Source of the DNA: Lysobacterales bacterium
GTDB taxonomy: Bacteria; Pseudomonadota; Gammaproteobacteria; Xanthomonadales; Marinicellaceae
Length of the DNA stretch: 42,673 nucleotides
Direction of reading: 5' to 3'
NCBI GenBank assembly: GCA_020442665.1
Contig: JAGRJP010000088.1
Location: 1 to 42,673 of the forward strand
This document shows, one piece after another, positions 1 through 42,673 of this stretch; the first letter of the stretch is position 1; each line of letters opens with the position of its first letter. The translations under genes and the position numbers were made by a program. The notes beneath the pieces were generated by a model. It did no database searches. It saw only the letters and a list, made by a program, of their open reading frames with translations, and was not told where the DNA came from.

Positions 1-2
1 AG

Positions 3-554
3 GCATGTGAACAAAAAGGGGTTAAGCGAGTGGTTCAGATTTCTGCATTAGGTGCTGATCAATCAGCAACAACTTCTTATCACAAAACCAAAAAGCAAGC
101 AGACGATTTCCTTCGTCAAAGCAGCTTTGATTGGTTTATTTTATACCCTTCATTGGTTTATGGAGAAAACGGCAAGAGCTTTGCATTCTTTAAAAAGCTC
201 AGCAATTTACCAATGATTCTCTTAGTTGGAAATGGGCAACAATTGATTCAGCCTGTCCATATTGATATTTTGATAAAGACTATTCAGGTTTGCCTTTCAT
301 CAGAACAATCCCGACAAGCTATTAATGTGGTTGGTGAAAAACCTCTTTCTTACAAACAATGGATGCAAAAACTAAGAACCAAAGGCTCTAAACCTTGGTT
401 TGTGCCAATTCCACTTTGGTTTGTTCGATTGGCTGCTTTGATACTCAAACCTTTTAATCTGCAATTTTTGACAAACGACAATTTAACCATGTTGCAACGG
501 AATAATATTGCCGATTTTACTCCTCTCAAAAACTTATTGGAGAATCTCAAATGA
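3..554 (+). CDS. NAD(P)-binding atypical SDR / NDUFA9-like protein, C-terminal part (5' end outside window)
   Basis: The reading frame is open to the left edge; the codons before the first GTG at 30 translate as ACEQKGVKRV, so this is the C-terminal part of a longer protein. The visible part has the beta-strand VQISALGAD followed by YHKTK, a YxxxK catalytic pair, and then a substrate-binding half including FILYPSLVYGENG. This matches the atypical short-chain dehydrogenase/NDUFA9-like family, usually about 300 residues with an N-terminal NAD(P)-binding motif that lies outside the window. The natural substrate is unknown. The TGA stop overlaps the next ATG (ATGA), so it is co-translated with the DUF2269 and DUF4166 genes that follow. 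Confidence 0.8.
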   Translation, partial: ACEQKGVKRVVQISALGADQSATTSYHKTKKQADDFLRQSSFDWFILYPSLVYGENGKSFAFFKKLSNLPMILLVGNGQQLIQPVHIDILIKTIQVCLSSEQSRQAINVVGEKPLSYKQWMQKLRTKGSKPWFVPIPLWFVRLAALILKPFNLQFLTNDNLTMLQRNNIADFTPLKNLLENLK

Positions 555-1030
555 CATATATCACTCTCAAATATTTACATATTCTTAGCTGTATTCTGCT
601 ATTCGGAACCGGCTTGGGCTCTGCTTTTTACAAATGGATGGCTGACAAAAGCGGTAATATTCAACACATTGCCGTCACTAATAAAAATGTCGTTCTGGCA
701 GACTGGTTGTTCACAACGCCGACGGTCATTTTCCAGCCACTTTCCGGTATTTGGTTGGCACACATTGCAGGATGGGAGCTGACAACCCCTTGGATTATGC
801 TCAGTTTGATTTTGTATTTTATTGCCGGTGCTTGTTGGTTACCGGTGGTTTGGTTGCAAATCAGGATGAAACAACTTTCCCATCAAGCTATGGTTGATAA
901 TAAATCATTACCTGATGTTTATTGGAAGATGGCAAGGGCTTGGTTTTGGTTGGGTGTTCCGGCATTTATCTCCATGATATTGGTGGTCTTTCTTATGGTT
1001 TTTAAACAAACTTTTGGGTGGTTTTTATGA
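551..1030 (+). CDS. DUF2269 family integral membrane protein
   Basis: This 159-residue protein is very hydrophobic, with about four membrane segments (roughly residues 1-22, 48-70, 78-103 and 130-155). The pattern of TYITLKYLHILSCILLFGTG at the N terminus, followed by WLFTTPTVIFQPLSG, is typical of DUF2269 inner-membrane proteins. The function of that family is not known. It overlaps the SDR gene by ATGA at its start and the DUF4166 gene by ATGA at its end, so the three form one tightly coupled operon. SDR, DUF2269 and DUF4166 genes commonly occur together, which suggests one process, perhaps membrane-linked redox chemistry; that part is inference. Confidence 0.8.
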   Translation: MTYITLKYLHILSCILLFGTGLGSAFYKWMADKSGNIQHIAVTNKNVVLADWLFTTPTVIFQPLSGIWLAHIAGWELTTPWIMLSLILYFIAGACWLPVVWLQIRMKQLSHQAMVDNKSLPDVYWKMARAWFWLGVPAFISMILVVFLMVFKQTFGWFL

Positions 1031-1623
1031 AAACAAGCATTATTCAAAAAGCTCTTGGTGTGCAATGGCAACATTTACCGGAAGCACTGAAAAAACATTA
1101 TCTGGAAAATGATAAAGGAGAAAACAGAGCTCAAGGTCATTTAACAATCGACTTTCCCTGGTTTATGAAAATTCCCTTATCCATACTCAGATTTTTTGGA
1201 GCTCTCATCAACAAGCGAGGAAACAATTTGCCCACAAATGTGTACCGAGTTGTTTCTAATGGCGAACAGAGGTGGCAAAGAAGAATTGATTTTCCAAATA
1301 ATAAACCGGTTATTTTTAATAGTGTTGTTTATCACAACAAGGACAACGAAATCATTGAGTTCATCAACTCAGTATTAGGCATGAAGATGAAAGTTCACGT
1401 TGAAAATAATACTCTTAGATACGAAAGCAACGGATATGTAATTAAATTGGGAAAACTGAGAATTCCTTATCCTGAGTTTCTCTCTTTAGGACATGGTTGT
1501 ATTATCGAAAAACCGGTTGATGATAATGATGAAAATTCTTTTGAAATGGATTTTCGATTAAAACACCCTCTTTTTGGGAAAGTTTTTAGTTACAAGGGTG
1601 TTTTTCAAACTATTGAGTCGTAA
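1027..1623 (+). CDS. DUF4166 domain-containing protein
   Basis: I chose ATG at 1027 because it overlaps the upstream TGA as ATGA; a GTG nine bases earlier is possible but less likely. The 198-residue product matches DUF4166: an N-terminal IIQKALGVQWQHLPEALKKH segment, then a beta-rich domain with repeated FP/IPYPEF blocks and a C-terminal FRLKHPLFGKVFSYKG strand. There is no signal peptide or membrane segment, so it is probably cytoplasmic. Members often sit beside, or are fused to, SDR-type proteins. The biochemical role is unknown. It is the last gene of the operon and is followed by a hairpin shared with the convergent gene. Confidence 0.78.
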   Translation: MKTSIIQKALGVQWQHLPEALKKHYLENDKGENRAQGHLTIDFPWFMKIPLSILRFFGALINKRGNNLPTNVYRVVSNGEQRWQRRIDFPNNKPVIFNSVVYHNKDNEIIEFINSVLGMKMKVHVENNTLRYESNGYVIKLGKLRIPYPEFLSLGHGCIIEKPVDDNDENSFEMDFRLKHPLFGKVFSYKGVFQTIES

Positions 1624-1631
1624 CCTGAAAT

Positions 1632-1663
1632 GAAGCCGAGAGCGCTCAATCGCTTTCGGCTTC
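1632..1663. terminator. Bidirectional terminator hairpin between convergent genes
   Basis: Inverted repeat GAAGCCGAGAGCG / CGCTTTCGGCTTC, a 13-bp stem with one G-T pair and a six-base loop, lies in the 54-base gap between the convergent DUF4166 and delta-60 genes. The T tract is weak on both strands, so termination efficiency is uncertain. Confidence 0.65.
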
Positions 1664-1677
1664 TTCAAAGAGGGAAT

Positions 1678-3165
1678 CTAAAAATCGAAATTACCACCAA
1701 AAATCATATCGTTGTGGAAATTGGCAATCAGACTTTTGAAATCCAAACCATCATAGCTCCACCCGGCAATATATAATTCCTCATTATTTGGATCAATGGA
1801 AACAGAGGTTGCTGAATCCCATAATACGCTGGTATCAAACGGAGTCACCGCTTTTCCACTTTTACCTATTCCCCAATTTGTGTCCAAGATACCATTGTAA
1901 GTATACTTTGCCAGAGCAGGAACAGATTTACTCAAACCACCATCATCCCAGGTTATATTTCCCGCAAGAACTATTGACCCTCCTTCGGGTTCCATTAGCA
2001 TTTCTGCAACATAATCATCTGTATCTCCCACGAAGATGAATTGAAAGTTTGTTGTTGTAATGCCGGTTCCGTTTTCTCCGAAACTTATGTTTCTTTCCCA
2101 ACTCGAACTATTAAAAGAAAACTTAGTTAACCCGAAATCCAAAAATGAGCTGTTGCCATCTCCGGGTAATGTGGCCGCAACAACTATTCCACTCGTTAAT
2201 AATATAATGCCACCGTTATCGACAAAATCCGTGACAAAAACCATATCATGCAGATATTCTCTCTCATCTAAAAAATCCGGCTCGGGTTGTGTTGACCATT
2301 TTCTCAGTAAAGATCCATCGGCTATGTTAAATTCACAAAACGCCAGGTTGGTACCATTCGCATTCACACCATTACCCTCAAAAGATGTTCCTCCAACAAT
2401 AACAGAACCTTGAAGCCAGTTATATACTATGGATCGAGCACTATCAGTATCATTGGTTGCCCCTTGATCAAAATAACAAATATTTTTACCATCAGTATCA
2501 AAGTTAGTATCCATACTCAAGCTTCCTGTAACCGGATCAACATTAACCATTGCCACGCCGAAATCAGTGTCTTGACTTCCTCCGCGCTCTACTTCAGCCG
2601 AAATTGCCAAACGGTTGAGTGTGGGCATGTAAACCATATCCGAGATATTGTCATCATTTCTTTCCCATGTTCCACCTAGATCAAAGGGAATGGTTATGTC
2701 TCCAACGGTAACACCACTTGAATTGACATAATAAATCTTTATATTTGAATGGCATTCATTTCCGACAATACAATACAATCGAGAATATCCCATGAATATG
2801 CTATCGGACGGACCAAGTACAAGACTATATTCAAATTGATTGATTGGAGCCGGAGGAACGGCAAAAGTTTTGATTCCACCGGTACCAAATGTATTATCAA
2901 GAGTTCCACTGGGAAGATATCTCTCTATGCGAGCTCCTTTGGCAGTACTTCCACCGGCATCATAATCATAAGTTCCGGCAACATAGATTCGCCCTTGTGA
3001 ATCCACTACTGTGGCGCTTCCATAACGATAATAACCTGTCTCTCCGCTTCTGTCCCAACCATCTGATACACCATCATTACTGAAAGATGTGTCCAAAGAC
3101 CCCAAGTCTATAGCTTTAGACTGAAAAATCGTAAATATTAATATCAGAAAAACTATCGTTTTCAT
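1678..3165 (-). CDS. Secreted delta-60 repeat protein, paralogue 1
   Basis: This 495-residue protein has a Sec signal peptide (MKTIVFLILIFTIFQSKA, cleavage near residue 19) followed by LGSLDTSFSNDGVSDGW. Delta-60-like repeats, with the pattern LDxxFGxxG followed by DSQGRIYVAG, occur near residues 22-75 and again near 440-480. Such repeats are thought to build a beta-propeller. Four cysteine positions are shared with the three downstream paralogues (the YCIVGNEC region, ICYFDQG and AFCEF), suggesting disulfides formed after export. The C terminus is HNDMIFGGNFDF, close to the ends of the paralogues. A promoter-like TGTCCT-N16-TCGT element lies 35 bases upstream of the ATG. The function is unknown; an extracellular or surface role is inferred. 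Confidence 0.82.
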   Translation of the reverse strand: MKTIVFLILIFTIFQSKAIDLGSLDTSFSNDGVSDGWDRSGETGYYRYGSATVVDSQGRIYVAGTYDYDAGGSTAKGARIERYLPSGTLDNTFGTGGIKTFAVPPAPINQFEYSLVLGPSDSIFMGYSRLYCIVGNECHSNIKIYYVNSSGVTVGDITIPFDLGGTWERNDDNISDMVYMPTLNRLAISAEVERGGSQDTDFGVAMVNVDPVTGSLSMDTNFDTDGKNICYFDQGATNDTDSARSIVYNWLQGSVIVGGTSFEGNGVNANGTNLAFCEFNIADGSLLRKWSTQPEPDFLDEREYLHDMVFVTDFVDNGGIILLTSGIVVAATLPGDGNSSFLDFGLTKFSFNSSSWERNISFGENGTGITTTNFQFIFVGDTDDYVAEMLMEPEGGSIVLAGNITWDDGGLSKSVPALAKYTYNGILDTNWGIGKSGKAVTPFDTSVLWDSATSVSIDPNNEELYIAGWSYDGLDFKSLIANFHNDMIFGGNFDF

Positions 3166-3200
3166 TTTTCACCTCATTATTTTCTTTAACAACCTTATTA

Positions 3201-3226
3201 ACGACGTTTTTATACTGAATAGGACA
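3201..3226 (-). promoter_or_regulatory. TGTCCT-N16-TCGT promoter-like element for delta-60 paralogue 1
   Basis: On the minus strand TGTCCT (3226-3221) and TCGT (3204-3201) are separated by exactly 16 bases. The downstream box is 36 positions from the ATG, the same as for paralogues 2 and 3. The geometry resembles an ECF-sigma -35/-10 pair rather than a sigma-70 promoter. The identity of the sigma factor is inferred, not seen. Confidence 0.7.
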
Positions 3227-3244
3227 AGCTGTTTATAACTTTTT

Positions 3245-4747
3245 TTAGTCCTCGAATCGAGATGCAAAAATCAAGTCATTGTGATACTTTGCTAAAGTAA
3301 TACGAGTAGAAAAATCTGTAAAGTTTTGGCTCTTACCAACGGTGTATAAACTTTCAGTAACCGAATCTATTGCTAATGAAAAAACTCCTTCACCATAAAT
3401 AGGATTAAATTGGTGAATAAAAAACCCACTTTTATTTTGACCCCAGTTAAAATTTAATAAGCCATTTGGAGTATATTTTGCCAGAATTACAGCCTCTCTT
3501 TTGATGCCAAAAGGATTTCCGCCATCCAGCCAACTGGCATAGCCTGCAACTGTTATACTTCCATCTTCAGACTCTCTAAGCATCTTACTGACTCTGTCAT
3601 CGGTTGCGCCAAAGGATGGAACGTTAAAAGAGGTTGTTGTCCAACCATTACCGTTTGCTCCGAATGTTGTATCAATTTGCCACCCTGATTCTGATAATTT
3701 ATATTTCGTCAAAGCAAAATCATATCCTCCGCTACCTACAACCATACCTGATATATAGAGGTTGCTGCTTAGATTGCCTTGGTCGATTGTTCCTTCAAGG
3801 CGATAAAACATATCTTTTAATAGCTCAACATCAACAAAGAAATCCGGTAATGGTTCAGTTGACCATTGTCTAATCAGTGTTCCAGAAAAATCATATTCAC
3901 AGAAAGCCAGATTCCAACCATCGCTGTTCAGGCCATTTCCTTCAAAAGCTGAACCTCCAATAATTAGATGATTGGATAGGCTGTCATAGTCAAGAACCTC
4001 AACAAAATCTTCATCACCCAATAATCCATTATGATTCGCTTGATTAAATGAGCAAGTATCCAGTCCATCTGTACTAAAACCGCTATCTAAAGACATTTCT
4101 CCGGTTGAGGGGTTTACATTCAGCAACGCTATTCCAAAGTCAAAGTCGTTTCCATTGGTTAAGTCGATAGAAACATTCGAGGTTACTGCTAACTTTTGTG
4201 AAGCTCCAAAGTACTTCATATCAACAAAGAAGTCATTCGGATAAAAGGGGTCTATATCAAATCCAAACATGAATTCATCATAAACTTGTCCAGACTCACT
4301 AATATGCGACAAGAAAACCTCCTTATTACAACTTGATTGACTACATGTTTCGCTTGTGTAGCCTATAAAAACAGCACCATTGTTTCCTTTTTCAATTTTT
4401 ACTTTTCCTTTTAAATCACCATTGCCGTTGGATGAGTTGACCATCTTGGTTTGAAACTCTAATATCCCCGGAGTCGGACTGGTAGGAGCAAAGTTTGTAC
4501 TATCTAACGTTCCATCTGAAAGAAAGCGATAAAGATGGACTCTGTCACTTGTTAAGTTTTGTCCCAATACATAGACTCTTTGAAGATCATCAACAAATAC
4601 CGAGGCTCCCCAATCTCCCTCAAGAGGTAAGTGCTCATATCCCACACTACTTCCAAAATAATTGAAACTTGTGTCTAGACTTCCTAAGTCTATTGCTTCT
4701 GAATTTGTTACTAATAAAATAGTTAATAAAAAGATTCTCGATTTCAT
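3245..4747 (-). CDS. Secreted delta-60 repeat protein, paralogue 2
   Basis: I placed the start at ATG 4747 (MKSRIFLLTILL), giving 500 residues. A TTG at 4762 has an AGGA six bases before it and would add five residues. The ATG is preferred because the upstream promoter-like element then falls at exactly the same distance as in paralogues 1 and 3. The protein has a signal peptide ending near NSEA, then IDLGSLDTSF, interior blocks SAFEGNGL, AFCEYDF and WSTEPLPDFF, and the end HNDLIFASRFED. The CSQSSC pair and two further cysteines match the sister proteins. It diverges most from the others in the N-terminal third. It is probably exported and beta-propeller-like; the function is unknown. Confidence 0.8.
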   Translation of the reverse strand: MKSRIFLLTILLVTNSEAIDLGSLDTSFNYFGSSVGYEHLPLEGDWGASVFVDDLQRVYVLGQNLTSDRVHLYRFLSDGTLDSTNFAPTSPTPGILEFQTKMVNSSNGNGDLKGKVKIEKGNNGAVFIGYTSETCSQSSCNKEVFLSHISESGQVYDEFMFGFDIDPFYPNDFFVDMKYFGASQKLAVTSNVSIDLTNGNDFDFGIALLNVNPSTGEMSLDSGFSTDGLDTCSFNQANHNGLLGDEDFVEVLDYDSLSNHLIIGGSAFEGNGLNSDGWNLAFCEYDFSGTLIRQWSTEPLPDFFVDVELLKDMFYRLEGTIDQGNLSSNLYISGMVVGSGGYDFALTKYKLSESGWQIDTTFGANGNGWTTTSFNVPSFGATDDRVSKMLRESEDGSITVAGYASWLDGGNPFGIKREAVILAKYTPNGLLNFNWGQNKSGFFIHQFNPIYGEGVFSLAIDSVTESLYTVGKSQNFTDFSTRITLAKYHNDLIFASRFED

Positions 4748-4782
4748 ATATGTTTTCAACAATGTTTGTCCTACTTATCTTT

Positions 4783-4808
4783 ACGATAATACAATCTCAA
4801 AAAGGACA
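4783..4808 (-). promoter_or_regulatory. TGTCCT-N16-TCGT promoter-like element for delta-60 paralogue 2
   Basis: TGTCCT (4808-4803) and TCGT (4786-4783) on the minus strand are 16 bases apart. The downstream box is 36 positions from ATG 4747. The fixed spacing also decides the start codon against TTG 4762. Confidence 0.7.
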
Positions 4809-4818
4809 TATTTGTTCA

Positions 4819-4844
4819 GAAAAAAAGCCGGAAATATTCCGGCT
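4819..4844 (-). terminator. Rho-independent terminator after delta-60 paralogue 3
   Basis: Perfect hairpin AGCCGGAA-(3)-TTCCGGCT at 4826-4844, followed on the minus strand by seven T. It closes the transcript of paralogue 3 just before the promoter element of paralogue 2, so these two genes are separate transcription units. Confidence 0.85.
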
Positions 4845-4872
4845 CTAAATAATGCGGTTGAGTGAAACCGGA

Positions 4873-6357
4873 TTAAAAGTCAAAATTACCGCCGTGGATT
4901 AAATCATTATGAAACTTGGCAATAATTCTTTTCTCGTTGTTTCCTTCATAACTTAAACCGGTTGCAAAAATTGATTCTCCGACACCTTTTTCGGCGATAT
5001 CCAAGAATCCGTCCCTTTTAGTAACGCTATCCAATATAACAAGAGATTTTCCCGAATTGCTCTGTCCCCAGTTCGTATCGAGAATGCCATTTTTTGTAAA
5101 TCTTACTAATGAGCCTGCGGACAAAGAATTTGCTCCATCATCCCAACTTGAAGAGCCTCCTATTAACAATCCTCCATCTTCAGGTTCAGAAATTAACTTA
5201 TAAACGGTGTCATTGGTATCGACATTATTAAAATTACTATCCAAAAGAGTAAAAGTTGCTGTTGTCCAACCGGTTCCATTTGGACCGAAACTGTTTTCAA
5301 TGATCCAATCCATGCCGTCAAAGTGATACTTAACTAATGCGAAATCATTGGTATCACTAGCGCTTGTTAACATACCGGCAACAATTAAATCTCCATCGTT
5401 ATTAAATACAACATCTCTCAGATACTCCTGATCGTCACCAAAAATACTATTAGGAAGTGGCTCTGTTGACCATTGCTCAATTAATGTTCCTGATGGTTCG
5501 CCAACAATATCGGTTAATCTGAACTCACAAAAAGCCATATTAAAACCGCTGGAAAAGGCTCCATTACCCTCAAACGACTCTCCTGCAACAATAACAGTGT
5601 TTTGTAGAGAGTTAAACACAATGGCAGAGGAAGTATCAACCTCACTGGTGAAATTTGGATCTTGATTAAATGTACAAGTATTCAAGCCATCTGCATTAAA
5701 ATTTGTATCTAAACTTAAAGAACCTTCTGTTGCCACATTGAGAACAGCGATACCAAAGTCAATGTCATAGTAAGGCGTTGCCAAAGTATCTACACTCAAA
5801 GCAACCACCAGTTTATCCAGTGTTGGTATATAAATCATTTCTGAAAACTTATCATTCTTAGAGTTCACATCTGGTCCTAAATCAAAGGCGATATTTTGTA
5901 CTCCAAGTATAGAGCCACTGTCATTAAAATGATAAATAATGGTGTCGTTACAGTTTGATCCGGCACAATTATCATAGCTATAACCCAGAAAAAAACCATC
6001 GTTCTCGTCCAAGACTATTTGAATATGTATTAAACCCAAGAGATCTGGTCTGTTTAAAAAAACGGATATAGACTGAGAGTTGAATGTCGGGTCAATGGAT
6101 CCACTTGGTAAATATCTTTCGACAAAAACTCTTATGTCATTTTGTCCTAAGTTATCAAAAAACTCAGATCCAGCAATCAAAGCTCGGCCTTGTGAATCGA
6201 CAACAATTGATGTACCACCTGTTGCATAGCCGTTGACTCCTGTTCTTTGCCAACCATCGGTGACACCATCATTGCTAAATGTGGTATCCAGACTACCTAG
6301 GTTGATAGCAAAACAGTTTGTGCTGATTAAAATTAATATGATAATAACTTGTTTCAT
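4873..6357 (-). CDS. Secreted delta-60 repeat protein, paralogue 3
   Basis: This 494-residue protein is closest to paralogues 1 and 4. It has a signal peptide (MKQVIIILILISTNCFA), then INLGSLDTTFSNDGVTDGW and VDSQGRALIAGSEF, which form a first delta-60 repeat, and a last repeat near LDTNWGQSNSGKS. Conserved interior blocks are NCAGSNC, TCTFNQD, ESFEGNGA, AFCEF and WSTEPLPNS, and the protein ends HNDLIHGGNFDF. The signal-peptide cysteine (NCFA) is not in a convincing lipobox. It has its own upstream TGTCCT-N16-TCGT element and its own downstream terminator. No catalytic motif is visible; a structural or binding role outside the cytoplasm is inferred. Confidence 0.82.
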   Translation of the reverse strand: MKQVIIILILISTNCFAINLGSLDTTFSNDGVTDGWQRTGVNGYATGGTSIVVDSQGRALIAGSEFFDNLGQNDIRVFVERYLPSGSIDPTFNSQSISVFLNRPDLLGLIHIQIVLDENDGFFLGYSYDNCAGSNCNDTIIYHFNDSGSILGVQNIAFDLGPDVNSKNDKFSEMIYIPTLDKLVVALSVDTLATPYYDIDFGIAVLNVATEGSLSLDTNFNADGLNTCTFNQDPNFTSEVDTSSAIVFNSLQNTVIVAGESFEGNGAFSSGFNMAFCEFRLTDIVGEPSGTLIEQWSTEPLPNSIFGDDQEYLRDVVFNNDGDLIVAGMLTSASDTNDFALVKYHFDGMDWIIENSFGPNGTGWTTATFTLLDSNFNNVDTNDTVYKLISEPEDGGLLIGGSSSWDDGANSLSAGSLVRFTKNGILDTNWGQSNSGKSLVILDSVTKRDGFLDIAEKGVGESIFATGLSYEGNNEKRIIAKFHNDLIHGGNFDF

Positions 6358-6392
6358 TTTTTTTCTCGTTAGATTGTTCCTATTTAAGATTC

Positions 6393-6418
6393 ACGACCTT
6401 AAAAAGCCAATCAGGACA
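6393..6418 (-). promoter_or_regulatory. TGTCCT-N16-TCGT promoter-like element for delta-60 paralogue 3
   Basis: TGTCCT (6418-6413) and TCGT (6396-6393) on the minus strand have a 16-base spacer. The downstream box is again 36 positions from the ATG at 6357. Spacer sequences differ among copies, so only the two boxes and the spacing are conserved. Confidence 0.7.
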
Positions 6419-6432
6419 TTTTTTAAAATTTT

Positions 6433-7950
6433 TTAATCAAACGACCCGGCAAAAATCGAATCGTTAATATGTTTAGAAATTAATAACGAATCGTTACCGT
6501 TATTGCTGGATGGATAAGTGCCTGTAGTGAAAATTGACTCAGCAGACCCTGATACAGTGATATCACTTATGGTTTTTATATTTGTTATATCATCTAAGAC
6601 AACCATGGTTTTGCCGGACTTATTATCGCCCCAGTTTTTATCCAAGATTCCGTTTTTGGTAAACTTTAATAATGCTCCGTTAATTCTTCTGTCAGACAGG
6701 TCATACCACTCTGAATAACCTCCGATTAAAATACTTCCGTCTTCCGATTCAACAAACAAACTTTTTGCAACATCTTCAGTATCAACGAATCCGCTGTTAC
6801 TATCCAAAAGACTGAAACCGGTGATTGCCCATCCTGTTCCGAAAGGTCCAAAACTTGTATCCAAAACCCAGTCCATTCCGTCATAAACGTACTTAACTAG
6901 AGCAAAGTCATCGCTATTTGCACCATTTGTAAAACCTGTTGCAAACAATGTTTTCACTCCAACCAAACCGGAACCTGTATCCACATATTCGGTTTTGTAT
7001 TTAACATCGTATAATATTTCTTCATCATAGATAAAAGGAGAGTTTGGCAGGGTTTCGGTTGACCATTTTTCTATGACTGTTCCCGGCGGATTACCGTCTT
7101 GTTGAAACAGGTTAAACTCACAGAAAGACATGTTTTTCCCCGTTAAAGCTGCACCATTTCCTTCAAACGACCAACCACCAACAATAACAGTATTACTATC
7201 AAAGTTAGCTGTAATTGCCCGAGCCTCATCGGTATTGTTGTGACCTGTACTATCCTGATTAAAAAAGCAACTGGACTTACTATTGTTTCCAAAGCTAGTA
7301 TCTGCAGCGACTCCTCCTCCCTGAAACACATTCAGCAGAACAACGCCAAAATCTTTATTGTATGTTGGCGAGTTATCAACTTTTACATCAATTGCAACAG
7401 CGAGTTTTTTTTCGACGGTGAAATAAACCATATCCACAAAGTCATCATCTTGTGACGATACAACAGAACCAGCATCAAAGGATATTGATGCTCCTCCTAA
7501 AACAGCCCCCGACTCTGAAATATGATAGACAAAAGTATCAATGCATGTATCTACTCCTTCACAACTGTTATAGGAGTATGCCAGAAAAAAATTATTAAAC
7601 TCATCAAGTTCTAATCCTACTTTCACAATATTATTTGAATAGGGCTTATTTAACACACTTCCCAATCCTGCAGAGTTTAAAGTGTTATCATAGGTTCCAT
7701 CCGGCAAATATCTTCTGACCATGACTCTTTGACCCTGCCCAAAAATAACCTCTACACCAGCTACCAGAATTCTTCCTTGTCGATCTACTGCTACTGATTG
7801 TCCGCTCACACTTCCACCGGTGACACCATCCAGCAACCAACCATCACTGACTCCGTCGTTGCTGAAAGAGGTATCCAAACTCCCAAGGTTGATTGCAAAA
7901 CTACGAGAGGTTAATATTAAAACTAAAAATATAATCATTTTTTTCATCAT
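6433..7950 (-). CDS. Secreted delta-60 repeat protein, paralogue 4
   Basis: The frame extends upstream to 8010, but that part overlaps the end of the preceding gene. The start chosen is ATG 7950 (MMKKMIIFLVLILTSRSFA), preceded by GAGAG and giving a normal signal peptide; the product has 505 residues. It carries INLGSLDTSFSNDGVSDGW, VDRQGRILVAG, SCEGVDTC, SCFFNQD, WSFEGNGA, SFCEF and WSTETLPNS, and ends INDSIFAGSFD. Unlike its three sisters it has no TGTCCT element of its own. It begins 14 bases after the small secreted protein at 7965-8522 and is probably co-transcribed with it. The function is unknown. Confidence 0.8.
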   Translation of the reverse strand: MMKKMIIFLVLILTSRSFAINLGSLDTSFSNDGVSDGWLLDGVTGGSVSGQSVAVDRQGRILVAGVEVIFGQGQRVMVRRYLPDGTYDNTLNSAGLGSVLNKPYSNNIVKVGLELDEFNNFFLAYSYNSCEGVDTCIDTFVYHISESGAVLGGASISFDAGSVVSSQDDDFVDMVYFTVEKKLAVAIDVKVDNSPTYNKDFGVVLLNVFQGGGVAADTSFGNNSKSSCFFNQDSTGHNNTDEARAITANFDSNTVIVGGWSFEGNGAALTGKNMSFCEFNLFQQDGNPPGTVIEKWSTETLPNSPFIYDEEILYDVKYKTEYVDTGSGLVGVKTLFATGFTNGANSDDFALVKYVYDGMDWVLDTSFGPFGTGWAITGFSLLDSNSGFVDTEDVAKSLFVESEDGSILIGGYSEWYDLSDRRINGALLKFTKNGILDKNWGDNKSGKTMVVLDDITNIKTISDITVSGSAESIFTTGTYPSSNNGNDSLLISKHINDSIFAGSFD

Positions 7951-7964
7951 CTTTTCACTCTCTA

Positions 7965-8522
7965 TCACCAACAACCCAGATAATAAACACCATCGTAATA
8001 TTGTGTGCATCCGTCATCACCCATACGCCCAAGAATAGACATTGTGGATTTGTGCATATCAGAACTGATTTGCGACATAGTATTCCAGTCAGTTGTTTGA
8101 GATGGCGCTGCAATCATTCCTTGTTTAATTGCCATCAAATATTGAACTAATACCTGTGCAACGGCATTAGCGTGAGGCCAACGATAAACATCATTTGGTA
8201 AAACATTCACTTGTTGGGACTGATTGTAGTCGTTAATGACATATTGACCTTGCGGTGTCAGCATGTATTTGTATTTAACGACGTCACCTTGAAGCTCACC
8301 GAAATAAGCAAAATATTGCGTTGGATGAAAATATGTTATTAGCCCGGAGTTTCCCAAGTAATAAATCGTATTTTGCTGACCAATGAAAGGACCGGCTATT
8401 TGGTTGCTGGCATCAATTCCGGGCAATCCCACACTCGCTGCAATTTGTGCTCCACTATTATAAGGAGATGAAAAAACAGAGGTGTTTACCAGTATCAGTA
8501 TTAAAAAGAGTTTTCTTGTCAT
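7965..8522 (-). CDS. Uncharacterised secreted protein, operon partner of delta-60 paralogue 4
   Basis: I chose ATG 8522 because GGAGAG sits five bases before it; an upstream frame start at 8537 has no such site. The 185-residue product has a signal peptide (MTRKLFLILILVNTSVFS). The mature part is rich in Gln, Tyr and Asn (NQIAGPFIGQQNTIYYLGNSG, YVINDYNQSQQVN) and ends with two cysteines in GCTQYYDGVYYLGCW. I do not recognise a family. It is preceded by the TGTCCT-N16-TCGT element found before the delta-60 genes and leads directly into paralogue 4, so it belongs to the same regulon. It may be a partner of, or an export aid for, the delta-60 proteins; that is speculation. Confidence 0.7.
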   Translation of the reverse strand: MTRKLFLILILVNTSVFSSPYNSGAQIAASVGLPGIDASNQIAGPFIGQQNTIYYLGNSGLITYFHPTQYFAYFGELQGDVVKYKYMLTPQGQYVINDYNQSQQVNVLPNDVYRWPHANAVAQVLVQYLMAIKQGMIAAPSQTTDWNTMSQISSDMHKSTMSILGRMGDDGCTQYYDGVYYLGCW

Positions 8523-8560
8523 GTTTGCTCTCCGCATTTTTTATTCGCTTATTTGCAAAC

Positions 8561-8586
8561 ACGACAATGATTATTTTGATAGGACA
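8561..8586 (-). promoter_or_regulatory. TGTCCT-N16-TCGT promoter-like element for the secreted protein/delta-60-4 operon
   Basis: TGTCCT (8586-8581) and TCGT (8564-8561) on the minus strand are 16 bases apart, with the downstream box 39 positions from ATG 8522. This is the fourth copy and the only one in front of a gene that is not a delta-60 protein. Confidence 0.68.
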
Positions 8587-8591
8587 ATGTT

Positions 8592-8634
8592 TAAAAAATA
8601 AAAAACCGCTTGTTAAAATCTATAACAAACGGTT
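8592..8634 (-). terminator. Rho-independent terminator of mscS
   Basis: On the minus strand AACCG-T-TTGTTA pairs with TAACAA-G-CGGTT around a seven-base loop (8634-8604), followed by a T-rich run (TTTTTTATTTTTT). It ends the mscS transcript immediately before the promoter element of the next operon. Confidence 0.8.
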
Positions 8635-8667
8635 CAAACGGTTTTTCTAAGTTTTAAATATTAGAAA

Positions 8668-9534
8668 CTATGATTCGTTCTTGTATAAGTGAACATCTGT
8701 TTGTGGATATGGAATACTACACCCAACTTCTTCCAACCGAACTTTAAATCGCTCTAATAGTTCTGCATGAACCGTCCAATAATCTTCTGTTTTAACCCAG
8801 GGTCGAACATTAATATCGACCGAACTCGCTCCCAGATTATTTACAGCTGCTGATGGAGCCGGGTCTTCAAGAACCAAAGGATGTTCCTGCATGATTTCCA
8901 GCATGGTATTTCTTGCCAGTTTTAAATCATCATCATAACTCACTCCAATCACAAAATCGATTCGCCTTGTATCGTTGGCCGAATAATTTACAATTGAACC
9001 CGAGGTTATTTGTCCATTAGGAATAATGATTTGTTTGTTGTCACCGGAGTTCAAAACCGTATTAAAAATCTTTATCTCCATCACTTTTCCGGCGTGACCG
9101 GCAACTTCCACAAAGTCTCCTATTCTAAATGGTCTGAAGATAACAATCATCACACCTGATGCAATATTGGCAAGAGAGTCTTTCAACGCCAGACCAATTG
9201 CCAAACCAGCGGCTGCCAGCATCCCCAATAGTGATGTGGTTTTCACTCCAAGTTCGCCCAATGCTGTCAAAATGACAAATGCCATTAGCAGGAAGTAAAC
9301 AAAATTTCTCAAAAAATTGACGAGCATAGGTGCTGCACCTGATTTTTTCAGGCCTTTTACCAAAAAATGCACAATGATTTTGGCGATTCTTTTACCAACC
9401 CAAAATATTACAAGTGCGATAGCGACTTTGGTTAGAATTGCCAGAATGGCATCAGGGTTGTTTATGAAGTTTATTATTTGTTGTTTAAGTGTGGCAATAA
9501 TACCAATATTATCTTGTTCTAAGTTTTGTTCCAT
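8668..9534 (-). CDS. mscS: Small-conductance mechanosensitive channel MscS
   Basis: This inner-membrane channel opens under membrane tension and releases osmolytes on hypo-osmotic shock. The 288 residues match the length of E. coli MscS. There are three membrane segments: about 32-48, 72-92, and the glycine/alanine-rich pore helix LLGMLAAAGLAIGLALKDSLANI near 102-124. The pore helix is followed by the beta domain with VMIVIFRPFRIGDFVEV and IIIPNGQI, and by the C-terminal SIPYPQTDVHL. The start has no clear Shine-Dalgarno sequence. It is divergent from the MerC-like gene, with a perfect inverted repeat between them, and has its own terminator. Confidence 0.93.
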   Translation of the reverse strand: MEQNLEQDNIGIIATLKQQIINFINNPDAILAILTKVAIALVIFWVGKRIAKIIVHFLVKGLKKSGAAPMLVNFLRNFVYFLLMAFVILTALGELGVKTTSLLGMLAAAGLAIGLALKDSLANIASGVMIVIFRPFRIGDFVEVAGHAGKVMEIKIFNTVLNSGDNKQIIIPNGQITSGSIVNYSANDTRRIDFVIGVSYDDDLKLARNTMLEIMQEHPLVLEDPAPSAAVNNLGASSVDINVRPWVKTEDYWTVHAELLERFKVRLEEVGCSIPYPQTDVHLYKNES

Positions 9535-9548
9535 TTGACGAATTTGTT

Positions 9549-9573
9549 TTTGTTAAAGTGACATTTTAACAAA
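9549..9573. repeat. Perfect 9-bp inverted repeat between mscS and the MerC-like gene
   Basis: TTTGTTAAA-(7)-TTTAACAAA lies in the 81-base divergent intergenic region, 15 bases before the mscS start codon. It has no T tract, so it is more likely an operator or a leader hairpin than a terminator. No cognate regulator can be named. Confidence 0.5.
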
Positions 9574-9615
9574 CCTGAGCGAAAAAATAATTGTCTGTAA
9601 CATTAATTTATATTC

Positions 9616-10068
9616 ATGATGACTTGCAAAATGCTAGATGCGGCTTTATATATACACTTCCTAAACTTAACTGTTCTAAATATTAAAAAATCTCGATCCA
9701 TTTCTGATATTCTTGGCATCAGCTTATCGCTGATATGTGCCATACAATGTGCAATTGCTCCGATATTGTTAAGTATTGCTCCAATTATCCCCAAATGGGC
9801 ACACTTTGGTCATGGTTGGATTTGGATTTCTCTGATTATAATTATTGCTGTTTGGAGCATTGGCAGGGGATTTTTAAAACATAAAGAAAAGTTGGTTCTT
9901 GTATATGCTTTGATTGGTATTGGGTTGTTAGTAACCGGAACTCTGTTAGAAGAAAAGATTTCAATCCTTGTAGAGTCAGTGATTTTCGTGTGTGGTGGAT
10001 TATTGCTAACTATTGCTCATTGGAAGAACTTCAGACTAGAACGCTCCTGTGAACTTCGCAATAAATAA
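9616..10068 (+). CDS. MerC domain-containing membrane protein
   Basis: The core DILGISLSLICAIQCAIAP matches the first membrane helix of the MerC family, with the CAIQC cysteine pair that binds Hg(II) in bona fide MerC importers. Three further hydrophobic segments follow (about residues 68-90, 95-112 and 118-136). The protein has 150 residues from ATG 9616, but MerC proteins usually start about 25 residues nearer the helix. Alternatives are ATG at 9619 or 9631, and none has a good ribosome site. There is no merR, merT, merP or merA nearby, so a mercury role is doubtful; chromosomal MerC-like proteins are generally of unknown substrate. It ends three bases from the convergent BigR-like regulator gene. 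Confidence 0.72.
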   Translation: MMTCKMLDAALYIHFLNLTVLNIKKSRSISDILGISLSLICAIQCAIAPILLSIAPIIPKWAHFGHGWIWISLIIIIAVWSIGRGFLKHKEKLVLVYALIGIGLLVTGTLLEEKISILVESVIFVCGGLLLTIAHWKNFRLERSCELRNK

Positions 10069-10071
10069 ACT

Positions 10072-10398
10072 CTATCCGTTCGCCGGACAATACAAATCGC
10101 TGAGCACTTCAATAATGCGAGTTGTGTTTGATTGTGCCAGAGAATAATAAATCACTTGTGATTCACGTCTGGTTTTCACCATCCCTTCTCTTCTCAAAGT
10201 TGCTAAATGTTGGCTTAAGGCAGATTGGCTGAGTCCAATTTGTTGATGAAGCTCAGTTACAGAATATTCCCTAACTTCCAAAGCACACAAAATCATTAAA
10301 CGGGACTCGCTGGAAAGAGTTTTCAGCATTCTCGCTGCTTTTGATGCGTGTTCCTTTAAATCCTCATAGGACTTTTGTTTATCTTGAGTTTCTACCAT
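10072..10398 (-). CDS. ArsR/SmtB-family repressor of the BigR/YgaV/SqrR persulfide-sensing type
   Basis: This 108-residue winged-helix repressor has the recognition segment IGLSQSALSQHLATLRREGM (about residues 54-73) and the wing KTRRESQVIYYSL. It lacks the ELCVCDL metal site of ArsR/SmtB proteins. It has two separated cysteines, C38 in LMILCAL and C104 in DLYCP, with the spacing of C42 and C108 in BigR. In that subfamily the cysteines form a disulfide or polysulfide bridge in response to sulfane sulfur and release DNA. A 7-bp inverted repeat overlaps its own -35/-10 promoter, indicating autorepression. No persulfide dioxygenase or sulfide:quinone oxidoreductase gene is in the window, so its other targets lie elsewhere. 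Confidence 0.82.
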   Translation of the reverse strand: MVETQDKQKSYEDLKEHASKAARMLKTLSSESRLMILCALEVREYSVTELHQQIGLSQSALSQHLATLRREGMVKTRRESQVIYYSLAQSNTTRIIEVLSDLYCPANG

Positions 10399-10424
10399 GA
10401 TGCCAATTGATGTGCAATAAGTGA

Positions 10425-10453
10425 ATTATATTAAAATATTCTAATATAGTAAA
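10425..10453 (-). promoter_or_regulatory. Promoter of the BigR-like gene with overlapping palindromic operator
   Basis: On the minus strand TTTACT-N17-TATAAT forms a good sigma-70 promoter (10453-10425). Inside it, TATATTA-(8)-TAATATA at 10427-10448 is a perfect inverted repeat covering the whole spacer and touching both boxes. AT-rich palindromes over the promoter are the known operator type of BigR-family repressors, so autorepression is likely. Confidence 0.7.
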
Positions 10454-10639
10454 GGATGCTTAGAGAATCTGAAAAAATCACCTCTTTGCCATATTTATGA
10501 CAGATTTATTTTGAATAATTTCAATTCGCAAAAATGAAACAAAGATTATGAAGTTATTCATTCCAACAAACGAAATTAACAATGATTGGGTTGACAAAGG
10601 GTTTAGTTTTAAACCGTTGATAATTGAAGCCTATCAGTT

Positions 10640-11065
10640 TCACATTTCTTCATCGATTGGAGAAAAAACCCAAAATTTATTGAGCAAAAAAGTAAAGACC
10701 GGAACAATAACAACCAACATCGGTAAAACTCTGGAAGAATAATCGAGCTTTACCCAATTTACTAACGTGTAAGCACCTCCTTGGTGGAGAACAAGTGCTG
10801 TCAACGAGGTAATTACAAACTTTGGAAACCTTTTTTGATGTTTTTGGTTGTCATTGAATGAATAAAAATAATGACCGAAATACGCCGTAAAAAGCCCAAA
10901 GAGAAATCCTGAAAAATGTGAAACAAAAAAGTTGATTTGTAAAACCTTATAAGAAAACAGCGCAATAGAGAAATGAACAACACTTGCTAAAACACCAACA
11001 ATCCCATACCTAAAAAGCAATTGAGTTGTCGGATTATTCCAATATCGCAAAAATACTTTCTTCAT
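10640..11065 (-). CDS. GtrA family membrane protein
   Basis: The 141-residue product has four membrane helices (about 16-36, 42-62, 80-100 and 110-132). It carries the GtrA signature RYGIVGVLASVVHFSIALF and, at the end, FLLNKFWVFS. GtrA-like proteins are implicated in flipping or synthesising undecaprenyl-linked sugars used for glycan decoration, but many have no known role. The start overlaps the last 32 bases of the Rieske gene, and AAGG precedes the ATG, so translation is coupled to it. It is the last gene of the hemE-Rieske-gtrA transcript. No glycosyltransferase is adjacent, so the specific glycan is not indicated. Confidence 0.85.
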   Translation of the reverse strand: MKKVFLRYWNNPTTQLLFRYGIVGVLASVVHFSIALFSYKVLQINFFVSHFSGFLFGLFTAYFGHYFYSFNDNQKHQKRFPKFVITSLTALVLHQGGAYTLVNWVKLDYSSRVLPMLVVIVPVFTFLLNKFWVFSPIDEEM

Positions 11066-11366
11066 CGACCTTAATATCTATTTGCCTGAGACTTTGACCT
11101 TTACATGGGCCGCTGAGACAATATCCTTTGTTCAACTCAAATACAGCACCATGAGCCGGACAAACCAATTCTTGGTTTTCTGTCATTAAGAACTGATTTT
11201 CAGCAAAATCAAGTCTTCGTCCCTGATGGGGACAAGAGTTTGTGTATGCTTTGAAACCTTCTTCTCTTTCAATCAATATCAATGAAAGCTGGCCCTGTCC
11301 TGTGTCTATTGAACATTCTCGCAATACACCTGACTCAATATCCTTTAATTTGGCAAGCTCAATCAT
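11034..11366 (-). CDS. Rieske [2Fe-2S] ferredoxin-like protein
   Basis: This 110-residue single-domain protein has both halves of the Rieske cluster site: C45-P-H47 (SCPHQGR) and C69-P-A-H72 (VCPAHGA). These supply the two cysteine and two histidine ligands of a [2Fe-2S] cluster. It has no signal peptide or membrane helix, so it is cytoplasmic and resembles the small Rieske ferredoxins that donate electrons to oxygenases or reductases. It starts four bases after the hemE stop and overlaps gtrA by 32 bases. Placement after hemE suggests a link to tetrapyrrole or oxidative metabolism, but the redox partner is unknown. Confidence 0.88.
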   Translation of the reverse strand: MIELAKLKDIESGVLRECSIDTGQGQLSLILIEREEGFKAYTNSCPHQGRRLDFAENQFLMTENQELVCPAHGAVFELNKGYCLSGPCKGQSLRQIDIKVDEESIFAILE

Positions 11367-11369
11367 CAG

Positions 11370-12416
11370 CTATTTTTCTGAAAATTTTCTAACGGCATTG
11401 ACCAAAACCTCGAGTTTTTCAGGCTGCATATCAGGCTGCATTCCATGGCCTAAATTAAATACATGTCCGTTTCCTTCACCAAAAGAATCGATAACTTTTT
11501 TAACTTCTTCCTCAATAACAGAATCTTTTGCGTATAACACACATGGATCCATATTCCCTTGTAATGCGACTTTATCCTGAGTTAATTCTCTTGCTAACGA
11601 TAAGTCCGTTGTCCAGTCCACACCTAAACAATCCGCTCCGGTATTTGCGAGGTTTTTAAGATTATATTGAACCCCTTTGGAGAAAAGAATAACCGGTGTT
11701 TCAGGGTTTTCTTTTTTCACACCTTGTACGATTTTCTGCATATAATCCATTGAAAACACTCGATACATTTCTGGTGATAATGCTCCTCCCCAAGAATCAA
11801 AAACCTGTACAGCATTTGCTCCGCTGGCGATTTGAGCATTCAGGTAATTAATACTGGCGTCGGTAATTTTTTGTAATAGTTTATGAGAGGCTTGTGGTTG
11901 ATTGAGCAAAAAGGATTTTGCTTTGGAAAAGTTTTTCGAACTTCCACCTTCAACCATATATGTCATCAATGTCCACGGCGATCCACAAAATCCAAGTAGC
12001 GGAACTTTTCTGTTTAATGTTTGAGAGGTTAAAGAGATACCGTCCATAACATATTTCAAGTCATGATTGACGTCTATTTCAGGTAAATTATCAACATCTT
12101 CAGCGGTTGATATTGGCTTTTTAAACTTTGGACCTTCACCGGTTACAAAATACAAACCCATGCCCATGGCATCAGGAATGGTCAAAATATCAGAAAAAAT
12201 AATCACTGCATCCAAAGGAAAACGGCGCAATGGCTGTAAAGTCACTTCACAAACCATTTCCGGGTTTTTAGCCATCGTCATAAAATCACCGGCTTTTTTC
12301 CTGACTTCGCGATATTCAGGCAAATATCTTCCGGCTTGACGCATCACCCATACCGGCGTTCTTTCAGTTTTTTGCTTGGTTAAAGCTCTCAGTAAGAGGT
12401 CGTTTTCTAGCTTCAT
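11370..12416 (-). CDS. hemE: Uroporphyrinogen decarboxylase
   Basis: HemE decarboxylates the four acetate side chains of uroporphyrinogen III to give coproporphyrinogen III, a cytoplasmic step of heme synthesis. The 348-residue protein is full length. It shows PVWVMRQAGRYLPEY (residues 21-35, with the substrate-binding arginines R26 and R30), the aspartate in IIFSDIL near residue 76, GFCGSPWTLMTYMVEGG near 143-159, and the C-terminal histidine in NLGHGMQPDMQPE. It is the first gene of a three-gene minus-strand operon with the Rieske and GtrA genes. A sigma-70-like promoter lies 13 bases upstream of the start codon. Confidence 0.96.
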   Translation of the reverse strand: MKLENDLLLRALTKQKTERTPVWVMRQAGRYLPEYREVRKKAGDFMTMAKNPEMVCEVTLQPLRRFPLDAVIIFSDILTIPDAMGMGLYFVTGEGPKFKKPISTAEDVDNLPEIDVNHDLKYVMDGISLTSQTLNRKVPLLGFCGSPWTLMTYMVEGGSSKNFSKAKSFLLNQPQASHKLLQKITDASINYLNAQIASGANAVQVFDSWGGALSPEMYRVFSMDYMQKIVQGVKKENPETPVILFSKGVQYNLKNLANTGADCLGVDWTTDLSLARELTQDKVALQGNMDPCVLYAKDSVIEEEVKKVIDSFGEGNGHVFNLGHGMQPDMQPEKLEVLVNAVRKFSEK

Positions 12417-12429
12417 TTTATTCTAATAT

Positions 12430-12457
12430 ATTATAAACACGGGTATTTTATGCTCAA
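12430..12457 (-). promoter_or_regulatory. Sigma-70-like promoter of hemE
   Basis: TTGAGC (12457-12452), a 16-base spacer, and a consensus TATAAT (12435-12430) lie on the minus strand, close before the hemE ATG at 12416. The resulting leader would be very short (about 7-8 bases). Confidence 0.6.
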
Positions 12458-12695
12458 GCTGCTTTTTAGTACATGGATGAACCGAATTTACTTGATTTAT
12501 TGGAGATTCAATCAATACTCGCCAATGTTATTTTCTTATCAACCCCAGAAAGTTGCAAAAAAAAATTTTGTGGCTAGAATCTAGGGCGAGTTGAAGAAAG
12601 CGGGTTCGCTATATTCTTTTGAATTAAGATGAACCATCTTGCATTTTACAGGTCATAACGCCTGACTTTATTATTTAACATTCAGAGATTTTTAT

Positions 12696-14102
12696 ATGAA
12701 TAAGATTTTCACGCTTGCGTGTTTATGTTTTTTTGTAAGTGCAAATGCACAATTTTTAGAAAGTAAGCCCCCAACGGATCGAGAACTTAAAATCAACAAT
12801 GCCAATGACGTTGCAACCCTAATGAGGGTAGCAATGATTGCAAAAAAAGAAGGTAAATATGATGATTTGATAAAAGCACTGGAAAAAGTGGTCAAACTGA
12901 AGCCTAGCATTCCGGTTTTTCAATATAAGTTGGCTCAAGCGTACTCACTAGCGGGGAAAAAATCTGAGGCATACAATGCTCTTATTGCCTTGCAAAAACA
13001 AGGTATTTATTATGATTTGGCAAACGACCCTGATTTAGAGACCATTAAAGTGCACAATGTTTTTAATTATATTAAAGAAAACATGGATGTCAGTGGAAAA
13101 CATTACGGAGAGGGTATTGAAGCATTTAATATTAATAAAAGTTTTAGCGGTTTATTGTTTGAAAGTTTAACTTTTGACGAAAAAAGCCAATCTTTTTTAA
13201 TGGGTAGCCTCAGAGATGGAAGTGTCATTAAAGTTGAAAGCAATGGTAACATTTCTCGTTTAGTGGAGCCGACACCAGGTGGGAAAAATGGTCCTTGGGC
13301 CGCATTAAGCCTAGCTGCAGACTCTAAGAATAATGTCCTGTGGGTTGCAAGTGCCGCAATTAGCCAGTTCGGCAAAGTTGATAAAGAAACCTCAGGATTG
13401 TCCGGTATATTCAAATACGAATTGGACACCGGTAAACTCATTAGTTCTATTTTGGTTCCTGAAAATAAAAGACCAACCTTTATTCGTGACATGCACCTGA
13501 CGCCAAAGGGAGACTTGTTTTTTATTGATGGGATTAAAAATCTTGTCCTAAAAATTGGCAAGGATAGCAACGATATTACTGTTGCCTTTGCAACACAGAA
13601 ATATCAAAACCTGAGAAGTATCACCTCTGATGAGACCGGGGACATTTTGTATGTCAGTGATAACGAAGAAGGAATCATTATTCTAAGCCTGAAAGATCAA
13701 CAAATATTTAATTTTTCAAATAAGCCGGATTTAAATTTAACCGGTATTTCGGATATGCTTTTCGATGACAACAGCCTGATTATTCTGCAAAACGGTTTCA
13801 AGCCGGAAAGAATTATGAGACTAAAACTCAATGATTCGAAATTTGTAATTAATAGAATTATTCCTATTGAGGCAGCAAACCCACAGTTTAACAACCTTTC
13901 TTATGGGGCTGTTGTTGGTGAAGGTTTGTTTTTTATCGCAAATTCACAACTACCAAAAACCAATCTATATGGAGCACTGTTACCTGGTCAAGAGTGGGAG
14001 CACATGGTTGTGTTGTCAACCAACAAACATTATAAGGAAGCAGAAACAATAAAGTTTCAAGAGGAGTTGGAAAAGCAAAAACAAAAAGTTGGTGGAAAAT
14101 AA
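12696..14102 (+). CDS. Secreted TPR plus SMP-30/NHL-like beta-propeller protein
   Basis: The 468-residue protein has a signal peptide (MNKIFTLACLCFFVSANAQ). It then has a short helical TPR-like segment (about residues 40-100, ending LAQAYSLAGKKSEAYNALIAL) and a large beta-rich region from about 140 to 440. Blocks such as GSLRDGSVIKVESNGNISRL, GDLFFIDGIKNLVLKI and GDILYVSDNEEGIIIL have the period of an SMP-30/NHL six-bladed propeller. The tail is charged and helical. It is predicted periplasmic or extracellular. It stands alone between the hemE promoter region and the wrbA terminator. The ligand or enzyme activity is unknown; a sugar-lactonase-like activity cannot be claimed from motifs here. 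Confidence 0.7.
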   Translation: MNKIFTLACLCFFVSANAQFLESKPPTDRELKINNANDVATLMRVAMIAKKEGKYDDLIKALEKVVKLKPSIPVFQYKLAQAYSLAGKKSEAYNALIALQKQGIYYDLANDPDLETIKVHNVFNYIKENMDVSGKHYGEGIEAFNINKSFSGLLFESLTFDEKSQSFLMGSLRDGSVIKVESNGNISRLVEPTPGGKNGPWAALSLAADSKNNVLWVASAAISQFGKVDKETSGLSGIFKYELDTGKLISSILVPENKRPTFIRDMHLTPKGDLFFIDGIKNLVLKIGKDSNDITVAFATQKYQNLRSITSDETGDILYVSDNEEGIIILSLKDQQIFNFSNKPDLNLTGISDMLFDDNSLIILQNGFKPERIMRLKLNDSKFVINRIIPIEAANPQFNNLSYGAVVGEGLFFIANSQLPKTNLYGALLPGQEWEHMVVLSTNKHYKEAETIKFQEELEKQKQKVGGK

Positions 14103-14127
14103 ATAAAATTCATTAACTATAAAAATT

Positions 14128-14160
14128 AAAGCCGGTTACTCAGCCGGCTTTTTGTTTTTG
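14128..14160. terminator. Bidirectional rho-independent terminator
   Basis: AAAGCCGG-(8)-CCGGCTTT is followed by TTTTGTTTTT on the plus strand and flanked by an A-rich tract on the other side. It serves the propeller gene, and the wrbA stop codon lies inside the loop, so the convergent wrbA transcript uses the same stem. Confidence 0.85.
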
Positions 14161-14721
14161 GGCAATTTGTGCAACTCGTTTTCCCAAAGCTAGGCACAAT
14201 TCCTTTTCGTTCTTATCTATGACCCTATCTGAACCATTTCCGGACCAATGACTCGCACCATAAGGTGATCCTCCGCTTTCAGTGTTTAACAAAGATTTTT
14301 CACTATAGGGCAAACCAACCACCAGCATTCCGTGATGCAACAAAGGAATCATCATTGATAACAAGGTCGATTCTTGTCCTCCGTGCAAACTCGAACCGGA
14401 GGTAAAAACGGCTGCCGGTTTGCTTTCAAGACCTCGCGAAGCCCAAACACCACCGGTTGAATCAATAAACTCTTTCATTGGAGCTGCCATATTTCCGAAA
14501 CGTACTGGTGAGCCTAAAATCAAAGCATCACAATCGTATAAATCTTTCTCGGTTACAAAGATATCACTTGAGACAAAGTTTTCATTTCCGGCAGGGCAAA
14601 TACTACGAATAACAGCATTCACACCTTGGCAAGATGAAACACCCCGAGCAATCAGCTTTGCCATTTTAGCTGTATTTCCATGCTTGGAATAATACAAAAT
14701 TAAAACATTAGTTTCTGCCAT
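14140..14721 (-). CDS. wrbA: NAD(P)H:quinone oxidoreductase, flavodoxin-like WrbA
   Basis: WrbA is an FMN-dependent cytoplasmic enzyme that reduces quinones by two electrons, avoiding semiquinone radicals. The 193-residue length fits. The FMN phosphate loop is YYSKHGNTAKM (residues 10-20). Isoalloxazine-binding segments are SPVRFGNM (71-78) and TSGSSLHGGQEST (107-119), and the WrbA-specific GGSPYGASHWSG follows. It begins three bases after the arsC stop, so arsC-wrbA form an operon, which fits a role in redox or electrophile stress. Its stop lies in the loop of the shared terminator. Confidence 0.94.
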   Translation of the reverse strand: MAETNVLILYYSKHGNTAKMAKLIARGVSSCQGVNAVIRSICPAGNENFVSSDIFVTEKDLYDCDALILGSPVRFGNMAAPMKEFIDSTGGVWASRGLESKPAAVFTSGSSLHGGQESTLLSMMIPLLHHGMLVVGLPYSEKSLLNTESGGSPYGASHWSGNGSDRVIDKNEKELCLALGKRVAQIAQKQKAG

Positions 14722-14724
14722 GGT

Positions 14725-15075
14725 TTATAGAATATCGAGAACAGACTCAGGAGGTCGTCCAATTGCGGCCTTGTCTTTAGTAAAAACAATCGGTCTTTCA
14801 ATTACTTTCGGATGCTCGTGCATTAGCCGAATCAAGTCAGATTTTGACAAGCTCTCATTAGACATATCATATTCTTTATATTCTGCTTCATTTTTCCGCA
14901 TAATGTCTCTAGGTTGTTTATTCAACAACTCTAAAACTCTTTCTAATTCTGCGACTGTCGGGGGTGTTTCGAGATATTTAATAATTTCTGGTTCAACACC
15001 ATTTTCTTCGAGGATTTGAAGAGTTTGCCGGGATTTTGAGCATCTGGGATTATGATATATTTTTACTTTTTTCAT
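14725..15075 (-). CDS. arsC: Glutaredoxin-coupled arsenate reductase ArsC
   Basis: I chose ATG 15075 (MKKVKIYHNPRCSKSR); an in-frame TTG at 15093 would add six residues. The 116-residue protein belongs to the thioredoxin-fold ArsC family that reduces arsenate to arsenite with glutathione and glutaredoxin. The catalytic cysteine C12 is present, and the three arginines known from plasmid R773 ArsC are at the same numbers: R60, R94 (ERPIV) and R107 (GRPPE). No arsenite efflux pump or arsenic-type ArsR is adjacent; the ArsR-family gene at 10072 is of the persulfide type. Because the partner is wrbA, a general redox role is possible, but arsenate reduction is the best call. Confidence 0.88.
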   Translation of the reverse strand: MKKVKIYHNPRCSKSRQTLQILEENGVEPEIIKYLETPPTVAELERVLELLNKQPRDIMRKNEAEYKEYDMSNESLSKSDLIRLMHEHPKVIERPIVFTKDKAAIGRPPESVLDIL

Positions 15076-15179
15076 CACTAATATCTTTTTCAAAGCGCGT
15101 ATTTTAACGTATTCTTGTGTTATTCCGTAGAGATTGGCTTTCTTAGGTTATAATCTCTCTTTTTTATAATCAGACTTTT

Positions 15180-15983
15180 ATGAAGACTTGCTTTTTATTT
15201 ATACTGGTTTTTGTTCTTTCAGCCTGTCAGAAAGGTGATGAACAAACAACTTACACCGATAATTCAGAAACAATAGCGGTTGTTGGGGATAAGGCTATAA
15301 CTGCCAATTTACTCAAAGCCTATCTCAATGCTAACGGCATCAGTAAAACCGATGGTCCCACACTCAATCAAGCTCTTGAAAATTTAATAACCGAAATTGC
15401 CATTGCAAATGTTGCGACAAAAAAAGGTTTAAAATTAACTGATGAACAATTGTTGGGTATTGAGTACATCAAAATAAAGGCTCTTGTGAGTGAGGCTCAA
15501 GGAGATTATCTGAAAGAAAACACTGTAACAGATGAAGAAATTCAGCAAGCTTATGATGCTGCCAACCAACAAGTTGGAGGTTTCGAGTATCATGTTCATC
15601 ATTTGCTTTATAAAGATGAAATTGAAGCCATTAAAGCTTTGGATGAAATTAAATCTGTTGAAGACTATCTTGAGAAAGAAAAACAATTCCTGGCTGAAAA
15701 TCCGGGCATGAGAAATGTCGGAGATATATCTTGGGTCAATCTGGGTCGGTTACCGGAAAAATTCAGAGAGGTTTTACCCAATGCTGAAGAAAACTCGGTT
15801 ATTAAAACCGTTGTCAGCAGTCCATTTGGAGCTCATGTGGTTTATCTTGAAGCGAAACGACCAATTACACCTCCAAAATTAGAGGATGTGAAACAAGCCG
15901 TTATTAAGACAGTTCAACAGCAAAAACTTTCCAAGTTTTCACAACTGGCTCGCGCCAAGGCAAACGTAACTATCAAAGAATAA
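15180..15983 (+). CDS. Lipoprotein PpiC-type peptidyl-prolyl isomerase
   Basis: The 267-residue protein has a lipoprotein signal (FVLSAC, lipidated C16). A SurA-like N-terminal helical chaperone region follows (about 30-130), then a parvulin domain from about 135 to 230: YHVHHLLYKDE, GDISWVNLGRLPEKF and VVSSPFGAHVVYLEAKR. These match parvulin blocks that bind and isomerise X-Pro bonds in unfolded envelope proteins. The C-terminal helix is typical of EpsD/PrsA-like members. A TATAAT at 15149-15154 is a plausible -10 box, though no good -35 is seen. Its stop codon abuts the stop of the convergent DUF3025 gene with no base between. Confidence 0.85.
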   Translation: MKTCFLFILVFVLSACQKGDEQTTYTDNSETIAVVGDKAITANLLKAYLNANGISKTDGPTLNQALENLITEIAIANVATKKGLKLTDEQLLGIEYIKIKALVSEAQGDYLKENTVTDEEIQQAYDAANQQVGGFEYHVHHLLYKDEIEAIKALDEIKSVEDYLEKEKQFLAENPGMRNVGDISWVNLGRLPEKFREVLPNAEENSVIKTVVSSPFGAHVVYLEAKRPITPPKLEDVKQAVIKTVQQQKLSKFSQLARAKANVTIKE

Positions 15984-16709
15984 TCATCTGAAATAATTCT
16001 TGTTGGCATAAAAGTCTTCGTCTTGATTATTATGCCAACGAGGTATTCCCAGCAACGGAAGAGGTGATAACTCCGCTTTCGAGTTTAAAATTTTTCCGTT
16101 TTCCAAATCTCTTGCCAAACTCTCATCAATATCACTGTGTAAGTTTGATAATAACAACGCCTGCGCCGTCATACCAATATAAGGACTTAGATATTTTTCA
16201 AACATTGCATGACCGAATGTAAATAACCGAATGGTTCCATCAAGCCATCTTTTCTTATTTTCAATAAATAACTCGACCCATTGATGATTACGAATCATAT
16301 CCAGATACTTATCACCGGCAACAACGATGACGCCACTTTCATCAAACAATGTTAGTAAATCTCGCTTTCGAGAGCGCAAAGAACTTTTTTGTATTTGAAT
16401 TTCCTGGTAATGTATCGAATTGATTACTTTTTTTGTTTCTGGATATTTATGCCAAACCATCGAATTAAAAAAGTCATGCCAGTTTTGTTTTCGGGTAGCA
16501 ATCAAACCTTGAAGATATATTCTTTCCTCATAACCCAGTTCCGCAAAAGGCAATGTTTCATCCTGAATAGAAAATCGAAGGTTTTTATCATTTAAGTTCT
16601 TGTGTGTAAAACCATGATTCAAAATATCACTAGACGGAATTTGTTCTTCTGAGGTGGATTTAAAATCAGGAAAGGTTTTCTGCAACAAACTAGCAATGTC
16701 TTTAAACAT
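15984..16709 (-). CDS. DUF3025 domain-containing protein
   Basis: I chose ATG 16709 because AGGG stands four bases before it. The frame also contains TTG 16739 and GTG 16736 with no ribosome site. The 241-residue product matches DUF3025, with blocks ATRKQNWHDFFNSMVWHKYPETKKVIN and RKRDLLTLFDESGVIVVA, and PLLGIPRWH near the end. It has no export signal and is probably cytoplasmic. The family is widespread in beta- and gammaproteobacteria, with no established function. It lies 32 bases downstream of the SRPBCC gene on the same strand and is likely co-transcribed. Confidence 0.8.
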   Translation of the reverse strand: MFKDIASLLQKTFPDFKSTSEEQIPSSDILNHGFTHKNLNDKNLRFSIQDETLPFAELGYEERIYLQGLIATRKQNWHDFFNSMVWHKYPETKKVINSIHYQEIQIQKSSLRSRKRDLLTLFDESGVIVVAGDKYLDMIRNHQWVELFIENKKRWLDGTIRLFTFGHAMFEKYLSPYIGMTAQALLLSNLHSDIDESLARDLENGKILNSKAELSPLPLLGIPRWHNNQDEDFYANKNYFR

Positions 16710-16741
16710 TAAACCCTGTTGCTGATTTTTAAACACCAAAC

Positions 16742-17275
16742 TTATTGTCTTTCTAAACGAGTTTTAAGGTTTGATAAGCCTTTTTCATAATCAGGGGCAA
16801 TCATATCTTCCAAAATCAAGCCAAAATATCGATAAAAAACATTGTAGCCAAAATCATTTTCAAATGTCCATGCCACAGTCGTTCCGTTTCCAACCGGTTT
16901 GAATGACATATTTGAAAATGCCGGTTGATCAGACTTGCCAAAATAAAATTCATATCTAACCAGCTTGTTTTCCTCTGACTCTATTATTTCATTCGAGCCT
17001 TTATAAACCTTATCGTTTCCTTGCCATGAAATTTTGGAGCCAACACCAGATTCAGCTCCTGAAATTGTATAAACAGCATTTGGATCTAGTCCAAACCAAG
17101 GAGACCAATCGTTAAAGTTTTTTTGCGAATTCACAAATTTAAATATAATCTCTGTCGGTTTTTCTATAAAAACACTTCGGGACATAGAAACTTTAGATGG
17201 TAAAAACAAACCGCCTATAGCTACAAATACAATTAAAAATATAAGTGCTAAAACCGTGTAACGAAGGATTCTCAT
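16742..17275 (-). CDS. SRPBCC family protein (polyketide cyclase/dehydrase-like) with N-terminal membrane anchor
   Basis: The 177-residue protein has one N-terminal hydrophobic helix (about residues 6-26, TVLALIFLIVFVAIGGLFL). A START/Bet v1-like SRPBCC fold follows: VSMSRSVFIEKPTEIIFKFV, then NFNDWSPWFGLDP, and a central block GVGSKISWQGND. The domain forms a deep hydrophobic pocket for lipid-like ligands. The anchor places the domain outside the inner membrane or holds it at the membrane. The ligand is unknown. It precedes the DUF3025 gene in a probable two-gene operon and is divergent from the sulfotransferase gene. Confidence 0.82.
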   Translation of the reverse strand: MRILRYTVLALIFLIVFVAIGGLFLPSKVSMSRSVFIEKPTEIIFKFVNSQKNFNDWSPWFGLDPNAVYTISGAESGVGSKISWQGNDKVYKGSNEIIESEENKLVRYEFYFGKSDQPAFSNMSFKPVGNGTTVAWTFENDFGYNVFYRYFGLILEDMIAPDYEKGLSNLKTRLERQ

Positions 17276-17432
17276 ATTCTATTTGTCATTTAAAAATTAG
17301 GTTGCCATTTTACATTAATCGAATTGCTTTCATATGGAACCAGTGTTTTTTATTCACATATGGTGATTACAATTAAGGTTTCGTTCTTTTAAAGTATAAT
17401 GCAAAACTGATTATATTGGTTTTTGGATCACT

Positions 17433-18269
17433 ATGGGAAATATTTTATGGTTGGCGTCATATCCTAAGTCAGGAAATACTTGGATTAGAACATTTATACA
17501 TAATTATCTGGCGAAGAAACCCGTCGATATCAACACCATTCATCAACAATCTATTGATGAAGTTAAGGCTTTTCGTTATCAAAAGTTTTTAAGTAATGGC
17601 AAAAAAACCACAGATCTTAGCCTTGAAGAAGTTTGTTCAATTCGTCCAACCGTTCATGCCGATATAGCGGCTCACGCGAACGGAACCGTATTTGTTAAAT
17701 CGCACAATTTTCAGGGTCAATATAAAGGCTATCCTTTACATAATTGGTCGGTCTCTTCCGGAGCCATATATGTTGTTAGAAACCCGTTAGACGTTGTAAT
17801 ATCATTGAGCAATTACTTTGGGTACACAATTGATGAGGCCATTGATTACATGGCAAATGATATGGCCGGTACACCCAATGAACCTGAAAATGTTCCACAA
17901 ATTATCACTTCCTGGTCATTAAATGTTAGTAGCTGGACTCAAGAAGCCAGTCGCAACCTACTAGTTTTAAGATATGAAGATTTATTAAGCAATCCAAAAA
18001 AATATTTCAGAAAAGTAGAGTCATTACTTGGACTAAAAAAGGACCCTAAACGACTAATCAAAGCAATCAAAGACTCTTCTTTCGGCAACCTTAAGAAACA
18101 AGAACAAACCAAAGGCTTCGTAGAAAAACATGAAAGCGCAACCTCTTTTTTCAGAAAAGGCAAAGCTAACCAATGGAAAGAGCTTCTATCAGAGGAGCAA
18201 ATCAAAAGAATAGTGGAAACTCATAGAGAACAAATGGCTCGCTTTAAATACATTCCTCCGGGTTATTAA
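17433..18269 (+). CDS. Sulfotransferase domain-containing protein
   Basis: The product has 278 residues with a complete PAPS-dependent sulfotransferase fold: the 5'-phosphosulfate loop YPKSGNTW (10-17), a catalytic histidine H91 in FVKSHN, the 3'-phosphate motif VVRNPLDVVIS (114-124), and a C-terminal FRKGKANQWKELL resembling RKGxxGxWK. Such enzymes transfer sulfate from PAPS to hydroxyl groups of lipids, glycans or small molecules; the acceptor is not predictable here. It is a single gene, with a possible -10 (TATAAT) at 17395-17400. It sits convergent to eno, where many gammaproteobacteria carry ftsB on the eno strand. Confidence 0.87.
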   Translation: MGNILWLASYPKSGNTWIRTFIHNYLAKKPVDINTIHQQSIDEVKAFRYQKFLSNGKKTTDLSLEEVCSIRPTVHADIAAHANGTVFVKSHNFQGQYKGYPLHNWSVSSGAIYVVRNPLDVVISLSNYFGYTIDEAIDYMANDMAGTPNEPENVPQIITSWSLNVSSWTQEASRNLLVLRYEDLLSNPKKYFRKVESLLGLKKDPKRLIKAIKDSSFGNLKKQEQTKGFVEKHESATSFFRKGKANQWKELLSEEQIKRIVETHREQMARFKYIPPGY

Positions 18270-18301
18270 TTTCGGAAACTATTTAAAAACCAGCAGCTTT
18301 T

Positions 18302-22057
<3,756 letters not shown>

Positions 22058-22161
22058 TTAACCTTCCGAATATAATATAGCAACAACTTTATGGCTGCCT
22101 TGAAAGGACGGATATTATAACTGATAGAATCAAAATCAACCAAATAGTAAACCCTAAAAGT

Positions 22162-22761
22162 TTAATTATACTTTCGCAGTTTATTCATCAAGTAGGATTT
22201 AACAGCCAACCACTCACTATTGATAATTGAAAAAACAACCGTATCACGATAACTTCCATCCGGCATAAGCTGGTGATTTCTCAGAATTCCATCTTGTTTG
22301 GCTCCCAAACGAGCTATTGCTGTTCGGGAGGTCTGATTAAACCAATGCGTTCGAAACTCGACTGCAATCGCCGATAACTCTTCAAAAGCATGAGTTAACA
22401 AAAGTAACTTACATTCGGTGTTAACTGATGACCTCTGAAATCTTGATGAATACCAGGTGTATCCGATTTCCACTCTTTTGTTACTGGCGTCAGCATTACA
22501 AAAACGAGTGGAACCAATAATTTTTTGAGATTCATTATGCACAACAACGAAGGGAAGTGAGCGACCTCTTTGTTGTTCTGATAATGCAAAACCAATATAT
22601 GAGTCGATAGTTGCTTCGTCAGGAACGGTGGTAAACCAAAGATTCCAAAGTTCTCCATCAGATGCTGCCTCGACAAGTGAAGCAGCATGCTCTTTTTGCA
22701 ATGGGACTAATGAAACAGTTTCAGACTCAATCGTAACTTTTTTGAGCCAAGTATTATTCAT
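22162..22761 (-). CDS. GNAT family N-acetyltransferase
   Basis: The 199-residue protein has the RimJ/RimL-like GNAT layout: VSLVPLQKEHAASL at the start, IIGSTRFCNADASNKRVEIGYTWYSSRFQRSSVN in the centre, then TECKLLLLTHAFEE and FRTHWFNQTSRTAIARLGAKQDGILR. The last block is the typical RIM-type substrate and CoA-facing helix. It probably acetylates an amino group of a protein or small molecule; the target is unknown. It starts five bases after the symporter stop and is likely co-transcribed with it. Confidence 0.85.
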   Translation of the reverse strand: MNNTWLKKVTIESETVSLVPLQKEHAASLVEAASDGELWNLWFTTVPDEATIDSYIGFALSEQQRGRSLPFVVVHNESQKIIGSTRFCNADASNKRVEIGYTWYSSRFQRSSVNTECKLLLLTHAFEELSAIAVEFRTHWFNQTSRTAIARLGAKQDGILRNHQLMPDGSYRDTVVFSIINSEWLAVKSYLMNKLRKYN

Positions 22762-22766
22762 CGGAT

Positions 22767-24041
22767 CTAATAGACATGCTCCTCTTCAATCACTCCGGCA
22801 TCAGGGTCATTAAAGACTCTTTCATCCAGTTTTCCTTCGGATTTCGCCACAATACACGTCACTGCACAATCACCTGTGATATTGACCACCGTTCTGGTCA
22901 TATCGAGTAATCTGTCAACACCTATGATTATTCCTATGCCCTCAACAGGGAGACCGACTTGTGTCAAAACTGTTGCCAACATAATCAATCCAACACCTGG
23001 AACACCGGCTGTGCCTATAGATGCCATAATTGACATCATAACAACCGTCACCAGTTGTGACAATGTCAGGTCAATTCCATAAGCTTGTGCAATAAAAACG
23101 GTTGCCACACCCTGCATGATAGCAGTTCCATCCATATTGATGGTTGCTCCAAAGGGTATGGAAAAAGAACCTATTGATTTACTAACACCCATTCTCTCAG
23201 TTACAGTTCTCATGGAAACCGGAATGGTGGCATTGGAACTAGCTGTACCAAATGCAAACGTCATTGCTGTTCGCATCTTGGACAAGAACGTCAGAGGATT
23301 GAGCTTTGCCAGTGTGGTCAATAACACAGGATAAACCACCAATGCATGAAGCACTAAAATAAAAAACAAGGTGAAGAAATATTTAGAAAGGTTCTTGATG
23401 GCATCGATTCCAATTTCAGCAAAAACCTTGGCTATCAGGGCAAATACGGCATATGGAGCCAGCTCCATAACGATTTTGACCAACTTCATAATAATGACAT
23501 TGAAATCCTCAAAGAAGCTAATAACCCTTTTGCCAGGTTCTCCGGCCATAGTCGCAGCCAATCCCAAAAGAATAGAAAAAATGATTATTTGCAGCATATT
23601 GCCATCCGCCATTGCCTGAACAGGGTTTCTGGGAACAAGTCCAATCAAAACTTCAACAAAAGGAGGGGCTTGTTTTGCGCTAAACTGAACATCTGTTGGT
23701 AAATCAAAGCCCGCTCCTGGCTGTATCACCGATGCCAGACTCAAAGCAATCGTTATCGCAATACCGGTTGTAATCAAATATAGAGTCAGTGTTTTACCAC
23801 CTATCTTTCCCAACATGGCGGGATTTTTAAGTGCAGCAGTTCCGCAAAAAAGTGAAACAAAGACCAATGGTACGACCAACATCTGCAGAGAGTATAAAAA
23901 CACTTTACCAACAACGTAAAAAACACCTCCAACAAGTTTTCCACCCACAAATGGGCTCTCCATTAATCCGGTTGTATTTATAATGATGCCAACAACAGCA
24001 CCAACAATCATATAAATTATTATTTTTTTAGTTAATGTCAT
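22767..24041 (-). CDS. Dicarboxylate/amino acid:cation symporter (DAACS family)
   Basis: I chose ATG 24041; a GTG at 24050 would add three residues, but the GGA before the ATG fits a ribosome site. The 424-residue membrane protein has about eight helices and two re-entrant loops, typical of GltP/DctA transporters, which move glutamate, aspartate or C4-dicarboxylates with Na+ or H+. Signature blocks are FAFGTASSNATIPVSMRTV (hairpin 1, serine-rich), GATINMDGTAIMQGVATVF (helix 7 NMDG), ASIGTAGVPGVG (hairpin 2) and DRLLDMTRTVVNITGD (helix 8). The substrate cannot be decided between glutamate/aspartate and dicarboxylates. It is followed by the GNAT gene. Confidence 0.92.
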   Translation of the reverse strand: MTLTKKIIIYMIVGAVVGIIINTTGLMESPFVGGKLVGGVFYVVGKVFLYSLQMLVVPLVFVSLFCGTAALKNPAMLGKIGGKTLTLYLITTGIAITIALSLASVIQPGAGFDLPTDVQFSAKQAPPFVEVLIGLVPRNPVQAMADGNMLQIIIFSILLGLAATMAGEPGKRVISFFEDFNVIIMKLVKIVMELAPYAVFALIAKVFAEIGIDAIKNLSKYFFTLFFILVLHALVVYPVLLTTLAKLNPLTFLSKMRTAMTFAFGTASSNATIPVSMRTVTERMGVSKSIGSFSIPFGATINMDGTAIMQGVATVFIAQAYGIDLTLSQLVTVVMMSIMASIGTAGVPGVGLIMLATVLTQVGLPVEGIGIIIGVDRLLDMTRTVVNITGDCAVTCIVAKSEGKLDERVFNDPDAGVIEEEHVY

Positions 24042-24143
24042 ATGTTCCACTCTTTTTAATCATTAACAAGTATAAAGTGCTTTCTTTCAAACTACAAATA
24101 AATAGCTTTTGCTTTCAAAATGAATTGGGTATCATTGTCCGCT

Positions 24144-25640
24144 ATGTCTGAAATCATCCTAACAACTCTCAACAGCAAGTACATTCACTCGGCTTTTGGC
24201 TTGCGTTATTTGTTTGCCAACCTTGGAGAGATACAAAATCAAGCGGCTATCCTTGAATTTACAATTCATGAACGTCCGATTGATATTGTCGAAAAGATTT
24301 TGCAAAAACAAGCAAAGATAGTTGGCTTTAGCGTGTATATCTGGAATGCCGCTGAAACTGGTGCTTGCATCAAACTACTGAAACAAGTTTCTCCCGAAAC
24401 CATTGTCGTTGTTGGTGGTCCTGAAGTGAGTCATGTTCCGGATCAACCGTACTGGTTAAAATTCACCGATTATGTGATTAAAGGCGCTGGTGAGTTACAA
24501 TTCAAAACCTTATGCAGACAACTTTTGAATAACGAAAAACCGTTGGAAAATATCATTACCGGAATCGATTTGCCTCTGGAACAATTGCAAATGCCGTATG
24601 ACTATTATTCGGATCAAGACATTAAAAACCGTATTTTGTATGTTGAGGCCTCTCGCGGTTGTCCATTCAAGTGTGAGTTTTGCCTTTCTGCACTCGACAA
24701 AACCTCGAAATCATTTTCCATTGATAATTTTTTGAAGGAAATGGAAAAACTGATTCAGCGCGGAGCTAGACATTTCAAGTTTATCGACCGGACATTCAAT
24801 CTTAAAGCCTCAACCACTGTGGCAATTTTAGAGTTTTTTCTACATCGTCTGACAGATGATATGTCCATCCATTTTGAAGTGATTCCGGATCGTTTGCCGG
24901 AACCTCTGCGAAAAATTCTTGAAAAATTCCCTGAAAATGTTTTGCAATTTGAAATAGGTGTTCAGACATTCGATCCAATAATTCAGGAGTTGATTTCTCG
25001 CAAGCAAGATAACGAAAAGACAGTCGAAAATCTTTTGTGGTTGCGTGAAAACACTACGGCTCATATTCATGCTGATTTGATATTCGGACTTCCTGGAGAC
25101 AGCCTGCAAAACTTTTCCAAAAGCTTCGATAAGCTGATTGCACTCAACCCACAGGAAATCCAACTCGGCATTCTAAAAAGGTTGCGAGGAGCACCCATCA
25201 ACCGACATACCGAAGAATACGAAATGGTTTACAGCCGTATTCAGCCTTACAACATCCTCAAAACCCGCGATATTGACTTTGCAACCATGCAAAGAGTCAA
25301 TCGTTTTGCTCGTTACTGGGATATGATTGGAAACTCGGGGCGTTTTTCAAATAGCAAAGAGTTAATTATGGGAGAATCTCCTTTTAAAAACTTTTTAAAG
25401 CTATCCGATAATCTCTATGAAGCCGAAGGAAGCACCTGGAAAATCTCCCTGCGCAGACTCTTTGTGTTACTTTATCAACAGATGACAGAAGTTTTGGAAA
25501 TTGAAGAAGAGCTAGCCTTTGACGCTTTGAATAAAGACTTTCAAAATACCGGAGAAAAAGGCAAGCTGGAAAATATACTCAACCCTCAAAACAAACAAGG
25601 TAAATCAGGCGTTAGAAACAAACGGCAAATTCAGCATTAA
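24144..25640 (+). CDS. B12-binding domain radical SAM protein, DUF4080-type
   Basis: I prefer ATG 24144 (MSEIILTTLNSKYIHSAFG), which fits the family start; ATG 24120 is possible and neither has a clear ribosome site. The 498-residue protein has an N-terminal Rossmann-like B12-binding region with VVVGGPEVSH. A radical SAM domain follows with the cluster motif GCPFKCEFC (C173, C177, C180), the SAM-binding VEASRGC and FEIGVQTFDP, and the DUF4080-type C-terminal region. Related proteins are methyltransferase-like or of unknown substrate. It lacks the canonical DxHxxG in the B12 domain as far as I can see, so cobalamin binding is uncertain. A terminator follows directly. Confidence 0.85.
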   Translation: MSEIILTTLNSKYIHSAFGLRYLFANLGEIQNQAAILEFTIHERPIDIVEKILQKQAKIVGFSVYIWNAAETGACIKLLKQVSPETIVVVGGPEVSHVPDQPYWLKFTDYVIKGAGELQFKTLCRQLLNNEKPLENIITGIDLPLEQLQMPYDYYSDQDIKNRILYVEASRGCPFKCEFCLSALDKTSKSFSIDNFLKEMEKLIQRGARHFKFIDRTFNLKASTTVAILEFFLHRLTDDMSIHFEVIPDRLPEPLRKILEKFPENVLQFEIGVQTFDPIIQELISRKQDNEKTVENLLWLRENTTAHIHADLIFGLPGDSLQNFSKSFDKLIALNPQEIQLGILKRLRGAPINRHTEEYEMVYSRIQPYNILKTRDIDFATMQRVNRFARYWDMIGNSGRFSNSKELIMGESPFKNFLKLSDNLYEAEGSTWKISLRRLFVLLYQQMTEVLEIEEELAFDALNKDFQNTGEKGKLENILNPQNKQGKSGVRNKRQIQH

Positions 25641-25647
25641 TCTTCAT

Positions 25648-25677
25648 TAAAAAACCCGCGATAAACACGGGTTTTTT
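25648..25677 (+). terminator. Rho-independent terminator of the radical SAM gene
   Basis: AAAACCCG-(9)-CGGGTTTT is followed by further T on the plus strand, eight bases after the stop codon. The A-rich left side lets it also serve the convergent DUF937 gene. Confidence 0.88.
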
Positions 25678-25698
25678 ATCACTTTGGGTGTTTTAGGC

Positions 25699-26295
25699 TT
25701 ATTTAAAAAATCCACTCAAAAGTCCTGAGCCTTTTTTCAAAATATCACCTAAGTCCACATCGCCGTCACCGTCACTATCGAGCATTCCTTCAATCATACC
25801 CATTTGTTTAGGCTGACGTTTTTGAATGGTTTGTTGTTCTTGTCTCAGTAAATCCTGTAATCCACTCACTCCGGCTCCACTTTGTTGTTTGGCTTTACCC
25901 AATGCGCCCATCACCATCGGTGCCAACATTGACATTAAATCTCCGGCTCCTTGATTGCCTAGACCTGTTGCTCTTCCTAATTGCTGAGTGATGTTGTCCT
26001 GACGATTACCAAAAACATGACCCAAAATTTTTCCACCATCTCTCATGGAGTCTCCACCAAGTAAACTACCTAGATTATCCAATATCCCACCACTGTGTTT
26101 TTTATCCAGAGCATTTGCCAATGATTCAGCACCTTGTCTGGAACCTGCATTTTTTTGCAATGCTGAAATGATCATTGGAACAGCAACCGCCGCAGCTCGT
26201 TTGATTCCGTCATTGTCGCCGCCAATTTTAGATGCCATTTGTTGCATCATGCTTGAACCCAGTTGTTGGGTTATCATATCCATTATTCCGCTCAT
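25699..26295 (-). CDS. DUF937 domain-containing protein with a calcium-loop-like C terminus
   Basis: The 198-residue protein has the DUF937 pattern: IMDMITQQLGSSMMQQMASKIGG, AVAVPMIISALQKNA, NLGSLLGGDSMRDGGKILGHVFG and MLAPMVMGALGK. Between the domain and the C terminus lies DSDGDGDVDLGD (residues 173-184), a DxDxDGxxxxxD calcium-binding loop like those of EF-hands and dockerin modules. There is no signal peptide. DUF937 includes YidB-like proteins of unknown function. It is a single gene with convergent terminators on its 3' side. Calcium binding is an inference from the loop. Confidence 0.85.
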   Translation of the reverse strand: MSGIMDMITQQLGSSMMQQMASKIGGDNDGIKRAAAVAVPMIISALQKNAGSRQGAESLANALDKKHSGGILDNLGSLLGGDSMRDGGKILGHVFGNRQDNITQQLGRATGLGNQGAGDLMSMLAPMVMGALGKAKQQSGAGVSGLQDLLRQEQQTIQKRQPKQMGMIEGMLDSDGDGDVDLGDILKKGSGLLSGFFK

Positions 26296-26418
26296 AGTAA
26301 TTGCCTCAGTAAAAAAACAAACATTGTAACACTTTTTTTTCCGTATAAATTTTTAATTTGTAAACAATGATTAACGCGATTTGCGGTGTAGAATACAGGT
26401 TTTTAGCTGAGCAATCTC

Positions 26419-27321
26419 TTGGAAAATTTTATTATCATAATTTTAATGCTGATCGCAGGAATAACTTTTCGGCGCTTTAATGTATTTCCGGAAAATAGTT
26501 CTCAGGTGCTTAATCAGTTTGTAATTTATGTGTCATTGCCCGCATTGATTCTGATAACAATTCCGAAATTACAACTCTCCCAAAATTTTGCAATGGTTGC
26601 GCTGACTCCCTGGCTGGCTTTGTTGCTATCGGTTTTATTGGTACTATTGCTATCTCATTTTTTCAATTGGGACAGACAAACGAAGGGAGTGTTGCTACTA
26701 CTTGTTCCACTGGGCAACACTTCTTTTCTTGGAATACCGATGGTTAAGGCATTTTTTGGAGAGGATGCGGTTTCCTATGCGGTTATTTATGATCAGTTGG
26801 GCTCTTTTCTGGCTTTATCCATTTATGGCTCAATTATCTTGGTGATGTTTGGAAAAGATAATCACTCGATTTCGTTTCAGGGGATTTTGAGAAAGGTGAT
26901 TACTTTTCCTCCTTTTCTTTGTTTATTAACTGCTTTTGCTTTGCAAAATATCGAGCTATCTTCACTTTATTTTTCGGTTTTGACTCCACTTGCCAATACG
27001 CTTGTTCCAATCGTGATGCTGGCTGTTGGGTTGCAAATGCAACTTAAACCCGAAAGCAGCCATCTTATACCCCTGATTTCAGGATTGGTTCTGAAAATGA
27101 TTATCGTGCCTTTTTTAATTTATTTTATTTTTTGGATTGCGGGTTTCAATGGCAAAATGTATCAGGTCGTTGTTTTTGAATCAGCCATGCCACCGATGAT
27201 TTCAGCCGGGGCATTGGCAATCATGGCAGGGCTTTCGCCTAGATTATCTGCTTCCTTAGTTGCTTATGGTGTGATAGTTTCTTTTGTTGTTTTACCAAGT
27301 TTATATTTTTTAATTGGTTAA
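26419..27321 (+). CDS. AEC family transporter (auxin efflux carrier-like permease)
   Basis: The 300-residue protein has ten hydrophobic segments with the AEC two-fold layout: LMLIAGITFRRFNVFPE, NQFVIYVSLPALIL, the central GNTSFLGIPMVKAFFG and the C-terminal SAMPPMISAGALAIMAGL. Family members export or import small organic anions such as malate, but the substrate here is unknown. The start is TTG at 26419; the first ATG, at 26446, would remove half of the first helix. No strong ribosome site is visible. Its stop lies one base from the stop of the convergent FmdB-type gene. Confidence 0.87.
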   Translation: MENFIIIILMLIAGITFRRFNVFPENSSQVLNQFVIYVSLPALILITIPKLQLSQNFAMVALTPWLALLLSVLLVLLLSHFFNWDRQTKGVLLLLVPLGNTSFLGIPMVKAFFGEDAVSYAVIYDQLGSFLALSIYGSIILVMFGKDNHSISFQGILRKVITFPPFLCLLTAFALQNIELSSLYFSVLTPLANTLVPIVMLAVGLQMQLKPESSHLIPLISGLVLKMIIVPFLIYFIFWIAGFNGKMYQVVVFESAMPPMISAGALAIMAGLSPRLSASLVAYGVIVSFVVLPSLYFLIG

Positions 27322-27322
27322 C

Positions 27323-27607
27323 TTAATCAGAAGAAATATATTTCGGACCTTTACCGGCTGTCTTTTCATAAACCCCTTTTCCGGCTCTTTTGTATTTGGT
27401 GAAGCCTTTTTCTTCAGCCTTCTTATCGGTTGTCAAGTGTTTAGTTCCCATAGTAACATTCGGTACTGAAATCACTTTCTTAACCTTGTTTCCACACTCT
27501 GGACATAGTTGCACAGGTTCTGCATTTAAACGCTGCAAAACCTCAAAGCCTAATCGGCAATATTCACAACTCTCTTCAGTTGCGTTTTGATATGTATAAA
27601 ACGGCAT
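27323..27607 (-). CDS. FmdB-type zinc ribbon protein
   Basis: The 94-residue protein begins MPFYTYQN and has two CxxC pairs, C14/C17 (CEYC) and C35/C38 (CPEC), which form the single zinc ribbon of the FmdB/YfmB-like family. The typical FmdB segment is GFEVLQRLNAEPVQLCPECG, followed by a basic flexible tail with TKYKRAGKGVYEKTAGKG. These proteins are possible regulators, but the function is not established. It is a single gene ending one base from the AEC transporter stop and upstream of the terminator used by the POT transporter. Confidence 0.88.
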   Translation of the reverse strand: MPFYTYQNATEESCEYCRLGFEVLQRLNAEPVQLCPECGNKVKKVISVPNVTMGTKHLTTDKKAEEKGFTKYKRAGKGVYEKTAGKGPKYISSD

Positions 27608-27623
27608 AGTAAATATAAAACCT

Positions 27624-27663
27624 AAAAAAATAAAGCCTGTTAGAAGATAACTCTAACAGGCTT
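27624..27663 (-). terminator. Rho-independent terminator of the POT transporter gene
   Basis: A perfect 12-bp stem AAGCCTGTTAGA / TCTAACAGGCTT with a seven-base loop is followed on the minus strand by TTTATTTTTTT. It ends the 746-residue transporter gene before the FmdB-type gene. Confidence 0.9.
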
Positions 27664-27687
27664 CCTATTTAGCAAATTATCTGCTTA

Positions 27688-29928
27688 TTAATGTATGCCT
27701 TTCATTCCTTTTTTCAAGAAAGGAGAAATAATTAACATGAACAAGCCCAGACCAACACCAAGATATATCAAGGTCATCCAAAGCTCGTTGTATTTATCCA
27801 GTTGCTCAACGACTGTCAAGGTATTGAGTTCTTCGGTATCTAACGCAGCAATTTTTGCGAGTAATGCGGCTACAACTTCAGATAATGCTGTTGCCAGGAA
27901 CCAAACTCCCATAACCATACTCACAACGCTCTTAATAGATAATTTTGTTACTGCAGACAAACCAACAGGAGATAAGCTCAACTCAGCAGTCGTATGAATC
28001 AAATAAGCCAATGCTAACCATAACCACGCTACTTTACCAGACTCGCCGGGGAACATCGCTCCCAATAAAAGAGCACCAAATCCCAGACCAACCTGAATCA
28101 AGCCTAAGCTGAATTTCACAGGAGTTGAAGGATCCATGTTTCTTTTACCAAGTTTTATCCATAATGCCGCAAAAACAGGAGCCAATGTGAAAATAAACAA
28201 AGCATTTAATGATCCGAATTGTCCCGCTGTAGGCTCAAATACCAATGGTTTTAATTCTCCTTCTGGTAAAGAGCCAAATGAAGAAACTCCATAGTATATA
28301 ATTCCTGCACCAAGAAATAACAAAGTGGTTGAAAGCACACCAAGGCTTGCAGATGATGTACTTGAATCCACTGCTGTAACTGTATTTGTTTTATCTTTTT
28401 CAAAGAAAAAGCCAATCAAAATAAATGCTAATGAAATCGCCACAATAACAGCTACCAGCAACAAAATAAAAATACCAAGATACGACAAATGACCAATCCA
28501 TGTCATACCACTACCGTAAGCTAACTTTCCTAAGCCCAATGCAGCAATTAAACCGCCTACAATAACTATAGGTAATACAATGGGTTTCATCCCTGTATTA
28601 TGAAGTTTTCTGTGCTTGTTTGCAGATAACAAGCCGAGTGCTGACAGAAGAATAAATACTCCACCAACCAAGTAGAAAATCCAAACATCTGCTGAACCAA
28701 AAGAAGAGTTAATAATTTTTCTATCTACAACCCTATCAGCGAATAGAGTCATTGAACCGGCTGATTGCTCAAAAAGTGCCCAGAAAACAATTGTCGATGT
28801 TATAAGAATAATCAAAACAACCATTCTTGAGTATTCTTCATGATTGGTCATCATGAATCCATAAATTATGAAACCAACAACTGCACCAAAAAGAACCCAT
28901 GCCAATGGAACCATATATTCTGCAAATGTATTAAATACACCGACTGTTCCAAATATTGAGTTTGGAAAATGATCGGTTGTTACACTCAGCATCGTAATCA
29001 ATCCCAATACCAATAATATTGCCATAAATATTTTTGCCAATCCTTGGTCATGATTGTTATTCTTATAAAACATTGAGTAGAAAACCAAACCAACGATTGA
29101 ACCAACCAAGAAGATATTCTGAGTAAAAAATACCACAGCAATTTTTTGTACAAGCAACCAAACAACGCCTAAAGATAAAATAGAAACTATATAAATCCCC
29201 CATTCCTTATTGATTGGACCGAGAAATGATTGCTTTAGAATCGCAGGGTCATGAGGTTCAGCATGTCCGTAAAGATATTTTTGTCCCCACATAAAAGTGA
29301 CTAGACCAATGAGCATACCCATACCGGCAGCACCAAAACCATAAGACCAACCGTAAGTCTCTCCTAACCAAGCACAAATTATTGTTGCAACAAATGATCC
29401 GATATTAATCCCCTGATAGAAAATGGTAAACCCCGAATCTCTTCTTGGATCATTTTCAGGATAAAGCTGTCCAACAATTGTCGAAATGTTTGGTTTTAAA
29501 AACCCAACGCCAACTACAATCAAGGACAATGCTAAATAAAAAACATTGATTGCAAACTGATCTCTGACAACTTCGCCATTGACCATTGATGCTTGTGTTC
29601 CTTCTACGGCCATTAACAGGTGACCCATCACTAGTAGTACTCCGCCAAAAAGTACGGCTTTCCTCATCCCCAGATATCTGTCAGCCAACAACCCCCCAAT
29701 CAGAGGAAGAGCATAAACCAGACCGGCATATGAGCCGACGACTTCAAGCCCTCCAACATCGGAAAACAAGTGATACTTTGTGAGATATAGTAAAAGCAAA
29801 AACTTCATTCCATAGAATGAAAAACGTTCCCATAGCTCAGTAGCAAAACACACATAAAGACCTTTGGGGTGTCCCCAAAGCAAGTCGCCTTTATCAAAAG
29901 CATTTTCTGCCGTTGTTTCAGTAGTCAT
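27688..29928 (-). CDS. POT family proton-coupled peptide transporter, extended form
   Basis: The N-terminal half has the POT/PTR2 signatures: E31-L-W-E34-R35-FSFYG (ExxERFxYY, proton/peptide coupling), GVGFLKPNISTIVGQLY, and FYQGINIGSFVATIICAW. These proteins import di- and tripeptides with protons. At 746 residues it is far longer than the usual 480-520, with extra helices in the middle and C-terminal half. FWALFEQSAGSMTLFADR near residue 390 is the canonical TM7 region, and the extra part includes several more membrane segments. AGGGG stands before the ATG. It is divergent from a second POT gene. Confidence 0.9.
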   Translation of the reverse strand: MTTETTAENAFDKGDLLWGHPKGLYVCFATELWERFSFYGMKFLLLLYLTKYHLFSDVGGLEVVGSYAGLVYALPLIGGLLADRYLGMRKAVLFGGVLLVMGHLLMAVEGTQASMVNGEVVRDQFAINVFYLALSLIVVGVGFLKPNISTIVGQLYPENDPRRDSGFTIFYQGINIGSFVATIICAWLGETYGWSYGFGAAGMGMLIGLVTFMWGQKYLYGHAEPHDPAILKQSFLGPINKEWGIYIVSILSLGVVWLLVQKIAVVFFTQNIFLVGSIVGLVFYSMFYKNNNHDQGLAKIFMAILLVLGLITMLSVTTDHFPNSIFGTVGVFNTFAEYMVPLAWVLFGAVVGFIIYGFMMTNHEEYSRMVVLIILITSTIVFWALFEQSAGSMTLFADRVVDRKIINSSFGSADVWIFYLVGGVFILLSALGLLSANKHRKLHNTGMKPIVLPIVIVGGLIAALGLGKLAYGSGMTWIGHLSYLGIFILLLVAVIVAISLAFILIGFFFEKDKTNTVTAVDSSTSSASLGVLSTTLLFLGAGIIYYGVSSFGSLPEGELKPLVFEPTAGQFGSLNALFIFTLAPVFAALWIKLGKRNMDPSTPVKFSLGLIQVGLGFGALLLGAMFPGESGKVAWLWLALAYLIHTTAELSLSPVGLSAVTKLSIKSVVSMVMGVWFLATALSEVVAALLAKIAALDTEELNTLTVVEQLDKYNELWMTLIYLGVGLGLFMLIISPFLKKGMKGIH

Positions 29929-29952
29929 AAAAATCCCCTAAAATTAATATTC

Positions 29953-29969
29953 AATGCATGGAGTGCATT
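29953..29969. repeat. Palindrome between the divergent POT transporter genes
   Basis: AATGCA-(5)-TGCATT lies 25 bases upstream of the start of the 746-residue transporter, in the 279-base divergent region. It is a candidate operator. I see no second copy near the other transporter and no regulator gene in the vicinity. The rest of this gap has no recognisable gene. Confidence 0.4.
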
Positions 29970-30207
29970 TATTAAAAAAGAAGCCAGTATACCAGTATCA
30001 GCCACATTCGCGACAAATTTTAATAAATAAATCAGAGTGAATTTCTGAAAATATAGCTTTCATCTTTTGTCTGTTGAGTGTTTTTCTTGAAAGTTGTTAC
30101 ATTTTCATTTGTAAAGGAGTTGATAAATGTCTTGAATAATAAAAACATTTACTTTTCTTTTTTGAGCAGGTATCCTCTTTTGCGTTTCAAATAATAAAGT
30201 ACCAATT

Positions 30208-31740
30208 ATGACTAATCACAATGAGAATAGTACGAGCACAAATGACATCAAACAACTGGGACTTTTTGCTTCATTAGCAAGTTTGAGTTATGTTTTCTGG
30301 ATTTGTGGCGGAATGGAACTGGTCGAAAGACTGGCTTATTATGGCGTTAAAGCAACAGCAACGCTTTATGCTAAAGATCCGGTTTCTGCCGGAGGGTTAG
30401 GTATAAACCTCAATGAATTTGGTACTATATTGATGGTATGGGCTCTTTTGCAGAGTTTTATCCCTGTTTTTACCGGCGGACTTTCTGACAGATATGGTTA
30501 CAAACAAACCATTTTTGCTTCAACAGTATTGAAAATAATTGGTTATCTTATTATGGGATTCTACGCTACATACTGGGGTTTCTTTGCCGGTGCTGTAGTC
30601 CTTGCCACAGGAACAGGTATTTTTAAACCAGGTATACAAGGTACCATCGTCAAATCAACCAACCGTAAAAACAGCTCGATGGCTTGGGGTGTTTTTTATC
30701 AAACAGTTAATATTGGTGGTTGGTTAGGGCCCTTGGTTGCCGCTCAGCTAAGACTTTTGGCTTGGGAAAATGTGTTTTTTGTTTGTGCCGCTATCATCAG
30801 CATTAACTTCTTATTTTTGTTAATGTATAAAGAGCCGGGTAAAGAGGAAAGACTTGAAGCTGCTAAAAAGAGAAAGCAATCCGGTGAAAAATCCGAGCCA
30901 TTATGGAAAGTAGCTCTTCACGAATTAAAAAACCCGGTTTTGTTTTATTACATGATTATCTTTTCTGGCTTCTGGTTTATGTTTAACGCATTATTTGATG
31001 TATTACCGGCTCATATTGATGACTGGGTTGACACCAGTACCATTGTGCAAGATCTTTTTGGGCCAGCCGGAACTTCAAACTCAGCATGGAATTTTCTATT
31101 GGGTATGAACTCGAGTACAAGTATCAGCCCTGAAGGTCTTTTAAATCTCAATGCAGGGTTAATAATGATTACATGCTTTTTGTTTGCTGCACTCAGTGCA
31201 AAAATGCGAGCACCGACCTCAATGCTTGTTGGTACAATGCTGGCAACAGCTGCATTGTTTTTAATCGGTTCTTTCAGCTGGGCATGGTTTTGCGTCATTG
31301 GCATTCTTATCTTTTCTGTTGGAGAAATGCTGTCTAGTCCGAAAAGCTCTGAATTTATCGGTAATATTGCTCCTCCGGATAAAACAGCAATGTATTTGGG
31401 GTTCACTCAGTTGCCTCTGGGAATCGGCTGGACTTTGGAAGGAAAATTGGGACCTTCTTTATATCACGCTTTTGCCTCAAAGGATTCTTTTTCCCGAGAA
31501 CTGTTAGCTGAGAAAGGAATGGCTCAAAACATGATTGAGCAAATACCTCAAGGCGAAGCCTTTGATAAATTAGTTGAGTTTACTAATTTGCCGGCATCAC
31601 AACTCACACAAACCTTATATGACACTCATAATATAGGTATGGTTTGGTATATCATGGGTGGAATTGGCATCATTACCTGTGTTGGTTTGTTTTTTTATGC
31701 CCGCTGGATTTATTCAATGCACAAACAAAATCTGGCTTAG
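30208..31740 (+). CDS. POT-like MFS transporter
   Basis: The 510-residue, roughly 12-helix protein has the coupling motif E37-L-V-E40-R41-LAYYG, then VLATGTGIFKPGIQGTIV and GVFYQTVNIGGWLGPLVAAQ, which match the POT/PTR family of proton-driven peptide importers. Two longer loops are unusual: one around 265-310 (HIDDWVDTSTIVQDLFGP) and one before the last helix, containing repeated PQGEAF and NLPASQLTQTL. It is divergent from the 746-residue POT gene and 25 bases upstream of a small secreted-protein gene. Di- or tripeptide uptake is likely but the exact substrate is unknown. Confidence 0.88.
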   Translation: MTNHNENSTSTNDIKQLGLFASLASLSYVFWICGGMELVERLAYYGVKATATLYAKDPVSAGGLGINLNEFGTILMVWALLQSFIPVFTGGLSDRYGYKQTIFASTVLKIIGYLIMGFYATYWGFFAGAVVLATGTGIFKPGIQGTIVKSTNRKNSSMAWGVFYQTVNIGGWLGPLVAAQLRLLAWENVFFVCAAIISINFLFLLMYKEPGKEERLEAAKKRKQSGEKSEPLWKVALHELKNPVLFYYMIIFSGFWFMFNALFDVLPAHIDDWVDTSTIVQDLFGPAGTSNSAWNFLLGMNSSTSISPEGLLNLNAGLIMITCFLFAALSAKMRAPTSMLVGTMLATAALFLIGSFSWAWFCVIGILIFSVGEMLSSPKSSEFIGNIAPPDKTAMYLGFTQLPLGIGWTLEGKLGPSLYHAFASKDSFSRELLAEKGMAQNMIEQIPQGEAFDKLVEFTNLPASQLTQTLYDTHNIGMVWYIMGGIGIITCVGLFFYARWIYSMHKQNLA

Positions 31741-31765
31741 GTTCAGTTATTCATAGGTAGAAAAA

Positions 31766-32377
31766 ATGATTAAGCGGTTGATTTTTCTTACTATATTTGC
31801 TGTTTTTAGTGTTTTTGCAGAAACTGCAGAAAAAGTACCTTTTGATGAGTTGCAATATTTTGATAAAGCAACTCTCAAAGGACAAGCGGTTTTGGGCGTT
31901 CGTATGACAGTTGCATCAACGGAGATAACAACAGCCAATCTAACAACTCAAACGTGTTACAAAGCCTTAAGCTCTTTTGATACCAATGGAAATTTGGTCG
32001 GATATGATTTGAATCGAATGGGTAGTTCGTCTTTTTATAAGTACGAAAACAATAAACTTGTCGATTGGGGTTGGGTTGAAAAAAGCTCAAAAAAAGAAAC
32101 TTCCTTTGCTCAGGAGCTGAGCGAAGATCAATCTGAGTTTGAAAAACAACTAGCCACGACCCAAGAGTCTCTCGATAAAAAACTGAATAGCAAAATTGAG
32201 TTCAAAGAGCCCCATGTTCGCTACTTTTCCGACCCCTGTTTGGGCGCAGAAGGAGCGTATGAAATCAAGTTCGATAATTCAACCGCCTTACCAACAACCG
32301 CCAAGGCAAATCTTGTTTCGGGTAAAAACTCTGTGGGAAGCCTCTATTTTTATTTCGAGTATGTGGTTTATAAATAA
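31766..32377 (+). CDS. Uncharacterised secreted protein
   Basis: The 203-residue protein has a clear signal peptide (MIKRLIFLTIFAVFSVFA, cleavage before ETAEK) and AGGT seven bases before the ATG. The mature part is mixed: LGVRMTVASTEITTANLTTQTCYKAL, then a helical, charged stretch (SFAQELSEDQSEFEKQLATTQESLDKKL, about residues 113-140), and a C-terminal beta-rich half. Two cysteines (TCYK, DPCLG) could form a disulfide. I do not recognise a family. It lies 25 bases downstream of the POT-like transporter and may be co-transcribed with it. Confidence 0.65.
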   Translation: MIKRLIFLTIFAVFSVFAETAEKVPFDELQYFDKATLKGQAVLGVRMTVASTEITTANLTTQTCYKALSSFDTNGNLVGYDLNRMGSSSFYKYENNKLVDWGWVEKSSKKETSFAQELSEDQSEFEKQLATTQESLDKKLNSKIEFKEPHVRYFSDPCLGAEGAYEIKFDNSTALPTTAKANLVSGKNSVGSLYFYFEYVVYK

Positions 32378-32450
32378 AACTTCTATTACTGAACGTGTAA
32401 AAATAGCTATTTTAAGATAAACTGCTTTTTTCGCAATTAAGGTCAGAACA

Positions 32451-33113
32451 ATGTTACAAAGCGTCATTGCTCAAACAGGGGAAAACCCGAAACTCGTCGT
32501 TATTTGGATGCATGGGTTAGGTGCCGATGGAAATGATTTTGCACCAGTTGTACCACAATTTATAATCCCCGGTTTTGATATTAAATTTATTTTTCCTCAT
32601 GCCCCCAAGATTCCGGTCACTATCAATGGCGGAATGGTTATGCGTGCCTGGTATGATATTAAAATGATGGATATTGGCAAACAACCTGACAAACAAGGAA
32701 TTCTCGCCTCTGAAAAACTAATTTATGAGCTAATTGACCAACAAATAAATGATGGCTTTAAACCGGAACAAATCGTATTAGCCGGATTTTCTCAGGGCGG
32801 AGCCATGAGTTTACAAATCGGAACATACTATCCGCAAAAATTAGCCGGAATTATTGCCTTGTCCTGCTATTTGCCAATACCTGAATCATTGGACAAAAAA
32901 AACAGCGCGAACATAAATACACCTATTTTTATGGCTCACGGAAGTTTTGATCCGGTTGTTCCGTTTGTATTAGGACAATCCTCAAGAAACGCTCTGAAAA
33001 AATCGGGGTACTCGATTGATTGGCACGAATATCCGATACAACATGGTGCATCAATGGATGAAATTATGGATATTAAAACTTGGATTGAGAAAAAGATTGT
33101 TCCAAACTCATGA
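32451..33113 (+). CDS. Carboxylesterase/phospholipase-type alpha/beta hydrolase
   Basis: The 220-residue protein is a compact alpha/beta hydrolase of the carboxylesterase/acyl-protein thioesterase-like family. It has the oxyanion HGLGADGND (21-29), the nucleophile elbow G-F-S114-Q-G-G, the acid in AHGSFD167PVVP, and the histidine in YPIQH198GAS. The usual YPMGHSV around the histidine is here YPIQHGA, a slight variant. It hydrolyses short acyl esters in related enzymes; the natural substrate is unknown. AAGG stands before the ATG. It overlaps birA by ATGA, so the two are translationally coupled. Confidence 0.9.
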   Translation: MLQSVIAQTGENPKLVVIWMHGLGADGNDFAPVVPQFIIPGFDIKFIFPHAPKIPVTINGGMVMRAWYDIKMMDIGKQPDKQGILASEKLIYELIDQQINDGFKPEQIVLAGFSQGGAMSLQIGTYYPQKLAGIIALSCYLPIPESLDKKNSANINTPIFMAHGSFDPVVPFVLGQSSRNALKKSGYSIDWHEYPIQHGASMDEIMDIKTWIEKKIVPNS

Positions 33114-33877
33114 GCGATGTTTATGATTTACCTCGATTGGAAAAATTACTAAAAGCCCAAAACATCAACAAAAAAATAAATTTTTATACATCTACGGAAT
33201 CAACCAACCTGCTTGCAAGTCAGACAAGTTCAGATGAAATCTTTCTAGCTGATCACCAAAGCAACGGCCGGGGTCGTCGTGGTAAAACCTGGATAACACC
33301 AAGTGGTCAGTCCATCGCATTAAGCGTGAGTCATCGATTTCAAGCCCCACTTGCAGAGCTTGCCGGATTGAACATTGCAGTTGCTGTGGCGGTTATCAAA
33401 ACCTTCAATCATTTTGGTATCGAGGGCTTCTTTTTAAAATGGCCTAACGATATTTACGGTGATAATGGCAAAGTTGGTGGAATCCTAATTGAAGCCAGCG
33501 GGAATCAAGTAAACAGCCGAGCCATTGTCGGTATCGGTTTAAACTGGTGTGTCGATCAAGCGTTGCAACAAGATATTTCCCAAAAACATATGAATATTCC
33601 AACGAAAAATTTAGACAAAACAAACTTTGTTGCACAATTAATTATTCAACTGGAAAAAACTTTTAAAGAATTTAACAACAATCAACTGAACCTCCTCATG
33701 TCTATTTGGAATCAGTATGATAAATACCGGAATCAACAGGTTCAAATCATTCAAGGAGACAGTCATACCCTAGCAAAATATCTCAATATCACCTCCAAAG
33801 GAGAGCTTCTGGTAAAAATAGGCAACGAAACTAAAACCATTTCAGCCGGAGAAGTAAGCATGAGAAAGGTTGACTAA
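33110..33877 (+). CDS. birA: Biotin--[acetyl-CoA-carboxylase] ligase, monofunctional
   Basis: BirA activates biotin as biotinyl-AMP and attaches it to the biotin carboxyl carrier protein. The 255-residue protein has the biotinyl-AMP loop GRGRRGK (53-59), KWPND (110-114) and KVGGILIE (121-128), and a C-terminal SH3-like cap. The roughly 65-residue N-terminal winged helix that lets E. coli BirA repress the bio operon is absent; the protein begins near the catalytic domain, so it is a class I ligase without DNA binding. It overlaps the esterase gene by ATGA and lies 49 bases before the SPOR-like gene. The coaX gene often found between them is missing. Confidence 0.94.
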   Translation: MSDVYDLPRLEKLLKAQNINKKINFYTSTESTNLLASQTSSDEIFLADHQSNGRGRRGKTWITPSGQSIALSVSHRFQAPLAELAGLNIAVAVAVIKTFNHFGIEGFFLKWPNDIYGDNGKVGGILIEASGNQVNSRAIVGIGLNWCVDQALQQDISQKHMNIPTKNLDKTNFVAQLIIQLEKTFKEFNNNQLNLLMSIWNQYDKYRNQQVQIIQGDSHTLAKYLNITSKGELLVKIGNETKTISAGEVSMRKVD

Positions 33878-33926
33878 TTTATAAAATCGGTTAACATCTC
33901 GACATCAATAAGGCTTTATCCAAATC

Positions 33927-34604
33927 ATGTTTTTCATTCGAGTTTTGTTTTTACTCACAGTATTATCAAATATTGGCATCTTTCTTTATGCCCGACAAAA
34001 TACGCCTAAAAAACCTGTCTTTAAAGCAACGGATAACGGAGTGCAAAAACTTGTTCTGTTAAACGAAATAGACACCCAATCAACGATTTGGGAAAGCGAG
34101 AAAGAAAAGCAATCTCAAAACGAAACTGTTGAAAAACCATTTTCCCAAGAGTGTTTTTCTCTCGGACCATTTCCGGCACAATCTCAAACACTGCCGGTAT
34201 TAGACTCTCTAAAAAGTAGCGTGTTAAAAATCAGAACCCGAAAAATCGTTTCCTCACAAGAAGCCGGAGTATGGGTTTATCTTCCACCTGCAAACACTCG
34301 TGAACTCGCACTGGAAAATGTCCGAAAACTTTCAGATTACAGCATTTCTGATTTCTATTTGGTGACCGGTGGAAATGATGAAAACGCCATTTCCTTAGGG
34401 CTTTATCGAGAACAGCAGAATGCCGATGCCCGTGTCCAAGAACTACAAAGTTATGGCTTTAACGCCCAAAAACAAACACGAATTGAACAATGGCCCGAGT
34501 TTTGGCTTGATTTTACAGTTGTTGCTGATCAAGTGAGTGTTCTGCCAACGCCAGCAGAACTCAATATCGAGGCCGAATTAAACCGCGTGGAATGCAACTG
34601 GTAA
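33927..34604 (+). CDS. SPOR-like membrane-anchored protein
   Basis: The 225-residue protein has one N-terminal membrane helix (about 2-21), a flexible linker, and a C-terminal region of about 80-200. The C-terminal block VWVYLPPANTRELALENVRKL..YYLVTGG-like, followed by NAISLGLYREQQNADARVQELQSYGFNAQ, resembles SPOR domains, which bind denuded peptidoglycan at division sites. A SPOR-like gene commonly follows birA-coaX in gammaproteobacteria, which supports the call. It precedes the tRNA-Thr gene. The fold assignment is by pattern and context, not alignment. Confidence 0.7.
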   Translation: MFFIRVLFLLTVLSNIGIFLYARQNTPKKPVFKATDNGVQKLVLLNEIDTQSTIWESEKEKQSQNETVEKPFSQECFSLGPFPAQSQTLPVLDSLKSSVLKIRTRKIVSSQEAGVWVYLPPANTRELALENVRKLSDYSISDFYLVTGGNDENAISLGLYREQQNADARVQELQSYGFNAQKQTRIEQWPEFWLDFTVVADQVSVLPTPAELNIEAELNRVECNW

Positions 34605-34652
34605 TTGCATTATTCAAAACCTGTTTTTTCACTATAAATTTTCAAAAACCTG

Positions 34653-34681
34653 TTGAATTTAATTTTGCTTTTATCTATACT
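34653..34681 (+). promoter_or_regulatory. Promoter of tRNA-Thr with GC-rich discriminator
   Basis: TTGAAT (34653-34658), a 17-base spacer and TATACT (34676-34681) are followed by GCATCCCC before the tRNA. A GC-rich discriminator at a stable-RNA promoter is the hallmark of stringent control. A direct repeat TTCAAAACCTGTT / TTCAAAAACCTGTT lies at 34614-34654. Confidence 0.7.
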
Positions 34682-34695
34682 GCATCCCCTCAAAT

Positions 34696-34771
<76 letters not shown>

Positions 34772-34777
34772 TCTACC

Positions 34778-34849
34778 TGTTTCAGGGTGTTTCAAGATGG
34801 TTCACAAAGCCTTAAAAATCAACAAATACAAGTGTTTCACTGTGTTTCA
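34778..34849 (+). repeat. Four TGTTTCA heptamers downstream of tRNA-Thr
   Basis: TGTTTCA occurs at 34778, 34788, 34833 and 34843: two pairs, 10 bp apart within a pair and 55 bp between pairs. A related GTTCAC is at 34800. Helically phased heptamers right after a tRNA 3' end are reminiscent of tyrosine-recombinase arm or accessory sites. No integrase gene is present in the window. Confidence 0.5.
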
Positions 34850-35332
34850 TTATTTTTTATAAAAGCCGTTTGCTTTACTAGCTATTTTATCAAACTATAA
34901 ATATTAATGAACATCGTCATGCTGGACTTATTTTCAGCATCTCCTCAATATTCCTTTTTTTAATTTGAAACTCGAAAAAGTCTCCTCTTGAGAGGAGATA
35001 TAGAGGTGTGTTCTCATGTTACTTTGTTGCCACCCAACAAAGTAACCAAAAAAGGGTGCCCCAATACACCGACCTACGGTTTCCCTCGGTACTCGCAAAA
35101 TTTGATGCTCAACAAAAACTCGCTACGCTCAGACGCTTGTTTCGCTTTCATCAAATTTTACTCCGTTCCTCAGCGGTGTATAAGGGGTTTAAAAGATGCT
35201 CTGTCATACTGAGCGAAGTGTGCGATGCACACGAAGTCGAATGTATCTCTGAAAAACTTCGTCATGCTGAGTTTAACCAGTCTGATTAAGAAATGACAAG
35301 CTGGTTAATTCCTATTAAAGATTGCATAGGAA
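34850..35332. repeat. Non-coding region with hairpin-rich dispersed repeat, copy A
   Basis: No convincing gene is seen here. The region contains a palindrome TCTCCTCT-(2)-AGAGGAGA (34981-34998) and a perfect 12-bp hairpin GTTACTTTGTTG-(5)-CAACAAAGTAAC (35018-35046). The hairpin is followed by CCAAAAAAGGGTGCCCC, a segment with AAAAACTCGC and GCTCAGACGCTTG, and an end with GTCATACTGAGCGAAG. All but the first palindrome have counterparts, in inverted order and orientation, at 36530-36795. Fragments of the type GTCATGCTG..CAGCAT at 34917-34941 and 35264-35275 are further repeat pieces. Confidence 0.65.
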
Positions 35333-36295
35333 CTACTTGTTCCAAAACTCTAAATACAACGATGAATTAAGATCAAGGAGATCCCACATTATTTCGTTAG
35401 ATTCTATATGCATTACATGGCTAAACATTAAAGAGGATATTAGACTAGATAGCATTGGATAAATTTTCGAAGTGATAAGCAATAATTCATGTTTTGTTTT
35501 TTCTCCAACTTGAGACAAACCAAAACATAGTGAATCAGCATTATTAGCAAGAGACTCTCTAAATACCGCACTCTTCTTAAAGTGGATATAATCACTTGTC
35601 ATCTTGTAGATGCTTTCTACATACCCTCCTGTAATTAGTGAACTTTGTATATTCCTAATAGATCCTAAATACTTTCGCCCAGCTTTTTCATCCTGTAACC
35701 TCCAGTGCTTGTGAATTTTATCTATTTTACTCTTAACTTTAGAAGGTTTTAATTCTTTGAACCATAGTTTCATGTACTCCTCTTCAGGTATGCGCGTCGA
35801 TGTGAGTTTATCAGCAAAACTAACATCAATTAACGAAAGGTAAATGAGGGCGAAAGATTCTATATAACCTCGAATTAAATGCTTTGCTTGGTACTCGCAG
35901 AACTGATTTGATAATAACAATGCAGAAACTAATGAAAATATATTTTGTTTCCACAACAATAAAATAAAAATATCTCTTTCTTTATTCGCTTGCGGTTCCC
36001 ATGGGAAAAGATTTTTATTTTTTAAAGCTTCTCCAAGAGAAGAATAATACCTCATGTTGAAAGCTACACTTATTTTTAGAATAATATGTTGTGCTAAATT
36101 AGTCGACTTAACGCATCCAAAATTTATCAAGCTTTCAGTAATAGGTGTGGCTCGTAATGTACTATCAACCACATCCATTAAATGCTTATAGTCTTTGATT
36201 ACATTTCGCTTATCCGCAGTTATAAATCCACAAGACTTTTCAAACCGTCTTCTATCTGAGAGAATTTTTTCTACTGCTTTTACAATACGATCCAT
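35333..36295 (-). CDS. Uncharacterised protein between inverted dispersed repeats
   Basis: The 320-residue product is predicted mostly helical, with no signal peptide. Segments include LWKQNIFSLVSALLLSNQFCEYQAKHLIRGYIESFALIYLSL (about 114-155), a charged middle with ELKPSKVKSKIDKIHKHWRL, and KMTSDYIHFKKSAVF near 230-244. The TSDYIHF segment is loosely reminiscent of helical HEPN/DUF5677-like proteins, but I cannot place it in a family. Its A/T-rich codon use and its position between two inverted copies of a hairpin repeat beside tRNA-Thr suggest a mobile or laterally acquired cargo gene. A host-defence role is only a guess. Confidence 0.6.
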   Translation of the reverse strand: MDRIVKAVEKILSDRRRFEKSCGFITADKRNVIKDYKHLMDVVDSTLRATPITESLINFGCVKSTNLAQHIILKISVAFNMRYYSSLGEALKNKNLFPWEPQANKERDIFILLLWKQNIFSLVSALLLSNQFCEYQAKHLIRGYIESFALIYLSLIDVSFADKLTSTRIPEEEYMKLWFKELKPSKVKSKIDKIHKHWRLQDEKAGRKYLGSIRNIQSSLITGGYVESIYKMTSDYIHFKKSAVFRESLANNADSLCFGLSQVGEKTKHELLLITSKIYPMLSSLISSLMFSHVMHIESNEIMWDLLDLNSSLYLEFWNK

Positions 36296-36801
36296 AATGT
36301 CTATTTCTTGCTAATGTAGAACTAACCCTCTACTCCTTTCTTGGTCTGGATTGCACACAGGAAGACTTGTTTGTGTTCTCCCCCTTGATAGGTGGTGCTG
36401 TTCACTTAAGCATTTGGCCCTATGTTTTTGTTCCATTTTTGTTTTACTAAATTAATCCTTTCGGACTTGATTTCATTCTGCGCCAACCTACAAGATTTGT
36501 TGACTAAAGCCAGCTACCCTCATGATTATTAATCATGAAATCGTAAGGAAATACTTACGACTACGCGTGTTTCGCTCTGCATGACGGAGTGTTTGTTTTT
36601 TAAAAAATCCCCTTAACTCTCACCGAGATATTTCTGAAAATTTGGAAATAAGTTTGCAAGTGTCTGAGCATTGCTTGCAATGCGAGTTTTTTGCAAATGC
36701 CAAATTTGAGAAAATAGGGAGGGAAGCCATCGGCTGAGAGTTCCGGGGTGTCTTTCTTTTGGATACTTTTCTTGGACAAGCAAGAAAAGTATCATTAAAA
36801 A
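36296..36801. repeat. Non-coding region with hairpin-rich dispersed repeat, copy B (inverted)
   Basis: This stretch has no supported gene. From about 36530 to 36795 it matches copy A on the opposite strand: a perfect 13-bp hairpin GATACTTTTCTTG-(6)-CAAGAAAAGTATC (36762-36793), then on the minus strand CCAAAAGAAAGACACCCC, AAAAACTCGC, GCTCAGACACTTG and GTCATGCAGAGCGAA. Extra palindromes are GCATTGC-TT-GCAATGC (36668-36683), TCGTAAG-(6)-CTTACGA, and TCATGATTA-T-TAATCATGA near 36520. The 36300-36500 part is unassigned. Confidence 0.65.
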
Positions 36802-37068
36802 CTACATATCCGCCATAAGTTCATCCATCAAGTCACAAGCTGCTTGAAAGTCATTCGATTTTGCCATTTCTTCAAACTTGCTCATTTTTCCAACTAATGC
36901 CATCATTTTGCCCATGTCTCCGGAAGCTGTCATTTCTTCCATTTTTTTCTGAAATTCTTCGCCTTTTGCCATAACATCAGCTTCACTGCTGCAACTGGAG
37001 CCTCCACATGCTGATAGAGATATTGCTGATACCATTAGAGTTGCGAGTTTTAGTGATTTTTTAAACAT
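36802..37068 (-). CDS. Small putative lipoprotein
   Basis: The 88-residue protein has a lipoprotein signal: MFKKSLKLATLMVSAISLSAC with lipidated C21, followed by GGSSCSSEAD. The mature part is helical, charged and rich in Met, Lys and Glu (GEEFQKKMEEM, GKMMALVGKMSKFEEMAK), and ends in an acidic segment ELMADM. Two further cysteines are present. I do not recognise a family. The stop codon is nine bases from repeat copy B. Its outer-membrane location is inferred from the residue after the cysteine (Gly, not Asp). Confidence 0.7.
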   Translation of the reverse strand: MFKKSLKLATLMVSAISLSACGGSSCSSEADVMAKGEEFQKKMEEMTASGDMGKMMALVGKMSKFEEMAKSNDFQAACDLMDELMADM

Positions 37069-37135
37069 TTCTAACTTCCTCTTTTTTTAATTGTGTTCGG
37101 TTATCTTATACTATTTTTATTTCTTTGCCAGTATT

Positions 37136-37552
37136 TTATTTTTTATACTTGTTCCTCATGTCCTCAACCGTTTTTTTTAAAAACACCTCCAGTTTTGTTA
37201 AGTCGACATCTTCCAGTTTATTAATGTATAAACAACTTTTTGCGGTTTTGACTTTTCCGAGTTCTTTTAAGTCTTGCTGATAGTCGGCAAAACCTTGCAT
37301 GATGTAGAGTGAAAAGTTTTGTTTTCTGGGAGAAAACCCGGTAATCATCCAATCATTTGTACCGCTACTGTTTGTATATTTATAAGTGTCGAATCCAATG
37401 ATTGAGCTTCCCCACATCACCGGTTCGCATTCGGTTACCTTTTTAAATATTCTCAAAAGTTCTTTGGCTTCTTTTTGCTTTTTTTCAGGGGTGATGGTGT
37501 TTAAAAACTCATCTGCGCTTTTACTGTTTGCTTGGGTTTTGTTTTGTGCCAT
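37136..37552 (-). CDS. DUF1801 domain-containing protein
   Basis: The 138-residue cytoplasmic protein matches DUF1801: SADEFLNTITPEKKQKEAKELLRIFKKVT, then PVMWGSSIIGFDTYKY, WMITGFSPRKQNFSLYIM, and the C-terminal GKVKTAKSCLYINKLEDVDLTKLEVFL. The family is common and uncharacterised; some members resemble YdhG or the frataxin-like fold. It lies between the small lipoprotein and mnmE on the same strand, 41 bases from mnmE, and may be part of that transcript. Confidence 0.85.
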   Translation of the reverse strand: MAQNKTQANSKSADEFLNTITPEKKQKEAKELLRIFKKVTECEPVMWGSSIIGFDTYKYTNSSGTNDWMITGFSPRKQNFSLYIMQGFADYQQDLKELGKVKTAKSCLYINKLEDVDLTKLEVFLKKTVEDMRNKYKK

Positions 37553-37593
37553 GGTTATATATCTAAGATTGGTTTCTTAAATATTAGCACATT

Positions 37594-38925
37594 TTATTTG
37601 CCTATGCAGAATGATGAGAAAATTTCTCCTAGTAAATCGTCGCTGGTGAATTCTCCGGTGATTTGATTGAGATGTTCCTGGGCCTGTCTTAAATCCTCGG
37701 CCACCAATTCTCCGGCTTGGTTGTTGAGGAAATTGTTTTCGGCTACACTTATATTTTCAAGGGTTTTTTGTAGTTGTGTGATATGGCGGGTGCGCGCGGA
37801 AAAACTGGTTTCGATTTGGCTTTGATGGCTCAGCATTTGAATGACTTTTTCTTCCAGTTTTTCAAATCCGGATTGTGTTTTTGCTGAAAGAATCACTTCG
37901 TTATCAGCTAAGCCTTTTTCAACTTTTCCGATATCTGACTTGTTATAAATAATGATTTTTCGTCTGTTAAACGGCAAGTCTTGCAGATTTTCTATTTGTA
38001 ATTCGACATCTCTTGAGCTATCAATCACTTGTAAAATAATATCGGCTTGTTGCAATATCTCTTTGGCTCTTTTAATACCTTCTTGTTCAATTTTATCTTC
38101 AGTGATGTGAATTCCGGCGGTATCAATAATCGTTACCGGTATTCCTTGGATATGGATGTTTTCTTTGACAATGTCACGAGTTGTGCCGGCAATATCTGAA
38201 ACAATCGCAGTTTCGTTACGGGTAAAAAGATTCAAAAGCGATGACTTTCCGACATTGGGTTGTCCGACAATGGCAATGACCACTCCTTTATTCAATAATT
38301 GACCTTGTTGAGCTTTTTGTAAAAGTTGATCCAAGTCCCTATGCAGTTGCATCATTTTTTGCTGTTGCTCTTTATCGGCAAGAAAGTCGATTTCTTCTTC
38401 AGGAAAGTCTATGGCGGCTTCTATCCAGACTCTAAGTTCGATAAGCTGACGCAGAATTTGGTTGATTTTGCCTGAAAACTCACCTTGCAAAGACCTTTGT
38501 GCTGCAATGGCAGCTTGTTCCGTTGAGCTGGAAATTAAATCGGCAATGGCTTCTGCTTGTACCAGGTCAATTTTTCCGTTCAGAAACGCTCTTTGTGAAA
38601 ACTCTCCGGGCAGGGCTTGTCTGGCTCCTTGTTTAATAACTGTTTTTAATAACATGTTCAAAATAACAGACCCACCGTGAGCTTGTAACTCTATAACATC
38701 TTCTCCGGTGAATGATTTGGGATTGGGAAAGAAAAGAATGAGACCTTCATCAAGAAGGTTTTCACCATCATAAAACTCAGCATAGGTTGCCAGACGAGGC
38801 TTTGGTGATTTATGTGATATTTTTTCAGCAATCTCCAGAGCATTTTCACCGGAGATTCTGATGATACCAACACCGCCTGCACCCGGCGCAGTTGCGATGG
38901 CGGTGATGGTATCATTTTGTAGCAT
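37594..38925 (-). CDS. mnmE: tRNA uridine-5-carboxymethylaminomethyl modification GTPase
   Basis: MnmE works with MnmG to make 5-carboxymethylaminomethyluridine at the wobble position of certain tRNAs. The 443-residue protein has the N-terminal tetrahydrofolate-binding domain (DTITAIATAPGAGGVGIIRISG), then a helical region interrupted by the G domain with GQPNVGKSS (P-loop), DTAG (G3) and NKSD (G4). It ends in the C-terminal CIGK motif, whose cysteine is conserved in the family. It is two bases downstream of yidC, in the conserved rpmH-rnpA-yidC-mnmE block. The mnmG gene is not in this window. Confidence 0.97.
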   Translation of the reverse strand: MLQNDTITAIATAPGAGGVGIIRISGENALEIAEKISHKSPKPRLATYAEFYDGENLLDEGLILFFPNPKSFTGEDVIELQAHGGSVILNMLLKTVIKQGARQALPGEFSQRAFLNGKIDLVQAEAIADLISSSTEQAAIAAQRSLQGEFSGKINQILRQLIELRVWIEAAIDFPEEEIDFLADKEQQQKMMQLHRDLDQLLQKAQQGQLLNKGVVIAIVGQPNVGKSSLLNLFTRNETAIVSDIAGTTRDIVKENIHIQGIPVTIIDTAGIHITEDKIEQEGIKRAKEILQQADIILQVIDSSRDVELQIENLQDLPFNRRKIIIYNKSDIGKVEKGLADNEVILSAKTQSGFEKLEEKVIQMLSHQSQIETSFSARTRHITQLQKTLENISVAENNFLNNQAGELVAEDLRQAQEHLNQITGEFTSDDLLGEIFSSFCIGK

Positions 38926-38927
38926 TA

Positions 38928-40601
38928 TTAACCTTTTGCTTCGATTCGTTTAGTGATAATCCACTGCTGTACTAAAGACAATGAGCTGTTAACCGCCCAG
39001 TACAATACCAAACCGGATTGGAAGAATGCAAACATGATTGAAAATGCAATCGGCATAATTTTCATGATTTTTTCCTGCATCGGATCCATTCCAACCGTTG
39101 GTGAAAGTCTTTGAGTCATTATCATGGCAAATGCATTGATTGCCGGCAGAATAAAATATGGATCGGGTGTACTTAAGTCTTGTAACCACAATATAAAAGG
39201 AGCTTGGCGTAATTCTACAGACTCTAAAAGTACCCAATACAAGGCAATAAATACAGGAATTTGCACCAACATTGGCAAACAACCGCCCATTGGGTTCACT
39301 TTTTCCTGTTTGTACAACTTCATCATTTCTTCATTGAATTTCTGACGATTATCCTTGTGTCTTTCTTTCAATGTTTTGATACGTGGTTGCAATTTACGCA
39401 TTCTTGCCATTGAGTTGTATTGTTTTTCTGTGAGTTTAAAGAAAAGCAATTTAATTAATATGGTTAACACAATGATTGACCAACCCCAATTACCAATCAT
39501 CGAATGAATTTTATTCAACACCCAAAATAGTGGCTTGGCAATTGCGGTAAACATTCCATAATCAACGGTTAAATCCAAACCTTTGGATATTTTTGGTAGT
39601 TCTTCCTGAATTTTCGGTCCTACATAAAGTTGCGTTGAAATTTGACCTTCAGCTCCCGGTTGCACTTCGCTATAACCGGATGTGGCACGAATAATGTATG
39701 GTGTTTCTGATGTTGGAAGATATTGTGATGAAATTGCTGAATTCGTTTCACTCATAATAAAACCACTAAAGAAGTAGTGTTGAACCATGGCAATCCAGCC
39801 CGGAGTGTTTATTTTGACATTGATGTTTTCATCCGGATCACTGAAGTCTTCCAGTTTTAGCTTGGTGTAGCCTTCGTTTGGCTCGAAATACGCTGCTCCT
39901 CTGAAAGACATTCTCCCTGCATCACTAAAAGAAACTTCGTTATTGAACCAAGGGTTATTTCTTTGTAATTGCTTGTATTGTTGACCTTGCCATACAACGC
40001 TGGAGTTGTTTTGAATATTGTCGGTGATTCCCACTAAATAAGAGTCCGCATCAATGCTATAAACTTTTGTTAGTTTCACACCGTTTTTCTCAATAACAAA
40101 CGGAATGTCTAATTTTCCTGAAGTCACATTATATTGTGTTTGGTTCACACTGTAGGTTTCAGTATGAACAAATCGTTGTTGTGAGCTCAGCAAACCTGTT
40201 TGTGCATAGTAAGAACTTTCATTGGTGTGATTAAAAAGAACGACATTTTCTTTGGATTTTTTTGTCACCGGATAATTTAATAGTTCAGCATAAATTATTG
40301 AAGCACCAACAGTATCAATTTGTAGCTTTAAGACATTGGTAGTTACAGTAACAATAGAGTCTGCGTTTCTTTGTTTTGATGTATCCGGTGTTGCTGCATT
40401 CGGTGTGACTGCTGTTTGTTCAGGAATATCATTTCCATTTGTTGATGGAACGGTATTATCATCGGCTACTGCCTGAGATGAATTCACTCCTGTTATATTT
40501 TCAACTTGTGGTTGTGGACCGTAATCTTTTTGCCACTCGGCATAAAGCAAAAAACCTAAAAAAATTAATGCAATTAATAATAAATTCTTGGGGTTATTCA
40601 T
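38928..40601 (-). CDS. yidC: Membrane protein insertase YidC
   Basis: YidC inserts and folds inner-membrane proteins, alone or with SecYEG. The 557-residue protein has an N-terminal membrane anchor (LLLIALIFLGFLLYAEW), a periplasmic domain of about 70-350 with a Thr/Asn/Pro-rich linker, and the conserved C-terminal insertase domain. That domain includes WGWSIIVLTILIKLLFFKLTEKQYNSMARMRKLQP, the MGGCLPMLVQIPVFIALYWVL pair and FAFFQSGLVLYWAVNSSLSLVQQW. Its ATG overlaps the rnpA stop as TAATG, with no yidD gene between them. Confidence 0.97.
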   Translation of the reverse strand: MNNPKNLLLIALIFLGFLLYAEWQKDYGPQPQVENITGVNSSQAVADDNTVPSTNGNDIPEQTAVTPNAATPDTSKQRNADSIVTVTTNVLKLQIDTVGASIIYAELLNYPVTKKSKENVVLFNHTNESSYYAQTGLLSSQQRFVHTETYSVNQTQYNVTSGKLDIPFVIEKNGVKLTKVYSIDADSYLVGITDNIQNNSSVVWQGQQYKQLQRNNPWFNNEVSFSDAGRMSFRGAAYFEPNEGYTKLKLEDFSDPDENINVKINTPGWIAMVQHYFFSGFIMSETNSAISSQYLPTSETPYIIRATSGYSEVQPGAEGQISTQLYVGPKIQEELPKISKGLDLTVDYGMFTAIAKPLFWVLNKIHSMIGNWGWSIIVLTILIKLLFFKLTEKQYNSMARMRKLQPRIKTLKERHKDNRQKFNEEMMKLYKQEKVNPMGGCLPMLVQIPVFIALYWVLLESVELRQAPFILWLQDLSTPDPYFILPAINAFAMIMTQRLSPTVGMDPMQEKIMKIMPIAFSIMFAFFQSGLVLYWAVNSSLSLVQQWIITKRIEAKG

Positions 40602-40960
40602 TACTGTTTCCTGATTTGTTGTATTCTACTTTCTGCCTTAATCCACAGATTTTCTAGTGAATTGAATATTTCTGCATTTTTTTGTTCACTGATTTTTCCT
40701 CTTGCCATAACAACAAAATCACAAGCAGTTTGAAATGAGTGGTTTCGAAAACTTTCTCTGACAAGTCTTTTAATTCTGTTTCTCTGAACGGCTCTTTTAT
40801 CGACTTTCTTTGAAACAATTAAGCCAAGCTTTGAATTTTCTTTTGAATTTATGTGGATCAATATGAGGAAAAATGCATCAGAAACTTTGACCGACTTGTT
40901 AAATACCTTGCTATAGTCTGCTTTTGTTAACAAACGAGCTTTTTTAGGAAAGCCAGTCAA
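40601..40960 (-). CDS. rnpA: Ribonuclease P protein component
   Basis: RnpA is the protein subunit of RNase P and helps the RNA subunit cleave the 5' leader of tRNA precursors. The 119-residue basic protein has the N-terminal FPKKARLLTKADYSKVF, the central LGLIVSKKVDKRAVQRNRIKRLVRESFR with the RNR motif (60-62), and a basic C-terminal helix. The only plausible start is TTG at 40960. A GGA lies just two bases before it, a very short spacing. It lies 26 bases downstream of rpmH and overlaps yidC by one base (TAATG). Confidence 0.95.
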   Translation of the reverse strand: MTGFPKKARLLTKADYSKVFNKSVKVSDAFFLILIHINSKENSKLGLIVSKKVDKRAVQRNRIKRLVRESFRNHSFQTACDFVVMARGKISEQKNAEIFNSLENLWIKAESRIQQIRKQ

Positions 40961-40986
40961 TGTCCTTTTTGAAAACTTTGAGTGTT

Positions 40987-41121
40987 TTAAACAGTTAGTT
41001 TATGTCTGCCTTTTGCTCTTCTGGCATTAATAACAGCACGACCACCTTTTGTTTTCATACGTGCTCTGAAACCATGAGTTCTTGCACGCTTTAAATTACT
41101 TGGTTGAAAAGTTCTTTTCAT
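40987..41121 (-). CDS. rpmH: 50S ribosomal protein L34
   Basis: Reading the minus strand from ATG 41121 gives [18 protein letters not shown], then a central [23 protein letters not shown] segment and stop at 40987. The 44-residue, highly basic product is the canonical length of bacterial L34. AAGGTG stands nine bases before the ATG. It is the first gene of the rpmH-rnpA-yidC-mnmE block and is divergent from dnaA. The transcript is predicted to begin at a hairpin (41172-41207). Confidence 0.97.
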
Positions 41122-41164
41122 GATACACCTTGTATTTTTATATTGAATTCAATTGAAATTTAAG

Positions 41165-41207
41165 AAAAAACCCAACGCGTTTTAAGTTCTTCCTTAAAAA
41201 AGGTTGG
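41165..41207 (-). terminator. Terminator-like hairpin at the start of the rpmH leader
   Basis: On the minus strand an interrupted stem, CCAAC with TTTTAAG and a six-base loop (mirrored CTTAAAA, GTTGG, with 3/3 internal loop), is followed by six T. No minus-strand gene lies upstream, and the promoter TTGAAA-N17-TATCCT (41238-41210) would start transcription at about 41204, at the hairpin. It may attenuate rpmH or stabilise its mRNA. Confidence 0.55.
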
Positions 41208-41209
41208 CT

Positions 41210-41238
41210 AGGATACTTATTTTTAACATTTTTTTCAA
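41210..41238 (-). promoter_or_regulatory. Sigma-70-like promoter of rpmH
   Basis: TTGAAA (41238-41233), a 17-base spacer and TATCCT (41215-41210) lie on the minus strand, about 90 bases before the rpmH start. A TATAAA nearer to the gene (41142-41137) would remove the ribosome site from the mRNA and was not chosen. Confidence 0.55.
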
Positions 41239-41333
41239 CATTTTTAGGTTTCTTTTTAAGTTATTACTAACAATTATCACTAATTTAAAAAGATTTAACA
41301 AATTCTGTAGTTATCTATTGTTAATATTGGGTG

Positions 41334-41339
41334 TATAAT
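41334..41339 (+). promoter_or_regulatory. -10 box of the dnaA promoter
   Basis: A consensus TATAAT lies 37 bases before the dnaA ATG. No convincing -35 box is seen; TTATCT at 17 bases is weak. The 41122-41375 intergenic region is very AT-rich and may hold part of the origin, but I find no exact TTATCCACA boxes, only weak matches near 41273 and 41311. Confidence 0.45.
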
Positions 41340-41375
41340 GTCCGACTTTCCTCTCAATGTTAAAGTTAATTCAAT

Positions 41376-42673
41376 ATGATTTGGAGCAAATGTCTCAAGC
41401 GTCTGCAATCCGAAGTTTCCGCGCAGGAAATTGACATTTGGCTACGTCCTTTAAAAGTCATTGAAGAGCTTAATAGCATCAATATCATCGCTCCTAATGA
41501 TATTATTATGGATCGTATTAATGATAATTATTTGAAGCTATTAAAATTGGCATTAAATGATATATCTGACATTGATTATGAAATAACTGTTAGTTATCCG
41601 ATCAGCCCATTTACTCAAAACAATCACAATCAAAAAAAATCGGATGGTTTTCCATCGCTTCCGTCAAACATTGATAAGACTTTTACTTTTGACAATTTCG
41701 TGGAGGGCAGTTCAAACAGTTTGGCAATGGCGTCAGCGATTCGTGTCGCGCAAGATGCTTCCACTGATTATAACCCTTTATTGATTTATGGCAGCACCGG
41801 ATTAGGTAAAACACATTTATTGCACGCAATCGGCAATAAAATTAAGGAAATAAATCCTCAAGCAGTTGTTTGTTATGTTCATTCTGAGCAATTTGTTAAT
41901 AACATGATTAGCGCAATCAGAAATAATTCAATTGATAAATTTAAAGAGCAATACCGTTCTGTAGATGCTTTGTTGATTGATGATATACAATTTTTTGCCG
42001 GAAAAGACCGAACACAAGAAGAATTTTTTCACACATTCAACCATTTGCTTGAATACAAACAAAGAGTTATTATCACATGCGATCGTTTTCCAAAAGAGGT
42101 TAACGGTCTTGAATCTCGCTTGAAGTCCCGATTAGGTTGGGGTGTTATTTTATCAATTGACCCACCGGAGTTTGAAACACGTGTAGCTATTTTACAAAAG
42201 AAAGCTTTACAGCAAGGGATTGTCTTGGCTGATAATATTGCGCATTATATAGCTGATAAAATTAAATCAAATATTCGAGAATTAGAAGGTGCATTAAAAA
42301 CCTTGTTGGCTTCTGCTAGTTTAAGACACGTTGATATTGATTTGGACTTTACAAAAGAAACATTAAAAGAGTTATTTAACGTTCATCAAAAACAAATTTC
42401 TGTCGATAATATTATTACTCAAACAGCGAATTATTACAATATTAAAAAGTCGGATTTACTTTCAAAAAAACGGGTTCGCTCCATCGCCAGACCTCGTCAG
42501 ATGGCTATGTTTTTATCCAAGGAACTGACAGACAAGAGCTTACCTGAAATTGGTGAAGCTTTTGGGGGAAAGGATCACACCACTGTCATTTATGCTTGTC
42601 GAAAAATAAAAGATTTAATGGACGAAAACTCAGATTGGATTGAAGATAAACAAAAGCTTATTAATTTATTAAT
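41376..42673 (+). CDS. dnaA: Chromosomal replication initiator protein DnaA (3' end outside window)
   Basis: DnaA binds oriC and melts it to start replication. The frame from ATG 41376 runs to the window edge with 432 codons and no stop; at most a few residues are missing. Domain I begins MIWSKCLKRLQSEVSAQEID. A short domain II lies near 78-100. The AAA+ domain has Walker A GSTGLGKTH (139-147), Walker B LLIDDIQFF (199-207) and sensor/box VII ESRLKSRLGWGVILSIDPPE. The DNA-binding domain IV contains the DnaA-box signature GGKDHTTVIYACRKI (397-411). The divergent rpmH block supports an origin-proximal site. Confidence 0.97.
   Translation, partial: MIWSKCLKRLQSEVSAQEIDIWLRPLKVIEELNSINIIAPNDIIMDRINDNYLKLLKLALNDISDIDYEITVSYPISPFTQNNHNQKKSDGFPSLPSNIDKTFTFDNFVEGSSNSLAMASAIRVAQDASTDYNPLLIYGSTGLGKTHLLHAIGNKIKEINPQAVVCYVHSEQFVNNMISAIRNNSIDKFKEQYRSVDALLIDDIQFFAGKDRTQEEFFHTFNHLLEYKQRVIITCDRFPKEVNGLESRLKSRLGWGVILSIDPPEFETRVAILQKKALQQGIVLADNIAHYIADKIKSNIRELEGALKTLLASASLRHVDIDLDFTKETLKELFNVHQKQISVDNIITQTANYYNIKKSDLLSKKRVRSIARPRQMAMFLSKELTDKSLPEIGEAFGGKDHTTVIYACRKIKDLMDENSDWIEDKQKLINLL

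Follow-up and report, generated by a model that had tools for sequence, protein, structure and literature searches.

A two-box element, TGTCCT-N16-TCGT, found upstream of exported-protein genes in the Marinicellaceae, a family of marine bacteria in the Lysobacterales, is highly likely to supply the -35 and -10 boxes of promoters recognised by a single ECF sigma factor, a 188-aa TIGR02999/PF07638 protein encoded on contig C339 of the genome to which the window belongs (the window being the whole stretch of 42,673 nt that was analysed). Direct computation gave the element with its fixed geometry and confinement to signal-sequence genes, the co-occurrence with one sigma clade, the change from TCGT to CGAT in some relatives and the adjacency of sigma and element in several relatives; direct recognition by the C339 sigma and the transcription start site are what we infer from the sequences. 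With this sigma, RNA polymerase would initiate about 33 nt downstream of the element's first T, giving a transcript leader of about 28 nt, and the genes transcribed would form a small regulon for exported proteins of several kinds (delta-60-like, beta-helix/PMP-repeat, CBM-like, S74-chaperone and small unknown ones). Where the sigma diverged in related species, the promoter has changed along with it.

A pattern search of the whole window returned four exact copies of the element, all on the minus strand, and no fifth exact match, compared with a mean of 0.04 and a maximum of 1 in 100 dinucleotide shuffles. This agrees with the preliminary description, which had placed four copies upstream of three delta-60 genes and of the small secreted gene at 7965-8522, with no further two-box match in the window. 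The geometry that it gave was also recovered, the ATG lying 39, 36, 36 and 36 positions after the last TCGT base for elements 4, 3, 2 and 1 (Table 1), and its A 64, 61, 61 and 61 nt from the first T of TGTCCT. The four copies share identical boxes but have dissimilar spacers, hence only boxes and spacing are conserved, as had been claimed. All four elements precede genes with a Sec-type signal sequence, as called by a hydrophobicity rule and reading of the sequence, and the homologue of the 185-aa small secreted protein in a relative (G030, L064) also has an upstream element. The delta-60-like gene at 6433..7950 lacks a separate site, since its start lies only a short way past the stop of the preceding gene; it is predicted to be the second gene in an operon driven by promoter 4, and four promoters would therefore serve five genes.

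Table 1. Putative promoter elements and genes of the window (positions are those of the window).
Feature	Position	Strand	Details
Promoter element 4	8561..8586	minus	TGTCCT 8586-8581 (-35 box), N16, TCGT 8564-8561 (-10 box); predicted start near 8553
Small secreted protein, 185 aa	7965..8522	minus	no Pfam or NCBIfam match
Delta-60-like secreted protein	6433..7950	minus	without own element; ATG at 7950, 14 nt past preceding stop
Promoter element 3	6393..6418	minus	predicted start near 6385
Delta-60-like secreted protein, 494 aa	4873..6357	minus	NCBIfam TIGR02608 60.8 bits (below the 76.5 cut-off); Pfam DUF5122 23.1 bits (also below cut-off)
Promoter element 2	4783..4808	minus	predicted start near 4775
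Delta-60-like secreted protein, 500 aa	3245..4747	minus	ATG at 4747, 61 nt from TGTCCT
Promoter element 1	3201..3226	minus	predicted start near 3193
Delta-60-like secreted protein, 495 aa	1678..3165	minus	

Three of the four sites precede paralogues, as would be seen if spacers had been duplicated together with tandem genes, but the probability that the sites arose in this way or by chance is close to nil. The delta-60-like paralogues are only 39-49% identical to the query and their spacers differ where the boxes are exact, which excludes recent copying, and the element also stands before genes of unrelated families, both on further contigs of the genome and in other species, so that the data already contradict such an origin. 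Many exported proteins of different families, with or without the element, end in a short C-terminal tail, D-x-IF-x-NGFE / IF..FD (seen in the window at 1678-8010 and at loci L021, L022, L023, L024, L025, L028, L030, L149, L151 and L154), and this tail may serve the secretome as a shared C-terminal signal.

In the window's own assembly (G000; 2.86 Mb, 360 contigs, 94% complete), the genome-wide search for TGTCCT-N15-17-TCGT that had been proposed gave no N15, seven N16 and two N17 matches. Both N17 matches are out of context, while each of the seven N16 sites falls between genes and precedes one with a signal sequence, at 58-64 nt in six cases and at 135 nt in the seventh; the three outside the window lie on C57 (58 nt), on C100 (61 nt, before a gene for beta-helix/PMP repeats) and on C328 (135 nt, a less certain case). 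As the raw N16 count barely exceeds the composition expectation (seven found vs approximately four by a rough estimate), significance rests on position, and since reversed controls can exceed raw counts (16 matches for the reversed pattern with N15-17 vs nine for the true one), gene context was used instead of raw motif counts. With one mismatch allowed, only two sites occur in such context, both TGTCAT-N16-TCGT (C125:5550 and 6268, L399), 57 and 59 nt before the ATG of tandem signal-sequence genes. The suggestion of a dedicated regulon for exported proteins is upheld by these positions; as read from the sequence, it is a small regulon in this genome, in which six genes or operons are secure members, one more is doubtful and two are possible variants, spanning several protein families.

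The records matching the element include contigs of Marinicella litoralis, M. pacifica and M. gelatinilytica. Across Marinicellaceae relatives, 31 of 33 scored sites lie 56-70 nt from the ATG, and the in-context sites, for which the boxes were fixed in the search pattern, precede genes for delta-60-like, CBM-like, S74-chaperone, PMP-repeat and small unknown proteins. Changing the spacing to N15 in the same 12 genomes gave 11 matches, none in context, compared with 32 of 48 for N16, and high-GC matches in other families were intragenic. A conserved intergenic string, TGTCCTATTTTGTT[A/G]CT[T/A]AAT[T/C]TCGT, was also seen in four genomes (G002:C2:33624, G003:C176:2671, G009:C53:44074, G007:C224:215); it has no signal-sequence gene downstream, and two of the four genomes are without the C339-type sigma.

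Because the boxes of the logo are fixed by the search pattern, only flanks and distances count as free evidence. Among the 33 aligned sites, the free columns are a T before the first box and [GA]TT after it, TG before TCGT and (T/A)A after it; the upstream DNA is rich in A/T, and 29 of the sites have a purine at +33. The element has the bipartite -35/-10 arrangement with 16 +/- 1 bp spacing and the CGT-type -10 of ECF-type promoters, and a C occupies the presumed -10 position at which RpoE requires one (PMC8103513). Its anatomy is as expected of an ECF promoter: transcription is predicted to start at +33, which puts the boxes at -33 and -11 and leaves a ~28-nt leader. Fixed spacing and a fixed distance to the ATG could also be produced by an activator or repressor whose binding site the boxes would form, with a separate nearby promoter driving the genes. 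We consider this very improbable, as the element is asymmetric, only ~35 nt separate it from the ATG, no TATAAT-like column was seen downstream of it in the 33 aligned sites, and both its presence and its form track an ECF clade.

The candidate ECF sigma (L151; G000:C339:6744-7310, minus strand) is encoded on a different contig from the window, beside gyrA and htpG, and scores above both cut-offs (TIGR02999 139.8 bits, cut-off 126.15; PF07638 116.9, cut-off 21.1). The first candidates came out wrong because a PF04542 search, which found 11 sigma proteins in G000, missed most TIGR02999 sigmas; a PF07638 search gave 14 matches. The candidates derived from PF04542 (L011-L020, including the kinase-linked L017) were dropped, the element being near none of them. 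Upstream of the C339 sigma gene itself no element was found in G000. In the 20-kb neighbourhoods of element genes, the ECFs found were all of the C339-sigma clade (G032, G004, G012), at distances of ~1 kb in G032 and ~6 kb in G012 and G004; G019 and G024 have it as the gene directly after an element gene.

A profile of the C339-sigma kind (A2) detected this sigma in 16 of the 33 Marinicellaceae genomes at 215-337 bits, with the next best paralogue at 152. The element is in context in every one of the 12 genomes that carry the main form of the sigma, vs 2 of the 21 others (Fisher 2.6e-7, with genomes counted as independent in a set of MAGs that holds the near-siblings G000/G004, G019/G024 and G003/G009). 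The two are G014, whose match proved to be a false positive within a gene, and G007, which is the only one of 17 genomes without either sigma form to have a true in-context element; no C339-type sigma was detected in its assembly (87% complete, 680 contigs). The other genomes that lack the clade have up to 25 other PF07638 matches and no in-context element. Very probably, then, the regulator belongs to one clade of TIGR02999/PF07638 ECF sigma factors, and genome context, relatives, the N15 control and this co-occurrence support the ECF-promoter reading given in the preliminary description.

An ECF promoter read by some other sigma, whether a TIGR02999 paralogue, RpoE or one missing from the assembly, is likewise very improbable. 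It draws on the 14 PF07638 matches in an assembly that is 94% complete, on G007, and on an element in G041 that adjoins a different TIGR02999 sigma; against it stand the clean co-occurrence with a single clade, the abundance of other paralogues in genomes without the element, the adjacency, and a -10 box that shifts with the C339 clade. The G041 case (C42, L335, 4618-9375) lies outside Marinicellaceae, where a TIGR02999 sigma with a DTTG tetrad and a long gene adjoin a TGTCCT-N16-TCGT site that lies 83 nt ahead of the gene for a secreted protein, and recognition of the element may therefore reach beyond the clade. At two further loci of G000 (L021 9621-19982 and L149 9605-17279), an ECF gene, a long kinase-like gene and genes for large secreted proteins come one after another, and these proteins bear the C-terminal tail described above; individual ECFs may each control exported targets of their own.

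For recognition by the C339 clade, four genomes with a divergent form of the sigma (G003, G005, G009, G010) are the most telling. None has the TCGT element in context, and they carry instead TGTCCT-N17-CGAT, with the extended string TGTCCTATT-N14-CGAT. All eight sites of this string are intergenic before signal-sequence genes, at 60-65 nt, with two at 86-98 nt; one lies 60 nt before the G005 delta-60 homologue, which had been found independently. The divergent sigma adjoins an element gene in G003 and G010. Among the other 29 genomes, whose shorter CGAT matches were inspected in part, the extended string occurs once, within a gene of G012. In the tree the divergent sigmas group together as a single nested clade (100/100) set off by a long branch, and in the alignment they differ from all main sigmas by T81N, Q85F/Y and K92R in the AATAMRQ...K stretch of sigma2. 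The helix of sigma70 region 2.4 reads the -10, and by alignment to it the helix with T81N and Q85F/Y should do the same; the roles of these residues rest on alignment and general knowledge because relatives with solved structures matched weakly (SigL, E 2e-4). Judging from the tree and the sites, sigma and promoter changed on the same branch, and we regard this as the strongest evidence for direct recognition. This would be a natural case of joint sigma/promoter change, two sigma2 residues vs one -10 base, useful for the study of ECF specificity and evolution.

The proposed search for an ECF sigma paired with an anti-sigma or kinase gave the ECF clade, and no anti-sigma was recognised beside the C339 sigma; the gene that follows it encodes a protein with cNMP-binding and EAL domains (Pfam), with a near-identical gene in G004. 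The next gene is a kinase or kinase-like gene in 7 of 16 genomes, a Ser/Thr kinase confirmed by Pfam in G012 and similar in sequence in the six others. In the ECF43 members known so far, DAED has given way to a QTTA motif in which a Thr must be phosphorylated (PMC13147305, PMC8999054). The sigma2.2 tetrad is TPND in the C339 sigma and SAND, NSHD, SPNE, SPQE, ASAE and similar in the others, its fourth residue being acidic in 15/15 full-length sequences and Thr occupying the third position only in G030 (SATE). Activation by a non-classical ECF43 route is likely, given the acidic fourth residue, the lack of Thr except in G030 and the varied neighbour genes. The signal could possibly come from a kinase acting elsewhere, or from the cNMP/EAL protein behind the sigma in G000. 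A tentative and rather doubtful scenario is that a TIGR02999 sigma lost its phospho-threonine switch and kept its secretome promoter, that in the window's lineage it became coupled to the cNMP-binding/EAL protein so that second messengers gate the regulon, and that a nested subclade re-tuned its -10 recognition along with all its promoters.

The TIGR02999/ECF43-like family is large, with more than 20 such sigmas in some genomes of the family, and a limited literature search found no promoter or regulon for this group; the present analysis gives one such sigma a promoter open to testing and a small exported-protein regulon. Close known systems include the ECF43 factors that act with Hanks-type kinases, EcfP/PknT of Vibrio parahaemolyticus and EcfK/PknS of Xanthomonas citri (PMC13147305, PMC8999054), which are of the same broad TIGR02999/PF07638 type; a kinase or kinase-like neighbour is seen in 7 of our 16 genomes. 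In ECF43, DAED is replaced by uncharged residues with a phosphorylatable Thr, whereas the C339 sigma has TPND, the phospho-Thr position is non-Thr in all but G030, the fourth residue is acidic, and the next gene in the window's genome is the cNMP-binding and EAL one. The RpoE envelope-stress regulons resemble the present system in ECF geometry, exported targets and the C at the presumed -10 position, but the genome has its own RpoE as a separate gene (L011), the -35 and -10 sequences differ, and the C339 sigma is without a recognised anti-sigma neighbour. The ECF41 promoter, TGTCACA-N16-CGTC, likewise combines a TGTC-type -35 with a CGT-type -10 at an equal box-to-box distance, and its leader is similarly short (22/23 nt vs the ~28 nt predicted here) (PMC3426412). 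The C339 sigma is nevertheless not an ECF41 member: the -35 (TGTCCT, not TGTCACA) and the -10 differ from those of ECF41, the 188-aa sigma has Pfam sigma domains only and no room for the large C-terminal extension of that group, and the targets are secreted proteins, whereas those of ECF41 are COE enzymes.
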